DNA of 64,000 bases from Phycisphaeraceae bacterium. GTDB taxonomy: Bacteria > Planctomycetota > Phycisphaerae > Phycisphaerales > UBA1924. Position 1 is the first letter of the stretch. Each line of letters opens with the position of its first letter. Under the pieces are notes generated by a model that was not told the DNA's origin, did no database searches, and was given only the letters and a program-made list of their open reading frames with translations. Both the position numbers and the translations under genes were made by a program. Positions 1 to 64,000 of this stretch are shown here, one piece after another. Where the stretch lies: NCBI GenBank assembly GCA_007693965.1, contig RECQ01000052.1:1-64000 (forward strand), read 5' to 3'.

Positions 1-51
1 GCGCCCGACTCATAATCGGTGTGGTCGTCGGTTCGAATCCGACCGGGGCTA
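1..51 (+). tRNA. tRNA with CAU anticodon, 3' part; probably tRNA-Ile2
   Basis: Only the 3' part lies in the window. The anticodon loop CTCATAA puts CAT at 11-13. A perfect T-arm follows (GTCGG 27-31, loop TTCGAAT, CCGAC 39-43), then the acceptor strand CGGGGCT 44-50 and discriminator A51. CCA is not encoded. The GACTCATAATC context and the TGGTCG variable region resemble the minor isoleucine tRNA, whose C34 is changed to lysidine by TilS. The anticodon stem lacks the three G:C pairs of initiator tRNA. Elongator tRNA-Met remains possible because the D-arm cannot be seen. Confidence 0.85.
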
Positions 52-220
52 TTGGGGAGTGGCTGTGGCGATGTAACGTGTTGCCGGCACTGTATTTAGA
101 GCGTTCTGTCGGTGGGGGGTCAGGTGGTTTGTGGTGGGGTTGTACAATGTTTGATTGTTCGCGAAAGGCAGTGGGAGCGCTTGCGCAGATTCTGCAAACA
201 TTCTGACTGGAGGCTAAGCC

Positions 221-1744
221 ATGACGACCGCGACCGCGACGAAGACCGGGGCTGGGATTTCCGGGATCAACAGCGATGCGCAGAAATTCATCTCGAAGTC
301 GAAGAAGCTTCTGATTAATGGAAAGTGGGTCGACGCATCGTCGGGCAAGACCTTCGGCGTCTATGACCCGTCGACCGGCAAGGAGATTGTCCAGGTCGCG
401 GAGGGTGACAAGGCGGACATCGATCTTGCGGTGAAAGCGGCGCGGAAGGCGTTCGACTCCGGCCCCTGGCCGAGCATGACGCCCTCCGAACGCGGCAAGC
501 TCATCTGGAGACTGGGCGATCTGCTCGAGAAGCACCTCGAGGAGTTCGCCGCGCTGGAGTCGATCGACAACGGCAAGCCGCTGGCGATCGCCCGCGTGGC
601 GGATGTGCCGCTGGCGGTGGATCTGTTCCGCTACATGGCTGGCTGGGCGACGAAGATCGAAGGGACGACGATACCGATCACCGTGCCGTATGCGCCCGGC
701 GCCCGATTCCATGCGTATACACGGCGCGAGCCGGTCGGCGTGGTGGGGCAGATCATCCCGTGGAATTTCCCGCTGCTCATGGCGGCGTGGAAGCTCGGGC
801 CGGCGCTGGCGACGGGATGCACCATCGTGCTCAAGCCCGCAGAGCAGACGCCGCTGTCGGCGCTGCGGCTGGGCGAGCTGATCATGGAGGCGGGCTTCCC
901 CGAGGGCGTTGTCAACATCGTCCCCGGCTATGGCGAGACCGCCGGCGCTGCGCTGGCGGCGCACGACGATGTGGACAAGGCGGCTTTCACCGGCTCGACG
1001 GAGGTGGGGCGGAAGATCGTTCACGCCGCGGCGGGCAACCTGAAGAAGGTCACGCTGGAGCTGGGCGGGAAGTCGCCGAACGTGGTTTTCGCGGATGCGG
1101 ATCTTTCGGCGGCGATCCCGGGCGCCGCGAGCGCGATCTTTTTCAACCATGGCCAGTGCTGCTGCGCCGGCTCTCGGCTCTACATCGAGAAGAAGGTCTT
1201 TGACCAGGTGGTCGAGGGCGTGTCGGCGGAGGCGAAGAAGATCAAGGTCGGGCCCGGACACGAGGAGGGCACGCAGATGGGGCCGCTGGTCTCCGAGGAG
1301 CAGCTCAACCGCGTGGTGAGTTACCTGGAGGCCGGGTTCGAGGCGGGAGCGCGGGCGATGACCGGCGGCTGCCGCATCGGAGAGAAGGGGTATTTCGTCG
1401 AGCCGACGGTGCTTATCGACACCACGCACGACATGAAGGTGGTGAAGGAAGAGATCTTCGGCCCGGTGGTGACGGCGATGCCCTTCGACGATCTGGATGA
1501 CCTGGCGGCCCAGGCGAACGACACGGTGTACGGCCTCGGCGCCGGCGTGTGGACACGCGACATCAGCAAGGCGCACCTGATGGCGGAGAAGATCCGGGCC
1601 GGAACCATCTGGGTGAACTGCTACAACATCTTCGACGCGGCGATGCCCTTCGGCGGCTTCAAGCAGTCGGGCTGGGGCCGCGAGATGGGCAAGCAGGCGC
1701 TGGACCTGTACACAGAGACGAAGGCGGTCTGCGTGGCCCTCTGA
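221..1744 (+). CDS. NAD(P)-dependent aldehyde dehydrogenase
   Basis: This 507-residue protein is a member of the ALDH superfamily that oxidises an aldehyde to the acid with NAD(P)+; its substrate cannot be told from sequence. The coenzyme-fold motif FTGSTEVG is present, the general-base Glu lies in LELGGKSP (about residue 280), and the catalytic Cys lies in the CCC run of GQCCCAGSR (middle Cys about residue 314). The EEIFGPVV motif follows near the C-terminus. The sequence is closest in style to class 1/2 ALDHs, with about 20 extra residues before the fold. A GGAGG at 209-213 sits 7 bases before the ATG. The leader between the tRNA and this gene has a possible -10 TACAAT at 143-148 but no clear -35. 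A strong terminator follows, so the gene is probably monocistronic. Confidence 0.95.
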   Translation: MTTATATKTGAGISGINSDAQKFISKSKKLLINGKWVDASSGKTFGVYDPSTGKEIVQVAEGDKADIDLAVKAARKAFDSGPWPSMTPSERGKLIWRLGDLLEKHLEEFAALESIDNGKPLAIARVADVPLAVDLFRYMAGWATKIEGTTIPITVPYAPGARFHAYTRREPVGVVGQIIPWNFPLLMAAWKLGPALATGCTIVLKPAEQTPLSALRLGELIMEAGFPEGVVNIVPGYGETAGAALAAHDDVDKAAFTGSTEVGRKIVHAAAGNLKKVTLELGGKSPNVVFADADLSAAIPGAASAIFFNHGQCCCAGSRLYIEKKVFDQVVEGVSAEAKKIKVGPGHEEGTQMGPLVSEEQLNRVVSYLEAGFEAGARAMTGGCRIGEKGYFVEPTVLIDTTHDMKVVKEEIFGPVVTAMPFDDLDDLAAQANDTVYGLGAGVWTRDISKAHLMAEKIRAGTIWVNCYNIFDAAMPFGGFKQSGWGREMGKQALDLYTETKAVCVAL

Positions 1745-1786
1745 CACGCATTCTTCGCGCCCGAGTCAGTTGTGAAATGTGACCAG

Positions 1787-1822
1787 ACGGGCGCCTGTCC
1801 CAGTGGGGCGGGCGCCCGTTTT
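1787..1822 (+). terminator. Rho-independent terminator after the aldehyde dehydrogenase
   Basis: A 9-bp perfect stem (ACGGGCGCC 1787-1795 with GGCGCCCGT 1811-1819) and a 15-base loop are followed at once by TTTT and a further T-rich stretch. It separates the aldehyde dehydrogenase from the glycan cluster. It also shows that the longer open frame starting at 1779 is not the true start of the next gene. Confidence 0.85.
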
Positions 1823-1934
1823 CTGTTGCTTTTCGCGCCGACTGGCTTCGCCCGAGGGCATTCGCCATCGTGGCGGGCCATTGGGGGGAGAGAATCGGCG
1901 GAGTCCGCGGCGGAAGTGGCCGATAAGTGCTGTC

Positions 1935-4394
1935 ATGACGACGCTGGCAGGCACATCGGGCGCCCCCGCGCATGGGGGGCAGACGCGGCGGATTTCTCGG
2001 GATGAGCTGGTGAAGCTCGGTCAGGCGGGTCGCCCGTGGGCGTTCCTGCCGCTGGGTTTGCAGGCGATCGCGAAGTCTCCGGAGGATGCGGGCCTGCGGC
2101 TGCTGGCGGCGGCGAACTTTGCTCGGCTGGGGCTGCGGGGGCTTGGTCTTGAGCAGCTCGAAGCCGTTCCGGAAGCGCAACGCGCCGAGGCGACGGTGCG
2201 GGCGCTGGCGTCGACGCTTGAAGCCATGCCCGACGACGTGCTGACTTCGGCGCGGAGGACGACGATCTGCCGCGGCAACCTGGAGGCGCTGGCGGCGCGC
2301 GGTGTGGACCTGACTGGCCATCTCGACGCCTGGAGAGAGCGCGCCGGGGAGATCGAACACAGGGCCACGGGTGATGGAAACGTGGTCCGGCTGCAGCGCG
2401 GCGACGACGGCGCGATTGCGCAGTGGGTGCGGCTTCAGGATGAGGCGGGGGAGTCGAAGGGGGCGAAGTTCAGCCATCGGCCGGGGGCGGGTGTGTCGGA
2501 TCCGGGATGTCCGCCGCCCTTCGTGCTGGAGGGGATGGATCCGCCGTGGCTGTTTCGTCGGTTGATCGAGGCGACGCCGCCGGCGCCGGACGGATTCCAG
2601 CCGCGGATCTATGTGGTGCAGGAAGATCCGCTCGAACTGCTGGATGGCCTGAGCATGGTGGATCTGCGGCGGGAGCTTTCGTCTGAGCGTGTGTGTCTCA
2701 TCGTAGGACCTGAAGCGGGGGCGAAGTTGGAGGATGAGCTGAAGTCGCGCAGCGCGACGGCGATCAAGGGGGCGGCGCTGGGGCTGCCGACGGTCCGGAC
2801 GCGGGCGACGCCCGGTGTGGGCGAGGCGATCCAGCGGGCCGTGGCGGCGCAGGCGCAGGAGCATGAAAGGCTGAGGGGCGAGGTGGCGGCGCTGTACGCG
2901 GGGCGGGACGCGGCGTGGTGGGCCGGGCGCTGGAAGGCGGCGCTGTCTGGAGAGGGTCGGCCGCTGCGCGTGCTGGTTCCGACGTGCCGATTCTCAACGT
3001 ATGTGCGCCACGCGGCGTCTGACATTGTCGAGGGCCTGCGGGCGTCGGGGTGCGAGGCGAGGCTGCTGATGGAGCCGGACGATCATTCCCGGCTGGCGAG
3101 CGTGGCGTATCTGCGCGAGCTGCGCGAGTTGGAGCCGGACCTGGTGCTGTTGATCAACTACACGCGGTCGTCGTTCAGCAACGTGATGCCGGAGGGCGTG
3201 CCCTATGTGTGCTGGGTGCAGGACGCGATGCCGCACCTGTTCAACGACGAGTCGGGCGGGGCGCAGGGGCCGCTCGATTTTCTGGCTGGTCATCTGCACA
3301 GTGATCTCTTCAAGCGGCACGGCTATGCGAATGAGCGGGCGCTGGATCTACCGGTTCCCGCGAGCGAAACGAAATTTCATGATGGACCGGTGGATGCTGA
3401 ACTTCTTCGCGAACACGAGTGCGAAATCGCATGTGTGACGCATCACAGCGAGCCGCCGGAGGCGCTGCGCGATCGAATGCTGGCGGAGTCGGGGGGGGAT
3501 GCGCTGCACCGGCGCCTGATCGGCGCGGTGTATGAGCGGATGGTTCACATCTGCGACACGGCCCACGCCGAGGCCGCGACGACGCGGATCCGCGAGGCGG
3601 TGATCGAGATTCTCCAGGCCGAGGGGCTTCCGACGGACGGGCCGGCGACGCAGCAGCTCATCCGCCAGGCCGCGGCGCCGCTGGCGGACCGGATCTTCCG
3701 TCACCAGGTTTTTCATTGGGCCCTGAACATCGCCGAGCGACGGGGATGGCGGATGCATCTGTATGGGCGGGGCTGGGAGTCGCACCCGCGCTTCGCGCCA
3801 TGCGCCCGCGGCGAGCGGGAGCACGGCGAGCCGCTGCGGGCGGCGTACCAGGCGGCGGCGGTGAACCTGCACGCCTCGGTGCATTCGCTGTGGCACCAGC
3901 GGGTGCTGGAGTGCGCCATGTCCGGCGGCGTGCCGCTGTGCCGGCGCAAGTTCGAGAATCTTCAGGCGATGCAGCGGGCGACCGCGTTCCTGATCCACGA
4001 ACACTGCGCGCCGGAGTACGGCAAGCTGAAGTCGCGCGACCATCGGCTGCGCACGATCGATTCGGTCGATGCTTTGATGATGGCGGCGCAGCGGCAGCGG
4101 CTGGGGGAGCGGGCGCCGATCGAGCAGATCTACAACGAACGCTGGGCCCTGCCTGAGGTGAAACGACCCGACGTCGCCAGCGCCATGCTGCTGGGCGATC
4201 TGTGCGAGACAACGTTCGCTTCGGAGGAAGAGTTGGAGCGGCTGGTCGAGAAGGCGGTCGAGATGCCCGCGTGGCGCCGGAGCGTCTCGGGCGGGATCTC
4301 GAATCGGGCGCGGCGGCGGTTCACGTACCAGGCGTCCGTGAAGCGGATTCTCGGATTTGTCGCGGAGGGTCTGGAGCGCAGCGCCGGCGGATGA
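1935..4394 (+). CDS. Large CgeB-like glycosyltransferase with helical N-terminal region
   Basis: A protein of about 819 residues. The first 340 or so are rich in Ala/Leu/Glu and probably helical, with no motif I recognise. From about residue 344 (RVLVPTCRFSTYV) a GT-B-like domain begins, and the C-terminal half has LYGRGWESHP (about 605) and the acceptor/donor-loop pattern HQRVLECAMSGGVPL (about 650). These are typical of CgeB/family-1-like transferases that decorate surface glycans or proteins. I chose the ATG at 1935 because the upstream in-frame ATG at 1779 lies at the edge of a terminator. The ribosome site is weak. It is the first gene of a plus-strand glycan operon, and the next gene starts 24 bases later. 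Donor and acceptor are unknown. Confidence 0.75.
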   Translation: MTTLAGTSGAPAHGGQTRRISRDELVKLGQAGRPWAFLPLGLQAIAKSPEDAGLRLLAAANFARLGLRGLGLEQLEAVPEAQRAEATVRALASTLEAMPDDVLTSARRTTICRGNLEALAARGVDLTGHLDAWRERAGEIEHRATGDGNVVRLQRGDDGAIAQWVRLQDEAGESKGAKFSHRPGAGVSDPGCPPPFVLEGMDPPWLFRRLIEATPPAPDGFQPRIYVVQEDPLELLDGLSMVDLRRELSSERVCLIVGPEAGAKLEDELKSRSATAIKGAALGLPTVRTRATPGVGEAIQRAVAAQAQEHERLRGEVAALYAGRDAAWWAGRWKAALSGEGRPLRVLVPTCRFSTYVRHAASDIVEGLRASGCEARLLMEPDDHSRLASVAYLRELRELEPDLVLLINYTRSSFSNVMPEGVPYVCWVQDAMPHLFNDESGGAQGPLDFLAGHLHSDLFKRHGYANERALDLPVPASETKFHDGPVDAELLREHECEIACVTHHSEPPEALRDRMLAESGGDALHRRLIGAVYERMVHICDTAHAEAATTRIREAVIEILQAEGLPTDGPATQQLIRQAAAPLADRIFRHQVFHWALNIAERRGWRMHLYGRGWESHPRFAPCARGEREHGEPLRAAYQAAAVNLHASVHSLWHQRVLECAMSGGVPLCRRKFENLQAMQRATAFLIHEHCAPEYGKLKSRDHRLRTIDSVDALMMAAQRQRLGERAPIEQIYNERWALPEVKRPDVASAMLLGDLCETTFASEEELERLVEKAVEMPAWRRSVSGGISNRARRRFTYQASVKRILGFVAEGLERSAGG

Positions 4395-4418
4395 CGCCGG
4401 CCGCGGAGGGATCGATCG

Positions 4419-5597
4419 ATGGCGTCTTCAGAAGTGTGGTTCGCGATTCCTTCGGCCAATCCGGAGCTGTGCATGCGCACGCTGCCGGTGTGGCGCGAGC
4501 GCGGGTACCGCGTCGCGGTGCTGCAGGACCGCGTTCGGGCCGATGTGCCGGCCGATTTCGTGATGCGTGTGGATGAATACCACGGCTGGGCGTGGGCGGT
4601 GAATCGGTTGTGTGCGGAATTGCTGGAGCGAGGTGCAACGATCGTGGTCAGTGGGGGGGACGACATGCTGCCCGATCCCGGTCACACGGCCGACGAGATC
4701 GCACGCCAGTTTGCCGAGCGCTTCCCGGACGGGTTCGGCGTCATGCAGCCGCAGGGGGATACATACGGACTGGCGCAGCATTACTGCGGCAGCCCCTGGC
4801 TCGGGCGCGGCTGGATCGAGCGCATGTACGGCGGCGCCGGCCCGCTGTGGCCGGAGTACCGCCACAACTGGGCCGACAACGAGCTGTACTGGACGGCCCG
4901 CTGCCTCGATGCGCTGTGGCTGCGGCCCGATCTCGAGCAGCGCCACGAACATTTCTCCCGCGATGGCGCCGAGGCGCCCGCGTACTGGACCGAATCTGTC
5001 GCGAAGCACGATCGCACTGATGCGGAGCTGTTCGTGCGCCGGTCGCGGGCGGGGTTTCCCGGGCACGAGCCGCTCGGCGAGGTGCGGCGGTTTGATCATG
5101 ATCGCTTCCGGCGCGAGTACAGGGCGCTGGCGGAGGCGCACCTGGCCGGTCATCACGGCTTACCGTGGGCCGCGGAGCCGATCGTGGATCGGATGCGCGC
5201 GGCGCTGGACCAGTGCGCACGGCGGGGGTTGATGCGCGTGGGGATCTACGGCGCCGGGCTGCACACAACCGTGGCGGCGGCGGCGTTCGAGCGGGCGCCG
5301 GTGGAGCTTGTGTGCGTGATCGACGATGACGCCTCGCGGCAGGGGGGAACGGCGCTGGGGATGCCCATCGTCTCGCGCGAGCAGGCGGCGGGGTTTGCGC
5401 TGGATGCGGTGGTGTTGAGCGCCAACAGCGCGGAGGAGAAGCTGGTCGCCGCCGCGGCGGGGCTGGCGGGGCGGGGGGTGGAGATTCTTCCGCTGTACAC
5501 GGCTCCGCGTGGGGACGGCGCTGGCATGCCGGATCAGGGAGCGGACGCACCGGCCTGTCAAGATGGCTTTCGCACAGGACCAATCACATGCCCATGA
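4419..5597 (+). CDS. Glycosyltransferase-like protein with C-terminal Rossmann domain (paralogue of 7163-9415)
   Basis: This protein has 392 residues. The N-terminal half (about 1-200) looks like a nucleotide-sugar transferase fold: VWFAIPSANPELC at the start, an acidic VSGGDDMLPDP at about 77-87 that could be a DxD-like metal site, then a conserved block PWLGRGWIERMYGGAG. A linker leads to a Rossmann-like domain opening with GIYGAGLHT (about 275) followed by VCVIDDD, as in NAD- or CoA-binding folds. The same two-part layout recurs in the protein at 7163-9415. GGAGGG at 4405-4410 supports the start, and the end overlaps the next start by 10 bases. The exact activity is unknown; a transferase for surface glycan synthesis is inferred from context. 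Confidence 0.65.
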   Translation: MASSEVWFAIPSANPELCMRTLPVWRERGYRVAVLQDRVRADVPADFVMRVDEYHGWAWAVNRLCAELLERGATIVVSGGDDMLPDPGHTADEIARQFAERFPDGFGVMQPQGDTYGLAQHYCGSPWLGRGWIERMYGGAGPLWPEYRHNWADNELYWTARCLDALWLRPDLEQRHEHFSRDGAEAPAYWTESVAKHDRTDAELFVRRSRAGFPGHEPLGEVRRFDHDRFRREYRALAEAHLAGHHGLPWAAEPIVDRMRAALDQCARRGLMRVGIYGAGLHTTVAAAAFERAPVELVCVIDDDASRQGGTALGMPIVSREQAAGFALDAVVLSANSAEEKLVAAAAGLAGRGVEILPLYTAPRGDGAGMPDQGADAPACQDGFRTGPITCP

Positions 5598-7030
5598 AGA
5601 CGAACGCCCGCCCGACCGTCAGCGTGGTGATACCGCTGTACAACGCCGAGGAGACGGTCGCGGAGACGCTCCGTTCGATCCAGGCCCAGACGCTGGAGCA
5701 TTGGGAGGCGATCGTCATCAACGACGGCTCGACGGACGGCGGGCCGGAGGTCGTCGAGCGGTTCGCGCGTGAAGATCCGCGCATCACCATCACGCACCAG
5801 GACAACGCCGGGGTCTCCGCAGCCCGAAACGCGGCGCTGGACCGCGCTTCGGGTGAATATGTCCACTGCATCGATCCTGATGATCTGCTGACGCCGCGGG
5901 CGTATGAGCTGCTGGTCGGCGCCGAGCGGGAGAGCGGCCTGGGCGGCGCTGTCGGCGGTCAGCGGATCGCGAACCATCACGATGAGCAATTGCACGAGTT
6001 TCGCCCGCCGATCTACTCGATCGGACTGTGGGACCTGGTCTTCCGCTGGTCGACGTGGACGGGGGCGCACCTGGTGCGCCGTTCGTTCTACGAGGATGTC
6101 CGCTTCGACACCCGCTTCCAGGCCTTCGAGGATCGGGACTGCTGGATCCGGCTGGCCGAGCGGGGCGTTCGCTGGCGCTGCGTGGCGCCGATCGTCGCCA
6201 CCTATGTCATCCGCCCGGGCACTTTGAGCAAGCAGGCGTTCAACCTGCTGCGCTGCACAGAGACGGTGCTGCGGGAGCTGCACGATCGGCATCAACGGCT
6301 CGCCTCGGCGAACACGCTGCCGGATCTGACGTCCGAGCGGCTGGATCAACTGCTGGGCCGACTCGCCTTCGAGGCGATGACGCGGGCGGTGATCGTGGAG
6401 GGTGAGCCATGTATCGATCGTGCGGCTGCGGCGTATGCGGAAGCGAAGGGGGCGAAGGAGATCACGCCCGAGCTGGCCGCCAACGCGGCGCGTTTCGCTG
6501 TCATCTACGGTCTGGGCATGGCGCCGGAAAACGATCCTGAAAATGAGCGGCGCTGGGCGCCGGCGGTCCATGCGTGGTGGGAGGCCTGCGAGGCGAAGGG
6601 GTGGGCCGGCGATGGATTCGCCACGGAGGCATGGATGCAGCTTCGCCCGTCACTGGTCTCTGCGGAAGACATCTGCGCCGACATCCTGGATCAATGCGGG
6701 GCGGCGCCGGAGATCACGGTGGTCGGGTTCGGGCAGAACGGGCGCGCCCTGGTCGAAATGGCCACGCGCCGGGGCGTGCGGGTCTTCGTCCGGGACGATC
6801 GCTTCCCGACCGGGCGAGCGGGGGACGATCACGAGGGGGGGGCGGGCGCGCGATTCGAAGCGGTGGACGCGGCGTTGCCGCGGGATCGTCCGGTGGTCAT
6901 CACGCCGCTGCACGATGCGGGGCTGCTCGGTCGCTTCGCGAAGGGCGCCCGGCTGATCCGGTGGAGCGAGCGGCGGATGGAGCTGTTCCGGCGCTCGGCG
7001 CCGGAGGCGGAGATGGCGGGGAGTCGGTAG
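5588..7030 (+). CDS. GT2 family glycosyltransferase with C-terminal Rossmann-like domain
   Basis: This 480-residue protein begins with a classic GT-A family 2 domain: VSVVIPLYNAEETV near the start, INDGSTDGG, the Asn-rich NAGVSAARNAAL, and the metal-binding acidic motif CIDPDDLLTP at about 95-103. An EDRDCWIRL segment near 180 is the usual ED motif of the acceptor side. A helical linker is followed, from about residue 377, by VVGFGQNGRALVEMA, which reads like a dinucleotide-binding beta-alpha-beta unit. The C-terminus is therefore a second domain, as in the two neighbours at 4419 and 7163. Inverting GT2 chemistry with a nucleotide-diphospho-sugar donor is expected; the sugar is unknown. An alternative ATG lies two codons downstream. 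Confidence 0.85.
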   Translation: MPMKTNARPTVSVVIPLYNAEETVAETLRSIQAQTLEHWEAIVINDGSTDGGPEVVERFAREDPRITITHQDNAGVSAARNAALDRASGEYVHCIDPDDLLTPRAYELLVGAERESGLGGAVGGQRIANHHDEQLHEFRPPIYSIGLWDLVFRWSTWTGAHLVRRSFYEDVRFDTRFQAFEDRDCWIRLAERGVRWRCVAPIVATYVIRPGTLSKQAFNLLRCTETVLRELHDRHQRLASANTLPDLTSERLDQLLGRLAFEAMTRAVIVEGEPCIDRAAAAYAEAKGAKEITPELAANAARFAVIYGLGMAPENDPENERRWAPAVHAWWEACEAKGWAGDGFATEAWMQLRPSLVSAEDICADILDQCGAAPEITVVGFGQNGRALVEMATRRGVRVFVRDDRFPTGRAGDDHEGGAGARFEAVDAALPRDRPVVITPLHDAGLLGRFAKGARLIRWSERRMELFRRSAPEAEMAGSR

Positions 7031-7162
7031 ATGGGAGATGAGTGGGGCGGGGCGTTGTGGGATTTCTGGATTGTGTGCAGGCATAAGCGCGGATGTGCCG
7101 AAAAGAGTGCGAGAGAAGGCGTCGGCCTTCCGTGTTTTCCTGCGCCCTGATCGGAGCTTTTC

Positions 7163-9415
7163 ATGCCGCGGAGCGACGTGTGGCTCGCGGTCGCCTCGGA
7201 TCGCCCCGAGGTCTGCCGCCTCGTGCTGCCCGCCTGGCGGGAGCGCGGATATCGCGTCGCCCTGCTGAAGATCGGATCGGGATGGGAGGCGCCGGCGGAT
7301 CGGTCGGCTGCGTGCGAGCGCCGGCCGGGCTGGGCCGCGGCGATCAACCGGCTGGGCAGAACACTGATCCCGAAAGACGCCGGCGCTGTTGTTGCGGGCG
7401 CAGACTGGTTGACGCCTGATCCGGATCTCGAAGCGGCGCGACTCGCGACCGAGATGCTGGATCGTTTTCCGGATGGATTCGGCGTGATGCTGCCGGGCGG
7501 CGCCGATGGCGCAGGCGTCGTGCGCGGGGTCTGGCTGGGACGGGGATGGATCGATCGAATGTACGCAGGCGCCGGGGGGCTCTTCGATGGTCATCACGGC
7601 GTCGCGGCGGAGCAGGAGGCCGTGGCGCTGGCGACCGAGATGGGCGTTTTGTGGCGCCGGGAGGATGTGAAACAGGTCCGTCATCCGGAATTGGGCGCCG
7701 GTGAAGTGATGGCGCCGGTCTGCGCCGAGACGGAGGAGCTGCACGCGCTGGATGCGCCGCTGCATGAGGCCCGGCGGGCGGCGGGGTATCCCGGTCACGA
7801 ACCCATCGAAGCCGATGACGCCCGCGCAGCGACGGCACAGCCCGCTCGCCCTGCGGCGGCGCTGCCGGACATCGCCGAGCGGCTCATGCGCGAGGCGCTG
7901 GAGCACTGCGCGAGAAAAGGATGGGCGCGGGTGGGTGTGTACGGCGCGGGCTTGCACACGCTGCGCGCCGGGGCTGCGCTGGCGCAGCCGCCCGTCGAGA
8001 TCGTCTGCATCATCGACGACAACCCGGACATGGCCGGGCGGCGCCTGTGGCGCATCCCGCTGGTGTCGCGAAGCGAAGCCGGGGGGCTGGCGCTGGACGC
8101 TGTGGTGATTTCGTCCGATTCGATCGAGGAGAAGCTGGCCGCCGCCGCCGCGCCGCTGCGCGAGGCGGGAACGCGGGTGCTGTGTCTTTATGACGACGAG
8201 GCGCAGGCGCGGCTGGGCGAGCGCAAGTTGACGGCGATGTTTTATCCCGCATTCGCCGACGCCGGGCAGTTCACGGAGCATTTTCATCGGATGCTGTGGT
8301 ACCTGCGCCCGATGCTGGGCGATATCGAGGCGGTCATCCTGCCGCACGCGCTGGAGGACCCGACGCCCGGGCCGGCGCCGGCGCACCTGGACTCGTCGCT
8401 GCGTCGATTCGAGCCCGAGTTCTGTGGCAAGATCCGCCTGGTCCGCGCCGATGACGACGCGGCCATGACCGAATCGGCGGCTGCGGCGGATGTCATGCTG
8501 CTCTGGAAGGCGGTCGAGGGAACAGGCGAGATGTGGCCGCCGCCGCCAGCTTCACGCAAGCCGCGCAAACTGTTTCGCGTCGAGCACGAGACCAACCCGC
8601 ACGCCGGCAGCAATTACCTGGCCTGCTCCGAGCAGATGAACCCGCGGCAGAAGTGGGACGTCGAGGCGTCGGCGGCCAAGCTCGCCGACTTTCTCGAACG
8701 CGGCTTCGGCGACAACGGCTACATCTTCGGCACCGGCCCCTCGCTGTCAGCGGCCATGGAGCGGGACTTCTCCGACGGCGCCTGCATCGCCTGCAACAGC
8801 ATGGTGTGCAACCCGGCGCTGATGGAGCGGCTGAACCCGATCGCCATCGCAGTGGCCGACCCGATCTTCCACGCGGGCTGCTCGAGCTACGCGGGCGAGT
8901 TCCGCGAGCATCTGGCGACGATGATGCGCCGCTACGATTGTCCGCTCTTCGTGCCGTGGCGCGACTACCGCGTCTACATGTCGAACCTTGATGAAGATCT
9001 GCGGGGCAGGATCATCGGCGTTCCCGGTGTTCGCAGCGACCGGCCCAATCTTGACCTGGGGTCGCGCTTTGAGGTCGTCATCACGCGGAACATCCTGACC
9101 TACTTCCTGCTTCCCATCGCCTGCACGCTCTTCCGCACGGTGAACATCATGGGATGCGACGGGCGGCCATTGAAGGAGAATGACTATTTCTGGAGGCATG
9201 ATCCGTCGTCGCAGCTCGTGGGGCGCATGAAGGAGATTCGCGATGCGCACCCCGGCTTCTTCGCGATCGACTACAACGAATATTACACGGCCCACTGCGA
9301 CACGCTGCGGCGATGGATCGAGAGCGCCGAAGCGCAGGGGCGGATCATCCGCAACCTCTCCGCCTCGCACATCCCCGTGCTGAAGGAGCGCGAGGCGATG
9401 CTGGAGGGGGTCTGA
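7163..9415 (+). CDS. Multidomain protein: degenerate GT-like, Rossmann, and DUF115/sialyltransferase-like domains
   Basis: This protein has 750 residues. Residues 1 to about 360 align with the protein at 4419-5597 (VWLAVASDRPEVC, VWLGRGWIDRMYAGAG, GVYGAGLHT near 258, VCIIDDN), but the acidic SGGDDM motif has become AGADWL, suggesting a degenerate N-terminal domain. From about 515 a different fold starts with YIFGTGPSLSAAM followed by IACNSMVCNP. It resembles the DUF115 (MptE-like) and GT42 sialyltransferase type of nucleotide-binding fold used in flagellin and capsule glycosylation, and ends around LLPIACTLFRTVNIMGCDG. GGAG at 7152-7155 supports the ATG. The next gene, a CMP-sugar synthetase, starts 4 bases after the stop, so use of a CMP-sugar donor is a reasonable inference. 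Confidence 0.65.
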   Translation: MPRSDVWLAVASDRPEVCRLVLPAWRERGYRVALLKIGSGWEAPADRSAACERRPGWAAAINRLGRTLIPKDAGAVVAGADWLTPDPDLEAARLATEMLDRFPDGFGVMLPGGADGAGVVRGVWLGRGWIDRMYAGAGGLFDGHHGVAAEQEAVALATEMGVLWRREDVKQVRHPELGAGEVMAPVCAETEELHALDAPLHEARRAAGYPGHEPIEADDARAATAQPARPAAALPDIAERLMREALEHCARKGWARVGVYGAGLHTLRAGAALAQPPVEIVCIIDDNPDMAGRRLWRIPLVSRSEAGGLALDAVVISSDSIEEKLAAAAAPLREAGTRVLCLYDDEAQARLGERKLTAMFYPAFADAGQFTEHFHRMLWYLRPMLGDIEAVILPHALEDPTPGPAPAHLDSSLRRFEPEFCGKIRLVRADDDAAMTESAAAADVMLLWKAVEGTGEMWPPPPASRKPRKLFRVEHETNPHAGSNYLACSEQMNPRQKWDVEASAAKLADFLERGFGDNGYIFGTGPSLSAAMERDFSDGACIACNSMVCNPALMERLNPIAIAVADPIFHAGCSSYAGEFREHLATMMRRYDCPLFVPWRDYRVYMSNLDEDLRGRIIGVPGVRSDRPNLDLGSRFEVVITRNILTYFLLPIACTLFRTVNIMGCDGRPLKENDYFWRHDPSSQLVGRMKEIRDAHPGFFAIDYNEYYTAHCDTLRRWIESAEAQGRIIRNLSASHIPVLKEREAMLEGV

Positions 9416-9418
9416 GCC

Positions 9419-10150
9419 GTGGCGTCACGGAGCGAGAATTCGCCGAGGATTGTAGCGCTGGCGCCGATGCGGCATGACAGCGAGCGCGTGCCGGGGAAGA
9501 ACCGGCGCCTCTTCGCCGGGGCGCCGCTGCACCACCACATCGTGCGCACGCTGCTGGGATGTCCGAGTGTCGATGAGGTCGTGATCGACACGGACAGCGA
9601 CGAGATCATGCGGGAATGCGCGCGGGTGTTCCCCGAGGTGCGGCTCATAAAGAGGCCCGATTCGCTTCGAGGTGGCCATGTGCCGATGCACGATGTGCTG
9701 AAGCATGATGTGATGCAGGTCGAGGCGGAGTTCTACCTCCAGACGCACGCCACCAACCCGCTCCTGACGGGCGCGACGATCGAACGTGCGATCAAGGATT
9801 TTCTGATCGCCCGACCCGACTGCGACTCGCTGGTCTCGGTGACCAGGCTTCAGTCGCGCCTGTACGACGCTTCGGGCAGGCCCATAAACCACGATCCGCG
9901 CCGGCTCGAACGCACGCAGGATCTGGCGCCGGTCTTTGAGGAAAACTCGAACATCTACATTTTCACGCGGGATACGCTGTTCGAACACGGGGTGCGCATC
10001 GGGCGATCGCCGCTCTTCTTCGAGGTGAACCGCATCGAGGCGATGGACATCGACGATGAGCAGGATTTCCGTATGGCCGAGGCGCTGTACCTTGCTCGGG
10101 AGGCCGACACAGAGCGGAATGAAGCTCTGATCAGGGAGGGAGCAGTGTGA
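9419..10150 (+). CDS. Acylneuraminate cytidylyltransferase family protein (CMP-sugar synthetase)
   Basis: The protein has 243 residues. It belongs to the NeuA/KdsB superfamily, which transfers CMP from CTP to an acidic sugar. The N-terminal P-loop-like region is altered but recognisable (ALAPMRHDSERVPGKN), followed by VVIDTDSDEI and the substrate-loop region LQTHATNPLLTGATI. A late EVNRIEAMDIDDEQDF carries the family's conserved acidic metal site. The start is GTG at 9419, straight after the preceding stop, and the end overlaps the next GTG by four bases, so the genes are probably translationally coupled. Nothing in the window looks like a NeuB synthase, so the identity of the acid sugar cannot be fixed. 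Confidence 0.85.
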   Translation: MASRSENSPRIVALAPMRHDSERVPGKNRRLFAGAPLHHHIVRTLLGCPSVDEVVIDTDSDEIMRECARVFPEVRLIKRPDSLRGGHVPMHDVLKHDVMQVEAEFYLQTHATNPLLTGATIERAIKDFLIARPDCDSLVSVTRLQSRLYDASGRPINHDPRRLERTQDLAPVFEENSNIYIFTRDTLFEHGVRIGRSPLFFEVNRIEAMDIDDEQDFRMAEALYLAREADTERNEALIREGAV

Positions 10151-11139
10151 ACGAGCGGATTCTGATCACCGGGCCACGGATGCTGCGGGATATGGAGCGG
10201 CTTCGCCCGCTCTTCGCCGATTTCGGCTGGGAGCTTGTGCTCGCCGACGTACGCCAGTGCCTGAGCGAGGACGATTTGCTCGAGTTGGTCGGCGACATCG
10301 ACGGGACGATCTGCGGCGGCGACAAGTGGACGGCCCGCGTGATGGACGCGGCGCCGCGGCTGCGGGCGATCTGCAAGTGGGGAACCGGGATCGACGCGAT
10401 CGATCAGACCGCCGCGGCGGCGCGGGGGATCGCGGTGCGCAATGTTCCGGACGCCTTCAGCGTGCCGGTTGCCGACACCGTCTTCGCGTTCATGCTGAGC
10501 TTCGCGCGGCGGACGCCGTGGATCGACCGGCGGATGAAGCAGGGAGAGTGGGCCCAGCTCGACGGCCGCTCACTCGCGGAGTGCTCGCTGGGGGTGGTCG
10601 GCGTCGGGAACATCGGGCAGACGGCGCTGCGCCGGGCCCGCGCGTTCGGCATGAAGTGCTACGGGTGCGATCCGAGGCCCGTCCCGCTCCAGGTGATCGA
10701 CGACACCGGCGTGGAGATGGTGGAGTTCGATCGGCTGCTGGCCGAGTCCGATTTCGTGAGCCTGCACTGCGATCTGAATCCGACGAGCCTGCGGCTGATG
10801 AGCGACATGCACTTCGCGATGATGAAGAAAGACGCCGTGCTGATCAACACATCGCGCGGGCCCGTTGTGGATGAGGCGGCGTTGGTTCGGGCGCTGCAGA
10901 GCGGCGCCATCGCGGGCGCGGGGCTGGATGTCTTCGAGGTCGAGCCGCTGCCGCAGAACAGCCCGCTGCTGGGGATGGACAACGTGATTCTCACGCCGCA
11001 CCTGGCCAACAGCAGCGAGCGGGCTGCGTGGCGCGTGCATGAGCGAACGATCCGGAACATTGCGGAGCTGCTGGAGACCGTTCCGGCGCGCACCGCAGCG
11101 GCGACGTACACGCAGGAGATGGAGGCCGCGGCTCGATGA
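10147..11139 (+). CDS. D-isomer specific 2-hydroxyacid dehydrogenase, NAD-binding
   Basis: The 330-residue protein has the layout of the D-2-hydroxyacid dehydrogenase family (phosphoglycerate dehydrogenase-like). The NAD-binding GVVGVGNIGQTALRR lies mid-protein. The catalytic triad appears as Arg in NTSRGPVVDE, Glu in LDVFEVEPLP and His in ILTPHLANSS. It starts with GTG in a GTGTGA overlap with the CMP-sugar synthetase gene and ends in an ATGA overlap with the next gene, so it is tightly bound to the glycan operon. A role in making or altering a sugar acid is inferred from that context rather than serine biosynthesis. There is no C-terminal ACT domain. Confidence 0.9.
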   Translation: MNERILITGPRMLRDMERLRPLFADFGWELVLADVRQCLSEDDLLELVGDIDGTICGGDKWTARVMDAAPRLRAICKWGTGIDAIDQTAAAARGIAVRNVPDAFSVPVADTVFAFMLSFARRTPWIDRRMKQGEWAQLDGRSLAECSLGVVGVGNIGQTALRRARAFGMKCYGCDPRPVPLQVIDDTGVEMVEFDRLLAESDFVSLHCDLNPTSLRLMSDMHFAMMKKDAVLINTSRGPVVDEAALVRALQSGAIAGAGLDVFEVEPLPQNSPLLGMDNVILTPHLANSSERAAWRVHERTIRNIAELLETVPARTAAATYTQEMEAAAR

Positions 11140-11882
11140 AGAAGGTGGCGCTCATCACCGGGGCCGCGGGCGGCATCGGCCGTGCCACGGCGGGCGTCTT
11201 CGCCGAGGCGGGATGGTCGGTGGTGGGCGTCGATCGTCGCGGCGAGGCGGTCGAGGGCATAGAGCACATGATCGAAGCGGATATGGCCGACCCGGAGTCG
11301 CCGGAGCGGATCTTCCGCACGACGGAGGAGCGATTCGGTCGGCTCGATGCGCTGGTGAACAACGCCGCGGTGCAGATCTGCAAGCCGGTGGTGGAGACGA
11401 CGGCGGCGGAGTGGGACGCGGTGATGGCGTCGAACCTGCGGTCGGTGTTTCTGTCGATGAGGTATGCGCATCCGATGCTGGCGCAGACAAAGGGTTCGAT
11501 TATCAACGTCAGCTCCGTACACGCGATGGCGACGAGCAAGAACATCGCGGCGTACGCGGCGAGCAAGGGCGCCCTGCTGGCGTTCACGCGGGCGGTGGCG
11601 CTGGAGTTCGGGGCGGATGGCGTGCGTGTGAACGCGGTGCTGCCGGGCGCGGTGGACACGCCCATGCTGCACGCAGGTCTGGACCGGGGCCACATCGACG
11701 CTGCGGGGACGGATGAGCTGATCCGCGGCCTGGGGCGGAAGCACGTGCTGGGGCGGGTGGGGAGGCCGGAGGAGATCGGCAGCGTGATCCTGTTCCTGGC
11801 GGACGGGGAGCGATCGAGTTTCATCACGGGACAGGCGATGGTTGTGGACGGCGGTGCGATGGCGCGGTTGAGCACGGAGTAA
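11136..11882 (+). CDS. Short-chain dehydrogenase/reductase (SDR)
   Basis: This is a 248-residue classical SDR. It has the TGAAGGIGRA cofactor motif near residue 9, NNAAV mid-protein, catalytic Ser in INVSSVHAM, and the YAASKG active-site Tyr-Lys pair. The C-terminal end, ITGQAMVVDGG, is typical of the family. An acidic residue after the second strand (VVGVDRRG) leaves NAD or NADP preference open. The start overlaps the stop of the preceding dehydrogenase as ATGA. Within this operon it probably oxidises or reduces a sugar or keto-acid intermediate destined for CMP activation, but that is inference. Confidence 0.9.
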   Translation: MKKVALITGAAGGIGRATAGVFAEAGWSVVGVDRRGEAVEGIEHMIEADMADPESPERIFRTTEERFGRLDALVNNAAVQICKPVVETTAAEWDAVMASNLRSVFLSMRYAHPMLAQTKGSIINVSSVHAMATSKNIAAYAASKGALLAFTRAVALEFGADGVRVNAVLPGAVDTPMLHAGLDRGHIDAAGTDELIRGLGRKHVLGRVGRPEEIGSVILFLADGERSSFITGQAMVVDGGAMARLSTE

Positions 11883-11912
11883 TGGCGAACATCGTGAGAG
11901 CGGAGGCGATTC

Positions 11913-12977
11913 ATGACGCGGACGATCCAGGAAGAGAAATCGACGGCGAAGCTCGATCCTTCGACGGCATGTCTCGAAGAGTTCATCGATCCTGCGGCGG
12001 AGATCGCGGCGATTCACGCGCAACGCCTACGGGCTATCGAGACTGTCGATCAGGATCTTGTGCTGGTGTCGCAGGTGCAGCGCTCCGGCGGCACGCTGGT
12101 GACGCAGATGTTCGACGGGCATCCCGAGCTGCATGTGCATCCAACTGAGCTGTATATCGGGCGTCCGAACAAGTGGGACTGGCCGCGGCTGGATCTTGAC
12201 GGACGCCCTGAGGATTGGTTTGCAGCGCTCTTTGAGCCGTACACCAATCGAGGTCTGCGTGAGGGATATTCGAAGCAACCATTGAAGCGCCGGAGCGAGA
12301 CCGAACGATACGAGTGTCTGATGCTGCCTTCGCTCATGCGAGCGATCTTTCTTGAGCTGGCCTCCGCTCGCAGTCCGAAGTCGCAGCGTGAGATTCTCAA
12401 CTGGCACATGACGGCCTACTTCAACGGCTGGTTGGGGTATCCACTGTCGGGATCGCGACGCCGGCTGGTCTTCGCGTTCGTGCCGCGGCTGATCTCGAAC
12501 GCTGAGAGCGTGGCGGGCTACTTCGATGATTATCCCGGCGGCCGACTGATATCGCTCGTGCGCGACCCGGTCTCGTGGTACGCCTCCGCGCACGCGCTGA
12601 ACAGCGTGACCTATCCGGATCCGGTGTCGGCGGCGGAGCACTGGATCGCATCGACGAACGGCATGCTCCGGGAGAAGGAGCAGCGAGCCGACCGTGTTCG
12701 GCTTGTGAAGTTCGAGCAACTGATCGAGCGTCCTGAGCACGAAGCGCGCCGGCTGTGCGAGTTTCTGGAGATCGGATTTGATCCCATAGTCCTGACTCCG
12801 ACCTACATGGGGCGACCGATCGCGGCGTCATCGAGTTTCCGCCTTGATGGACACGGTGTGCTGAAAGATCCCGCAGATCGCAGACGCCAGGTGTCTGAGA
12901 AGGATACGGCGGCGATCGTCGCGCTGACATCAGCGCTCTACGCCGACGCCGTCGAAGCAGTCGAGAGCCAGGATTGA
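11913..12977 (+). CDS. Sulfotransferase family protein
   Basis: A 354-residue protein with the two signatures of PAPS-dependent sulfotransferases. The 5'-phosphosulfate loop appears as VQRSGGTLVTQMFDGHP at about 54-70, a variant P-loop, and the 3'-phosphate site as LISLVRDPVSWYASA near 211. The middle of the protein is poorly conserved, as usual for enzymes with different acceptors. GGAGG at 11900-11904 lies 8 bases before the ATG. It is the last plus-strand gene of this arm and meets a minus-strand arm at about 13.0 kb. It probably sulfates the glycan made by the surrounding genes. Confidence 0.8.
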   Translation: MTRTIQEEKSTAKLDPSTACLEEFIDPAAEIAAIHAQRLRAIETVDQDLVLVSQVQRSGGTLVTQMFDGHPELHVHPTELYIGRPNKWDWPRLDLDGRPEDWFAALFEPYTNRGLREGYSKQPLKRRSETERYECLMLPSLMRAIFLELASARSPKSQREILNWHMTAYFNGWLGYPLSGSRRRLVFAFVPRLISNAESVAGYFDDYPGGRLISLVRDPVSWYASAHALNSVTYPDPVSAAEHWIASTNGMLREKEQRADRVRLVKFEQLIERPEHEARRLCEFLEIGFDPIVLTPTYMGRPIAASSSFRLDGHGVLKDPADRRRQVSEKDTAAIVALTSALYADAVEAVESQD

Positions 12978-13044
12978 TTCAGGCGCCAAAGGAAGTCGGG
13001 AGGGCGCCGCCGCTGGACATCAAAGATCTGATCGATCCTGCTCA

Positions 13045-13785
13045 TCACTGCGAACGAAGCGCCAGGATCGGCTGATGCACCGGGCTCCATCGGTCGAGTT
13101 CGAGGTCCTGCTCAGTGAAGCCGAAAGCGCCGACCCGTTCCCACCCATTGAGCAGCAGAGGAAGCCTGTGCCTGCCGTAGACGCGGTGGCGGTTCCAGAC
13201 GACGGTGTCGATACCGACGGGCACGGCGAGAAAGAGCAGCGAGCCGGAACAAAGTGCGCGGGCGACGGTGCGCATCGCATCGATGTCGGCGTCGGGGTTC
13301 AGCGGGTCGCCGTATCGGCCCAAGCCGTCGTGTTCGAAACTGGATATCGAAAAGGCCGCATCGAATTTCGCGCTCCGGGCGGCGAGTTCGGAAGGGTGCA
13401 TCGTGTCGACACTGGGGTGCTCGACCACGGGCGGGTTGTAGTCGATGATCGTGATCCGGGCGGCGCCGCGGGCGAGCGCGATGGATTCATACCAGGGGCG
13501 CGTCGAGCCGAAGACGGCCACATGGGCGCCGCCGATCGGGTGCGCATCGAGGGCGGTGTACAGGTATTCGTCGGTCTTGTCGTAAAACTTCGAGAGCCGC
13601 TGCTCCGCATCATGCATCCACGCGTCGAACTGCTCACGTGTGTAGCGGGTCGGCGCATCCGGGGCCACGCTGTCATCGCGGTACGAGTCGATGATGCGGA
13701 CGCGTCCGCCCATGGTGTACCCGTCCAGCATCTCAGGCGGAATGCGGCGGGGCGGGGCGTTGCGGGCTGCGGCTCCTGCGATCAT
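13045..13785 (-). CDS. DUF268 family protein
   Basis: A protein of about 246 residues. The central pattern VAVFGSTRPWYESIALARGA followed by ITIIDYNPP and SISSFEHDGLGRYG matches DUF268, a family of unknown activity that resembles class I methyltransferases in this region (an E-x-x-G-A and an acidic ID-x-N at the SAM pocket). I prefer the ATG at 13785 because GGAG sits 5 bases before it. An ATG at 13863 overlapping the preceding stop is also possible and would add 26 Ala/Arg-rich residues. DUF268 genes are often found in polysaccharide clusters. It is the last gene of the minus-strand arm. Confidence 0.8.
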   Translation of the reverse strand: MIAGAAARNAPPRRIPPEMLDGYTMGGRVRIIDSYRDDSVAPDAPTRYTREQFDAWMHDAEQRLSKFYDKTDEYLYTALDAHPIGGAHVAVFGSTRPWYESIALARGAARITIIDYNPPVVEHPSVDTMHPSELAARSAKFDAAFSISSFEHDGLGRYGDPLNPDADIDAMRTVARALCSGSLLFLAVPVGIDTVVWNRHRVYGRHRLPLLLNGWERVGAFGFTEQDLELDRWSPVHQPILALRSQ

Positions 13786-13852
13786 GGCGGCTCCTTCGGC
13801 TCCGGATCTCGTCTCAGACGCCCGCACTCTGCGCGCTCGGGCGCCGCTCGGG

Positions 13853-14602
13853 CTAAGATTCATTTCCCATCATGCGCTCGACAGCGCGCAGGTCTTCCGG
13901 TGTGTCCACACTGCGGACTCTGAAGCGCGTCGGCGCCATCTTCACGCGCCCCCCGGTCTCTAAGATGCGGAGCATGTCGACCGACTCGATCTTCTCCAGC
14001 GGCGTGGGGGGAGTCCTTGAATACTCGAAGAGGAAGTCGCGCCGGAAGGGGATGACGCACACCTGCTTCCATCGCGCGCCCGCGACATCGCCGCGGCGGG
14101 GGGTGGGGATTGGCTCGCGGGAGAAGTAGAGGGCGAAGTTGTCGCTGTCCACGACCACCTTCACCTCGTTGGGGTCGCGGTGTTCCTCATCGCTCTCGAT
14201 CGGCGCCATCAGGTTGACGAGGTTGATAGAGCCGTCCGCCAGCATGGGGGCGAGCGCCTCGTCGATCATCTCGGGACGGATCATCGGCTCGTCGCCCTGG
14301 ATCATGACGACGATGTCGGCCCGTTCGCCCGATTCATCTTCGATCTTGAGTACAGCCTCGGCGACGCGATCGGTGCAGCGCTCGTGCGTGTCGGCGGTCA
14401 TGACGGCGGGGACGCCGATCGATTCGGCGGCGCTTCGGATCTCATCGTCGCAGGTGGCGATATACAGCGCATCGAGCGTCCGGCATCCGGCGCTGCGGCG
14501 GGCGCAGTGGGCGATCATGGGCTCGCCATGAATCAGCGCCAGCGGCTTGCCGGGGAAACGTGTCGAGGCCATTCGCGACGGGATGACGCCGATGATGCGC
14601 AT
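13853..14602 (-). CDS. kdsB: KdsB-type cytidylyltransferase (3-deoxy-manno-octulosonate or related sugar)
   Basis: This 249-residue protein has the usual KdsB length and motifs: IIGVIPSRMASTRFPGKPL at the N-terminus (CTP-binding Arg and Lys), VVMIQGDEPMI, and IESVDMLRILE near the end. KdsB makes CMP-Kdo for lipid A inner core, but relatives activate other ulosonic acids. It sits inside a decorative glycan cluster, with no Kdo synthase nearby and a second CMP-sugar synthetase at 9419-10150, so the true substrate may be a Kdo-like sugar rather than Kdo itself. The gene symbol reflects family only. Confidence 0.85.
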   Translation of the reverse strand: MRIIGVIPSRMASTRFPGKPLALIHGEPMIAHCARRSAGCRTLDALYIATCDDEIRSAAESIGVPAVMTADTHERCTDRVAEAVLKIEDESGERADIVVMIQGDEPMIRPEMIDEALAPMLADGSINLVNLMAPIESDEEHRDPNEVKVVVDSDNFALYFSREPIPTPRRGDVAGARWKQVCVIPFRRDFLFEYSRTPPTPLEKIESVDMLRILETGGRVKMAPTRFRVRSVDTPEDLRAVERMMGNES

Positions 14603-14623
14603 GTTGCTGTTCCTCGAAAAAAC

Positions 14624-15535
14624 TCAGCGCAGCCGCTGCGCCACCACCATGCCCTGCATGGTCGAATCGTCCACGTAGATCGTTCGCCAGTCTGGGTCCG
14701 CCTCGACGGCGGCGCAGGCGATGAAGCTCTTCATCGACTTGGGGTAGAAGACGTCGTGAAAGGCCGCAAGGCCGCCGGGGCGGATGCGGCCGCGGAGCGT
14801 CTCCCACTCGAGAAGTGTCGAGAGCTCGCCGCCGTCGAAGAAGACCAGGTCGAAGGGCTCTTCGCGCTCGACGATGCTCGCCAGCGCATCGCCCCGGCCT
14901 TCACGGTCGAGCCGCTCGAGGAAATCGAGATTGGCGTCGAGCGAGCCGCCGAGGGCGTAGCGATCGAGCAGCGCGCGGGGGAAGACGAGACTGCCATCCT
15001 GCACGAGCAGCCGCGCGACGCTGGGTGGCCCGGGCGCTGCGAGTTCGCAGGCGGCGCGCCACATCGGCCAGGGGCAGCGCTCGCTGATCCAGGCGTCCAT
15101 GAGTGGCGCCAGATCGGCGATGCGGACAGCGCCGATCGATCCATGCCCCTCGACGCCGTAGAACGATCGCAACTGCTCGGCGCTGACGGTGCCCGCCTCG
15201 ACCAAGCGCACCCGCTCGCGGATCAGATCGCGCTCGGGCATCGACTCGACGTGCGTCCACATGCGATCGAAGGACGCGTCGACGCAGATCACCTCGGCCC
15301 CGGTCGCGGCGCCGAGACGGGCCCACATCGCCGTCGAGATGCCGCCGCCGAGCTCCAGGATGCGCCGGGCGCCGGCGTGGTGCGCGAGCGTTACGATCGC
15401 GACGTACTGGCGCAGGGCATACACGCGGTTCTGATCGAGCTCGCGGACATCCGGGTAGCACAGGCGGCGCACGGCCTCGACGATGTCGCCGGTCGGGCGC
15501 CCGTGGGTTGCGATGGATCGCGCGTGTGTGGGCAT
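14624..15535 (-). CDS. Class I SAM-dependent methyltransferase-like protein
   Basis: A protein of about 303 residues. RRILELGGGISTAMWA is motif I of class I SAM methyltransferases, followed by EVICVDASF (motif II acidic residue) and, late in the protein, FDLVFFDGGE and GRIRPGGLAAFHDVF. The pattern fits the Methyltransf_24 group common in sugar and glycan modification clusters. I chose ATG 15535; a TTG at 15553 overlaps the upstream stop as TTGA and could be used instead. It lies between a GT-B-like gene and the KdsB-type gene in a minus-strand operon. The acceptor is unknown. Confidence 0.75.
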   Translation of the reverse strand: MPTHARSIATHGRPTGDIVEAVRRLCYPDVRELDQNRVYALRQYVAIVTLAHHAGARRILELGGGISTAMWARLGAATGAEVICVDASFDRMWTHVESMPERDLIRERVRLVEAGTVSAEQLRSFYGVEGHGSIGAVRIADLAPLMDAWISERCPWPMWRAACELAAPGPPSVARLLVQDGSLVFPRALLDRYALGGSLDANLDFLERLDREGRGDALASIVEREEPFDLVFFDGGELSTLLEWETLRGRIRPGGLAAFHDVFYPKSMKSFIACAAVEADPDWRTIYVDDSTMQGMVVAQRLR

Positions 15536-15549
15536 GGCTGTCTCTTTGG

Positions 15550-16815
15550 TCAAAGCGCAGCGCTCCCCGCGACGGTGGGAGCGCTCCTGGCGGCGCTGTC
15601 TTCTAGGATTTCGAGCAGGGCCGCGACGCAGCGGGGCAGGACATGCTCGTCCGGCGTGTGGATCATCTCGTCGATGAAGCGGCGCTCGTCGGCGGGGCTG
15701 GAGAGGCGCGCGTGCGAATCATTGCGATAGAGCCGGAGGGCGTCGTGCAGCTCGTCGCGGCAGCGGACCTCGGCGCCGGGGATGAAGTGGCTCACGACGC
15801 TGCGGGACGGATGCAGGTATTCGATGGAGAGGATCCGCGTGCCGAGCTGCACGGCGTCGAACACGGCGCTCGTCCCGATGTCGAGCGCCACGTTGGCCCA
15901 GCGTGTGACAACGCGGCTGGAAATGCCGTCTCGATCGATCCGGACACCCGGGCCATCCTGGAACAGACCGGGGTGGCGCCGCCGGAACTCATCCTCCCCG
16001 ACGCTCCTTGGATGGTGCTGGATCATCACCGCCGCGCCCTCGATGGAGCGGATCATCTCGATGGTGCGCTCGGCCTCCTCCCAGTGGATCGGCCAGCGGA
16101 AGTGGCGCAGAAAGAAGGCGATGCGCAGGTCCGCCCCGGCGTTCCAGCTCACATGATCGCGGTCGATGCCGTCGAGCGTCTCCAGCCACTCCGAGTTGTA
16201 CCGCGGCGAGCCGACGATTCTGACGCGCTCGGCGGGCATGTGGGGCAGGTAGCGCGCGGCGCAGACGCGGTTGGGCACGAAGACCGCGTCGAACACCGCG
16301 GATCTGCTGAAATTGTCGGCCTGCGAATCGGCGACCGCATCCGGGCGGAACATCCTGTTGATGTACGGGGCGTCGCCGTGCGGCAGGCTGACGACGGGGA
16401 TCGAGCGAAGATTCCCCCACGCCGCGACCCGTTCGGCGAAGCCGATCTCGGGCATGTCGTTCATGATCCAGTCGAGCGCGACGAGCGAACTCGTGGCCCC
16501 CGAGACGAGGCGATCGAAACACCTGTGGACCGTCTCATCGTCCATGCCGAGCACGATGTGGCCCTCTTCGCCGCAGGCGCCCCGGGCCTTGCGGATCTCT
16601 GCATCGGTCAGGTGATCCTCGATGAAGGAGATCGACACGCCCGGCTGTGCCCCAAGAAACACGAGGCGCGGATCGCGCAGCAGGCTGCGGCGTGACGAGA
16701 CAACGGCGCAAATCTCTGCGCCGCCGGACTTCGAGAGGGCCCAGAGTATGGGCGCGATGTGATCAATATCGTTGTGGTGACGGAGAAGGCTGATGATACA
16801 CGCGTTCCGGCTCAT
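15550..16815 (-). CDS. GT-B-like transferase, resembling CDP-glycerol glycerophosphotransferases
   Basis: The protein has 421 residues and no membrane segment. Features include RVRIVGSPRYNSEW in the second half, followed by LRIAFFLRHF, VMIQHHPRS and a late ANVALDIGTSAVFDAVQLGTR. The H-H-P and the D-x-G-T-S-x-x-x-D elements resemble the C-terminal Rossmann domain of CDP-glycerol or capsule polymer transferases. It overlaps the upstream sulfotransferase gene as ATGA. It is probably a glycan or phospho-polyol polymerising or capping enzyme. This is a weak family match, and the protein could equally be a plain glycosyltransferase. Confidence 0.55.
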   Translation of the reverse strand: MSRNACIISLLRHHNDIDHIAPILWALSKSGGAEICAVVSSRRSLLRDPRLVFLGAQPGVSISFIEDHLTDAEIRKARGACGEEGHIVLGMDDETVHRCFDRLVSGATSSLVALDWIMNDMPEIGFAERVAAWGNLRSIPVVSLPHGDAPYINRMFRPDAVADSQADNFSRSAVFDAVFVPNRVCAARYLPHMPAERVRIVGSPRYNSEWLETLDGIDRDHVSWNAGADLRIAFFLRHFRWPIHWEEAERTIEMIRSIEGAAVMIQHHPRSVGEDEFRRRHPGLFQDGPGVRIDRDGISSRVVTRWANVALDIGTSAVFDAVQLGTRILSIEYLHPSRSVVSHFIPGAEVRCRDELHDALRLYRNDSHARLSSPADERRFIDEMIHTPDEHVLPRCVAALLEILEDSAARSAPTVAGSAAL

Positions 16816-17726
16816 GGCGTGGATTCCACGGGGGTCTCGCGTGCGCCAAGAAGCGAGGCGTATCGCTCCCGGCAGGAATCGACCAGCTCGCGATCGGCGT
16901 CGAGCAGCGATTGAAGCGCCTCCGCCTCTTCCTCTTCCGATGCCGGATTGCGCATTGCGAAAAAGTCGTCGGCGCTCCCCCCGCTCGGACGTCGGCGGGA
17001 CGTGAGCCGGTCGGCCTGCGTAGCGGCGACGCTGTGAAGGGTCGAATCGACCTCGGGCCAGAGCCGCTCAAAGACCCGGGCCAGGGCCGCGGCGCCATTT
17101 TCCTTGTGCTCCGCGTAGTCGACCACCGCGCCGGGCCGGCGCTCCCGCAGCTCCATCGTGCAGGCCAGAGAAGACTCGACCAGCGCACAGATGCGTCGCT
17201 CGGGGAGGAAGTTGTACCAGGTTTCGCTGCGGCGCTTGTATCCGAGGATGGATGCGATTGTCTCGATCGGATCGCGCACGCGGTAGACCAGATCAACGGG
17301 CTCGCCGCGCTCCCGCTCGAAGCGCGCGAGGGCCTCATCGATGCGGCCCGCATCGCAGTCGAACATGCCGGGGTGCGCCTTCTCGATCCAGCGGGCCGCC
17401 GCGCCGGTCGGCGGCGCCGGTGTTTCAAGTGTGTCATCCGCATGAAAATCGGGAATGGTGGCCATCACACCGCATCGCAGCTCGATCTCCATACCCTCGG
17501 GCGCCACCCCGGCCAGGTCGCGCGGGTAGCGATTGAACTTCTCGAGTCCGAGGCTCCTGAAGAGCGTGGCCTCGCGCCGCACGCGGACCAGCGGATGGCA
17601 GCGGATGGCGTCGAACAGCCACGTGCTCCCCGTACGCGGCGGCGCCATGATGAGAACCCACCGGCCGCCGCGGCGCTCTTCGGCCATGGCGTCATTCGCT
17701 TCGATTGGCTTGATCCTCTCGTTCAC
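16812..17726 (-). CDS. Sulfotransferase family protein
   Basis: A protein of about 304 residues. WVLIMAPPRTGSTWLFDAIRCHP near the N-terminus is a clear PAPS 5'-phosphosulfate loop, and VDLVYRVRDPIETIASILG carries the 3'-phosphate-binding R-x-x-x-S-like region. This is a closer match to standard sulfotransferases than the protein at 11913-12977. I prefer a GTG start at 17726 because a strong GGAGG lies 5 bases upstream; a GTG at 17765 abutting the upstream stop would add 13 residues. It overlaps the next gene as ATGA. It probably sulfates the same surface polymer. Confidence 0.8.
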   Translation of the reverse strand: MNERIKPIEANDAMAEERRGGRWVLIMAPPRTGSTWLFDAIRCHPLVRVRREATLFRSLGLEKFNRYPRDLAGVAPEGMEIELRCGVMATIPDFHADDTLETPAPPTGAAARWIEKAHPGMFDCDAGRIDEALARFERERGEPVDLVYRVRDPIETIASILGYKRRSETWYNFLPERRICALVESSLACTMELRERRPGAVVDYAEHKENGAAALARVFERLWPEVDSTLHSVAATQADRLTSRRRPSGGSADDFFAMRNPASEEEEAEALQSLLDADRELVDSCRERYASLLGARETPVESTP

Positions 17727-17764
17727 AGATCCTCCGCTCCTCATCAGAGCCGGGCGCCGACTCA

Positions 17765-18493
17765 CTACTTCGACGGCCGCACGCCGTAGACGGGCCGGTC
17801 AAGGTGGGTTCCCTTGCGAAGTTCGATCTCCATGCCGAGCGCCGCGATTTCCCGCTCGAATGCGCCGCTCTCGATGCGGCGCAGAATCGTCTTGTGATGC
17901 AGCGGGCGGACGATGTACGCTTTGTTGGCGCCGTTCAGCGTCAGCGAGAGTTCGTGGCGGCGCTGGTGCATGAATTCGAACGTCACCTCGCTGACCTGCG
18001 GGAACATGGGGTTCATGAAGTCATCCACCACCAGCACGCCGTTCTTGGCCAGCAGGCTCTCGGCGTGGAGCAGGTCGCTGTGCAGCCCCGAGGCCTCGTG
18101 GCTGCCGTCGATGTGAATCCAGCGCAGCCGCCGCCGATGCTCGGACATGAAGGCGTCGTTGAAGAACGTGAACGAATCGGCAATCGTGAGCTCGATCGTC
18201 CCCGCGCAGTGATCGCGAAAGCGGTCCAGGTTGTCGTCCAGCGGCTCGTGGCGGTTGAAGTCCACCAAGTGGATCCGCTCGCCTGCATTCGCGTGCAGCG
18301 CCAGCAGCGCGGCGGTTCGGCCGTGCCAGACGCCCACCTCGAGCATGTCGCCGGGCGATCCTTCCTGCGCCTGCCAGCCGAGCATCACGTCCCAGATTCG
18401 GACGCTGAGCGGGTTGATCCAGCCTTCAACGCCCTTCGTCAACGCACGGAAACGGTCGATTCTTGTTCCGGCTTCTGTTGTCAGTGTCGTCAT
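17765..18493 (-). CDS. Class I SAM-dependent methyltransferase
   Basis: A 242-residue protein. DMLEVGVWHGRTAALLALHA is SAM motif I, IHLVDFNRHEPL gives the acidic motif II, and RLRWIHIDGSHEASGL with GVLVVDDFMNP are typical of the Methyltransf_24 group, where the Asp and His often bind a metal. It is the first gene of the minus-strand arm of the glycan cluster and is divergent from the GT2 gene at 18649. The 155 bases between them should hold both promoters, though I see no clear boxes. It is probably an O-methyltransferase acting on a sugar. Confidence 0.8.
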   Translation of the reverse strand: MTTLTTEAGTRIDRFRALTKGVEGWINPLSVRIWDVMLGWQAQEGSPGDMLEVGVWHGRTAALLALHANAGERIHLVDFNRHEPLDDNLDRFRDHCAGTIELTIADSFTFFNDAFMSEHRRRLRWIHIDGSHEASGLHSDLLHAESLLAKNGVLVVDDFMNPMFPQVSEVTFEFMHQRRHELSLTLNGANKAYIVRPLHHKTILRRIESGAFEREIAALGMEIELRKGTHLDRPVYGVRPSK

Positions 18494-18648
18494 GAATCGG
18501 CTCCGTCATCGTCAGAACCAGGCGCCGCCAAAGGCCCGGGGCCGCGAGGAACTCGCCTTCCACCGGGCGGTCCGGTCGGGGCGGCTCACAGACCCAATAT
18601 CGGCTGAAGGCCTCACACGACTTGGCCGATAAAGAGCCGGTGCAACCA

Positions 18649-19506
18649 ATGAAGACCCCGCCGCGGATCTCCATCCTGCTCCCCGTCTACAACGCCGGGG
18701 CATTTCTCGAGGAGGCAGTCGAGTCTGTCCTGGCCCAGAGCCGTGCTGATTTCGAGCTGCTGGCCCTCGACGACGGCTCGAACGACGGCTCCACAGACGT
18801 GCTGCGCCGCTTTGAAGCGATGGACCCCCGCGTCCGGGTGGTCAGCCGTCCCAACGCCGGACTTGTCAGGACGCTGAACGAATTGATCGAACTGGCTTCA
18901 GCGCCGCTGCTGGCGCGCATGGACGCGGACGATGTCTGCCTTCCCGACCGTCTCCGTGCCCAGGTCGAGTTCCTCGATGCCAATCCGGACGTCGTCTGCA
19001 TCGGCGGGGCCGTGGTGTTTATCGACGAGTCGGGGCGCGTGCTCCATCGGCCGGCGCCTGTCCGTGGGGACATGGCGGTGCAGCGCGAGGCGCTCTGCGG
19101 CCGGACGCCGATCTGCCACCCGGCCTCGATGTTCCGGGCCGAGGCGATCCGGAAAGTGGGGGGATACCGGGCGTCGACCTGGCCCGCCGAAGACCTGGAT
19201 CTGTGGCTCCGGCTCGGTGAACTGGGAGCGCTGGACAACGTGCCCGAGTGCGTGCTGCAGTATCGCCTGCACGCGGCGTCGATCAGTTTTTCCAGAAGCC
19301 GCGAGCAACTCGCCCAGCAGGAGGCGGTGTGCCGGGCGGCGTGGCTTCGGCGCGGCGTCGAGGGTGAGTTCGCGAACACGACCTTCGAAATCGGCGCCGG
19401 CGCCGGGGGCGGCTTCAGCGACCACGCCGCCATGCTGGCCGAAGCAGGCCTGCTGGACAGCCCGACGGCCCGCGGCATCGCCATGGCGTCGGGCATGAGC
19501 GCCTGA
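18649..19506 (+). CDS. GT2 family glycosyltransferase
   Basis: This 285-residue GT-A family 2 enzyme starts PRISILLPVYNAGAFL and continues with LALDDGSNDGSTDVL, and its metal-binding motif reads ARMDADDVCLP near residue 88. AEDLDLWLRL is the acceptor-side ED motif. The C-terminal 50 residues are Gly/Ala-rich. I chose the ATG at 18649; a TTG at 18622 would add nine residues and cannot be excluded. Galactokinase follows 13 bases downstream, so the two are probably co-transcribed. It is likely part of the same glycan locus. Confidence 0.85.
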   Translation: MKTPPRISILLPVYNAGAFLEEAVESVLAQSRADFELLALDDGSNDGSTDVLRRFEAMDPRVRVVSRPNAGLVRTLNELIELASAPLLARMDADDVCLPDRLRAQVEFLDANPDVVCIGGAVVFIDESGRVLHRPAPVRGDMAVQREALCGRTPICHPASMFRAEAIRKVGGYRASTWPAEDLDLWLRLGELGALDNVPECVLQYRLHAASISFSRSREQLAQQEAVCRAAWLRRGVEGEFANTTFEIGAGAGGGFSDHAAMLAEAGLLDSPTARGIAMASGMSA

Positions 19507-19519
19507 GCGAGCCCTGACG

Positions 19520-20680
19520 ATGAACAGCAGCGTCACGGCGGGAGGGGCTGAGCGGCTTGCGGCCCTCGCATGCGAGCGATACGAGCGACGATTCGGCCGG
19601 CGTGCGGCCGCCGTCGCGGCGGCGCCGGGACGCGTCAACCTTCTCGGCGATCACACGGATTACAACGAGGGCTTCGCGCTGCCGATGGCGATTGACCGCC
19701 GCGCTGTGGTCGCGGCGGGGCCGGGCGGATCCGAACGATGCCGCGTGGTGTCGCTGGCGATGGAGGAGGAGGCTGAGTTCGCTCTGGAGGCGCCGGCGGC
19801 GCCCGGATGGGGCGCCTATGCGCATGGTGTGGCGATCGAGCTGGCGAAGCTGGGCGATGGTTCGGCGCCCTTTGACGCGGTGATCGCGAGTGATGTTCCA
19901 CTCGGAGGCGGCCTCAGCAGCTCCGCGGCGATCGAGGTCGCAATGTGTCTGGCGCTCGAGGCGATGTGGGGGATAAAGCTCGACCCTCTTGAGCGAGCGA
20001 AGTTGTGCAGCCGGGCGGAGCGCGAGTATACGGGGACGCCCTGCGGGTTGATGGACCAGCTTGTTGCGTGCCGGGCCGTGGCGGGCGCTGCGATGCTCAT
20101 CGACTTTCGCTCGAACGAATCGACTTCAGCGCCGATTTTTGAACAGGATGTGGCGATCGTGATCGCCCACAGCGGCGTCGCTCACGCGCTTGGCGATGGG
20201 GCGTACGCGCAGCGGCGCGCCGAGTGTGAGCGAGCGGCGGCGCTGGCGGGCGCCGCATCGCTTCGAGATGTCACGGAGGCTGATTTGAATTTGCTTGCAG
20301 CGTGCGGAGACGAGATCGCACTGCGGCGTGCGCGGCATGTGGTCCGTGAGAACCATTGTGCATTGCATGGCGCCGAAGCACTGCGCCAGCGGAACTATGA
20401 ATGGTTCGGACGGCTGATGAATGTTTCACATGCAAGTCTGCGCGATGATTTTGAGTCGAGCTGTCCAGAGATCGATGCGCTTGTCAGGAATGCGTTGAGC
20501 TTGCCCGGTGTCCTCGGGGCCCGCATGACCGGTGGGGGATTCGGCGGATGCATCGTGGCGATGGTTCGCGTCGAGGCGGCCGCGGGGTGTGTGGAGCGCT
20601 TGATCGCGTTCACGGATGGAAATCGGAGTTCGTGCTTTCTCGCCCAGCCCTCGGCAGGCGCAGCATTGATGCAGTTTTGA
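19520..20680 (+). CDS. galK: Galactokinase (GHMP kinase family)
   Basis: This 386-residue protein has the family's usual length and all three GHMP signatures. The galactokinase signature APGRVNLLGDHTDYNEG starts at about residue 34, the ATP loop PLGGGLSSSAAIEVA lies mid-protein, and GARMTGGGFGGCIV is near the C-terminus. GLMDQL carries the expected catalytic Asp. It phosphorylates galactose at C1 with ATP, the entry to the Leloir pathway. No galT or galE is adjacent; the gene instead follows a GT2 glycosyltransferase, so it may feed UDP-galactose or a similar donor to the glycan cluster. Other sugar-1-kinases share these motifs. Confidence 0.9.
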   Translation: MNSSVTAGGAERLAALACERYERRFGRRAAAVAAAPGRVNLLGDHTDYNEGFALPMAIDRRAVVAAGPGGSERCRVVSLAMEEEAEFALEAPAAPGWGAYAHGVAIELAKLGDGSAPFDAVIASDVPLGGGLSSSAAIEVAMCLALEAMWGIKLDPLERAKLCSRAEREYTGTPCGLMDQLVACRAVAGAAMLIDFRSNESTSAPIFEQDVAIVIAHSGVAHALGDGAYAQRRAECERAAALAGAASLRDVTEADLNLLAACGDEIALRRARHVVRENHCALHGAEALRQRNYEWFGRLMNVSHASLRDDFESSCPEIDALVRNALSLPGVLGARMTGGGFGGCIVAMVRVEAAAGCVERLIAFTDGNRSSCFLAQPSAGAALMQF

Positions 20681-20714
20681 CGTCGAAGGGTAGCAGGTCT
20701 GATGCGTGCGCATG

Positions 20715-20745
20715 AAAAAGCCGGGCTGCGCGATGCAGCCCGGCT
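20715..20745 (-). terminator. Rho-independent terminator for the exported protein gene 20772-22133
   Basis: An 11-bp perfect stem (20719-20729 with 20735-20745) and a 5-base loop are followed, on the minus strand, by TTTTT (20715-20719). It lies between convergent galK and the exported-protein gene. The plus strand has no T tract, so termination is expected mainly for minus-strand transcripts. Confidence 0.85.
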
Positions 20746-20771
20746 GAAGATGCGGAGCGTGGGGTCAGCAA

Positions 20772-22133
20772 TCAGGCGCGGCGCCGACGGGTGGCGGCCA
20801 GTCCGGCGAGGCCGAACAGGGCGACTGCGCCGGGCGAGGGAACCGCGACGCGAATGATGGCGCCGAAGAAGTCGCCTCCCCCGATGGGCACGAGATTGAC
20901 ATCCAGATAGACCCAGAGGTGATCGGAGAAATCGATGCCGGGCGCGATGGCGGCAGAGGCGTTGAAGTTCCGGAGCACGTGATCAGGCATTCCGTCGCCA
21001 GTGGTGTCGACCTCATCACCGATCGAAAGGATTGCGAAGGAGGTGGAGGCCATGTTGGCGGCATCGGACGCCCAGAAAAGCGTGCCGGAGCCAGAGGCGC
21101 CGGAGCCGCCTTCCCAGATGTAGGCGGCTTCGCCGAGGTTGTTGATGCTGGCCCAGCGGACGGCCCAGTTGGAGAGGAGCTCGACGCCGTCGATGGTGTC
21201 GCCCCGGCGCATCGCAATGTCGCCGTTGTAGGCGAGGTATTCCTGGGTCGCGGTGACGCCGCCGGAGGTCGTGCCGGAGGTGAGGTAGTCGCCGCTGTTG
21301 TTCACACTCGTGGTGCGCAGCGCATTCCAGTTGGTGCCATCGCCGACCGGATCGCTCTGCCTGATGACAATGTCGCCGTTCAGGTAGAGCCACGAATTCT
21401 GCGAGGTGGGGAGGCCAGCCATGGTGAGAGTCGAGATGACGTTGTTGTTGTTCTCGCTGATGTCATAGGCGAAGCCGAGGCCGGCGTTGGTGGGACTGAA
21501 GCCGTCGAAGGTGTCCATCGTCGAGATGACGGGGACGATGTTGCTGGGATCGGCGCCGTCGGCGCGGTAGAGGATGCGCCCCTGGGAGGCGGAGCTTGCG
21601 GTGTCCTCGCGGAAGCCCGCAATCCACCAGGCCGTTCCGTCCGGCGTCATGCGCGGCCGGCTGTTGAACGTGGCGAACTGCCCGGCGATGCCGGGCGTCG
21701 GATCGGTGCGGCGCAAGAGAAGGCCGTTTTGCGTCCACACGGAGTCGCGTGTGCTTTCGCCGACTTCGCTCTCGAAGAGGTGGAAGGGCGAATAGATGAA
21801 TCCGCCGGTGTCGCTGATGCCGCTTGTTGCTTCGTTGCCGGTGAGGATGTTGGGGCTCGGCGCATCGCTGTTGCGCCATGTCAGTCCGTCGTTGAACCAG
21901 ACAAAGGCCTCGATGCTCCCATCGGGAAGATCGAGGTTGCCGGTGAAGCCGACCTGGCCGAGGCTGTTGGTATAGGGCGCATTGACCGAACGCACGGTGG
22001 CGCCGCCGCCGCCGAGAGGCGAATCGACCGCAAGGATGACATCAATGGGAGTCGCGGCAAGTGCTGCGCCTCCTGCGAGCGCTGATCCAGCGCCGGCGAA
22101 CAGAAATCGCTTTAGAATCGAGTACTTCGACAC
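20772..22133 (-). CDS. Exported NxxGxxAF-repeat protein with PEP-CTERM-like C-terminal anchor
   Basis: This 453-residue protein has a signal peptide (KR near residue 8, a hydrophobic core, then ALAAT as a likely cleavage region). The body holds irregular N-x-x-G-x-x-[AG]-[FY] repeats such as NSLGQVGF and NNLGEAAY, the pattern of the choice-of-anchor tandem-repeat proteins. The C-terminus reads VPSPGAVALFGLAGL followed by an Arg cluster. This is a Pro-containing motif, hydrophobic helix and basic tail, like a PEP-CTERM/exosortase sorting signal in Phycisphaerae. The start is GTG with GGAGG 8 bases upstream. A sigma-70-like promoter lies at 22306-22334, giving a leader of about 165 bases. The role is unknown, probably cell-surface. 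Confidence 0.8.
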   Translation of the reverse strand: MSKYSILKRFLFAGAGSALAGGAALAATPIDVILAVDSPLGGGGATVRSVNAPYTNSLGQVGFTGNLDLPDGSIEAFVWFNDGLTWRNSDAPSPNILTGNEATSGISDTGGFIYSPFHLFESEVGESTRDSVWTQNGLLLRRTDPTPGIAGQFATFNSRPRMTPDGTAWWIAGFREDTASSASQGRILYRADGADPSNIVPVISTMDTFDGFSPTNAGLGFAYDISENNNNVISTLTMAGLPTSQNSWLYLNGDIVIRQSDPVGDGTNWNALRTTSVNNSGDYLTSGTTSGGVTATQEYLAYNGDIAMRRGDTIDGVELLSNWAVRWASINNLGEAAYIWEGGSGASGSGTLFWASDAANMASTSFAILSIGDEVDTTGDGMPDHVLRNFNASAAIAPGIDFSDHLWVYLDVNLVPIGGGDFFGAIIRVAVPSPGAVALFGLAGLAATRRRRA

Positions 22134-22175
22134 AATGTGTTCCTCCGGCCCTCGCTGCAGACAGCCATGCCCGCG

Positions 22176-22195
22176 AGACCTCCTTCGGTCTCGAG
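22176..22195 (-). other. Leader hairpin upstream of the exported protein gene
   Basis: CGAGACC (22176-22182) and GGTCTCG (22189-22195) form a perfect 7-bp stem whose 6-base loop reads GAAGGA on the minus strand, a ribosome-site-like word. It lies in the predicted leader about 45 bases before the start codon. It could be an RNA stem that affects translation, or chance; no known riboswitch is recognised. Confidence 0.35.
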
Positions 22196-22305
22196 GACAT
22201 CAAGGCCGCCTCACGACTCGGTTGATCTGCATGCAGAACGCGTGAGTTGAGAGGGGCCACTGATTCAGTTGTTGCAGAGGGGCGACGTGCTTCTCTACAC
22301 TTGAT

Positions 22306-22334
22306 AAAATAACTCTTCGTCAGGAACCGGTCAA
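22306..22334 (-). promoter_or_regulatory. Sigma-70-like promoter for gene 20772-22133
   Basis: On the minus strand TTGACC (22334-22329) matches the -35 consensus in five of six positions. A 17-base spacer separates it from TATTTT (22311-22306), which matches the -10 in four of six. The surrounding bases are the most AT-rich in the region. The 321-base gap 22134-22454 otherwise holds only the leader hairpin listed separately. Confidence 0.5.
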
Positions 22335-22454
22335 TGATTTCTTACGATTGTGGCAGGGTATTTCACATTACTGTGAGAGCATTTTAATTCTTATGCCCTC
22401 ACTGACGTGTCCCGGCCAGCGCATCGGACGCCCCGATCGCGGTCACCCCGCCCA

Positions 22455-23783
22455 TCAGCGACCGGCGCCCCAGTTGCCGAGCAGGATCGCAAGATCCGCG
22501 CTGCCCACGGCGCCGTCGCCGCTGAGGTCCGCGGAACAGGGGTCGGGCGCCGGAGGGCAGGGGCCCCAGCTTCCGAGCAGGATGGCCAGATCGGCGCTGC
22601 CCACATTGCCGTCACCGGTGAGATCGCCGGGAATGGCGCGCAGGACGAAGCCGATGGTGCGTGGGAAGTCAATCTCGACGCCGCCGTTGGCCGCGGCGAC
22701 GGAGGCCTGGTAGACGATGCTCACCTCGCCGGGGCCGTTGAACGTCCCATCGCCGTCGAGATCGACCAGGCGCCAGATCCGATCGTTGGTCACGTCGAGC
22801 ACGAAGAGCGAACCATCCGGCGCATATTCAACATCCATGACCGACGAAGGAATTCCCCATGACGCCGGCGTGGCGGCGAGGTCTTGCCGATACAGGAATT
22901 GCACTTCGGAGTTGTCATCAATCATGCCGTTGCCATCGAGATCAACGAACTCCATGATGCGCCGGTTGCCGGCGATGTCCCATCCGGCGACGACGGGGTT
23001 TTCTGTCTCAGGATGAAGCGTCATTCCGGTCTTCTGGAAATCGAGTCCGAACAGATCGTCGGCGGAGAGAAACGGGCGGAGCGTCTTGTCGGGCTCGATG
23101 ATCCAGATGTGCGTCGTGTTCGTGCTGCTGGTCTGGTTGCTGAAGTAGATCTGGCCTTTGCTGTTGAGCTTGAAGTCCTCGGAGATGAAGGCGAAGCGCA
23201 TGTCCGGCGGGGCCAGTTCGAGGTGGAGCGTGACTTCGCCGGGGTTGTTCACGGTTCCGTCGCCGTTCAGATCCTCAAGGCGCCAGATGGCCTCGGGTGA
23301 ATCGTTGTCGAAGTTGATGGTGTTGTTGTCGGCGAGGTAGATGGCGCCGTCGGGGCCGACCCACATCTCCTTGGGACGGTCGAAGTTGGCGCCGCCGTAG
23401 CCGGGGAGAATCCCGTCCCAGTATTCGATCGCCTCGCCGGCGCCCATGGATGTCCCGTCGCCGTTCATGTCGCGCAGGCGGTAGACGCGCTTGGTGAAGC
23501 CCCCCGAGCCCTCGCCGTCGGCGGCGAGCACTTCTGTTTCGCTCAGCACCAGGATCGACTGGGCGCTGCCCGAGCCGGGGAAGCCGCTCGCATTTCCGGG
23601 TCCGAAAAAGATGGTGGTGTCTTCGGGGCCGTTGAAGGTTCCGTCGCCATTCCTGTCCTCCATGCGCACGATGGCGTCGTTCCCGAGCGCGGAAACGAAG
23701 ACAACGAGGCGTGAGAGGTCGGATGCGGCGGCGCCGGTCGAGCAGGCCGCGGCGAGTGCGAACGTGAGGGCGTATCGGGGCAT
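22455..23783 (-). CDS. Exported beta-propeller-like protein with dockerin-type C-terminus
   Basis: A protein of about 442 residues. The start at 23783 is set by an excellent AAGGAGG nine bases upstream, leaving a short signal peptide (ALTFALAAACSTGAAAS). The body looks like an NHL/SMP-30-type propeller (WVGPDGAIYLADN, VEYAPDGSLFVLDV) interspersed with five D-x-[DN]-G-[DN]-G calcium-loop motifs such as DRNGDGTFNGPED. The C-terminus has two dockerin-like repeats, DLTGDGNVGSADLAILLG and DLSGDGAVGSADLAILLG, divided by a short Pro/Cys linker. Dockerin-type ends of this kind are widespread in Phycisphaerae surface proteins. Calcium-stabilised extracellular anchoring is inferred. Confidence 0.85.
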   Translation of the reverse strand: MPRYALTFALAAACSTGAAASDLSRLVVFVSALGNDAIVRMEDRNGDGTFNGPEDTTIFFGPGNASGFPGSGSAQSILVLSETEVLAADGEGSGGFTKRVYRLRDMNGDGTSMGAGEAIEYWDGILPGYGGANFDRPKEMWVGPDGAIYLADNNTINFDNDSPEAIWRLEDLNGDGTVNNPGEVTLHLELAPPDMRFAFISEDFKLNSKGQIYFSNQTSSTNTTHIWIIEPDKTLRPFLSADDLFGLDFQKTGMTLHPETENPVVAGWDIAGNRRIMEFVDLDGNGMIDDNSEVQFLYRQDLAATPASWGIPSSVMDVEYAPDGSLFVLDVTNDRIWRLVDLDGDGTFNGPGEVSIVYQASVAAANGGVEIDFPRTIGFVLRAIPGDLTGDGNVGSADLAILLGSWGPCPPAPDPCSADLSGDGAVGSADLAILLGNWGAGR

Positions 23784-23944
23784 GGCTTTCGATCCTCCTT
23801 CGTCAGTGCCTGCATCCAGTCTACCCATGGTCCTCGTCGATTTGGACTTTTCTTTCCGGGATTCGAAGGCTTGAGCGTGTCGCGGCCGCACGCTGGGACC
23901 GGGGCTGAGAATGGGGCTACCATCCCGGTCTCCAGAGAGTCCTT

Positions 23945-25906
23945 ATGGAAAGCAGGCAGTACGACGTCATCGTTATCGGGGGCGGGCACGCCGGGGCCGA
24001 GGCCGCGTGGGCGGCGGCGAACGTCGGTGCGCGCGTGGCTCTGGTGACGCTCGACCCGACGAAGATCGGTGTCATGTCGTGCAACCCGGCGATCGGCGGG
24101 CTGGCCAAGGGGCAGATCGTCCGCGAGATCGATGCGATGGGCGGGCTGATGGGGCTGGCGACCGACGCGACGGGCATCATGTTCAAGACGCTCAACACCT
24201 CCCGCGGCGCCGCGGTGCATGGGCCGCGGGCCCAGTGCGACAAGCACGCCTACGCCGAGACGGTGCGCCGGATGCTCGAGTCTCGCGAGGAAATCACGAT
24301 CATCGCAGGGAGTGTGGAGCGGATCGTCGTCGAGGAGGGGCGGGTGGTCGGGGTTGAGGTGCGGGAAAGCGCCAAAGCGCCAAATGGCCAAAGCGCCAAA
24401 GAGGAGCGCCGAGATTCCTACCTTTGGCCATTTGGCGACTTGGAATTTGGCCATTTACACGCTCCCTCCGTCGTCCTCACCACCGGCACCTTCATGCGCG
24501 GCCTCATGCACGAAGGCGAGTCACAGACGCCGGGCGGACGCGTCGGCGAGGCGCCGTCGGTGGGGATCAGCGCGGCGCTGCGCGAGATGAGTTTCGAGCT
24601 GGGCCGGCTGAAGACCGGCACGCCGCCGCGTCTGAAGCGCGGCACGATCGACTGGGAATCGCTCGATCCGCAGCGCGGCGATGATCCGCCGACGCCCTTC
24701 AGCGAGATGACGGGTGGGGGGGTGGAATGTGGAATATGGAATGTGGAATGTCGATGCGGCGCTCGCACATTCCACATTCCACATTCCACATTCCCGCCTC
24801 TCCCGCAGGTCGAGTGCCGGATCACTTCGACGAACGCCGGGATTCACGCGCTCATCCGCGACAACATCCACCGGGCGCCGATGTACAACGGGCAGGTCGA
24901 GTCCGCGGGGCCGCGGTACTGCCCGTCGATCGAGGACAAAGTGGTGCGCTTTGCGGATCGCGAGAGCCACCATGTCTTTCTGGAGCCTGAGAGCCATCGG
25001 GACGACTCGGTCTACTGCAACGGCATCTCGACCTCGCTGCCGCGGGATGTGCAGGAGCGCATCGTCCGCGGCATGCCGGGCTGCGAGCGGGCCGAGATCA
25101 TCAAGTGCGGCTACGCCGTTGAATACGACATGGTCCGCCCCCACCAGATCGACGCAACGTGCATGACCAAGCGATTCGAGGGCCTCTTCCTCGCCGGGCA
25201 AATCAACGGGACGAGCGGGTATGAGGAGGCCGCGGGGCAGGGGCTGCTGGCGGGATTGAACGCGGCTCGCTTCGCGGCGGGGATGGAGCCGGTCACGCTG
25301 GGGCGCGATCAGGCGTACATCGGCGTGATGATGGACGACCTGGTGACGCGCACGCCCGTCGAGCCCTATCGCATGTTCACCAGCCGGGCGGAGCATCGGC
25401 TCCTGCTGCGGGCGGACAACGCGCCGGACCGGCTGACGGAGCTCGCGCACGGGTGGGGGCTGGTGTGCGCGCGGCGTCAGCGCCTGTTCAATGCTCGCGC
25501 CGCCACTCTGGCCGAGATCGACGGGCTGATCGAGCGGACGCGGATCGACGGCGCCCCGCTGCGGGAGCTGGTGAAGCGCCCGGGGTTCTCCGTGGATGAT
25601 CTCGCCGCGGCGCTGGGATCACGGTGGCCGCGCCGCGTGTTGACCAGCGCCCTCGCCGAGCGTCAGTACGCCGGCTACATCACGCGCCAGCAGGCCGAGA
25701 TCCGGCGCCAGACCGAGATGGAGCGGCGGCGGATTCCGCAGTCGGTCAGCTATGAGCAGGTGCAGGGCCTTCGCCGCGAGGCGCGCGAGGCGCTAACGCG
25801 CTTCAGGCCCGCCACCTTCGGCCAGGCCGGGCGGCTCGAGGGCGTCACGCCGGCGGATCTGTCATTGGTGCTGGTGGCGATGCGGCGCGGGGCAGGAGCG
25901 CAATAG
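23945..25906 (+). CDS. mnmG: tRNA uridine-5-carboxymethylaminomethyl modification enzyme MnmG, with two in-frame repeat insertions
   Basis: MnmG (GidA) acts with MnmE and FAD to modify U34 of certain tRNAs. The N-terminal FAD loop VIVIGGGHAGAEAA, RLKTGTPPR, GPRYCPSIEDKVVRF, GYAVEYD and GQINGTSGYEEAAGQG are all present, so the enzyme looks functional. At 653 residues it is somewhat longer than most MnmG. The extra length falls in two places: about residues 141-171, between the normal VVGVEV strand and VVLTTGTF, and about 260-284, between PFSEM and PQVECRIT. Both are encoded by palindromic repeat DNA (24366-24456 and 24724-24794). The gene is divergent from the dockerin protein gene, and AGAGAG lies just before the ATG. 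Confidence 0.95.
   Translation: MESRQYDVIVIGGGHAGAEAAWAAANVGARVALVTLDPTKIGVMSCNPAIGGLAKGQIVREIDAMGGLMGLATDATGIMFKTLNTSRGAAVHGPRAQCDKHAYAETVRRMLESREEITIIAGSVERIVVEEGRVVGVEVRESAKAPNGQSAKEERRDSYLWPFGDLEFGHLHAPSVVLTTGTFMRGLMHEGESQTPGGRVGEAPSVGISAALREMSFELGRLKTGTPPRLKRGTIDWESLDPQRGDDPPTPFSEMTGGGVECGIWNVECRCGARTFHIPHSTFPPLPQVECRITSTNAGIHALIRDNIHRAPMYNGQVESAGPRYCPSIEDKVVRFADRESHHVFLEPESHRDDSVYCNGISTSLPRDVQERIVRGMPGCERAEIIKCGYAVEYDMVRPHQIDATCMTKRFEGLFLAGQINGTSGYEEAAGQGLLAGLNAARFAAGMEPVTLGRDQAYIGVMMDDLVTRTPVEPYRMFTSRAEHRLLLRADNAPDRLTELAHGWGLVCARRQRLFNARAATLAEIDGLIERTRIDGAPLRELVKRPGFSVDDLAAALGSRWPRRVLTSALAERQYAGYITRQQAEIRRQTEMERRRIPQSVSYEQVQGLRREAREALTRFRPATFGQAGRLEGVTPADLSLVLVAMRRGAGAQ
24366..24456. 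repeat. Palindromic repeat element A, inside mnmG
   Basis: A perfect 16-bp inverted repeat, 24378-24393 with 24422-24437, flanks a 28-base loop. The 5' side holds the word CCAAAGCGCCAAA twice (24372-24384 and 24388-24400), and the 3' side holds two TTTGGCCATTT copies. The same 13-base word occurs at 26936-26948 and, inverted, at 26983-26995 in the metF-ahcY spacer. The element is translated in frame and gives a stretch unlike MnmG proteins (around SAKAPNGQSAKEERR). Confidence 0.9.
24724..24794. repeat. Heptamer palindrome element B, inside mnmG
   Basis: Four tandem GGAATGT heptamers (24724-24751; the second reads GGAATAT) are followed by a 15-base loop and then four exact ACATTCC heptamers (24767-24794), which are the reverse complement. 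The result is a 28-bp hairpin with a single mismatch. The 71 bases are read in frame within mnmG and encode the Cys/Trp/His-containing segment near residues 260-284. The unit is unrelated in sequence to element A but is built on the same plan. Confidence 0.95.
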
Positions 25907-25910
25907 GACC

Positions 25911-25961
25911 AAAAAGACAAATGGGACTCATGAGACATTCGTCCCATCAGTCCCATTTGTC
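25911..25961 (-). terminator. Terminator-like palindrome between convergent mnmG and metF
   Basis: GACAAATGGGACT (25916-25928) and its perfect 13-base complement (25949-25961) enclose a 20-base loop containing another GTCCCAT copy. On the minus strand the stem is followed by TTTTT (25915-25911), so it can terminate the ahcY-metF transcript. No T tract exists on the plus strand. The repeated GGGAC/GTCCC words recall the other palindromic arrays nearby. Confidence 0.7.
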
Positions 25962-25981
25962 GTATGAACTGTGCGAACTCA

Positions 25982-26905
25982 CTACGCCAGCGCCAGCGAA
26001 TCTTTCACACCAAGATTCGCATAGATCTCCCGCGTCGCCGTGGACATGTTGAGCGTGTAGAAGTGGATGCCGCGGACGTTGTTGTCCAGCATGTCCCGGC
26101 ACTGCTCGGTCGCCCAGTGGACGCCGACGCGGCGCACCGCGGCGGGGTCGCCGTTGCAACGCTCAATCGACCGGACCAGCGGCGCCGGGTAACGGGCGCC
26201 GAGTGCCAGCTCCGCCATGCGCTCCATGCCCTTGGCCGAGGTGATCGGCATGACGCCGGCGATGATGGGAACCTTGATGCCCGCCAGCTCGCAGCGCTCG
26301 CGGTAGTCGTAGAAATCGCGGTTGTCGAAGAAGAGCTGCGTGCAGATGTAGTCGGCGCCGGCGTCGACCTTGCGCTTGAGATAGTCCATCTCCTTGAGGC
26401 GGTTGGGCGTGCCGGGATGGCCCTCGGGGAATCCGGCGACACCAACTCCGAAGCCGCGGGGATCGCTCATGCAGCGACCGGCGTAGGTGTCCTTGAAGTT
26501 GCGGATGTAGCGAACGAGATCTTCGGCGTAGGGGAACGAGTCACGTTCGCGGATGTGCGAAGGCCTGTCCTTGGGCGGATCGCCTCCCAGCGCAAGGATG
26601 TTGGGAATCTCCGCCTGGGCGTAGCGCTCCAGGATGTCATGAATCTCGGCCTCGGTGTGGCAGACGCAGGTGAGGTGCGGCACGGGCAGCAGACTGGTCT
26701 CACGCTTGATGCGCATGACCAGCTCGTGCGTGCGCGTGCGCGTTCCGCCGCCGGCGCCGTAGGTGACGCTGACGAAGGACGGCCTCAGCGGCTCCAGCTC
26801 CGAAATGGCGTTGAACAGCTTCTCCGCGGCCTCGTCGCTCTTGGGCGGGAAGAACTCGAAGGAGAAGGTGGTCGGATGCTTGGCGAAGATGTCGTTGATG
26901 TGCAT
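25982..26905 (-). CDS. metF: Methylenetetrahydrofolate reductase
   Basis: This 307-residue MetF is a flavoprotein that reduces 5,10-methylene-THF to 5-methyl-THF for methionine synthesis. TFSFEFFPPKSDEA carries the catalytic Glu, SVTYGAGGG and LALGGDPPKD are family hallmarks, and DAGADYICTQLFFDN binds folate. The length is normal for the bacterial enzyme, with no C-terminal regulatory domain. It lies downstream of ahcY on the same strand, so the two serve homocysteine turnover together. A palindromic element sits directly before its start, and no good ribosome site is visible. Confidence 0.95.
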   Translation of the reverse strand: MHINDIFAKHPTTFSFEFFPPKSDEAAEKLFNAISELEPLRPSFVSVTYGAGGGTRTRTHELVMRIKRETSLLPVPHLTCVCHTEAEIHDILERYAQAEIPNILALGGDPPKDRPSHIRERDSFPYAEDLVRYIRNFKDTYAGRCMSDPRGFGVGVAGFPEGHPGTPNRLKEMDYLKRKVDAGADYICTQLFFDNRDFYDYRERCELAGIKVPIIAGVMPITSAKGMERMAELALGARYPAPLVRSIERCNGDPAAVRRVGVHWATEQCRDMLDNNVRGIHFYTLNMSTATREIYANLGVKDSLALA

Positions 26906-26922
26906 GGGTGGTCCAAATGCTT

Positions 26923-27011
26923 AAATCGCCAAATACCAAAGCGCCAAAGCCGGAGGGGACGGTTGAGCCATCCCTCTGGCGATTTGGCGCTTTGGCTCTT
27001 TGGGAATTTCC
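26923..27011. repeat. Palindromic repeat element D in the metF-ahcY spacer
   Basis: CCAAAGCGCCAAA (26936-26948) pairs perfectly with TTTGGCGCTTTGG (26983-26995), and AAATCGCC (26923-26930) pairs with GGCGATTT (26978-26985). The core word is identical to the one repeated in element A inside mnmG, 2.5 kb away. The element fills almost the whole gap between ahcY and metF and ends 18 bases before the metF start. Confidence 0.9.
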
Positions 27012-27016
27012 ACTGC

Positions 27017-28663
<1,647 letters not shown>

Positions 28664-28668
<5 letters not shown>

Positions 28669-29779
28669 CTTTTCGGGTCTTTGTGTCCGGGGTGTCCGGG
28701 GCGCGACCGGTGGCGATGAAGAGCCCAGGTCCTTTCCCCTCGGCGGAGTCGGGCATGGGGATGACGCGCCTGCTTTCGAAGCCGGCGTCCTCCAGCAGGG
28801 AGTCGATCTCTTCTTCCGAGAAACCGAGGCGCTTGTGCCCCATGGTGGCGCGGTAGACGGTCCTGTCATGCTCCTGCATGTCGATGATCAGCGCCGTCCC
28901 GCCCGGACGGACGATGCGGCGCATCTCGGCGAGGGCTCCGGCGGGATCATCAAGATGGTGAAGCACCAGGGCGCAGGTGGCGGCGTCGACGGAGGCGTCC
29001 TCCTGCGGCAGGGCGAGGAGGTCGCCACGCACGAACTCGACGTTCTTATGACCGCGCAGCCTTTTCTTCGCGGCCTTGATCATGGGCGCCGACTGATCGA
29101 CGGCGATGACATGCCTGACCAGCGGCGCCAGCAGTTCGGCGATGTTGCCTGTGCCGCAGCCGAGATCGGCGACGGTCCATTCGTGCGGAATGAGCCCGAG
29201 CAGGGCCCGGGGCGTGAAGTCGGGGCCGAAGAGGTCGACGCGGATGGCGTCCCACTCGCCGGCGACGCGCCCGAAGAAGGCCATGCTGTCGGCGCTGCGC
29301 TCTGCGAGGACGGAGTCCAGACGCCGATCGTCCTCGCGGAGCTGGGCCGAGTCGGCAAACTGACGCCGCACGGTGTTCCACAGCTCGCGGGATTCGGCGG
29401 GCAGGTCGTCGTGGAGCAGGCGGTAGTAGCTGGCGGTGCCCTCCGCCCGGCGCATGAGCCAGCCGGCGTCCGCCAGTAGCTTCAGATGGCGGCTGACGGT
29501 GGACTGGGGGAGCTGCACCACTTTCGCGACCTCGCCGACGGAGAGCTCGTCGCGCTCCAGCAGCCGCAGCAGTCGGAGGCGGATCTGCTCAGAAAGAGCG
29601 GCCAGCCGCTCGGTCAGAGGCGGGGCCTCCGAGTCGATGAGGGCGGGGGGACGGGGAGAGCGCTTGACCCGACGCCCGGAAGAAGCCTCACGGAGATCGG
29701 GGCGATCGTCCCGGCGGCTTGGGCGGTTGGCGGGGGATTTGGAGCGTCCCGGAGCGGAATGGGGGTCTGTCGGCTTCAT
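28664..29779 (-). CDS. ArsR-type regulator fused to a class I SAM methyltransferase
   Basis: A protein of about 371 residues. After a basic N-terminal tail, residues about 55-140 form an ArsR winged helix (LSEQIRLRLLRLLERDELSVGE, recognition helix PQSTVSRHLKLLADAGWL). A methyltransferase follows with motif I VADLGCGTGNIAELL, VIAVDQSAPMI and LVLHHLDDPAGALAEM. Such fusions are known beside ahcY and metF, where the SAM fold may sense SAM or SAH. ATG 29779 is the most likely start because the promoter and an operator-like palindrome lie directly before it and there is no later in-frame Met before the HTH. It heads the ahcY-metF operon and probably represses it. Confidence 0.85.
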
Positions 29780-29824
29780 CCGTTTATCCGGATGAAGTGT
29801 ACGATGCAGGGGCGGGGTTGGCAA
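29774..29824 (-). promoter_or_regulatory. Promoter and operator of the ArsR-methyltransferase gene
   Basis: On the minus strand TTGCCA (29824-29819) and TACACT (29801-29796) are -35 and -10 boxes with a 17-base spacer. A perfect 9-bp inverted repeat, CTTCATCCG and CGGATGAAG around a 6-base centre (29774-29797), overlaps the end of the -10 and contains the ATG start codon in its far arm. Repressor binding there would block transcription start. The predicted message has a leader of only about ten bases. The operator identity is inferred from position and ArsR-like symmetry. Confidence 0.65.
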
Positions 29825-29930
29825 GCGGGCGAGGTCGTGGAACGCAAGGGCGACGACCATCGCAGCGGCATGCTGCGATGGCAGTCGGATCTTCGGACGT
29901 GTCAGATCAATGCAGTTGGCGCCTTGGGTG

Positions 29931-30584
29931 TCACCGTCCGCGCCGACCGCCTCCAGCGCCGCGGTTTCGCATTCCCCGCTTCATCATCTCGGACCGCAGG
30001 CCGCCGCTCTGGGCGTTTCCGGATGAGACCTGCTCGTTCATGCGATTGTCCATCGCTTCGCGCATGCGTTCGCGCATGGCCTCGCGATCTTCATCGGACA
30101 TTTCCTGCGGGTTCCAGCGGCGTTCGCCTTCGGGGGGTCGTCGCTCACCGGCGCCGGGGCGCGGTCCCCACTGCGAGAAGTCGGGCTGCTCGCCGCGGGC
30201 GATGCGCCGGGCCATGTCGTCGAACATCTCCTCGCGCATGGCCCGCATGGCTTCGCGGGCCTGCTCGTTGCTGACCAGCTCGCGGCGTTCTTCCCAGGAA
30301 AGGTCGCTCATGAGGCGCTGGGCCTCGGCGGCGTACTGGCGACGGCGCTCGGGATCGAGGCGATCGAAGGCTGAGGACGACATCACCGCGACGGCCTGGT
30401 CGATGGTGGTGGGCAGCGGGGGGGTGCGTGTGGCGTACGCGGCGAAGACGCCTCCGAAGAGCGCGAGTGAGGCCGCGCTGATGCAGACGCAGGCGACGAT
30501 CTTCTTCTTTTTCGGCGACCACGTCGCGTCGAGTGGTCTGCGGCTGGATTCGATCTGTTCGTCGAGGTCGATGCGTTCGGGCAT
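29931..30584 (-). CDS. Single-pass membrane protein, Met/Arg/Glu-rich, unknown function
   Basis: This 217-residue protein has a cytoplasmic N-terminus (about 27 residues, ending KKKK), one membrane helix (IVACVCISAASLALFGGVFAAY) and a long charged, probably helical domain rich in Arg, Glu and Met (EMSDEDREAMRERMREAMDN). The tail is Gly/Arg-rich. I recognise no family. AAGGAG lies 10 bases before the ATG. It follows the pseudopilin gene at 30630-31238 by about 45 bases on the same strand, so the two may be co-transcribed. Confidence 0.7.
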   Translation of the reverse strand: MPERIDLDEQIESSRRPLDATWSPKKKKIVACVCISAASLALFGGVFAAYATRTPPLPTTIDQAVAVMSSSAFDRLDPERRRQYAAEAQRLMSDLSWEERRELVSNEQAREAMRAMREEMFDDMARRIARGEQPDFSQWGPRPGAGERRPPEGERRWNPQEMSDEDREAMRERMREAMDNRMNEQVSSGNAQSGGLRSEMMKRGMRNRGAGGGRRGR

Positions 30585-30629
30585 GGCTGGCCGCTCCTTG
30601 CGGTATCGGCGTGGTGAGTTCGTTGCAGG

Positions 30630-31238
30630 TTATTCCGTTGCGGGACCGGCGTGGCCGTCAACGTAAAGCACATTGCGCGAGCTGTGGAAGAAATCCACCT
30701 GGACGATCCGGCCGTCCTGAGTCTCGAAGGCGCCTCCGTCGTAGTCGTGAAGCACAGGCGTCTCGGAGGGGAGTCGCCGGAGCACGCGCGCGAAGAATGT
30801 GTCCTCGAATCGCAGGCCCGAGAGGGCGATGATGTAGGTGTACGACATTCCGCTGTTACGGAGTCTGCCCTCCTCGTCCTCATATTCAAAGTCAAAAACG
30901 ACGGGGTCGCCGGGGCAGCGGTAGACGAGGGAGTCGGGGTCGAGCTCGCTCTCGATGGCCTCGTTGAAGGGCGGGTCGGGGTCGCCGGAGAGCCAGGGGT
31001 CGGGCATGTAACGGGCCTGGGGAAAATAGTCGTCGTTGGCGTGCAGGTAGAGGGTCAGCGACTGGCCGATGCTGCGCAGGTTCGCGCTGCAGGCGGTGCG
31101 CCGGGCCGCATCGCGAACGCCGGGGAGCATCGCGAGCATGATGCCGAGCAGCACGGAGATGATGGAGATGACGACGAGCAACTCGAGCAGCGAGAAGCCG
31201 CGTCGCCGGGATGCAGAATGGGTGCGTGCAGGGATCAT
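30630..31238 (-). CDS. Prepilin-type N-methylation protein (pseudopilin, H-x9-DG-like)
   Basis: A protein of about 202 residues. RRGFSLLELLVVISIISVLLGIML is a type IV prepilin/pseudopilin signal: peptidase cleavage after Gly, Glu at +5, and a hydrophobic helix. The C-terminus FHSSRNVLYVDGHAGPATE fits the H-x9-DG group that is very abundant in planctomycetes. The start is uncertain; ATG 31238 gives a normal short leader, while upstream Met codons would add up to 14 residues. A type II secretion or pilus-like assembly role is inferred from family. Confidence 0.8.
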   Translation of the reverse strand: MIPARTHSASRRRGFSLLELLVVISIISVLLGIMLAMLPGVRDAARRTACSANLRSIGQSLTLYLHANDDYFPQARYMPDPWLSGDPDPPFNEAIESELDPDSLVYRCPGDPVVFDFEYEDEEGRLRNSGMSYTYIIALSGLRFEDTFFARVLRRLPSETPVLHDYDGGAFETQDGRIVQVDFFHSSRNVLYVDGHAGPATE

Positions 31239-31360
31239 GCTGTCTGGTGAACGACCGCGGCGGTCTCTCATTGCATACACATCGGCCCGGAGCGGGTTTC
31301 TTTGCGGATTTCAATGGCCACAGGGGGTGTTCACCGTGATCCGGGAGATGCGGGGCCGGC

Positions 31361-32494
31361 TCACATCCTGTCCACCATCCGCTCGATCAGGTAGTTCGAT
31401 TCATCCATGGCCCGTTCGCGGAAGTCTCCGAAGCAGGCGCTGATGCGGCGGAACTCCTCGATAAAGGCGGACCGGTCGGCCCGGGCGGCGATGGCAGCCA
31501 GCTCTTCGACGGCCCGCCGGTGGGCCTCCAATGCTTCGGGGCCACGGGCGTTCTTCAGAATGATGTCGGCGTACAGCTCGGGGTCCTGGCCGAAGAGGCG
31601 GCCGACCATGATGAGCTCGAGGCGATAAATGGGGCTGGTGTAGCGCAGCGTTTCGGCGACATCGGCGCCGAGATCCGCGAGTGTGCGCCCGAAGGCGATG
31701 GTGGCGAAGTGGCGCAGGACCTGGATGATCGCCATCATCGAGTCGTGGACTTTCGGCGTGGTGTTGACGACCTCGGCGCCCTCGCTCTCAAGCGTCGAGC
31801 GCAGCCACTGGGCCCATCGCTCGCCGCGGGCGGGACAGAAGGCGACGACCTGTCGATGCAGGGCGCCGGCGCTGGGGCCGAACATGGGGTGCGTACCCAC
31901 GACTTCGCCGGGAAAGCAGCGGAGCATCGCCTCGACGGGGCCCTCCTTGAGACTGGTGATGTCCATGAGGAGGGCGTCGGGCCGCATCTTTGAAGCCACC
32001 TGCTCGATCACCTGCACTGTGACGGCGATGGGGACGCTGATCATGACCACGTCGGCCTTCGCCGCGGCGTCTGTGGGTGTGAGGGGCGTCTTCACATCGG
32101 CGATGAGGACTTCGTGGCCGAGCGTTTCAAAGCAGCGGGCGAAGAAGCGGCCCATGCCCCCGGCGCCGCCGATGATGGCGATCGTTTTTTTCTCAGTTGG
32201 TCGGGCCGCCCGGATGACATCACTCTGAACACGATGGCTCTGGAGGATGAGCTGGCGGAAGAGGTTTTCGATGGCGTCCGGGTCGACGCCGCGGCGGCGG
32301 GCTTCGTCGCGGCGGGCGCCGATCAGCTCCTCCTCACGGGAGCGATGGAAGAGCCTGGCGCCCTCGCGGCTCTTGTGCTTCGCCACCTGCTCCACGACGC
32401 CGAGGCGTTCGCAGACAAGGTCGAGAATGGCGCCGTCGATCGAATCGAGGCGACGGCGCAGCTCGTCGAGTTCCGGCGCTTTGTCGGCGTCCAT
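31361..32494 (-). CDS. tyrA: Bifunctional chorismate mutase / prephenate dehydrogenase (T-protein)
   Basis: This 377-residue protein has the E. coli T-protein layout. An AroQ-type chorismate mutase occupies about residues 1-95 (ELRRRLDSIDGAILDLVCERL, later FHRSREEE). An NAD-dependent prephenate dehydrogenase follows from about residue 105 (IAIIGGAGGMGRFFARCF, VVGTHPMFGPSAGAL, QVLRHFATIAFGRTLAD, SSPIYRLEL-like TSPIYRLELIMVGRLF). It converts chorismate through prephenate to 4-hydroxyphenylpyruvate for tyrosine. The whole second half resembles the gammaproteobacterial enzyme unusually closely. It sits 27 bases after a TPR lipoprotein gene with no aromatic-pathway neighbours. Confidence 0.93.
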   Translation of the reverse strand: MDADKAPELDELRRRLDSIDGAILDLVCERLGVVEQVAKHKSREGARLFHRSREEELIGARRDEARRRGVDPDAIENLFRQLILQSHRVQSDVIRAARPTEKKTIAIIGGAGGMGRFFARCFETLGHEVLIADVKTPLTPTDAAAKADVVMISVPIAVTVQVIEQVASKMRPDALLMDITSLKEGPVEAMLRCFPGEVVGTHPMFGPSAGALHRQVVAFCPARGERWAQWLRSTLESEGAEVVNTTPKVHDSMMAIIQVLRHFATIAFGRTLADLGADVAETLRYTSPIYRLELIMVGRLFGQDPELYADIILKNARGPEALEAHRRAVEELAAIAARADRSAFIEEFRRISACFGDFRERAMDESNYLIERMVDRM

Positions 32495-32521
32495 GCGCGG
32501 CTCTGTGGGCGGTGAGCGGAC

Positions 32522-33202
32522 TCAGCGGGCTTCGTCGGGGACGATGACGAAGCTGGGGCCGGGGATCTCGCCATAGGCGCGGATGCGCTGGCGGACCTCT
32601 TCGTTGTTCAGATCGAACGAGAGCGCCATGCGCAGGCGGCGCAGAGCGCGCTCGTCATCGCCAATGTTGGCGTAGAGCTCGGCGAGGGCGAGTTGCGGCT
32701 CGATGGTGCGCCCCCTGTCGATGCGGGCGGCGGTGAGCAGAGCGCGTTCTGCCTCATCCACATCGCCGGCGCGGAGCGCGAAGTGGCCGAGACGCAGGTA
32801 GTTCGCGACGTCGCGGCGCTGCTCGACGCGCTGGCGCAGGAAGCTGAACAGATCATCATGATCATCCGCCTCCAGCATCGCCTGGGCGAAGAGATCGACG
32901 ATCCTTTCGTCGTTGGGGCGCAGGTTGTGGGCGACGGCGAGGTGTTCGCGCGCGGCGCGGGGACGCTCGAGGATGAGCAGCGTCTTGCCGAGATTGACGC
33001 GGTAGCGCCAGTCGGCGGGAGAGCGATCCACCACCTCAGAGTATTCGATGAAGGCGGTCTGGTACTCGCCGCGGTCGTAGGCGCGGTCGCCGACAGTGCG
33101 GACGGTCTCCAGGGAGCGAGGCCTGTCCGACGCGCACCCGCCGAGGGCGAGGGTCGTGGCCATCGAGACGAGGAGCAGGCAAGCGAGTGACTTCCGTGAC
33201 AT
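32522..33202 (-). CDS. TPR-repeat lipoprotein
   Basis: The protein has about 226 residues. GGAGG eight bases upstream fixes ATG 33202. A lipoprotein signal peptide ends in the lipobox LGGC, with Cys at about residue 23. The rest is made of helical TPR-like units (GDRAYDRGEYQTAFIEYSEVV, LGHFALRAGDVDEAERALL, LAELYANIGDDERALRRL). It is probably a membrane-anchored scaffold for envelope protein assembly; its partners are unknown. It is followed by tyrA on the same strand. Confidence 0.8.
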   Translation of the reverse strand: MSRKSLACLLLVSMATTLALGGCASDRPRSLETVRTVGDRAYDRGEYQTAFIEYSEVVDRSPADWRYRVNLGKTLLILERPRAAREHLAVAHNLRPNDERIVDLFAQAMLEADDHDDLFSFLRQRVEQRRDVANYLRLGHFALRAGDVDEAERALLTAARIDRGRTIEPQLALAELYANIGDDERALRRLRMALSFDLNNEEVRQRIRAYGEIPGPSFVIVPDEAR

Positions 33203-33309
33203 GTGAGCGCCTCCATGAACGCGGCGGACTGAGGAATCAAACCGGGTTATCGGCCGATTGCCGAGTCTACTCAAGACCGGGCCCGGCGCCACGGCGGATA
33301 GACTCGGGC

Positions 33310-33699
33310 ATGGACATGTCCTGCCGCATGGCGCTGCTGCTCCACGAGACCCCGGATGGCGCCAGCCACCACGACTGGATGCTGGAGCGGGCGCCGGGGG
33401 GCCTTCTGGCGACCTTCCGGGTCGATGAGCGGATCGACCGGCTGGACGGGGGCGCCTTCGAGGCCGAGGCGATCGGGGACCATCGACGAGCGTATCTCGA
33501 CTACGAGGGGGAGGTCTCCGGCGGTCGGGGACACGTGCGGCGTGTGGCATCGGGGTGGTGCGCGGCGCCGCGGTTCGAGAGGGACCGGATCGAGGTGGTG
33601 GCGGACTGGGGCGCGGGGCCGATTCGGATCCTGGGCGTGCGGCTCGAGGTCGGCGCCGAGTGCGAGCGGTGGATATTCAGGGTCAGTGCAGAAGTGTGA
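33310..33699 (+). CDS. Stand-alone LigD N-terminal (3'-phosphoesterase-like) domain protein
   Basis: This 129-residue protein resembles the phosphoesterase domain of bacterial DNA ligase D, which trims 3' ends in non-homologous end joining. SHHDWMLE aligns with the LHYDFRLE motif, keeping the His and Asp but with Met in place of the Arg that LigD uses. IGDHRRAYLDYEGEVSGGRG matches the E-D-H-P...Y-x-x-F-E-G motif with its His kept. Similar short proteins are seen in other planctomycetes. The start at 33310 is the Met nearest the domain; an upstream in-frame Met would overlap the divergent lipoprotein gene. Activity is uncertain given the Arg change. Confidence 0.7.
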   Translation: MDMSCRMALLLHETPDGASHHDWMLERAPGGLLATFRVDERIDRLDGGAFEAEAIGDHRRAYLDYEGEVSGGRGHVRRVASGWCAAPRFERDRIEVVADWGAGPIRILGVRLEVGAECERWIFRVSAEV

Positions 33700-33759
33700 G
33701 CCGACTCGGGCGACACCGACGCCGCAAGCGGGTTGCATGAGAACGCCGATAGGAAGGGC

Positions 33760-35619
33760 ATGTGTGGAATTTTCGGAATCGTCGCCGTGGCTGGTCGCGA
33801 GCCATCGCTTGATGACAGCGCGATTGAGCGGCTGCGGGACCGGATGGTCCACCGCGGGCCGGACGACGCCGGGCTTGTGCGGCGGCGCAACGCCGTGTTC
33901 GCCCACCGGCGCCTGAGCGTGATCGACCCGACGCCCGCCGGACGCCAGCCGATGGAGACGCCGGATGGGCGCTTCATCATCACCTACAACGGGGAGCTCT
34001 ACAACGACGCTGAGCTCCGCCGCGAGCTGGCGCTCCGCGGCGTCCCGGCGGGCGGCTTCCGCTCGAACTGCGACACGGAGACCGTGCTTCACGCCTTCGC
34101 GACGTGGGGCACGGGCGCCTTTGAACGAATGCGCGGCATGTATGCGTTGGCGATCTATGACACGCGCGAGCACCTGCTGACGCTGGCGCGAGATCCGCTG
34201 GGCGTCAAGCCGCTCTACGTGTGGCAGGATTCGAAGATCGTCATCTTCGCCAGCGAGCCGGGGCCGATCCTGGCCCATTCGCTGGTCTCGGCGCGCCCGA
34301 ACATGCGGATGGTGAGCGCCTACCTGACCACAATTCGCACCGTGCTGGGCAACGAGACGCTCTTCGAGGGCTTGCGCGCCCTCGGCGCCGGGCAGATGGC
34401 GCAGTGCCACATGGGCGGGCGGGCGCCGGTGATGCGCTTCATTGACCTGTGGAGGAGCGGGTCTCCATCTGCCTCACCGGATGCTGCGGCGTGCGCCGGG
34501 GGGCTGGTGCGCGATGCGGTGACGGATTCGGTGCGTGCGCACATGCGCTCGGATGTGCCCATCTGCGCCCTGCTGAGCGGCGGGCTGGACAGCTCCGCGA
34601 TCGCGTCGGTGGCGGTGGGAGAGACTGATGCGCTCCGCACTTATTGCGCCGGCGCCGCTCGCGCTGATGACGCTGAGATCGAGGATGATTTTTCATGCGC
34701 CCGCCACATGGCTGAACACCTGGGGACTCGGCACGCAGAGGCGATCGTGACCGGTGAGCAGTTCCGCGAGCGGTGGCCGTGGATGGTGCGAGAGATGGGG
34801 ACGCCGCTGAGCACGCCCAACGAAGTCGCAATTCATGCCGTCGCGGCCCGGCTGCGAGAAGACGGATGCATCGTGACGATCAGTGGCGAAGGCGCGGATG
34901 AGCTCTTCGCAGGGTACGAGGAGCCGATGTTGACCGCGATGCAGTTCGAGCGGCAGCGCCGGGCGGGAGGCATCGACATGAGCCCGGGGCGTTTTCAGCT
35001 CGAATCGAACGCGTGGATTCAGACCTCGGTGAAATCGGCCCTTTTCAATGCGGATCTATGGCACGCGCTGTCGGAAGATGCGTGGCTGTCGACGTGGTAT
35101 GAACAGGCGTTCGATACAGGGGCGCTGGAAGTCGGCGACCAGGCTGATCCGCTGGAGGCTCACCTGCGGTTTCACCGGCGTGTGAACCTCACCGGGCTGC
35201 TGCAGCGAATGGACACCGCCACGATGCTCGCCTCAGTCGAAGGCCGCACGCCATTTGCGGATGTGCGGTTGGCGGCGCTGGCCGAATCATTACCCATGCA
35301 CGTGAAATTCGCATGGGATGTCGGGGAGGAAACCGGCGGCGCGATCGCGACCGACGTCGGGGCGCGCAGCAAGATCGCCCTGCGCAGCGCGTTCGCTGAT
35401 GTGCTGCCGCAGACCATTCTGCAGCGCAAGAAGGCAAGTTTTCCGCTGCCCTTCCAGGAGTGGCTGGCGGACTGCGGCCCGTGGCTGAGGCAGTCCCGGT
35501 TCGCGCAGGCGGTCTTTACGGAGGCTGCGATTGACGCGGTGGCGCAGAGCCCGTCTGAGCACTGGCGCCTGGCGTGGCCGATGGTGAACGTGGCGCTGTG
35601 GGGCGATGTGTGGTGGTGA
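33760..35619 (+). CDS. asnB: Asparagine synthase (glutamine-hydrolysing)
   Basis: A 619-residue AsnB-type enzyme. MCGIFGIVA places the nucleophile Cys2 right after the start, which decides the ATG at 33760, and AGGAAG sits just upstream. The glutaminase domain contains HRRLSVIDP and ITYNGELYN. The synthetase domain starts with the ATP pyrophosphatase loop LLSGGLDSSAIASV at about 271. It transfers ammonia from glutamine to an activated aspartate. Relatives act in polysaccharide and peptide amidation, so plain asparagine synthesis is likely but not certain. It probably ends at a T6-flanked hairpin. Confidence 0.88.
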   Translation: MCGIFGIVAVAGREPSLDDSAIERLRDRMVHRGPDDAGLVRRRNAVFAHRRLSVIDPTPAGRQPMETPDGRFIITYNGELYNDAELRRELALRGVPAGGFRSNCDTETVLHAFATWGTGAFERMRGMYALAIYDTREHLLTLARDPLGVKPLYVWQDSKIVIFASEPGPILAHSLVSARPNMRMVSAYLTTIRTVLGNETLFEGLRALGAGQMAQCHMGGRAPVMRFIDLWRSGSPSASPDAAACAGGLVRDAVTDSVRAHMRSDVPICALLSGGLDSSAIASVAVGETDALRTYCAGAARADDAEIEDDFSCARHMAEHLGTRHAEAIVTGEQFRERWPWMVREMGTPLSTPNEVAIHAVAARLREDGCIVTISGEGADELFAGYEEPMLTAMQFERQRRAGGIDMSPGRFQLESNAWIQTSVKSALFNADLWHALSEDAWLSTWYEQAFDTGALEVGDQADPLEAHLRFHRRVNLTGLLQRMDTATMLASVEGRTPFADVRLAALAESLPMHVKFAWDVGEETGGAIATDVGARSKIALRSAFADVLPQTILQRKKASFPLPFQEWLADCGPWLRQSRFAQAVFTEAAIDAVAQSPSEHWRLAWPMVNVALWGDVWW

Positions 35620-35635
35620 GCGTGAGATCAGTCGA

Positions 35636-35676
35636 GGCCGATCGCACTGAGATCGAGTGTGAGTTGCGCCTTTTTT
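35636..35676 (+). terminator. Probable terminator after asnB
   Basis: A two-part hairpin precedes TTTTTT (35671-35676): GGC (35636-35638) with GCC near 35668-35670, and CGCACT (35643-35648) with AGTGTG (35656-35661), with one G:T pair. The stem is interrupted by an internal loop, so efficiency is uncertain. A candidate -10 TATGAT for the next gene pair lies at 35702-35707. Confidence 0.45.
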
Positions 35677-35757
35677 CGGAGTAATTTCGAGCATCTGGGG
35701 GTATGATCGGATGAATCTCGCGGGCCGTGGAGGCGCACGCGAACAGGAGATCCGGCG

Positions 35758-36168
35758 ATGCCCGAGCGTCCTGACGATCTTGTCCCGGTCATCACGGTGG
35801 CCAGCGAATTCGAAGCCGGGGTGATCGTTGCGGCCCTGCGCGAGGAGGGGGTCGAGGCGAGGCAGAGCGTGACCGGGATCCAGAGCATCCTGGGTTCGAG
35901 CGCCGGATCACTGATCACGCCTGTGCAGGTGCTGGCGCCGCGAAAGGATGTGGAACGCGCCAAGGGGATGCTGGCGCGCATGCGCGAGGAGTCGGTGGAC
36001 ATCGACTGGTCGGAAGTGGATGTCGGCGAAGGGGAGTCGGTGGAGGAAGAGCGCCGGAGCGTGCGGGAGATGCGGAAGATCATCATGATTCTGATCGCCG
36101 CAGCGCTGGTGATTTTCTTCCTGATGACGATGCTGACGGGCGGCACAATCCCGATGGGGAGCGAATGA
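35758..36168 (+). CDS. DUF2007-like protein with C-terminal membrane helix
   Basis: A 136-residue protein. Residues about 8-75 (VITVASEFEAGVIVAALREEGV, then QVLAPRKDVERAKGMLARM) match the ferredoxin-like DUF2007 fold, a putative signal-transducing domain. A short acidic linker (SVDIDWSEVDVGEGES) leads to one helix (IIMILIAAALVIFFLMTML), so the domain probably faces the cytoplasm on a C-terminal anchor. GGAG about 7 bases before the ATG supports the start. It overlaps the next gene, its clear paralogue, as ATGA. Function unknown. Confidence 0.75.
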   Translation: MPERPDDLVPVITVASEFEAGVIVAALREEGVEARQSVTGIQSILGSSAGSLITPVQVLAPRKDVERAKGMLARMREESVDIDWSEVDVGEGESVEEERRSVREMRKIIMILIAAALVIFFLMTMLTGGTIPMGSE

Positions 36169-36593
36169 GCATGAGCCGAGACGATGACTTTGCGACGCTG
36201 ACGACCGTGGCCAGTGAGTTCGAAGCGAATATCATGGTGGCGGCGCTGCGCGAAAACGGGATTGAATCGCGGTCATTCATCGCAGGCCTTCACCCATATA
36301 TCGGTTCGGGCTCTGTCATATCCAGCGCCCAGATCGTGGTGCGAAAGAATGATCTTGAGCGAGCCGGGGAGCTGTTGAAAAGTTTGCGGCCGGAATCCGT
36401 CGACATTGACTGGTCCGAAATCGATGTCGGGAACGGTGAATCGCCGGCGCCAGCGCCTCAGAGTCGCCGCCGCAGGCGCGACAGGGTTTTTCGATTCATA
36501 GCGATCGGGATTCTGCTGTCGATCGCGCTCCATATCGGGCTCGCGATCATCGGCATCCTGTACAACCTTTTCATCTACCTGCTGACCAGATGA
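36165..36593 (+). CDS. DUF2007-like protein with C-terminal membrane helix (paralogue)
   Basis: This 142-residue protein is the tandem duplicate of the preceding one: VASEFEANIMVAALRENGIESR, the acidic linker ESVDIDWSEIDVGNGES and a C-terminal helix (FIAIGILLSIALHIGLAIIG) line up along the whole length. The basic run RRRRRDR before the helix is new. It starts by ATGA overlap, or at a second ATG two codons later. Two neighbouring copies suggest a hetero-oligomer or functional divergence. Function unknown. Confidence 0.75.
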   Translation: MSMSRDDDFATLTTVASEFEANIMVAALRENGIESRSFIAGLHPYIGSGSVISSAQIVVRKNDLERAGELLKSLRPESVDIDWSEIDVGNGESPAPAPQSRRRRRDRVFRFIAIGILLSIALHIGLAIIGILYNLFIYLLTR

Positions 36594-36606
36594 GACGCAC
36601 AGCGGC

Positions 36607-37581
36607 TCAAGCGGCGCTCGCCGCCCGCTTGCGGCGTTCGCGCGGGTCCGCCACGGGCACAGCACTGAGAAGTGCCTTCGTATAGTCCTTCTGCGGCTCC
36701 TGCAGGATGCGCTCGCGCGGACCCTCCTCGACGATCTTCCCGCCCAGCATGACCGCGATGCGGTCGCACATGTGCTGGATCACCGCCATGTCGTGGCTGA
36801 TGAAGAGGTAGCTCATGCCGAATTCACCCTGCAGGTCGCGCAGCAGGTTGAGGATCTGCGACTGGACGGAGACATCCAGCGCCGAGGTGGGCTCGTCGCA
36901 GACGATGAACTTGGGCGAGAGCGCCAGGGCGCGGGCGATGCCGATGCGCTGGCGCTGGCCTCCGGAGAACTCGTGGGGATAGCGATCCACGCAATTGCGC
37001 GGCATGCCGCAGCGTTCGAGAAGGGTCTGCACGCGCTCGCGCAGCTCGTCCTTGTCGTTGCAGACGCCGTGAACGCGCAGGGGCTCACTGACGATCGAGG
37101 CGATGCGCATGCGGGGGTTCAGTGATCCGGCGGGATCCTGGAAGATGATCTGCATTTCCTGTCGCAGGCGTTTCATCTCGGCGCCGCCGGCGGTGAGCAG
37201 ATTGTTCCCGCGATATCGGACCTCGCCTGCGGTGGGGGGAATGAGCCGGAGCACGGCCCGGCCCAGCGTGGTCTTGCCGCAGCCGGATTCGCCGACCAGG
37301 CCGAGCGTTTCGCCTTCGCGGACATGAAAATCCACGCCATCGACGGCCTTCACCCATCCCGTGACCCGCTGCAGCACGCCGGAGCGGACGGGGAAGTGCA
37401 CCTTCAGACCATTCACTTCAAGAATTGGCGGAGAACTTTTCTCTTCCGCCGCCGGGGGGGCCAACGCAGCGCCGCCCGACTCCCGCGAGGCTTTTTCCTC
37501 GGGTCGATGGGCGATCGAGCGCTCTTCCTGCGGCGTGTGCGCTTCCGGCGGGCTCTTTTCTCGGTCCTTTGGGTCTGTCAT
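36607..37581 (-). CDS. Oligopeptide/dipeptide ABC transporter ATPase (OppF/DppF type)
   Basis: A protein of about 324 residues. After about 50 charged, probably disordered residues the ABC domain starts at [13 protein letters not shown]. The Walker A is [15 protein letters not shown], the signature [15 protein letters not shown] and Walker [15 protein letters not shown], and the H-loop is LFISHDMAV. The C-terminal [12 protein letters not shown] is the diagnostic oligo_HPY-type tail of OppD/F. It energises uptake of peptides by membrane components that are not in this window, so it appears here as a single ATPase gene. The start at 37581 is chosen without a strong ribosome site. Confidence 0.88.
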
Positions 37582-37785
37582 GATCTGGGTGGATCTTAGC
37601 AGTTTGCGCCGGAACGCAACCCCTTTGCCGGACACATCTTCGCGCAGACACGCCCGGGACGCGTGAGACACCGGTCAGAGGTTGATTCGATCGGGGCTTT
37701 GCCTGTATTCTGCGGGTTGCTCGCATGAGCAGCCGGGCTCGGAGGAGACGGTCTACATGGTTCTTCGGGGGCGGAGGTCGGACAG

Positions 37786-38490
37786 ATGCGCACAGCCCCG
37801 AGATGTTCAGCCGGGCGGAGCGCCGGTCGCACAGGATACGATTCGGTCGCAACGCCAGGACAACTGGATTCGGGACAGAGAGATGAAATCCGCCGCCACT
37901 GCTTCGGCTGTGGGGATGCGCTGCGTCGTTGCGGCGTGAACGTGCAACGGATCATCGATCACCTGAATCACCTGCAGCGATGTCGGCGTCGTCGCCCGAT
38001 CAATGTGTCCAGGCTTCATTACGAGGATCTGGCCCACGCCGCGGCGTGCGTGGACAATGCGTCGGGGGCGTGGGCGAGACTGATTGCGGAGAATGAAGGG
38101 CCGCTCATCCAGGCGGCCCAGCCGCAGGAGGGAACGACGCAGGCCGTGGTGACGGTGCGTCGGATGTTCATCGACCTGAGGCGCTCCAACAGTGATGATC
38201 GGCGCGGCTCTCTGGACCTGCGTCGCTATGGGGGTCAGACATCGCTCTCGGAATGGCTGCACGATCGGCTCATGGGCCGGCTGGCGGTCAACGCAGCGAT
38301 CCGCCGGGCCAGCGCCGCCAGCGCCGACCTGCAGGCCCGCGATCAACGGCTGCGGCTGGCGATGGAGCTGCTGCACGAGGAGCGGATGTGCGTGCAGCGT
38401 CTGGCCGAGGCCCTGGCGCAGTCGTCGGAGTCGATCGCCGCCAACGCGTGCGGGAAGAGCGCCGAACCGGCGCATGTGCACGTGGAGTGA
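37786..38490 (+). CDS. Possible ECF-like sigma factor, diverged
   Basis: A 234-residue protein. GGAGG eight bases before ATG 37786 supports the start. The first 50 residues hold a Cys-x-x-Cys pair (FGCGDALRRC) and no known domain. The middle (YEDLAHAAACVDNASGAWARLI, VRRMFIDLRRS, YGGQTSLSEWL, LAVNAAIRR) resembles sigma region 2 of planctomycete ECF factors. The region 4 helix-turn-helix is poorly preserved (RLAEALAQSSESIAANAC). It could be a true sigma factor, a pseudo-sigma, or an unrelated helical protein. It is flanked by convergent ygfZ and lies apart from any anti-sigma gene. Confidence 0.45.
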   Translation: MRTAPRCSAGRSAGRTGYDSVATPGQLDSGQRDEIRRHCFGCGDALRRCGVNVQRIIDHLNHLQRCRRRRPINVSRLHYEDLAHAAACVDNASGAWARLIAENEGPLIQAAQPQEGTTQAVVTVRRMFIDLRRSNSDDRRGSLDLRRYGGQTSLSEWLHDRLMGRLAVNAAIRRASAASADLQARDQRLRLAMELLHEERMCVQRLAEALAQSSESIAANACGKSAEPAHVHVE

Positions 38491-38499
38491 TCCGGCCGC

Positions 38500-39657
38500 T
38501 CAACCGGGCTGGTCCAGCACCACACCTTCTCTGCGAAGTTCACCGCGCCGGAGCAGCACGGCTGCGCCGGGCGTCGCGTGATCGGTGCGGAGTTGGGCGA
38601 AGCAGAGAACAGCGCCGCCGTGTTGCGGGCTGGGCGCTGCGGTTGTGATCGAGCCGATGGGATCGTCGTCGGGCGAGGAGGCGGGGGTGATGCGGTCTCC
38701 GCGATGAGGGAGTTCCGAGGGGCTGACGCCTTCAAAGCGCAGACGCACCATGGTCTTCTTCGGTCGGCCCAGCGACTGCATGCGGGCGACGATCTCCTGG
38801 CCGAGGAAGCAGCCCTTGGTGAACGAGACGCGGTCTTTGAGGACGCCGGTTTCGTGGGGAAGGTCGTCGTGGCCGAAATCGAAGAGGCATTGCGGCCGGC
38901 TCGCCTCCAGACGGGCCACATCGAAAGCGCTCCAGCCGGCGGGTCGCACGCCATTGTGATTGCCGTTGACCGCCCCGCCCTGTTCGAGGAGTTGTTGATA
39001 AACCGCCGCGGCGTGTTCTGCGGGCATGAGCAGCTCGACACCGGGCGATCCGGAGCAATCATGCCGGTCCACGATGACATCGCAGCCGGCGATCCGCACG
39101 AGGGCGGCGGCGCCATCGACCAGATCGGAGAGAGGGGCGCCGGCAACGTGCTCGCCGACGGACTGAAGCAGCGCCAGGGATGCAGGACCGTGGACGCTCA
39201 GGCGGTGGGAGTGATCGGATTCATCGGCGAGCTGGACATCCTCGGTGATGATGTAGCCGTCCAGCGAGCGCAAGGTCCTGTCGACACAGACGGTGTCGAG
39301 ATCGAAGAGGATGGCGTTTTCGAGGGCGATGAGTCGCAGATCGGCCTCGATGCGCCCCTTGCGATTGAGCCAGAACGATCGGCGGACCTGGAAGGGCGCG
39401 AAGCCCTTGAGCTCCTGGGTGAGCATGCGGTTGAGGAAATCGTGGCGATCGGCGCCGGCGACCCGGATGACGCCGCGGTCGGGCCGGTCCATGAGGATGC
39501 ATCCGGCGTGCAGGGAGGCGTATTCAGCTTCGGCGTCGCCGTAGGAATCCACGACCTCCACACCCTCCCCGTCGCCCTCCGGAGCGTCGGGGGGGTGGAG
39601 TCGGAACGAGGCTTCCGCCTGCTGATGGAGTTTGCGGAGCGGGCTCTGACGCGTCAT
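38500..39657 (-). CDS. ygfZ: YgfZ/GcvT-like folate-binding protein
   Basis: This 385-residue protein has the GcvT fold and the YgfZ signature FTKGCFLGQEIVARM, in which the Cys is required for its role in repairing or assembling certain iron-sulfur enzymes with tetrahydrofolate. IRVAGADRHDFLNRMLTQEL near the N-terminus is the usual folate-binding strand. GGAG eight bases upstream supports the ATG. It has no glycine-cleavage neighbours, which also points to YgfZ rather than aminomethyltransferase. It converges with the sigma-like gene. Confidence 0.88.
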   Translation of the reverse strand: MTRQSPLRKLHQQAEASFRLHPPDAPEGDGEGVEVVDSYGDAEAEYASLHAGCILMDRPDRGVIRVAGADRHDFLNRMLTQELKGFAPFQVRRSFWLNRKGRIEADLRLIALENAILFDLDTVCVDRTLRSLDGYIITEDVQLADESDHSHRLSVHGPASLALLQSVGEHVAGAPLSDLVDGAAALVRIAGCDVIVDRHDCSGSPGVELLMPAEHAAAVYQQLLEQGGAVNGNHNGVRPAGWSAFDVARLEASRPQCLFDFGHDDLPHETGVLKDRVSFTKGCFLGQEIVARMQSLGRPKKTMVRLRFEGVSPSELPHRGDRITPASSPDDDPIGSITTAAPSPQHGGAVLCFAQLRTDHATPGAAVLLRRGELRREGVVLDQPG

Positions 39658-39761
39658 TGTGTCTCTCCGTCAACGAACTGACTGATCCAACAGATGCTAT
39701 CCCCGCCGCGGCTGCAAGCGCGAATGCGGCCGCGGATTGGTGACGACAGAGGAGCCTGCGA

Positions 39762-40841
39762 GTGAATATCGACCTGCTGAAGCGGCTGTGTGAGACCCCG
39801 GGCGTGCCGGGGCGCGAGGAGCGCGTCCGGACCGTGATCGAAAAGGAAGTGAAGGGCCTCTTCGACGAGGTGTACACCGACCCGATGGGATCGCTGGTGT
39901 GCCGGCGCGAGCCGCGTGGCGGCAAGGGCGAGGGGAAGAAGAAGGGCGCCGGCAAGGAGGCGACGCGCGTCGTGCTGCTGTGCCACATGGACGAAATCGG
40001 GTTCTACGTCCGCCACATCGACGACAACGGCTTCGTGCGGGTTCAGAACGCCGGCGGCTTCGACACGCGCAACCTCTTCGCGCGCCGCGTGAAGGTCTGC
40101 ACGCGCAAGCACGGCGACCTGTCCGGCGCCATGAACCCCGGTGGCCGGCCCATCCACATCGCCACCGACGAAGACAAGAAGAAGATCCCCGAGATCAAGG
40201 AGTTCATGATCGACATGGGCATGTCCGGCGATGAGGTGCGCAAGCGCGTCACCGTCGGCGACATGGTCGTGCTCGACGAGCCCTTCCTGGAGATGGGCGG
40301 CAAGTTCGTGAGCAAGGCCCTCGACAACCGGGCGGCGTGCTGGGCGGGCGTCGAGTCCGTGCGCGCCATCGACAAGGCGGGGACGGCTCACGCGTGCCAG
40401 ATCAACGTGGTCTTCACGGTGCAGGAAGAGGTCGGCCTGCGCGGGGCCCGCACATCGGCCCACGCCATCCGCCCCCACATCGCCATCGGCGTTGATACGA
40501 CGCTCGCCTGCGACACGCCGGGCGTGCCCGACGACGAGGCGGTCTCACGCCACGGCCAGGGCGCGGTGCTGGGCGTGATGGACGGCTCGATGATCGCGGA
40601 TCACACGCTTGTCGATGAGCTTGAGGCTGCGGCGAAGAAGAACAAGATCGCGACGCAGCGTTCGATTCTTCCAAGAGGCGGCCAGGACGGCGGCGCCGCC
40701 CAGCTCGCCGCAGAGGGCTGCCGGGCCGCGGCGGTGCTGCTGGGTGTGCGCAACATTCACACCGTCACCGAGATGGTGGACCAGAAGGACGCGAAGGCGT
40801 ATGTCGATCTGCTCGCCGCGTGGTTGCCGACGGTGTCGTGA
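39762..40841 (+). CDS. M42 family metallopeptidase
   Basis: A 359-residue aminopeptidase of the M42 (glutamyl aminopeptidase/endoglucanase M) family with a two-metal centre. Ligands appear in CHMDEIGFYV (His), SKALDNRAAC (bridging Asp), TVQEEVGLRGAR (catalytic Glu and ligand Glu), AIGVDTTLACD and, near the end, NIHTVTEMV (His). A Lys/Gly-rich loop (GGKGEGKKKGAGKE) interrupts the N-terminal domain and is unusual. The GTG start follows GGAG by about 8 bases. A hairpin follows the gene. It is probably a cytoplasmic peptide-trimming enzyme. Confidence 0.9.
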   Translation: MNIDLLKRLCETPGVPGREERVRTVIEKEVKGLFDEVYTDPMGSLVCRREPRGGKGEGKKKGAGKEATRVVLLCHMDEIGFYVRHIDDNGFVRVQNAGGFDTRNLFARRVKVCTRKHGDLSGAMNPGGRPIHIATDEDKKKIPEIKEFMIDMGMSGDEVRKRVTVGDMVVLDEPFLEMGGKFVSKALDNRAACWAGVESVRAIDKAGTAHACQINVVFTVQEEVGLRGARTSAHAIRPHIAIGVDTTLACDTPGVPDDEAVSRHGQGAVLGVMDGSMIADHTLVDELEAAAKKNKIATQRSILPRGGQDGGAAQLAAEGCRAAAVLLGVRNIHTVTEMVDQKDAKAYVDLLAAWLPTVS

Positions 40842-40867
40842 GCAGCGCATCGAGTTTGGAACAGCTC

Positions 40868-40906
40868 AAAACAGACAACGCCCCCGGTATTCCCGAGGGC
40901 GTTGTC
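40868..40906 (-). terminator. Terminator-like hairpin between the M42 peptidase and regulator genes
   Basis: GACAACGCCC (40874-40883) and GGGCGTTGTC (40897-40906) form a perfect 10-bp stem with a 13-base loop that can pair further. On the minus strand it is followed by TGTTTT, so it best serves the regulator gene at 40968-41552. Convergent use for the plus-strand peptidase gene is possible but lacks a T tract. Confidence 0.65.
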
Positions 40907-40967
40907 AAGGTGCGCTTCCCTGCGTTTCCGGATCGGGCGACTCATTCGCCCGTGTGTTTCGTCCTGA

Positions 40968-41552
40968 TCAGTGCACCACCGAGGTCGCCTTCTCGATCGC
41001 CTCAACGACCTGGCGCATCTGGAAGGGCTTCTTCAGGAAGCCGTCGAAGCCCTGGCCCTTGAGTTGCATCGCCTGGCCTTCGGTGAGTTTGCCGCTCATG
41101 GCGACGATGCGGGTGAGCTGCAGGTCCTCGGAGTCGTGGATGAGCTGGGCGACATGGCGGGCGTCGCCGCCGCCGAGATGGAGGTCGAGCAGCATGACGT
41201 GGGGCTTGAATCGCTCGCATTCCATGCCGGCGCGAAAACCTTCGGTGACGGTTCGAACTTCGTAGTTGGTCTGCTCGGTGAGCAGGCGGGAGAGCGTTGC
41301 GGCGACTTCGGCGTCGTCGTCGACGACGAGGACGCGGATCTGACCCGCAGCGAGCCCGTCGAGCGGGATGCCGTGGGCTTTCATGAATCGCACGAGCTGG
41401 TTCACAGGGATTCGGCGATCCTTCGAGCCCGGAATTCGATAGCCCTTGAGCTGTCCGGCGTCGAACCACTTGCTGACAGTGCGCGGAGCGACATTGCAGA
41501 TCTTCGCCACTTCCCCGGTTGTCAGGACTTCCTTGTCAAGTGGGATGGACAT
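40968..41552 (-). CDS. Response regulator with N-terminal excisionase-like HTH and C-terminal receiver domain
   Basis: A protein of about 194 residues. VLTTGEVAKICNVAPRTVSKWFDAGQL with GYRIPGSKDRRIP is a MerR/excisionase-type DNA-binding helix (HTH_17). It is followed by a full CheY-like receiver: IRVLVVDDDAEV acidic pair, HVMLLDLHLGGGDA phospho-acceptor Asp, AMSGK, and FLKKPFQM with the conserved Lys. The order, HTH before REC, is the reverse of most response regulators. No histidine kinase is adjacent. I chose ATG 41552; a longer frame from 41582 is possible. Its targets are unknown. Confidence 0.85.
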   Translation of the reverse strand: MSIPLDKEVLTTGEVAKICNVAPRTVSKWFDAGQLKGYRIPGSKDRRIPVNQLVRFMKAHGIPLDGLAAGQIRVLVVDDDAEVAATLSRLLTEQTNYEVRTVTEGFRAGMECERFKPHVMLLDLHLGGGDARHVAQLIHDSEDLQLTRIVAMSGKLTEGQAMQLKGQGFDGFLKKPFQMRQVVEAIEKATSVVH

Positions 41553-41746
41553 AGTCACACACACCTCGTGCTGGCCCGGCATCGATCCCCTCCGACCGAT
41601 GCGGAGTCAGGCTTGCATCGGCCTGACCCGGGACGCGCTTGACGGCGGGCGTGAACTCCGCGCGCAATTCGCAGTATGCGGACGCGGCTGCAACCCTCAT
41701 GCACTGGGAGTTTTTGCCGTGCTCGCGCGGATGATCGGACGCAACT

Positions 41747-41992
41747 TCAGCCGCCGCTGACGGGCGGCAGCAACGCGAGCTCGTCGCCATCCTGGAGCGG
41801 CGCATCAGCGCTGACAATCCGCTGGTTGACCGCGATCGCCAACGAGCCGCGCATCTCCGCGACCGCTTCGTGTTCCCGGACCAGCGCTTCCATCGCATCG
41901 AACGCGCTGGCGCTCTCCGGCAGCTCCAGCTCAAGCGAGCGCCGTTCGATCCGCTCTGCGAGCGACGCGAAGAAGAGTATGCGGACCTTCAT
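41747..41992 (-). CDS. moaD: Molybdopterin synthase sulfur-carrier subunit
   Basis: This 81-residue beta-grasp protein starts MKVRILFFASLAERI and ends in the required Gly-Gly, LLPPVSGG, which is adenylated and thiocarboxylated to donate sulfur in molybdopterin synthesis. The size is normal for MoaD. The ATG at 41992 overlaps the moeA stop as ATGA, so the two are coupled. moaE, the catalytic partner, is not in the window. Confidence 0.88.
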   Translation of the reverse strand: MKVRILFFASLAERIERRSLELELPESASAFDAMEALVREHEAVAEMRGSLAIAVNQRIVSADAPLQDGDELALLPPVSGG

Positions 41993-43299
41993 TGAGCGCC
42001 GGGCCTCCCGACCTCCCACGCCCAGGGAAGAAATTCGATGGCGGCGCTCGGCTCAAGCGGCTCATCCGAGACCGGCAGTGCCGCCAGGCCGACTGTGGGA
42101 ACAGTGTGGACCAGATCCCCGGAGCCCTCCCAGTTCGGAATCCGCACGCGTCCGGTCGCCTCGAGAACGCCGGGTCGGAAGGCCTGTCGACGTGGATTGG
42201 GCCGCACGGTCTCGGCGAGCTGCAGACGCCGCCACGGCAGTGCTTCACCGAGGCCGGCCAGAATCCGCAGCACGGGCCAGAGGAAGAGATGCGCTGTCAC
42301 AAGCGCGGAGACGGGGTTTCCAGGCAGCGCCACGACCAGGGCGGACCCGCCTCGAACCCGCCCGACCAGGATGGGCCGCCCGGGCTGGATCGCCGCGCCT
42401 TGGAGCGAGACCTCAACGTCTGCGGCTTCGAACGCGCCAGGAAAGTGATCGCGTTCACCTGCGGAGACGCCCCCGATGGTGACAAGCACATCGCATGCGC
42501 CGAGCGCTGTTGCCACTGCATTTCTCGTCAGTTCCGCATCGTCGGCGATGTGCTCGAGTTCGATCAGGTCGGCGCCCATGATGGGGACCATCGCCTCAAG
42601 CATGGCGCCGTTTGAGCTGCGCACCTGGTGGGGCAGAAGCTCGGCGCCGGGCGTCTCGGGCGGGACGATCTCATCGCCGCTGGTGAGGACGAAGACGCCC
42701 GGGCGTCCGCCCCGCACTCGGGCGCTGGTCCGACCCATCGCGGCGCCGATAGCGACGTGATGGGGTGAAATTGTCAGCCCCCTCGGAAGCACGACATCGC
42801 CGGAGCGGGCGTCGACGCCGCGAGGGTGCACGCAGTCGCCCGGCCGGATCGGCCGCTCCGGAGAGAGCGTCACCACGGGCTCGCCACGGTCGGTCCATTC
42901 GTGGCGGATGACGGCGTCGGCGCCCGGGGGGAGTGGGGCGCCGGTGGCGATGCGAATGGCCTGGCCCGGTCCGATGGCGGCGGCGGCGGGAGCGCCCGCC
43001 GGGGTCTCGCCGGTGATCCGCATGCGGGCGCCGGGGGCGGCCTCAGAGGCTCGGAGGGCGTACCCGTCCATAATCGAGCGATCGAAGGGGGGCTGGTCTC
43101 GATCGGCGACGATGTCCTCCGCCAGATGGGCGCCGAGGGCCCTGCGAAGCGGTCGCTCACGGGGCTGACGGGCCGCGACGGCGGCATGTGCCGACTTGAG
43201 GGCGAGGGCAAGGGCGGTGGAATAGTCAGGCAGAGCGGGCACGATCGAACTGTACACGCCCGGATTGAAAACGGGATTGGCCGAAATCGGGACGTTCAC
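41989..43299 (-). CDS. moeA: Molybdopterin molybdenumtransferase MoeA
   Basis: This 436-residue MoeA inserts molybdate into molybdopterin. Domain III motifs RSIMDGYALRA and ATGAPLPPGADAVI, TSGDEI, the MoCF fold loop TIGGVSAGERDH and LPGNPVSALV are all present. The 25 or so residues before the first helix are of uncertain reality: the GTG at 43299 has GGAGG only 2 bases before it, and a GTG at 43242 is an alternative. The C-terminal domain IV follows normally. It overlaps moaD and forms a cofactor pair with it. Confidence 0.93.
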   Translation of the reverse strand: MNVPISANPVFNPGVYSSIVPALPDYSTALALALKSAHAAVAARQPRERPLRRALGAHLAEDIVADRDQPPFDRSIMDGYALRASEAAPGARMRITGETPAGAPAAAAIGPGQAIRIATGAPLPPGADAVIRHEWTDRGEPVVTLSPERPIRPGDCVHPRGVDARSGDVVLPRGLTISPHHVAIGAAMGRTSARVRGGRPGVFVLTSGDEIVPPETPGAELLPHQVRSSNGAMLEAMVPIMGADLIELEHIADDAELTRNAVATALGACDVLVTIGGVSAGERDHFPGAFEAADVEVSLQGAAIQPGRPILVGRVRGGSALVVALPGNPVSALVTAHLFLWPVLRILAGLGEALPWRRLQLAETVRPNPRRQAFRPGVLEATGRVRIPNWEGSGDLVHTVPTVGLAALPVSDEPLEPSAAIEFLPWAWEVGRPGAQ

Positions 43300-43535
43300 A
43301 TCCTCCGGATTGACATTTTTTCGCCTCTGCGGCTAGATTGAAGGGCTCTCCGACGGATCCAGGGAGGCCTTGCCGGCGTATGTTTATGAAGCGGCGGGCG
43401 CGGAGGGCGCGATCTGTCCATCGTCTCGCCTGTCCCCGGTCCAGAATCGACGTTACGAGAGGTCGGGGCCGACAAGTCCCACAGCCCGCCTCTGGGTTGT
43501 CATTCAATCGCCCCGCCTCGTGCAAGGAGCCGACC

Positions 43536-45734
43536 GTGTCGCACCGCCAACGAGTTCTCCGGCCGCTGACCTGCCTTTTCGCGGCCGCGCTCATGTGTTC
43601 GCTCTCCGCCGCGCCTGTCGTCGCCCAGTCCGGCAGGCAGAATCCGGAGGAGATGAGCACCGAGCAGCTCCTGAGCGATTTCACGCATTTCGTGTACATC
43701 GATCAGTTCGAGCTCGCCGAGGCGTACGCCCGCGCGATTCTGGAGCGGGGTCTGGAGCCGGTCGAGCTCCTGGGCGTCATTGAGGACGACCCCAACATGC
43801 CGCAGCGCTTCCAGCAGGTGATCCGGCGGGCAATGATGGTTCCGGAGCTGGAGCCGGTCGCTGCTGAACTGAGTGAGATGTACTCCCGGGGTCGCCTGGA
43901 CCGGGCGCGCAACCCGGATGAGATCGCGCGCAACATCGCAATGCTGGACGGCAACCAGCGGGCCCGCCTCATGGCCCGCGAGCGGCTCACCTTCGTGGGT
44001 GAGTACGCCGCGCCCCAGCTTCTCGAAGTGCTGCTCGCGCGATCCAACCCCTCGCTTGAGGTGCAGGTCGAGAACCTGCTGGTCGAGATGGGCGGCGATG
44101 CTGTGATCCCGCTCTCCGAAGCCCTGCTCGGCGTGGATGAATCAACGCAATCGCTGCTGGCTCGCACGCTTGGACGAATCGGCAACAGCGCGGCCCTGCC
44201 GTATCTCTACGAAGTGCTGCGCACCAACTCCTCTCGCACCGTTCGGGGAGAAGTCGAGCGGTCCATCTTGCGCATTCAGCAGCGCGAAGTGGATCCTGGA
44301 ATCTCGATCGCTGAGCTCTACTGGGGGCTTGGCGAACGGTATTACCGTGGCTCGCGCAGTCTGGTCCGCTTCCCGAATGAAAGCCACCAGCTTCTGTGGA
44401 ACTATGACCCCGGCATCGGCCTCTATCCGACGCCCATTCGCACGGAAGTCTTCCACATCATGCGCGCCATGGAGCTGGCTGAGCGGGCCTTGGCCGGCGA
44501 TCCGGAGCACGAGAACGCGATCGGACTGTGGCTGGCTGCGAATTTCTCGCGCGAAATCCATGAGCCCGAGGGATACGCCAACCCGGTGTATTCCCCCGAT
44601 CGGCGCGACGCCCTGTATTACGCGGTGATGTCGGGCGCCGGTCACGCGCAGCGCGTGCTCGAGCGGGCCATCGACGATCGCGATACCCCGCTGGCCCGTC
44701 GGGCGATCGAGGCGGTCGCGCTGACCGCCGGCGATGCGAGCCTGTGGTCGGGTCTCGGCGCCCGCAGGCCGCTGCTTGAGGCTTTGTCGTATCCTGATCG
44801 GCGTGTGCAGTACGAGGCGGCCCTGGCGCTGGCGCAGGCCAAGCCTGTCAGCCAGTTCCCCGGCGCCGAGCGCGTCACGCCGATCCTGGCCGGCGCTGTC
44901 CCAGACGCCTCGGAGCGCTTCGCGGTCGTGCTTGCGGTGGACATCGAGCGCCAGCAGGATCTCCGCGACCTGCTCATGGAGGAGGGCTACACGGTGCTGC
45001 AGGCGGGCGTCGCGCTCGCGGATGTCGCCGAGGCCATCGCCGATGCGCCGGGCGTCGATCTGCTGGTGGCGGATCTGCCGGCCCGCGCATCACGCGTGCT
45101 GCTTGAGCGCGTGCGTGAGACACCGCGGCTGGAAGCCACGCCGCTGCTGGCGATGATGCCCACGGAGGCGTGGAACGAACTGTGGCCGCGCTACGAAGAG
45201 AATCCGATGACGGAAGTGTCGCGCACCGGGCTTTCCGACTCGCAGATCGCAGAGCGTGTGACCCGGCTGGTGAGGGAAGCCGCCGGACCGGTGGTTTCGG
45301 AAGCCGAGGCGCGCGCCTACGCCGTCCGTTCGCTCGACACGCTGCGCGACCTGGCCATCAGCCGCAATCCGGTGCTGGATGTCTCGGACGCCGCCGCGCC
45401 GCTGATCAGCGCGATCGGTGATACGACGGGAGAGATCCAGCTCAAGGTCGCCGATGTGCTGGCGCGCATCAATGAACAACGCGCCCAGGTGGCGCTGATG
45501 GATGCGGCCCTGCGAACGCAAGGCATGACGACCCGCACACGCATCGAGCTCATGCAGCGCGTGGCGGAGTCGGCCAAGAGCTTCGGCAACATGCTGGAGT
45601 CGCGGCACATACGCGAAATCACACGGCTGGCCCAGACCGGCGCCCAGGAAGAAGCGACCGCCGCGGCCGCGCTGATCGGCGCGCTCAACCTGCCCGAGAT
45701 ACAGCTCGCGCCGCTGATTCTCGGCGATGGGTGA
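43536..45734 (+). CDS. Exported HEAT-repeat protein with embedded receiver-like domain
   Basis: A protein of about 732 residues. AAGGAG six bases upstream fixes the GTG start, followed by a signal peptide (LTCLFAAALMCSLSAAPVVAQ). The long helical body has HEAT-like repeats (PQLLEVLLARSN, LARTLGRIGNSAALPYLYEVL, VQYEAALALAQAKP). Around residues 460-560 is a receiver-like fold: FAVVLAVDIERQQDLRDLLMEEGY, LLVADLPA in place of the phospho-Asp strand, and ATPLLAMMP. Key receiver residues are only partly kept, so it is probably a pseudo-receiver. The protein is likely periplasmic; the function is unknown. Plus-strand pilin genes follow after a 411-base gap. Confidence 0.75.
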   Translation: MSHRQRVLRPLTCLFAAALMCSLSAAPVVAQSGRQNPEEMSTEQLLSDFTHFVYIDQFELAEAYARAILERGLEPVELLGVIEDDPNMPQRFQQVIRRAMMVPELEPVAAELSEMYSRGRLDRARNPDEIARNIAMLDGNQRARLMARERLTFVGEYAAPQLLEVLLARSNPSLEVQVENLLVEMGGDAVIPLSEALLGVDESTQSLLARTLGRIGNSAALPYLYEVLRTNSSRTVRGEVERSILRIQQREVDPGISIAELYWGLGERYYRGSRSLVRFPNESHQLLWNYDPGIGLYPTPIRTEVFHIMRAMELAERALAGDPEHENAIGLWLAANFSREIHEPEGYANPVYSPDRRDALYYAVMSGAGHAQRVLERAIDDRDTPLARRAIEAVALTAGDASLWSGLGARRPLLEALSYPDRRVQYEAALALAQAKPVSQFPGAERVTPILAGAVPDASERFAVVLAVDIERQQDLRDLLMEEGYTVLQAGVALADVAEAIADAPGVDLLVADLPARASRVLLERVRETPRLEATPLLAMMPTEAWNELWPRYEENPMTEVSRTGLSDSQIAERVTRLVREAAGPVVSEAEARAYAVRSLDTLRDLAISRNPVLDVSDAAAPLISAIGDTTGEIQLKVADVLARINEQRAQVALMDAALRTQGMTTRTRIELMQRVAESAKSFGNMLESRHIREITRLAQTGAQEEATAAAALIGALNLPEIQLAPLILGDG

Positions 45735-46145
45735 GCCGCTCCGCTGCTGCGTCGTTGTGAATACGTGATGGGACCTTGATGACGACGTCGCTGCGTTGCC
45801 GGGCGATTTCTGAATCAGACCGTCTTCTTCCCTCAGCGCCGCTCGAACTCCGCAATTCAATTTCCGGACCTGTTAAGCCTGACCGCATGGCGCAGCTGTG
45901 CGGGCGGCGGCGGGCGCACATCGGCGAGAACCACATGGCGGGTGTGCGGGAGTGAAGCCTTCGGACATGTCTGACGATGAGCACCCTCGTCCCGGTCCAT
46001 CAGGCCGGTCGGACGGCGGTCGGGCCATGCGCTCGGGCCACTGGTTCGACCGGTGTGATGGGTCGGGAGAATCCGGGCGGATCGGCGTCGACGGGCGCTG
46101 CAAGACCGCCGCGTTCGAACGGACCTCTTTGAGGAGTGAGCTCAC
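45735..46145. other. Gap upstream of the pilin gene, no gene recognised
   Basis: These 411 bases hold no frame with a family match, ribosome site or plausible composition. They should contain the pilin promoter, but I see no good -35/-10 pair or sigma-54 site. Only the GGAG eight to nine bases before the pilin ATG can be assigned with confidence. Confidence 0.4.
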
Positions 46146-46625
46146 ATGCGTGCATCAATTCGGAAGGGTTTCACACTGGTCGAGATTCTGATTGTGGTCG
46201 TGATCCTGGGGATCCTGGCCGCGATCGTCGTGCCTCAGTTCACCAGCGCCAGCCAGGAAGCCATCAAGGGCGCCCTGAACAGCCAGCTGCAGACGATCAA
46301 CAGCCAGGTTGAGCTGTATCGTGTGCAGAACGCGGGCGTTCTGCCGCATAATGACAACGACAACCCCATGCTTGTGCCGGCTGAATGGAACGGTTGGGGC
46401 GTTTTGGTGGAAGATGATTACCTGAAGTCCGAGCCACGGAATGGCTACACGCGTACTAGGAACATCGTTGCCAATACTTTCACAGTCAATCCGGATACGG
46501 ATGGCACAGCAGCGGGATGGACCTACAACAACACGACTGGTCAGGTGGCCGCCAATGGCTACAATCACGTGGACAATATTTTGGCCAGTGACGACAACAC
46601 CCTTGGTGGTTGGACACCTTGGTGA
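46146..46625 (+). CDS. Type IV pilin-like major pilin/pseudopilin
   Basis: This 159-residue protein has a canonical prepilin signal, RKGFTLVEILIVVVILGILAA, cleaved after Gly, with Glu at +5 of the mature protein. The rest of the helix (VVPQFTSASQEAI) leads into a small beta domain that lacks a Cys pair. It is a subunit of a type IV pilus or type II secretion pseudopilus. GGAG about eight bases upstream supports the start. Assembly genes are not in the window. A truncated relative follows, separated by a terminator. The mature C-terminal part is Asn- and Thr-rich. Confidence 0.9.
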   Translation: MRASIRKGFTLVEILIVVVILGILAAIVVPQFTSASQEAIKGALNSQLQTINSQVELYRVQNAGVLPHNDNDNPMLVPAEWNGWGVLVEDDYLKSEPRNGYTRTRNIVANTFTVNPDTDGTAAGWTYNNTTGQVAANGYNHVDNILASDDNTLGGWTPW

Positions 46626-46718
46626 ATTCTGTCCTAAAGTTCATGTAGATGGTACACTTGCCTTGATCTACTTTTGCTGACTATTACATCTTCAGCACAA
46701 TCAATTGACAACCCAGTA

Positions 46719-46750
46719 CAGTCGGGCTCTTAGCGGGGCCTGACTGTTTT
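46719..46750 (+). terminator. Rho-independent terminator after the pilin gene
   Basis: An 11-bp stem with two G:T pairs (46719-46729 with 46736-46746), a 6-base loop and TTTT at 46747-46750. It ends the pilin transcript and abuts the start of the truncated pilin copy, which therefore should not be expressed from the pilin promoter. Confidence 0.85.
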
Positions 46751-47111
46751 GCGCAGGGGGATGATATACGTACGCGTGCAGAACGCTGGCACACTGCCTC
46801 ACCTTCACGAGACGATCGCCCCCACCGGCGACACTGGTGAGAATATCGGCGGCACCCAGCATACCAGCTGGGGCGTCTTCGTCGAGAACAACTACCTGAA
46901 GGCCGAGCCCCGCAACGGCTTCACCCGCAGCACCGCCGTCGTTGCCGCAGCCACGCCCACCGCGTGGGCCCAGGGCATCGACCAGGGCTGGACCTATTCC
47001 AACGCCACCAACAACACGGCCGGCACTGTCAACGCCGTCGGCTATGACAAGGTCAACAACCTGCTCGCCAATGAGGATGACTACGTCGCCGCGACCGCGG
47101 ACGAGTGGTGA
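46749..47111 (+). pseudogene. 5'-truncated pilin copy lacking the prepilin helix
   Basis: This open frame of about 120 residues lines up with the C-terminal two-thirds of the pilin at 46146-46625: YVRVQNAGTLPH against YRVQNAGVLPH, WGVFVENNYLKAEPRNGFTR against WGVLVEDDYLKSEPRNGYTR, and DQGWTYSNATNNTAG with GYDKVNNLLANEDD at matching positions. The prepilin signal and first helix are absent and no good ribosome site precedes its ATG, so it cannot make a pilin alone. It keeps its own downstream terminator. It could be a decaying duplicate or a donor cassette for recombination. Confidence 0.8.
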
Positions 47112-47166
47112 TCCTCGACCTGATCGCGTGATCACCGATCACGCCTGATCAACGAATCCAACGATC

Positions 47167-47202
47167 ACGGCCGGGCCCTTCGCGGGGCCCGGTCGTCTTT
47201 TT
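47167..47202 (+). terminator. Rho-independent terminator after the truncated pilin copy
   Basis: A 12-bp stem with one G:T pair (47167-47178 with 47185-47196), a 6-base loop and TTTTT at 47198-47202. It resembles the stem after the intact pilin gene in position and plan, suggesting that the tandem copy was duplicated together with its terminator. Confidence 0.85.
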
Positions 47203-47221
47203 GCGCCATGGCGAGCAAGTT

Positions 47222-47347
47222 GGGTGCCGTGGCAAGCTTGTTTTTGCTTGCCACGTGAATGGAGAAACACTGTCCGAACTTTCGAATTCACCGTCGTTTC
47301 TGTTTCAGGACCACCGACAGAATCACGCTCTCGAACGTCCGTGTGGC
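47222..47347 (+). repeat. REPIN-like unit R1, right hairpin lost
   Basis: It starts GGGTGCCGTGG and has the full left hairpin, CGTGGCAAGC 47228-47237 with GCTTGCCACG 47246-47255 around an 8-base T-rich loop. The spacer is diverged from those of R2 and R3, and the right hairpin is missing; the unit runs straight into the left end of R2 at about 47348. Confidence 0.85.
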
Positions 47348-47500
47348 GGGTGCCGTGGCAAGCTTGTTTCTGCTTGCCACGCGAATGGAAGAACACCGAC
47401 CGAACCCCCGAAATCACCGTCGTTTTCTGGATAAGGCCTCCGAAGGATTCACGCATTCGAACGTTCGCGTGGCAAGCAAAAAGAAGCTTGCCACGGCACC
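47348..47500 (+). repeat. REPIN-like unit R2, complete
   Basis: This is the best complete copy, 153 bases. The left hairpin is CGTGGCAAGC 47354-47363 with GCTTGCCACG 47372-47381, and the right hairpin is 47468-47477 with 47486-47495. The outer ends GGGTGCC and GGCACC are complementary, so the entire unit is a large inverted repeat around a spacer of about 85 bases containing CCGAACCCCCGAAATCACCG. Confidence 0.9.
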
Positions 47501-47667
47501 CAGCAAGCTTGTTTCTGCTTGCCACGTGAATGGAATTACACCGTCCGAACCCCCGAAATCACCGTCGTTCTCTAGATCAGGCCTCCGAGGTGTTCGCGCA
47601 TTCGAACGTTCGCGTGGCAAGCAAAATGAAGCTTGCCACGGCGCCCAAACTCCTTGCCACGGCGCCC
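47501..47667 (+). repeat. REPIN-like unit R3, left hairpin shortened, plus end remnant
   Basis: The left hairpin is cut to GCAAGC/GCTTGC (47503-47508 with 47517-47522). The spacer matches R2 closely, and the right hairpin is complete (47613-47622 with 47631-47640). A further CTTGCCACGGCGCCC fragment at 47653-47667 is a remnant of another unit end next to the transposase gene stop. Confidence 0.85.
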
Positions 47668-47679
47668 ACGCCAGCTCAA

Positions 47680-48237
47680 TTACTCTGTGTTTCCCCACTC
47701 CTCCGGATCGATCGCGTGCGGGCCTGCTCTCTTCTGGTCATACCATCGCGCCGAGGACCACTTCCAGTCTGTCGGTCGGTCGACCAGACCGCGGCGGACG
47801 GGGTTGTCGTGGATGTAGTCGAACTTCTCTTCAAACTCCTTCTGCGTGTAGATGTTCCGGTCGTAGCCGCCGCCTCGAAGCCAGAAGCGGTGGCGGCCAT
47901 CGGCGTCGGTGATACGAGGGAGTATCGGCGCATCCAGCTCGCGCCATCGCTCAAGGATCTCATACGCGAAGGGACGTTTGAGCCTATAAAGAAAGCGATC
48001 GACAGAAATCTCCGGGAGTCGCGGCAGCAGAAGCAGGTGAACATGCTCGGGCATGATCACCCACGCCACCAGCCGCTGAGTCTGTTCGATGCTCAACTCC
48101 GCCAGGCGAAGGGCAAAGGCGGTCTTTATCTGATCGTTCGAAAAAAGCGGGAGCCGCTGATGGCACGAAAACGTCAGGAACCGATGCTCACCCGGGGCCT
48201 CACAGCGCACGCGGTGTCGACGTTTCGATTGCGACAT
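47680..48237 (-). CDS. REP-associated tyrosine transposase (RAYT, Y1_Tnp family)
   Basis: A protein of about 185 residues. It has the HUH motif as VIMPEHVHLLLLP, then WLRGGGYDRNIYTQKEFEEK and YIHDNPVRRGLV with the catalytic Tyr, ending in DWKWSSARWY. These are the hallmarks of TnpA_REP/RAYT proteins, which cut single-stranded REP hairpins and, unlike IS200/IS605 transposases, are usually single-copy genes kept by the host. ATG 48237 is the Met nearest the domain; no ribosome site is clear. Four REPIN-like units flank the gene, supporting a working pair. Confidence 0.93.
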   Translation of the reverse strand: MSQSKRRHRVRCEAPGEHRFLTFSCHQRLPLFSNDQIKTAFALRLAELSIEQTQRLVAWVIMPEHVHLLLLPRLPEISVDRFLYRLKRPFAYEILERWRELDAPILPRITDADGRHRFWLRGGGYDRNIYTQKEFEEKFDYIHDNPVRRGLVDRPTDWKWSSARWYDQKRAGPHAIDPEEWGNTE

Positions 48238-48321
48238 GGTGTAAAAATTGTGGTTTGAATAGAGTGAATCTGCAAGCTGACGCCCTGGCGGACGAGTCAG
48301 GCGCTGTGGCGAGTCGAGTGC

Positions 48322-48476
48322 GGGGTGCCGTGGCAAGCTTCCTTTTGCTTGCCACGCGAATGTTCAAATGCGTGAATACTTCGGTGGCCTGACCCAGAAA
48401 ACGCCGGTGAATTCGAGGGTTCGGACGGTATTGTTCCACTCGCGTGGCAAGCAAAAACAAGCTTGCCACGGCACCC
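48322..48476 (-). repeat. REPIN-like unit R4, complete, inverted relative to R1-R3
   Basis: Both hairpins are intact: 48329-48338 with 48347-48356, and 48443-48452 with 48461-48470. Read on the minus strand its spacer matches that of R2 over most of its length, with a few substitutions. It lies 76 bases upstream of the gltX start. Confidence 0.9.
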
Positions 48477-48551
48477 GCCGCAGAGCCGGCTCTGCCACGG
48501 CGCCCCTCTTGCTGCACTACGGCGCCCCAGCTTTGACGCTACCCTCCCGCC

Positions 48552-50237
48552 ATGTCCTCGAACACATCTCCCGTCATCACGCGTTTCGCTCCCTCGCCCA
48601 CCGGCCACCTCCACATCGGCGGCGCCCGCACCGCGCTCTTCGCGTGGGCCTACGCACGGCGCCATGGCGGCGTCTTCGTCCTGCGCATTGAGGACACCGA
48701 CCAGGCACGGTCGAGCGAGGAGTCCACCCGCGGCATCCTCCAGGATCTGGCGTGGCTTGACATCCTGTGGGATGAGGGGCCGGAGTTCGCGTCGGAGGGC
48801 GGCAAGGCGAGCGGCGGCGACCCCCGCGGCGTCGGGCCCTTCTCCCAGTCGCAGCGGCTCGATCTCTACAACGCCCACATGGAGCGGCTGATCGACGCCG
48901 GGCGGGCGTATCACGCGTTCGAGTCGCCGGAGGAGCTGGACGAGAAGCGCAAGGCCTCGCTCGCCGCGGGCAGGCAGCACCGTTACGACCGGGCGGCGCT
49001 GGAGGTTCCGGAGCAGGAGCGCAAGCGTCGGGCGGCGGCGGGGGAGCCGCACGTGGTTCGGTTCCGTGTGCCGGACGGCGCCATCACACTGACCGACGAG
49101 GTGCTGGGCGAGGTGACGCTGGCGCCGGGGGAGGTGGACGACTTCATCATCCGCAAGCGCGACGGGTTCCCGACGTACCACTTCGCGGTGGTGGTCGATG
49201 ACGAGCTGATGGGCGTGACCCACGTGATCCGCGGCCAGGAGCACCTGAACAACACGCCGCGGCATGTGGCGCTGCAGGAGGCGCTGGGGTTCCGGGTTCC
49301 GAAATTCGCGCACCTGCCGCTGATCTTCAGCGCCGACGGCTCGAAGATGTCCAAGCGCGACAAGGACAAGGCGGCCCGGGACGCGTGCAAGCGGGCCGGC
49401 GTCGAGGGGCCGCCGGCGACGAACATCAGCGCCGATGAGTTCGCGGCGTGGATGAAGGACAACAAACGCCAGCTCCAGACTGAACAGCTCGCGGCGATGG
49501 CCGAGTCGATGGGGCTGGAGCTGCCGGAGATCGACGTCGAGGACTTTCGGGCCGCGGGATATCTGCCCGATGTCGTGTGCAACTACATCTCGCTGCTGGG
49601 CTGGTCGCCGCCCGCGGAGGCGGGGAAGGACATCGAGAAGTTCGACATGGCGTTTTTGTGCAAGTGGTTCGAGTTGGGGCGGATTGGCAAGACGAATGCG
49701 CGCTTCGACCGCAACAAGCTGCTGGCCTTCAACAACGATGCGATCGGCGCCATGTCGGATGAGGAGTTCGCGGACCGCTGGCGTGAGTGGTGCGCGCGGT
49801 ACGAGCCGCAGCTTCCCGAACGGCTGGGAGCCGATCGCTTCGCAATGCTGGCCGCGGCGCTTCGGCCCCGGACCAAGACCCTGCGCGAGGCCGCGGCGGG
49901 GGCGGGCTTTGCGCTGCTCCCCGACGACGCCATCGAGTTCGACGCCAAGGCGGTCGAGAAGACGCTGAAGAAGAACGACGGCGAGGGCCTGGCGGTCCTG
50001 CGCGAACTGAAGCCACTGCTGGAGGCCCTGCCGACGTTCGACCCGGCGCCGATTCACACCGTGCTCGAGACCTACGCGGCGGAGAAGGGGCTCGGCATGG
50101 GCAAGATCGCCCAACCGCTGCGCGTGGCCCTGACGGGAGGCACGGTCAGCCCCCCGATCGACGCTACGGTGGCGGTGCTGGGGCGGGAAGCGGTGGTGGG
50201 GCGGATTGAGCGGTGCGTCCGAGAAATTGGCGGCTGA
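48552..50237 (+). CDS. gltX: Glutamyl-tRNA synthetase
   Basis: This is a class I synthetase of 561 residues that charges tRNA-Glu. RFAPSPTGHLHIGGARTAL carries the HIGH motif and SADGSKMSKRDKDK the KMSKS motif. It is about 90 residues longer than E. coli GltX. About 55 of these lie directly after KMSKS, where the usual short loop is replaced by a Lys/Asp-rich helical insertion before GYLPDVVCNYISLLGWS. The C-terminal anticodon-binding domain is normal (LPERLGADRFAML). Whether it is a discriminating enzyme cannot be judged. The gene starts just after REPIN unit R4 with no strong ribosome site. Confidence 0.95.
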   Translation: MSSNTSPVITRFAPSPTGHLHIGGARTALFAWAYARRHGGVFVLRIEDTDQARSSEESTRGILQDLAWLDILWDEGPEFASEGGKASGGDPRGVGPFSQSQRLDLYNAHMERLIDAGRAYHAFESPEELDEKRKASLAAGRQHRYDRAALEVPEQERKRRAAAGEPHVVRFRVPDGAITLTDEVLGEVTLAPGEVDDFIIRKRDGFPTYHFAVVVDDELMGVTHVIRGQEHLNNTPRHVALQEALGFRVPKFAHLPLIFSADGSKMSKRDKDKAARDACKRAGVEGPPATNISADEFAAWMKDNKRQLQTEQLAAMAESMGLELPEIDVEDFRAAGYLPDVVCNYISLLGWSPPAEAGKDIEKFDMAFLCKWFELGRIGKTNARFDRNKLLAFNNDAIGAMSDEEFADRWREWCARYEPQLPERLGADRFAMLAAALRPRTKTLREAAAGAGFALLPDDAIEFDAKAVEKTLKKNDGEGLAVLRELKPLLEALPTFDPAPIHTVLETYAAEKGLGMGKIAQPLRVALTGGTVSPPIDATVAVLGREAVVGRIERCVREIGG

Positions 50238-50283
50238 GCATGTAGGGGCGAAGGGCATTTGTCCACGCTCACGGAGCGGAATA

Positions 50284-50303
50284 GACTGGTCGATAGACCA
50301 GTC
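50284..50303 (+). promoter_or_regulatory. Operator-like palindrome upstream of the antitoxin gene
   Basis: GACTGGTC (50284-50291) and GACCAGTC (50296-50303) form a perfect 8-bp inverted repeat with a GATA centre, ending 16 bases before the antitoxin ATG. Phd/VapB-type antitoxins usually bind such sites to repress their own operon. It could also overlap the promoter. Confidence 0.6.
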
Positions 50304-50319
50304 GGTATGGAGGCCCATC

Positions 50320-50586
50320 ATGCGCCGCAAGAACCCCACTGAAAAACGGATCGGCTCATACGAAGCCAAGACACATCTGTCGCGGCTGCTCGATGATGTT
50401 GAAAAGGGTGATGCGTTCACCATCACGAGGCGCGGCGTTCCCGTCGCCAGGCTCACGCCGGTGGAGGGTCGCGATCGGGATCGTGTTCGCAAAGCGATCG
50501 CGCGGCTCCGTGCCGGACGACCCGGCGTCGGCGATGCAGACTCCGGTGAGATCAGGCGCATGATCGACGAAGGGCGGCGTCGGTGA
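50320..50586 (+). CDS. Phd/YefM-type antitoxin
   Basis: This 88-residue protein has the Phd/YefM N-terminal fold (IGSYEAKTHLSRLLDDVEKGD, FTITRRGVPVARL) that binds operator DNA, followed by a basic, toxin-neutralising tail. GGAGG six bases upstream supports ATG 50320. It overlaps the toxin gene as GTGA, the usual arrangement for tight antitoxin-first translation. A palindromic operator candidate lies directly upstream. Confidence 0.88.
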   Translation: MRRKNPTEKRIGSYEAKTHLSRLLDDVEKGDAFTITRRGVPVARLTPVEGRDRDRVRKAIARLRAGRPGVGDADSGEIRRMIDEGRRR

Positions 50587-50993
50587 AGGGCCTTGTCGTC
50601 GATTGCTCGGTCACGGCGGTGTGGCTGCTCGAAGATGAGGACGACCGAGTCGCGATCGCTGCGCTGGAGGCGGTCGACACGACGCCGATCAGCGTTCCTG
50701 CGCTCTGGATTTACGAGGTGATGAATGTGCTCGTGGTTGCGGAGCGGCGCAAGCGTCTGAAGGCGAAGAAGTTCAACGTGCTCCTGGAGGAGCTTGCGGA
50801 GATCCCCATCGCCATTGAGCACGATGTGGACCCGAACCGGGTCATCGAGATCGCCCGGCGCCAGAAACTCTCGGCGTACGACGCCGCCTATGTCGAGCTT
50901 GCGCAACGCAAGTCGTACGAGCTTTGCACGCTCGACCAAGGCATGAAGAAAGCCGCACGCGCGGAAGGCGTCAGCCTCTTTGAACCGGCGTGA
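50583..50993 (+). CDS. PIN-domain toxin (VapC-like)
   Basis: This 136-residue PIN domain ribonuclease toxin has its acidic metal site in VVDCSVTAVW (Asp), WIYEVMNVL (Glu), SAYDAAYVELA (Asp) and CTLDQGM (Asp), matching the four conserved acids. It starts with GTG inside the antitoxin stop. Cleavage of a specific RNA, often initiator tRNA in VapC, is expected from the family. No mobile genes are adjacent apart from the RAYT locus 2 kb away. Confidence 0.88.
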   Translation: MKGLVVDCSVTAVWLLEDEDDRVAIAALEAVDTTPISVPALWIYEVMNVLVVAERRKRLKAKKFNVLLEELAEIPIAIEHDVDPNRVIEIARRQKLSAYDAAYVELAQRKSYELCTLDQGMKKAARAEGVSLFEPA

Positions 50994-51017
50994 TATGCGG
51001 TAGATGCGTGGATCGGC

Positions 51018-53192
51018 CTACAGCGCCTCAGACGGCTGCGAAGTCAGCGTGTCGCGGATGTGCCACTCGAACGAGCCGATCGCCGCCGGGCTCGCCGGGT
51101 CCGCGTCTTTCGGGGGCATGCGTTGGGTGTATGTGCCGTCGGGCTGCATATCCCAGGCGCAGAGGTGATCGTCGAGCGCGACATCAAGGATGGCTTTGAG
51201 GCGTTTGCGCAGGTCGCGGTTGAGAACCGGCGCTGCGGCTTCGACGCGGTAGTTAAGGTTGCGGACCATCCAGTCGCCGGAGTTGATGAACCATTCGCCA
51301 TCCAGCGGATCGTCCTTACCGGCGCCGAAGTGGAAGATGCGCGAGTGTTCGAGGAAACGTCCGATGACAGAGATGACTCGGATGTTGTCGCTGACGCCCG
51401 GAACGCCGGGTCGGAGGCAGCAGAAGCCGCGGACGATCAGGTCGATCTGCACGCCCGCCTGCGAAGCCTCGTAGAGGCGCTCGGAGATCTGCCGGTCCTC
51501 CATCGAGTTCATCTTGGCGATGATGCGCCCCCGGCCGCCGGCTTTGGCGATTTCGATCTCGCGATCGATCATGTCATTGAAGCGGCGGCGCATGCTGACG
51601 GGGGCGACGAGCAGCCGGTTGTATTCCTTCTTGCGCGAGCGGCCGGTGAGGTAGTTGAAGAGGTTGACCACGTCCTCGGTGATGGCGGGATCGCAGGTGA
51701 GCAGGCCGACATCGGTGTAGAGCCGCGCGGTGCGCGAGTTGTAGTTTCCGGTGCCGATGTGGGCGTAGGTGCGCAGTCCGTCCGCTTCCTGGCGCACCAC
51801 GAGGGCCAGCTTGCAGTGCGTCTTGAGGCCGACGACGCCGTAGGCAACGTGCACGCCGGCTTTCTCCAGAAGCTGGGCCATCTGGATGTTGGTCGATTCA
51901 TCGAAGCGGGCCCGCAGTTCGACCAGGCACGCCACCTGCTTGCCGCTCTCGGCGGCCCGGATCATTTCCGGCACGAAGACCGAACTGGGGCTGGTGCGGT
52001 AGAGCGTCTGCTTGATGGCGAGAACCTTCGGATCCCTCGCCGCGGCGGTGATGAAACGCTCGACGCTGGTGGTGAAGGACTCGTACGGGTGGTGCACCAG
52101 CAGGTCGCCCTGGCGGATGATCGAGAAGATGTCGGCGTCCTCGTCGACCAGCCGCGGCGTGGTGACAGGGTTCCACTGCTCATACTTGAGGTCGGGGCGG
52201 TTGAGGTCAGCGACGGCGGAGAGGCCGCTGTAGTCGAGCGGGCCGAGGCGCTTGTAGACGTCCTGGGGCTTCAGGTCGAGCTCGTCCATCACGAAGTGGA
52301 GCAATGTGGGCGAGGCGTCCGGCCAGCACTCGAGGCGGATGGCGCGGGCGAAGCGGCGCTGCCGCAGCTCCTGCTCGATGGTTTCGAGCAGGTCGTCGAT
52401 GTCGGCGTCTTCGCGGTCAGGCTCGGCGTTTCGGGTGACGCGGAAGGGCATCACATCGACGATGTGCATGTCGGGGAACAGATCGTCGAGGTTGTAGCGG
52501 ATGAGGTCCGGAAGGTTGACCATGCGCACTGAATAGTGCGAGCCGTCGGGGTCGACCGGGATCCAGCGCGGGATGGCGCTCGGCACCTTCACGCGGGCGA
52601 AGAGCTGCTCGGACTGATCGGGGTGCGTGAGAAGCACGCCGATCGACGTGCTCAGATTCGAGATGAAGGGGAAGCGATGGCCGGGGTCGACCGCCAGAGG
52701 CGTGAGCAGGGGGAAGACGTTGCGCCGGAACCAGTCATCAATGCGCTCGCGCTCCAGCGTGGTGAGCGAGTTGTAGGGCGTGAGCTCGATTCCGGCCTCG
52801 GTGAGGGCCGGGATGATGCTGTTCTCGTAGCAGTCCGCCTGCTCGGCCTGGAGTTCGAGAATCAGGTCGCGGATGGCCTGAAGCTGCTCGCCAGGCGTGA
52901 GGCCGTCGCCGGAGCGCGTGGCGACGCCCGCCTCGAGCTGGCGCTTCAGCCCACCGACGCGCTTCATGAAGAACTCGTCAAGGTTGGAGCTGAAGATGGC
53001 CAGAAAGCGAACGCGCTCCAGCAGCGGCGTGCGATCGTCGGTGGCCAGGCGGAGCACTCGCCGGTTGAATTCGAGCCACGTGAGCTCGCGGTTGAGCATC
53101 TTTTCCTCTTCCGGAAGGTTCTGGAGAGGCTCCTGCTCCGGCAGATCGGCTTTGCTGGTCGCGGTCGTCATGGTGTCACGGGGACGATGCAT
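51018..53192 (-). CDS. ppk: Polyphosphate kinase 1
   Basis: The 724-residue PPK1 makes inorganic polyphosphate from ATP. LNRELTWLEFNRRVL and NLDEFFMKRVGGL are in the N-terminal domain. The catalytic region has ARFDESTNIQMAQLLEKAGVHVAYGVVGLKTHCKLALVVR with the phospho-His, followed by HIGTGNYNSRTARLYTDVG. The length is normal. It follows queD by nine bases on the same strand. ATG 53192 is supported by AGGA four bases before; an ATG eight codons later is an alternative. Confidence 0.96.
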   Translation of the reverse strand: MHRPRDTMTTATSKADLPEQEPLQNLPEEEKMLNRELTWLEFNRRVLRLATDDRTPLLERVRFLAIFSSNLDEFFMKRVGGLKRQLEAGVATRSGDGLTPGEQLQAIRDLILELQAEQADCYENSIIPALTEAGIELTPYNSLTTLERERIDDWFRRNVFPLLTPLAVDPGHRFPFISNLSTSIGVLLTHPDQSEQLFARVKVPSAIPRWIPVDPDGSHYSVRMVNLPDLIRYNLDDLFPDMHIVDVMPFRVTRNAEPDREDADIDDLLETIEQELRQRRFARAIRLECWPDASPTLLHFVMDELDLKPQDVYKRLGPLDYSGLSAVADLNRPDLKYEQWNPVTTPRLVDEDADIFSIIRQGDLLVHHPYESFTTSVERFITAAARDPKVLAIKQTLYRTSPSSVFVPEMIRAAESGKQVACLVELRARFDESTNIQMAQLLEKAGVHVAYGVVGLKTHCKLALVVRQEADGLRTYAHIGTGNYNSRTARLYTDVGLLTCDPAITEDVVNLFNYLTGRSRKKEYNRLLVAPVSMRRRFNDMIDREIEIAKAGGRGRIIAKMNSMEDRQISERLYEASQAGVQIDLIVRGFCCLRPGVPGVSDNIRVISVIGRFLEHSRIFHFGAGKDDPLDGEWFINSGDWMVRNLNYRVEAAAPVLNRDLRKRLKAILDVALDDHLCAWDMQPDGTYTQRMPPKDADPASPAAIGSFEWHIRDTLTSQPSEAL

Positions 53193-53201
53193 GTTCCTGA
53201 T

Positions 53202-53588
53202 TCATTGCGGTTCGGGCGGATGGTAGGTCGCCTCACAGCCGGGCGCCTCGGTGACGCCGACACGGCTGACTCGGGCGCCTGCGGGCAACTCCCGGGCCAG
53301 GGCGCTTTGCAATTGCTCGGCGATGTGCCGGGCGACATGCTCGGCCGTAGGGTTCAATCGGTCGAAGGGGGCGATGGCGTTGAGGTCGCGGTTGTGGAAG
53401 GGCGCCACGACCTCCTTCAGCGATCGCTCGACGAGGTGAAAGTCGCACAGCAGACCGTCTGCATCAAGTGTGTCGCCTTGCACCACGACGGTCACACGCC
53501 AGTTGTGGCCGTGGACGGGCTCGCGTTCTCCCGCGATTGTGATGGCGTGGGCCGCGGCGAATTCGGACTGGATGGTCAGTTCGTACAC
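53202..53588 (-). CDS. queD: 6-carboxytetrahydropterin synthase (QueD) family protein
   Basis: A protein of about 128 residues. YELTIQSEFAAAHAIT and VHGHNWRVTVVVQG give the zinc-binding His residues and the T-fold. CDFHLVERSLKEVVAPFHNRDLN and NPTAEHVARHI complete the pattern. QueD converts dihydroneopterin triphosphate to carboxytetrahydropterin for queuosine; eukaryote-like PTPS activity cannot be ruled out. The exact start is unclear; a GTG at 53588 sits at the first strand without a ribosome site. It lies in an apparent operon with ppk. Confidence 0.88.
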   Translation of the reverse strand: MYELTIQSEFAAAHAITIAGEREPVHGHNWRVTVVVQGDTLDADGLLCDFHLVERSLKEVVAPFHNRDLNAIAPFDRLNPTAEHVARHIAEQLQSALARELPAGARVSRVGVTEAPGCEATYHPPEPQ

Positions 53589-53685
53589 GATTTCGAGTAT
53601 ACGCCCGGCGCCCCGACCGGAGCAGCCCTCGCGCGCCGATCGGGGCGCACGGGCCGTGAGCCCCTGCCCGCTGTATCCTTTCCGC

Positions 53686-55134
53686 ATGGAGAGACAGACC
53701 GCCAGCGCAGGAGCACAACAACAGTCCGCCCGGGACACCGGCGCTTCGCCCCTCATGATCACGGTGAGCGGCTGCCGCGGCGTCGTCGGGGGCTCGCTGA
53801 CGCCGGAGACCATCTGCCGCTACGTCGGAGCCTTCTCGGCGTGGCTGGAAGAGCAGAAGGCGCCGGGAGACGGGCCTGTCGTCGTCGGGCGCGACGGGCG
53901 GCGGGGGGGCGATGTGATCGCCGACATCGCGATGAGCGCCCTGCGGGCCTCCGGTCGGCGCGTGATTGATCTCGGCATCGCCATGACCGCAACGACCGGC
54001 CTGATGGTGCGCCGCCACAACGGCGCAGGCGGGCTCGTCGTGACCGCCAGCCACAACCCCGCCGAATGGAACGGCCTCAAGCCTCTCACCGCTGACGGGC
54101 GCGCTCCAGACGCATCCCAGGCGGAGCGAATCGTCACGCTCTTTCATGAAGGCCGGCGCGTGCTGGCGCCGCACGATGCCCTGGGCGCCCGCGACGGCGA
54201 CGACACCGGGCATCATGCCCACGTCGCCGCGGTGCTGGAGGCGATCGATCGGGTCGTGAACATCGACCAGATCAAGCGTCGCGGCGTGCGCGTGGCTCTC
54301 GACTCATTGAACTGCTCCGGCGCGGTCGGCGGCATGCTGCTTCTTGATGCGCTGGGATGCGAGCTGATCCACGTGAACCGCGATTCGTCCGGCGACTTTC
54401 CCCACCCGCCTGAGCCGATTGAAGAGCACCTCAAAGACCTGTGCATGCTCGTCAAGGAGAGCTTCTGCGACATCGGCTTTGCTCAGGACCCCGACGCCGA
54501 TCGGCTGGTGATCGTGGATGAGAAGGGGACCTACATCGGCGAGGAGTACACGCTGGCGCTCGGCGCCGAGGCGCTGCTGGGGGCGGGCGGCTTCGGCTCC
54601 GCAGCGACTCTGGCGGCCAACCTCTCGACCAGCCGCATGATCGACGATGTCGCGAAGAAGCACCGGGCCCGCGTGGTGCGCACGCCGGTGGGCGAGGCGA
54701 ACGTCGTCAGCGCCATGGTGCGCGAAGGGTGCGCGCTGGGCGGCGAAGGAAACGGCGGCGTGGTCTGGCCCGAGATCGTTCACATCCGCGACAGCCTCTC
54801 GGCCATCGCTCTCACGCTGGCGCTGATGACCCGCGAGAACGCGTCGCTGAGCGAGCTGGTCGGGCGCACACCGGCCTACGCGATCGACAAAAGAAAAGTC
54901 GCGATCCGCGAGGGGCTTGCGGACAAAGCGTCGGCTGCGATCCGCCAGCGCTGGAGCAAGGCCCGCATCGACACGCAGGACGGAGTGCGGATTGATCTGG
55001 ACGACGAGGGCGCGTGGTTGCACGTCCGCGCCAGCAACACCGAGCCGATCCTCCGCCTCATCGCCGAAGCGCCGACCAAGCAGCGCGCTGCGGCCCTGCT
55101 CGACGAGGCGCAGAGCGTGATCGAAGGCGCATGA
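53686..55134 (+). CDS. Phosphohexomutase (phosphoglucosamine mutase/phosphomannomutase family)
   Basis: A 482-residue alpha-D-phosphohexomutase. It has the phospho-Ser loop VVTASHNPAEWNGLK, the metal loop AQDPDADRLVIVDE, the sugar loop GGEGNGGVVWPEI and the phosphate-binding RASNTEPILRLI. The start at 53686 is the first Met that does not overlap queD, and is followed by about 20 variable residues. The enzyme interconverts hexose 6- and 1-phosphates; the loop favours GlmM or PMM rather than a glucose mutase, but the substrate is not settled. It overlaps yggU as ATGA. Confidence 0.9.
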   Translation: MERQTASAGAQQQSARDTGASPLMITVSGCRGVVGGSLTPETICRYVGAFSAWLEEQKAPGDGPVVVGRDGRRGGDVIADIAMSALRASGRRVIDLGIAMTATTGLMVRRHNGAGGLVVTASHNPAEWNGLKPLTADGRAPDASQAERIVTLFHEGRRVLAPHDALGARDGDDTGHHAHVAAVLEAIDRVVNIDQIKRRGVRVALDSLNCSGAVGGMLLLDALGCELIHVNRDSSGDFPHPPEPIEEHLKDLCMLVKESFCDIGFAQDPDADRLVIVDEKGTYIGEEYTLALGAEALLGAGGFGSAATLAANLSTSRMIDDVAKKHRARVVRTPVGEANVVSAMVREGCALGGEGNGGVVWPEIVHIRDSLSAIALTLALMTRENASLSELVGRTPAYAIDKRKVAIREGLADKASAAIRQRWSKARIDTQDGVRIDLDDEGAWLHVRASNTEPILRLIAEAPTKQRAAALLDEAQSVIEGA

Positions 55135-55433
55135 GCGCTGCGTTCGTCAGCGACGACGGCGCCGGCGGGGCGCTGATCCGGGTGAAGGCCGTGCCGGGCG
55201 CGCGGAGCGATGAGATCTCGGGGGTTCTGGGCGATCGATTGAAGGTGCGAATCTCGGCGCCGCCGGAGGGCGGGAAGGCGAACCGGGCGATCGCGAAGCT
55301 GCTGGCGCGGTCGCTGGGCGTGAAGCCGCGCGATGTCGAGCTCGTGGCGGGGCCGTCGAGCGCGGAGAAGACATTCCGCGTCGCCGGTGCGGAGGCCGAG
55401 CGCGTGGAGAACGCGTTGAGCGGATCTTCGTAG
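55131..55433 (+). CDS. DUF167 (YggU) family protein
   Basis: A 100-residue protein with the compact DUF167 fold: IRVKAVPGARSDEISGV, LKVRISAPPEGGKANRAI, LARSLGVKPRDVELVAGPSSAEK. The family is conserved but has no proven function. The ATG overlaps the mutase stop. It converges with ftsH, with only five bases between the stops. Confidence 0.9.
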   Translation: MSAAFVSDDGAGGALIRVKAVPGARSDEISGVLGDRLKVRISAPPEGGKANRAIAKLLARSLGVKPRDVELVAGPSSAEKTFRVAGAEAERVENALSGSS

Positions 55434-55438
55434 CGAAC

Positions 55439-57469
55439 TCAGGCCGGGCGGGGAATCATGCCGGGGGTCGGGCCCTCGTCCTCGCGCGGCTTCTGCTTGC
55501 GCGGAGGCGCATCGGACTGGGCCTTGCGGGCTTCATCCGCCAGCAGGTCGCTGACGGTGGGCTTGCTGAGCGCCTCGCCGCGCATGAGTCGTTCGACCTC
55601 GTCGGCGCTCAGTGTTTCGTGCTTGAGAAGGGCCTCGGCGACTGCCTCGACCTTCTCCCAGTTGTCCTTGAGCGTCTGCTCGGCGTCGCCGTAGGCCTCG
55701 TCGCTGAGACGCTTGACTTCCTGGTCGATGATGCGGGCGGTTTCGTCGGAGTAGTCCTTGTCGGGCAGGTACATCTCGCGCGAGTCGCTGCCGGCGTAGC
55801 GGACGAAGCCGAGCTTATCGCTCATGCCCCATTCGAGAATCATGGTGCGAGCAATGCGCGTCACCTGCGCGATATCGCTGGCGGCGCCGCTGGAGACATC
55901 GCCAGTCTTGACCATCTCCGCGACGCGCCCGCCGCAGGCGACGCGCATCATGGATTGCAGCCATTTGAGACCGAAGCCGTGGCGATCCTTTTCGGGGAGC
56001 GACATGCTGGCCCCGCCATACTCCCCGCGAGGAATGATGGTGACCTTGTGCAGTGGATCTGTATTCGGAAGCAGAACCTGCAGGATGGCGTGGCCGGCCT
56101 CGTGGTAGGCGGTGGCGACGCGCTCCTCCTCCTCGACCACGCGGCTTCTGCGCTGACGTCCGAACTTCACCTTGTCACGGGCCTCCTCCAGATCCTCCTG
56201 CTCGATGAAGTCCTTGTCGGCCATCGTCGCCATGATGGCGGCCTCGTTCATGATCGCCGCGAGGTCGGCGCCGGAGAACATCGGCGTGGCCCGCGCGATG
56301 CGCTCCAGATCGACATCCGGACCGAGCTTCACCTTCTTGGAGTGAACCTTCAGGATCTCCATGCGCCCCTTCACGTCCGGAAGCGGGATGGTGACCTGTC
56401 GGTCGAAGCGGCCGGGCCGCGTGAGGGCGGGATCGAGCACATCGGGCCGGTTGGTGGCGGCGATGACAATGATCTGATCGGAGGTCTCGAAGCCGTCCAT
56501 CTCGACGAGGATGGCGTTGAGCGTCTGCTCGCGCTCGTCGTGGCCGCCGGTGGTGAAGCCGCCGCCGCGACGACGCCCGACGGCGTCGATCTCGTCGAGG
56601 AAGATGATGCAGGGCGAGTTCTCCTTGGCCTGCTTGAAGAGATCGCGCACGCGGCTGGCGCCGACGCCCACGAACATCTCGACAAAGTCGGAGCCGGAGA
56701 TGGAGAAGAAGGGCACGTCCGCCTCGCCGGCGATAGCCTTGGCGAGGAGCGTCTTGCCGCAGCCGGGCGGACCCGAGAGCAGCACGCCGCGGGGGATGCG
56801 CCCGCCGAGCTTGGTGAACTTCTTGGGCGTCTTGAGGAACTCGATGATCTCGGAGACTTCCTCCTTGGGCTCCTGAACGCCTGCGACGTCCTTGAACGTG
56901 ACGCCGGTCATCGACTTGGCGGTCACACGGTGGCGCGAGCGGCCGAAGTTGCCGAGCATCCCGCCTCCGGAGCTCATGCTGCGCAGGCCGCGCAGGATGA
57001 TGAAGATCCAGATGATGACCAGCAGCGTGATGATGAAGAAGGGGCTGAGGAAGAAGTGCCACCACGGGGGCGTGGCCCGGTCCTCGAAGTTGCCGCCGGT
57101 GAGGGCGTTGAGCTCGTTGACCCAGAACTCGCGATTGTCGGGCGTGACCGGCAGGCGGACCTCGGCCCGGGGGCCGTCGACGCCCTCGATGCGCGTGGCG
57201 GTGATCGCGTTAAATTGCAGCTTGACCGTGTCGCGGTCCAGCTCGCCGGCGGTGTAGAGGTTGCGGAACTCGGCCCAGTTCTTGAGCGAAGTGGCCTGAT
57301 CGCCCGCGTGCTGGAAGACCATGATCAGGGCCGCGAGCAGCACGAAGATCATCACCCAGCCGAAGAGTCCCCGGTTGGGCGGGCGCGTGGTGGTCGCGGT
57401 CTTCCCGGCGTCCGGCCCCTTGCCCGGGCCGGGCTTTCCCTGGTTCTGTTCGCGCCCTGCATCCGACAT
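55439..57469 (-). CDS. ftsH: ATP-dependent zinc metalloprotease FtsH
   Basis: A 676-residue membrane AAA+ protease. A Gly/Pro/Lys-rich tail comes first, then a membrane helix ([16 protein letters not shown]), a periplasmic domain and a second helix ([16 protein letters not shown]). The AAA module has Walker [15 protein letters not shown] at about 232, the pore motif [10 protein letters not shown], Walker [12 protein letters not shown], and the arginine-finger region [11 protein letters not shown]. The zinc site HEAGH lies at about 456-460. The start at 57469 has AGGA ten bases upstream. It degrades misassembled membrane and regulatory proteins, and in diderms it can act on LPS-pathway enzymes. 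Confidence 0.96.
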
Positions 57470-57578
57470 CAGCGTTGATCCTCGATGACTCGCATATTTC
57501 CGCATCGGCCGGCCCTGTGCTGCCGGGGATTCGCTCCCCCTCGGGCGATGCATCGCTCCAACAATAGGCGCTCGCCGG

Positions 57579-58142
57579 TCACCATTGCGAACGCAGCTCG
57601 CCCACGATGTCGCGGGCCAGGCTCTCGATGGCGGCCTGCTCGCCGCTCTCCAGCCGCTCCCCGACGCCCTGCGCCGGCGTGAACGTCCCGGCGCCCTTGT
57701 AATTGCGGCGGGCGACGAGCGTGGTCCCGCTCCGGTTGTCCACCCATTCAAAATCAACCGACATGACGACCGCCAGCTCCTGGACCAGACCGCTTTCGCG
57801 CCCGGAGCCGCCGAGGCGGCGCATGGTGACATCGGTGATGGCGCCGCGGAGGGTGGTTTCGGCGGCGTCCGTTCTGACCACGGTCCACGGCGTGCTGCGA
57901 TGAATCTCTTTCACAATCGCCTCGGTGAGGAGCGCCTCAATCCCATGGTGGAATGAGGTGTTGTCGAAGGTTGGCGCAGCGATGGTGCGCACGCCGGAGT
58001 CGTATGAGGAGGCGAAGGTGTATCCCTGGCGCGGATCGTTTGAGCAGGCGCCGGCGAGAAGCAGGACGCCGATCGAAATGAGCGATTGCAGTGTGCGCAT
58101 AGCCCTGTTCTGTGTTCGCATGGGATGGATGAAGGGATTCAT
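57579..58142 (-). CDS. lptE: LptE family LPS-assembly lipoprotein
   Basis: This 187-residue protein has a signal peptide ending in the lipobox LLAGAC, with Cys at about residue 33. The mature part starts SNDPRQGYTFASSYDSGVRTIAAPTFDNTS, then HGIEALLTEAIVKEIHR, the pattern of planctomycete LptE proteins that plug LptD in the outer membrane. The ATG at 58142 overlaps the upstream stop as ATGA, so the long n-region may be real; inner Met codons at 58121 and 58100 are alternatives. It points to LPS export in this organism. Confidence 0.82.
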   Translation of the reverse strand: MNPFIHPMRTQNRAMRTLQSLISIGVLLLAGACSNDPRQGYTFASSYDSGVRTIAAPTFDNTSFHHGIEALLTEAIVKEIHRSTPWTVVRTDAAETTLRGAITDVTMRRLGGSGRESGLVQELAVVMSVDFEWVDNRSGTTLVARRNYKGAGTFTPAQGVGERLESGEQAAIESLARDIVGELRSQW

Positions 58143-59233
58143 GGACGGGCAGGCTCCGCCTCGCGGCCGACGCCGGTTTCATCGGCATCCTCGGCGGGTG
58201 TCTGAGCCTCGTTTGCGTACTCTGGACTCTGCTCCAGCCAGCCGCGTTCATTGAGGATCTGGATGGCCCGACTGGCCGAGGCTGTCTGGGGGTGGCGACG
58301 GACAAGCCTCCTGAGCGTGAAACGGGCCGACGGGCCGTCGCCGCGACGCAGTCGCCACTCCGCGGCGTCCAGCATCTGTGCGGCGACGGACTCCTCAATG
58401 CGGGAGAGAAGGGCGTCGTCGAAATTCCGCTGCTCGGCCTCGGCCGGGAACATGCGGATGTATGTGCGAATGAGCTGGTCGGCGTCGATCAGTGAGGAAG
58501 CGTCGTACTCATGCCCGTGGAACATGGCGATGTTGGCGTAGATGCGGCGTTCGAGCGCATGGGCCCGGTTGGGGCCGTTGGGGAAGTTGATTCCGTAGAG
58601 TTCGTACGCTTCCTCCGCCAGCGGCATCTGCCCCCGCCTGAAGTAATGATCCGCCAGCTCGATGGCGGCGCGGTCGGCAATGGAGCTCCCCGGTAGACGC
58701 TGCTGGGCGAGCAGGAGCATCTCTTCACCCTCGCCGTACGCGGTGGAAATACGCATGCCGAGAAACTTCCGCCGCTTGCCGCGGACGTAGTCGGAGGCGA
58801 TGTCCACCTCGCGCTCGATGGCGGTTCGGAACTCCTCGCTCTGGGGATAACGCCTGATCACGCGTTCGTAGTCAAAGAGGGCGCGGAACTCATTGCCCGC
58901 TGCGGCGCGGGCGTCGCCACGCATCAGGTAGGCGGTGGGGAGCCAGGGATTGTCGGTGTCCTGATGCTCGTCGATCCACGAGTTGAGGATGCTGCGCGCG
59001 GCTCTTGGGTTTCCATCCGCCAGATGGCCGCGGGCCTCGGCGAGAATGGCCTCGTCCGATCCCTGCTCGGGGATCTCGGTCTGGCGCCAGCGCCCGTCCT
59101 CGTCCAGCGTGTAGACCGGCCCCTGAGACATCGCCACGGGCGAGAGCAGGAAGATGAGGACCACCCATGTCGCCATCGACAGGGGCAGGCGGCGTGGCGA
59201 CGGGCTCAGGCGTTGATCGTCCATGATCTGCAT
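58139..59233 (-). CDS. BamD-like TPR protein
   Basis: A protein of about 364 residues. After a signal peptide-like stretch (SMATWVVLIFLLSPVAMSQG) come helical repeats of the YfiO/BamD kind (GDARAAAGNEFRALFDYERVIRRYPQSEEF, ADHYFRRGQMPLAEEAYELYGINFPNG). BamD is a lipoprotein of the barrel-assembly machine, but this protein has no lipobox Cys, so it may be a soluble relative. The start is taken at 59233; an ATG three codons on is possible. It overlaps lptE and lies beside gmhA, an envelope-biogenesis group. Confidence 0.75.
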   Translation of the reverse strand: MQIMDDQRLSPSPRRLPLSMATWVVLIFLLSPVAMSQGPVYTLDEDGRWRQTEIPEQGSDEAILAEARGHLADGNPRAARSILNSWIDEHQDTDNPWLPTAYLMRGDARAAAGNEFRALFDYERVIRRYPQSEEFRTAIEREVDIASDYVRGKRRKFLGMRISTAYGEGEEMLLLAQQRLPGSSIADRAAIELADHYFRRGQMPLAEEAYELYGINFPNGPNRAHALERRIYANIAMFHGHEYDASSLIDADQLIRTYIRMFPAEAEQRNFDDALLSRIEESVAAQMLDAAEWRLRRGDGPSARFTLRRLVRRHPQTASASRAIQILNERGWLEQSPEYANEAQTPAEDADETGVGREAEPARP

Positions 59234-59292
59234 GTCGGCAGGATACGCGTTTCCGGCTTTCCGGGGCAATGGCAAGGGTGGGACTCGATCGT

Positions 59293-59859
59293 CTAGGCCG
59301 CCTCCACGGCCTCCAGGATCAGATGGAGCACGACCTGGTGGGCCTCTTGGATGTGGGCGGTCTCCTGACTGCGCACCACCAGCGGGAGATCGCACAAGGG
59401 CAGAGACGCCCCTCCCTCGCGCCCGAGAAGGCCGATGGTGGTCGCCCCGAGGTCACGGGCCTTCTGAAGGGCGCGGACGATGTTGGGGCTGGCGCCGCTG
59501 GTGGAGAAGACGACCAGCGCATCGCCCCTGCGAACGAGGGCCTCGACCTGGCGGGCGAAGACCTCGTCGAAGCCGAAATCGTTGGCGATGCAGGTGAGGG
59601 CGGTGGGATCGGCGTTGAGGCAGACGGCCCGCCGGGGCGGGCGAGCGGCCCGGTATTTCCCGATGAGCTCCTCCGCGAGGTGCAGGGCCTCGGCCGCGGA
59701 GCCACCGTTGCCGCAGGTGTAGATAGCGCCTCCCTGGTCCAGACAGTTCCGGACGGCGTCGCCGATGGCGCGGATATCGCCCGCCTGGCCGCTGAGGGAG
59801 GCGATGGTGTCAAAGGCGGCCTGCAGGCGGCTGCGGATGAGCGCTTCGTCGAAGTTCAT
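59293..59859 (-). CDS. gmhA: Phosphoheptose isomerase (GmhA-like SIS protein)
   Basis: This 188-residue SIS-domain protein has YTCGNGGSAAEALHLAEELIGKY, AVCLNADPTALTCIANDFGFDEVF, LVVFSTSGASPNIVRAL and a late HIQEAHQVVLHLI. These are the sugar-phosphate and zinc-site motifs of GmhA, which turns sedoheptulose 7-phosphate into heptose 7-phosphate for LPS inner core. DiaA-like regulators share the fold, but the catalytic pattern is kept here. It lies upstream of the BamD-like and lptE genes on the same strand with a 59-base gap. Confidence 0.9.
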   Translation of the reverse strand: MNFDEALIRSRLQAAFDTIASLSGQAGDIRAIGDAVRNCLDQGGAIYTCGNGGSAAEALHLAEELIGKYRAARPPRRAVCLNADPTALTCIANDFGFDEVFARQVEALVRRGDALVVFSTSGASPNIVRALQKARDLGATTIGLLGREGGASLPLCDLPLVVRSQETAHIQEAHQVVLHLILEAVEAA

Positions 59860-60032
59860 GCGCCTGTCAGTGTCGCCCCTCCGGCGTCGAAACGCCAGCG
59901 CCCCATCGCTGCGAGCGGCGCCGGCGACATGTCTCCGATGGGAGTCGGACGACGAACGGCCGGGCGCCCGCTACCATGTCAGATCGCGCTGCAGCCGGCC
60001 GCGATGGCGTCTGCCTGGGTGGCGAGCGCTGA

Positions 60033-60105
60033 GAGGGTGTAGCTCAGCTGGTAGAGCATCGGCCTTTTAAGCCGCTGGTCGTGGGTTCGAATCCCACCGC
60101 CCTCA
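60033..60105 (+). tRNA. tRNA-Lys (UUU)
   Basis: A full 73-base cloverleaf. The acceptor strand GAGGGTG 60033-60039 pairs with CGCCCTC 60098-60104, and the discriminator is A60105. AGCTCAGCTGGTAGAGC forms the D-arm, and the anticodon loop CTTTTAA has TTT at 60066-60068. The T-arm reads GTGGG, TTCGAAT, CCCAC. CCA is not encoded. One mismatch lies at the base of the anticodon stem. Confidence 0.95.
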
Positions 60106-60162
60106 TTGATACGAGGAGATCGCAGCGATGGATCGCACCGGGTGGAGGCGAAGCACAGGTCA

Positions 60163-63100
60163 ATGAGAGTGATGCACGTCAACTGGACCGGCGGCGCGCT
60201 GTGTCTCTGGGGTGAGCAGGGCGCTGGCGCGGAGCGCGCATCCACCGTCGACACCGCAGACGCCGCGGCGGCGGAGATCGGGGGCGAGGGCTCCGGCGAC
60301 GCGGTCGCCACGCTGGAGCGCACACGAACACATTCATTTTCAGTCGATGCAGCGGATCTGCTCGAAGTCCTGCAGGACATCGGTGTGGATGTGGAGCGGA
60401 CGTCGAAGGTCGAGCTGAACCTGCTGCTGCCGTCGCTCGTCGCTCGTCCGGCGCCGAGCCCGAAGTTGGCTCACGCCCTCGGCATGCCTTCCAGCGAACT
60501 GCTGGAGATCGCCGGGCTGGAGACCTGGACCATCCCCGCCATCGCCATCGAGCCTGCGAACGCGACCCGCGTGATCGAGGCGCTGGAAGTGACGCGAAAG
60601 ACGGCGGTCGGGCCCTCGGTGGCGTACTTCGCCGCGGCGGCCCGCTTCGCGCGATCCCTGGCTGTCCGGCAGCGATTCGTGCCCATGCTCCTGCAGGAGG
60701 CGGACGGCGAACTCCGCGCGATGTGGCGCCCCTGGCTGAGCGATGAGCGCACAGGCACGGAGGCTTCGGATCTGCTGGCGGCGATGCCGCCGATGGTTCG
60801 GGCTGTGGTTGACCATTTCGATCATCAGCCGTGGCTCATTCTGGAGGACTTCCTCAATCACAGCGTCGATGCGCTGTGCCGGTCGGTGCTCATCCACGAA
60901 GAGATGATCGATGCAATCGAGGGTCGCTCGGGGCACGACGATCAACACGTGGCGTGGCTCTCCGGCCTTCTTTCCAGTGAAACCAGGGCCGTGGCCAAGC
61001 CGTCCGACCGGCCAACCATGATGCGACTGGTGCGACGCTGGATCGGCCAGCTCGATGACCGGGGCGCCGATGTCGAATGGCGCCTGTGTCTGCGGCTGAC
61101 CGAGCCACCGATGGACGAGGATGTTGATGAACTGAGCGCCAGCGCCGCCGAGCCCGACACCACATGGCGGCTGACCTTCCATTTGCAGTCGGTCGAGCAG
61201 GAGCAGGTGATTCTCGATGCGGAGGACATCTGGCTGGCGACATCCGATGCGCACACGGTTGACGGCCGACGGGTGCAGTCGCCGGGTGAGTTGCTGCTGG
61301 CGGAGCTGGCGAGGGCGTCGCGTCTGTTCGATCCGCTGGAGGCGGCCCTCGATGTGGCGGAGCCGCATGGCCTCGATCTGAACACGAAACAGGCATACAC
61401 GTTCCTGCGCGAAGCGCGACAACTACTGCAGGAACAGGGTTTCGGCGTGATCACGCCAGACTGGTGGGAGCAGTCATCAGCGCGTCTGGGAGTTCGCCTT
61501 GAGATCGATGCGCCGCCCGCCCCAGAGGGCGGGGTCGGCGCGCAAGCGCCGGAGCGCGAGGATGGCCTGCTGGGGCTGGACAGCCTCGTCGATTATCGCT
61601 GGCGCATCGCCGTCGGTGATCGCACGCTGTCGCTCAAAGAGTTTGAACGACTGTCGACGATGGGGCGTCCACTCGTGCGTATTGATGGTCGCTGGGTCGA
61701 GATCCGTCCGGAAGATGTGAAGGCCGCATCGAGCTTCATCAGTGAGAATCCGGGCGGGCAGATGCGCGTGGCCGAGGCGCTGCGGCTGGCGTTCGGCGCC
61801 GATGAGCGGGCCGAGCAGGCGCCCATCGTGGGGCTGGATGCGAGCGGCTGGGTCGGCGCCATATTCGGCGGCGACGACGCCGACTCACCCATGCCCATGC
61901 TGGAGCAGCCCGAGGGTTTCATGGGCACGCTGCGTCCCTACCAGCTCAAGGGCGTGTCCTGGCTCGACTTTCTCGACAGATTCGGCATGGGCGCGTGCCT
62001 GGCGGATGACATGGGCCTCGGTAAGACGATCCAGCTTCTGGCGCTGCTGCTGCATGAGCGCGAGCGCGCAGCCAAGCGAGCGGCGGAGACCGGTGAGCCA
62101 CCAAAGAAGATCGGCCCCACCCTGCTGGTGGCGCCGACGAGCGTGGTCGGCAACTGGCGTCGCGAGGCGGCCCGCTTCGCGCCCTCCCTGAAGGTGATCG
62201 TGCATCACGGCGCCGACCGGCTTGACGGCGAAGAAATGGTGCGAGTTTACAGCGAGACCGACATGGTGGTCACCACTTATGCCCTGGCGCGGCTGGACTG
62301 CGATCGTTTGTCGAAGACGCCGTGGGCCCGTCTGACGCTGGATGAGGCGCAGAACATCAAGAACCCCGCCTCCAAGCAGACGCGCTCGCTGCGTTCGCTG
62401 GATGCGCCCCGGCGCATCGCGCTCACCGGCACGCCGGTCGAAAACCGTCTTTCCGAGCTGTGGTCGATCATGGAGTTCTGCAATCCTGGATACCTCGGTC
62501 CCGCGAGCCAATTCCAGCGGCGCTACGCGGCGCCGATCGAGCGCCGCCACGATCGCCGGCGCAGCTCGCAGCTCCGCTCGCTGGTGCGCCCCTTCGTGCT
62601 TCGGCGTCTGAAGAGCGATCCAGACGTCACCGCCGATCTGCCCGACAAGATCGAGACCAAGGAGATGTGCTCGCTCACGCCGGAGCAGGCGTCGCTCTAC
62701 GAAGCGACGGTGCAGCGGATGCTCTCACAGGTGGACAACGCCGCAGAGGGAATGCAACGTCGCGGCGTGGTGCTGGCGGCCCTGATCCGTCTGAAGCAGA
62801 TCTGCAACCACCCGGACAACCTGCCGCAACAGGACGGCCCGCGCATTGAAGACCAGCCGCATTCCGCAGCGCGATCCGGCAAGAGCACGCGGTTGATGGA
62901 GATGCTGGAGGAGATCGTCGCCGCGGGAGACCAGGCGCTGGTCTTCACGCAGTTCCGGCGGATGGGAGCAATTCTCGCCGGCATGTTCGCCCAGGCGTTC
63001 GATCGTGAGACGCTCTTCCTCCACGGCGGCACGCCCACCAAGATGCGCGAACAGATGGTGGACCGGTTCCAGCGCGGGGATGGATCGGCGCCGATCTTCC

Positions 63101-63417
63101 TGCTCTCTTTGAAGGCTGGCGGCCTGGGTATGAACCTCACCGCCGCCAATCATGTCTTCCACTACGACCGCTGGTGGAACCCCGCGGTGGAGAATCAGGC
63201 GACCGACCGAGCCCACCGCATCGGGCAGACGCGCACCGTGCACGTTCACAAGTTCATGGTGGCCGGAACGCTCGAGGAGCGGATCGACCAGATGATCGAA
63301 CAGAAGACCGAGCTCGCAGAGAACATCATCGCCTCCGGCGAGCGCTGGCTGACCGAACTCTCAACTTCGCAACTCCGTGACCTGCTGACCCTCCGCGCCG
63401 ATGCGGTGATGACCTGA
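60163..63417 (+). CDS. SNF2-family DEAD/DEAH ATPase with SNF2-associated N-terminal domain
   Basis: A protein of about 1,084 residues. The first 450 or so form the bacterial SNF2-associated region (VDYRWRIAVGDRTLSLKEFERL near 480 is its usual end). The RecA-like motor starts at GTLRPYQLKGVSWLDFLDRFG: Walker A DDMGLGKTIQLLAL near 615, DEAQ box TLDEAQNIKNP near 726, ALTGTPVENRLSELWSI, and motif VI TDRAHRIGQTRTVHVHKF near the end. It is probably a DNA translocase; the role in bacteria is not established. The ATG at 60163 follows the tRNA and lies after a weak AGG. It overlaps a SWIM zinc-finger gene. Confidence 0.93.
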   Translation: MRVMHVNWTGGALCLWGEQGAGAERASTVDTADAAAAEIGGEGSGDAVATLERTRTHSFSVDAADLLEVLQDIGVDVERTSKVELNLLLPSLVARPAPSPKLAHALGMPSSELLEIAGLETWTIPAIAIEPANATRVIEALEVTRKTAVGPSVAYFAAAARFARSLAVRQRFVPMLLQEADGELRAMWRPWLSDERTGTEASDLLAAMPPMVRAVVDHFDHQPWLILEDFLNHSVDALCRSVLIHEEMIDAIEGRSGHDDQHVAWLSGLLSSETRAVAKPSDRPTMMRLVRRWIGQLDDRGADVEWRLCLRLTEPPMDEDVDELSASAAEPDTTWRLTFHLQSVEQEQVILDAEDIWLATSDAHTVDGRRVQSPGELLLAELARASRLFDPLEAALDVAEPHGLDLNTKQAYTFLREARQLLQEQGFGVITPDWWEQSSARLGVRLEIDAPPAPEGGVGAQAPEREDGLLGLDSLVDYRWRIAVGDRTLSLKEFERLSTMGRPLVRIDGRWVEIRPEDVKAASSFISENPGGQMRVAEALRLAFGADERAEQAPIVGLDASGWVGAIFGGDDADSPMPMLEQPEGFMGTLRPYQLKGVSWLDFLDRFGMGACLADDMGLGKTIQLLALLLHERERAAKRAAETGEPPKKIGPTLLVAPTSVVGNWRREAARFAPSLKVIVHHGADRLDGEEMVRVYSETDMVVTTYALARLDCDRLSKTPWARLTLDEAQNIKNPASKQTRSLRSLDAPRRIALTGTPVENRLSELWSIMEFCNPGYLGPASQFQRRYAAPIERRHDRRRSSQLRSLVRPFVLRRLKSDPDVTADLPDKIETKEMCSLTPEQASLYEATVQRMLSQVDNAAEGMQRRGVVLAALIRLKQICNHPDNLPQQDGPRIEDQPHSAARSGKSTRLMEMLEEIVAAGDQALVFTQFRRMGAILAGMFAQAFDRETLFLHGGTPTKMREQMVDRFQRGDGSAPIFLLSLKAGGLGMNLTAANHVFHYDRWWNPAVENQATDRAHRIGQTRTVHVHKFMVAGTLEERIDQMIEQKTELAENIIASGERWLTELSTSQLRDLLTLRADAVMT

Positions 63418-64000
63418 TGACGCAACAGACGCCCAACAATCCTGGAAATCAGCAGCCGCAGCGATACACGCGTCCGAAGCCGACACAGCCGCGGCGCGTG
63501 TCCGGAGGCGTGCGTCTGGCCGGTCGTGAGGGGCCGCTCATCCGCACGTGGGTCGGTCGGCGCTGGACGCGCGTCATCGAAGACGCCGCGGTCTCGGAAG
63601 AGCTCACGAAGGGCGTCGAATACGCCCGGATCGGACAGACGCGGGAGCTCGGACTCGAACCCGGCGCGGTCCTGGCCCGTGTCCAGGGGTGCGAGGCCCG
63701 GGCCCGGAGCGTGCGGCTGGAGTGCGACACTTTCACGCACGAGCAGTGGGAACTGGTCTTCCGCGCTCTGGCGGAGCAGCCGGCCTACACCGCCAAACTG
63801 CTCGCGGGCGAGATGCCGGTCAACATCGAGGATCTCTTCGCGCCGATGGGGTTGCGGCTCTTCCCGCAGGAGCCGGAGGACATCAAGGCCGTCTGCGACT
63901 GCGATGAAGAGGCGCCTTGGTGCCGCCATGCCTGCTGCGCCGCCACGCTCTTCTCCGAACGCATCGACACCGATCCCTACCTGATCTTCACGCTGCGAGG
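63417..64000 (+). CDS. SWIM zinc-finger protein, partial at window end
   Basis: An open frame starts with ATG inside the SNF2 stop (TGATG) and runs without interruption for about 194 residues to the window end. A Pro/Gln/Arg-rich N-terminus leads to IGQTRELGLEPGAVLARVQG and ALAEQPAYTAKLLAGEMPVNIEDLF. The SWIM motif follows as CDCDEEAPWCRHACC. SWIM proteins next to SNF2 ATPases are a recurrent bacterial pair; the finger is thought to bind nucleic acid or protein. The C-terminal part is not seen. Confidence 0.88.
   Translation, partial: MTQQTPNNPGNQQPQRYTRPKPTQPRRVSGGVRLAGREGPLIRTWVGRRWTRVIEDAAVSEELTKGVEYARIGQTRELGLEPGAVLARVQGCEARARSVRLECDTFTHEQWELVFRALAEQPAYTAKLLAGEMPVNIEDLFAPMGLRLFPQEPEDIKAVCDCDEEAPWCRHACCAATLFSERIDTDPYLIFTLR

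Follow-up and report, generated by a model that had tools for sequence, protein, structure and literature searches.

The distinguishing feature of the RAYT locus in the window (the whole 64,000-nt stretch of DNA that was analyzed) is the tag at the foot of its hairpins, which is GTGC in place of GT[AG]G and which recurs at the majority of the window-type RAYT loci retrieved (the best 80 of 468 relatives). The locus is, with high probability, a REPtron, in which a single-copy, domesticated IS200/IS605-like RAYT accompanies REP doublets that it probably mobilizes, with GTGC, and sometimes GTGG, serving as the tag in a planctomycete-centered clade. Judged from sequence, the anatomy appears ordinary and the tag new: apparently, GTGC is the guide in a system of RAYT/REPIN type, and nearly all of the retrieved window-type RAYTs that it accompanies come from Planctomycetota.

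The RAYT gene (47680–48240, minus strand) begins with ATG and encodes a TnpAREP-like Y1 HUH transposase of 186 aa, with EHVH as the HUH motif and YIHDNP as the tyrosine motif. The protein matches Y1_Tnp in Pfam and scores 92.4 bits against the NCBIfam equivalog NF047646 (REP_Tyr_transpos), the cut-off of which is 80. Its nearest solved structure by sequence is TnpAREP 4er8 (E 9.7e-6), and a Foldseek search with its AlphaFold model (mean pLDDT 88) again returned 4er8 first (E 1.9e-8), with ISDra2 and other IS200/IS605 transposases next. The window RAYT thus combines an HUH motif and a single catalytic tyrosine with a Y1 fold closest to that of TnpAREP. Among 39 aligned window-type sequences, E65, H66, V67, and H68 are invariant and Y142 is nearly so; EHVH is the HUH motif in all 80 named relatives (best 80 of 468), 76 of which keep the catalytic tyrosine. 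Four of these 80 genes lack the tyrosine (L152, L164, L169, and L170) and six contain an in-frame stop (L108, L121, L143, L179, L180, and L184); such genes are probably decaying or have changed in function. A profile search of the window's own genome found one RAYT above the cut-off, and therefore a single full copy, as well as two weak RAYT-like matches below it, of 30 and 22 bits (G000:C19:9627–9920 and G000:C25:3749–4072, respectively). Many near-identical transposase genes, the hallmark of an IS200/IS605 insertion sequence (PMC6006769), are not what this one full copy represents; a lone complete gene flanked by REPs with copies across the genome is the arrangement of a RAYT/TnpAREP gene.

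The first-pass annotation described four paired-hairpin units, three on one side of the RAYT and one inverted on the other side. This arrangement is present, but only units 2 and 4 are complete. Unit 1 (47222–47347, plus strand) consists of the tag GGGTGC, a full first hairpin (47228–47255), and the spacer, with the second hairpin absent. Unit 2 (47348–47502, plus strand) has hairpins at 47354–47381 and 47468–47495, outward GTGC tags, and an 86-nt spacer. The first hairpin of unit 3 (47503–47647, plus strand) lacks the tag and its outer 4 bases (47503–47526), and the second is full, with the tag GCGC (47613–47640). Unit 4 (48323–48476, minus strand), which is inverted relative to units 1–3, has hairpins at 48329–48356 and 48443–48470. 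Two solitary half-REPs lie on the minus strand, CTTGCCACGGCGCCC at 47653–47667 and TGCCACGGCGCCC at 48493–48505. The 10-bp hairpins said to be built on CGTGGCAAGC were confirmed: stems at the window locus are 10 bp (CGTGGCAAGC/GCTTGCCACG), loops are 8 nt, and six hairpins are perfect. A complete unit reads GGGTGC, then CGTGGCAAGC, an 8-nt loop, and GCTTGCCACG, then 86 nt, and then the inverted copy and GCACCC, with the tags pointing outward. In units 2, 3, and 4, the hairpins are separated by 86 nt, in agreement with the annotated spacer of about 85 bases; the conservation of this spacer, however, is local, and dispersed REPINs differ in their spacers. Over the aligned unit, identity to unit 2 among the four local units is 82–91%, and the inverted arms 47342–47505 and 48319–48482 (164 nt) are 90% complementary. 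Folded together with a few flanking bases, unit 2 forms one long hairpin (z = -9.6), and none of 200 shuffles was as stable. Two inverted REPs able to pair into one hairpin, the mark of a REPIN, are therefore present in unit 2 by folding and, by sequence, in units 2 and 4 and in dispersed doublets on contigs C2, C18, C31, and C73.

A search of the 3.48-Mb genome for CGTGGCAAGC hairpins, as proposed in the first-pass annotation, revealed a dispersed family of 18 perfect hairpins, 6 at the window locus and 12 at eight other sites on six contigs; the reversed control of the pattern gave 0 matches. The 12 hairpins elsewhere rule out a reading in which the repeats are local duplications only, and the analysis supports the annotation of a planctomycete RAYT accompanied by REPIN-like doublets. 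With the tag attached, the hairpin has 15 exact matches in the genome (5 at the window locus and 10 elsewhere). The inverted arms, the genome hairpin count, and the fold z score place the repeat structure far beyond chance. In the REPIN on contig 31, each hairpin carries the variant stem CGGGGCAAGC, the change being paired on both sides. Spacers of the dispersed REPINs fall at 32–33 nt in three cases and at approximately 87, 91, and 96 nt in three others (91 and 96 being taken from unit lengths), and these longer three show little similarity in alignment. A clearly similar spacer is common to the four window copies only, which suggests that these four units are local duplicates of one doublet. 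The other sites include several solo REPs. One dispersed REP (L016, approximately 1430–1480; G000 contig 73, near 52480) has a partner hairpin that reads as long runs of G and T, possibly a sequencing or assembly error at the hairpin. The copy number is low, with 18 perfect hairpins versus the more than 100 per genome called usual (PMC2817692, partial text), and this counts against the REPtron explanation.

A reading of the hairpins as transcription terminators or as structures in RNA, unlinked to the RAYT, is extremely unlikely. The palindromes do adjoin gene ends, and a doublet is able to fold as one long hairpin. However, their tag is constant, one-sided, clade-specific, and concentrated at RAYT genes, and the window repeats match no Rfam family at the gathering score. 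The hairpins may have a secondary role in RNA.

The tag was examined across 81 window-type loci, comprising the window and 80 named loci (best 80 of 468), which by record title are nearly all from planctomycetes, with L132 from Armatimonadota and four labeled only as bacterium. A further 30 loci (L077–L106) were used in no count. Controls were 127 regions of 1200 bases situated at least 2 kb from the RAYTs of the same loci. A hairpin-foot scan, which determines for each recurring hairpin which of the 256 tetranucleotides occupies its 5′ foot, called GTGC at 49 of the 81 loci, GTGG at 8, and GTAG at 1, compared with 2, 2, and 1, respectively, among the 127 controls. The sole GTAG locus, L111, also has GTGC. 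None of the three tags was called at 24 of the 81 loci, 11 of which contain repeated GTGCC and 13 of which do not. The top enriched 6-mer in the 500-nt RAYT flanks versus regions further out is GTGCCA (255 occurrences versus 50.1 expected), which is present in the flanks of 74 of the 80 named loci. Similarly, GTGCC ranks first among 5-mers that recur with their next six bases, at 62 of the 80 loci versus 6 of the 127 controls; recurring GTAGG plus six bases was found at 3 of the 80. The stem that follows the tag begins with CAC, CAT, or CGT in 60 of the 66 distinct stems scored, and the rest of it varies widely from species to species. Calling tags by repeated k-mers alone gave GTGC outright in 45 of the 81 rows and miscalled the window itself as GTGG; this approach was rejected because GTGGC also occurs inside the stem CGTGGC, and the hairpin-foot scan replaced it.

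Canonical RAYTs occur in the same phylum. Of 392 planctomycete genomes searched, 228 have a match to NF047646 at E <= 1e-10, and 131 have one above the curated cut-off. The best of these matches are the other kind of RAYT, most readable rows of which carry WQRRFWEH, a motif like that of E. coli. At the 30 canonical loci returned for the best NF047646 matches, some of which are near-identical, the hairpin-foot scan called GTAG at 20, GTGC at 0, and GTGG at 0, the other 10 having none of the three tags. A count based on k-mers alone showed GTAGG recurring at 24 of these 30 loci and GTGCC at 5. Some canonical REPs hold GGGTGCC within the hairpin, after GTAG (L285). Some canonical GTAG REPs, at L285 and other loci, read GTAGGGTGC, placing GGGTGC, which is the conserved tag region in GTGC REPs, at the stem base of a GTAG REP as well, and a shift in hairpin register could link GTAG and GTGC REPs.

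In a tree built by a quick method from 105 RAYTs (81 window-type and 24 canonical), the two kinds lie on opposite sides of one branch with SH-aLRT support of 100. Six canonical loci were left out (L280, L288, L295, L300, L303, and L305), a motif search having found no fitting open frame. The association of tag with clade is one deep split and therefore a single evolutionary contrast. Within the window-type clade, the GTGG loci L137, L146, L149, L164, and L175 form one group (support 90), and L157, L161, and L177 stand singly elsewhere; from this scatter, the fourth tag base seems to have been switched more than once. A grouping of RAYTs was reportedly made by Bertels and colleagues in 2017.

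The GTGC clade shares genomes with GTAG systems. Genome G081 carries both kinds of RAYT. Its window-type RAYT (its locus L083 is identical to L111) is accompanied by GTGCCACATGGC hairpins, and exact GGTGCCACATGGC occurs 14 times in G081 and 0 times in three other genomes. Its canonical RAYT, L290, is flanked by GTAGGGTGGGCC repeats with the tag GTAG. The count of GTAGGGTGGGTC across G081 with one mismatch allowed, 36 versus 33 in the reversed control, is hardly above the control, and the evidence for the GTAG family is therefore the repeats beside the RAYT genes.

These data bear on the reading in which the locus belongs to a described RAYT subclass, as a canonical REPtron tagged with GT[AG]G, and merely resides in a planctomycete. 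The anatomy is the same, with a single RAYT, outward-tagged doublets, and dispersed copies, and GTGG is the tag at the 8 window-type loci noted above. Nevertheless, this reading is decidedly unlikely in view of the preponderance of GTGC, at the window and at 49 of the 81 loci with GTAG at one, and of the EHVH motif shared by all 80 relatives (best 80 of 468), where the subclass table of PMC6006769 has DH or NH. The REPs of the window have neither GTAG nor GTGG at the 5′ foot.

The closest described counterpart of the REPtron proposed here is the E. coli TnpAREP/RAYT with its BIMEs (4er8; PMC8266576, partial text), which shares the HUH-plus-tyrosine fold, the flanking REPs, and a tetranucleotide tag at the hairpin foot. 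The window tag is GTGC whereas that of E. coli is GTAG, and the window stem is perfect, without the AA-GC bulge of E. coli REPs; the EHVH form of the HUH motif is a further difference. The GTAG REP superfamily (PMC3733652, partial text) likewise comprises tagged palindromes and head-to-head dimers 20–100 bp apart, some beside tyrosine transposases; the fourth tag base in the window REPs, in contrast, is C. According to the same partial text, GTAG REPs exist in Planctomycetes and the PVC superphylum, R. baltica is among the genomes rich in tyrosine-transposase genes flanked by repeats, most REP partners are 20–100 bp apart, and conserved spacers are the rule in head-to-head dimers. The novelty that the first-pass annotation attached to the planctomycete host and to the long spacer was thus anticipated; the GTGC tag was not among the features that it noted. 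Genes of TnpAY1 subclasses 2.6 and 3 are known to have nearby REP-like structures that lack GT[AG]G, and class 3 occurs in Planctomycetes (PMC6006769). Class 3, however, has NHVH, W[TA], YV[VI]..EQ, and the foot CnGA where the window has EHVH, WL, YIHDNP, and GTGC, and the window RAYT falls outside it; subclass 2.6 is mostly from Bacteroidetes, with NH[LIV]H and atypical, weaker structures, whereas the window hairpins are strong. The survey in PMC6006769 combined inspection by hand with an automatic search using GTAG/GTGG descriptors. That automatic search, like any REP survey requiring GTAG or GTGG, would miss GTGC-tagged REPs. The main text of PMC3733652 contains no word beginning with GTGC. 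Literature searches, including one for GTGCCACTG with planctomycetes, found no GTGC-tagged REPs in openly accessible main texts, and an earlier notice of the tag is possible.

Another difference between the two RAYT clades concerns the loop that in E. coli is linked to recognition of GTAG. The GTAG-recognition region of E. coli TnpAREP includes W94, Q95, E100, H101, and R104, with the role of W94 unclear (PMC6006769). Aligned to 4er8, the window RAYT reads W-L-R-G-G-G-Y-D-R-N-I-Y over this stretch; the window-type loop is W[QL]xGGGYDRN-like, compared with WQPRFWEH in E. coli. The 39 aligned proteins of the window type show no variation at W120, G125, or D127 and almost none at G123, R128, or N129. 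GT[AG]G-tagged subclasses also have D for E100 and sometimes R for H101 (PMC6006769), and changes at these two residues alone therefore cannot explain the tag or name a causal residue. The C-terminal tail of E. coli TnpAREP contacts the last two GTAG bases (PMC8266576, partial text). By analogy, we infer that the whole loop, or the C-terminal tail, takes part in reading the GTGC tag. Inspection by eye found no residue that tracks GTGG versus GTGC inside the window-type clade.

Doublets are present at some sites and absent from the corresponding sites in a related species. In a related genus, syntenic stretches of species G091 and G079 share approximately 90% identity. REP clusters with sufficient flanking sequence numbered 38, and for 17 of them both flanks located the site in the other genome, with flank identity of about 76–95%; some of these sites were encountered from both sides, and one was counted twice. 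Eight entries, corresponding to seven distinct orthologous sites, differ in REP or REPIN content: five have no REP or REPIN in one species, and two have another copy number or partner. The junctions are not readable, which makes gain and loss indistinguishable, and no target site or cut dinucleotide is claimed. The RAYT locus itself is syntenic in G091 and G075 (82% over 2.1 kb) and is missing from the syntenic site in G083, where 109 bp separate the flanks. It is also missing from that site in G079, where, by eye, a degraded doublet is left.

Joint movement of the RAYT and its flanking inverted units as one IS- or TIRtron-like element might be imagined from the inverted order of the units on the two sides of the RAYT and from the absence of the RAYT and REPIN block at the syntenic site in these two of the four species of the genus. 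It is very improbable, however, given that the window's own genome has one full RAYT yet several solo REPs, that the RAYT locus is syntenic in the other two species, and that the degraded REPIN kept by G079 fits loss. A search of G079 with the window RAYT gave a single match at E <= 1e-5, the canonical gene L285; three NF047646 matches were counted in this genome, and among the matches listed, L285 is the only one. The GTGC doublet of G091 has 32 matches in G079 (loci L229–L236, L309, and L311), many to one half only, with no window-type RAYT found at E <= 1e-5. The doublets may therefore outlive their RAYT, and G079 is perhaps a natural case of orphaned REPINs.

Under the REPtron explanation, exposure of a strand, for example at a replication fork, would allow each REP to form a hairpin whose 5′ foot carries GTGC as a single-stranded tag. 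Tag and hairpin together would be recognized by the RAYT, which would nick beside them via its tyrosine and could move or copy the outward-tagged doublet, the REPIN, to another site. Stem and loop would drift between species, with GTGC, sometimes GTGG, rather than GTAG being the recognized tag. This proposal draws on the RAYTs of E. coli, S. maltophilia, and Marinomonas, which bind, nick, and rejoin single-stranded DNA containing the hairpin and tag; the E. coli enzyme tolerates no substitution in GTAG, those of S. maltophilia and Marinomonas tolerate many, and some tag changes in Marinomonas moved the cut between CT and CA (PMC8266576, partial text). By the same analogy, the cut site for a GTGC REP should differ from CT; the guide rule of IS608/ISDra2 likewise predicts a shift away from CT when the last two tag bases change. 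We tentatively entertain, at somewhat less than even chances, a broader proposal in which GTGC replaced GTAG as the guide tag of the whole RAYT clade centered on Planctomycetota, with matching changes in the loop and cleavage dinucleotide, and the two REP populations coexist in one cell as separate systems that do not cross. A natural clade with another tag makes tag reading testable by swaps, which bears on the choice of REPs and cut sites by RAYTs.

Several other features lie near the array. Two tandem pilin-like genes precede it on the plus strand (46146–46625 and 46749–47111), the second resembling the C-terminal part of the first. The Pfam domain N_methyl is found in the first only; the second lacks the N-terminal methylation motif and has no Pfam match. 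By eye, a hairpin followed by a T run, resembling an intrinsic terminator, lies just before the REPIN array (47172–47202). Farther along, a Phd/YefM antitoxin and PIN-domain pair (50206–50993, plus strand) adjoins the gene for glutamyl-tRNA synthetase.
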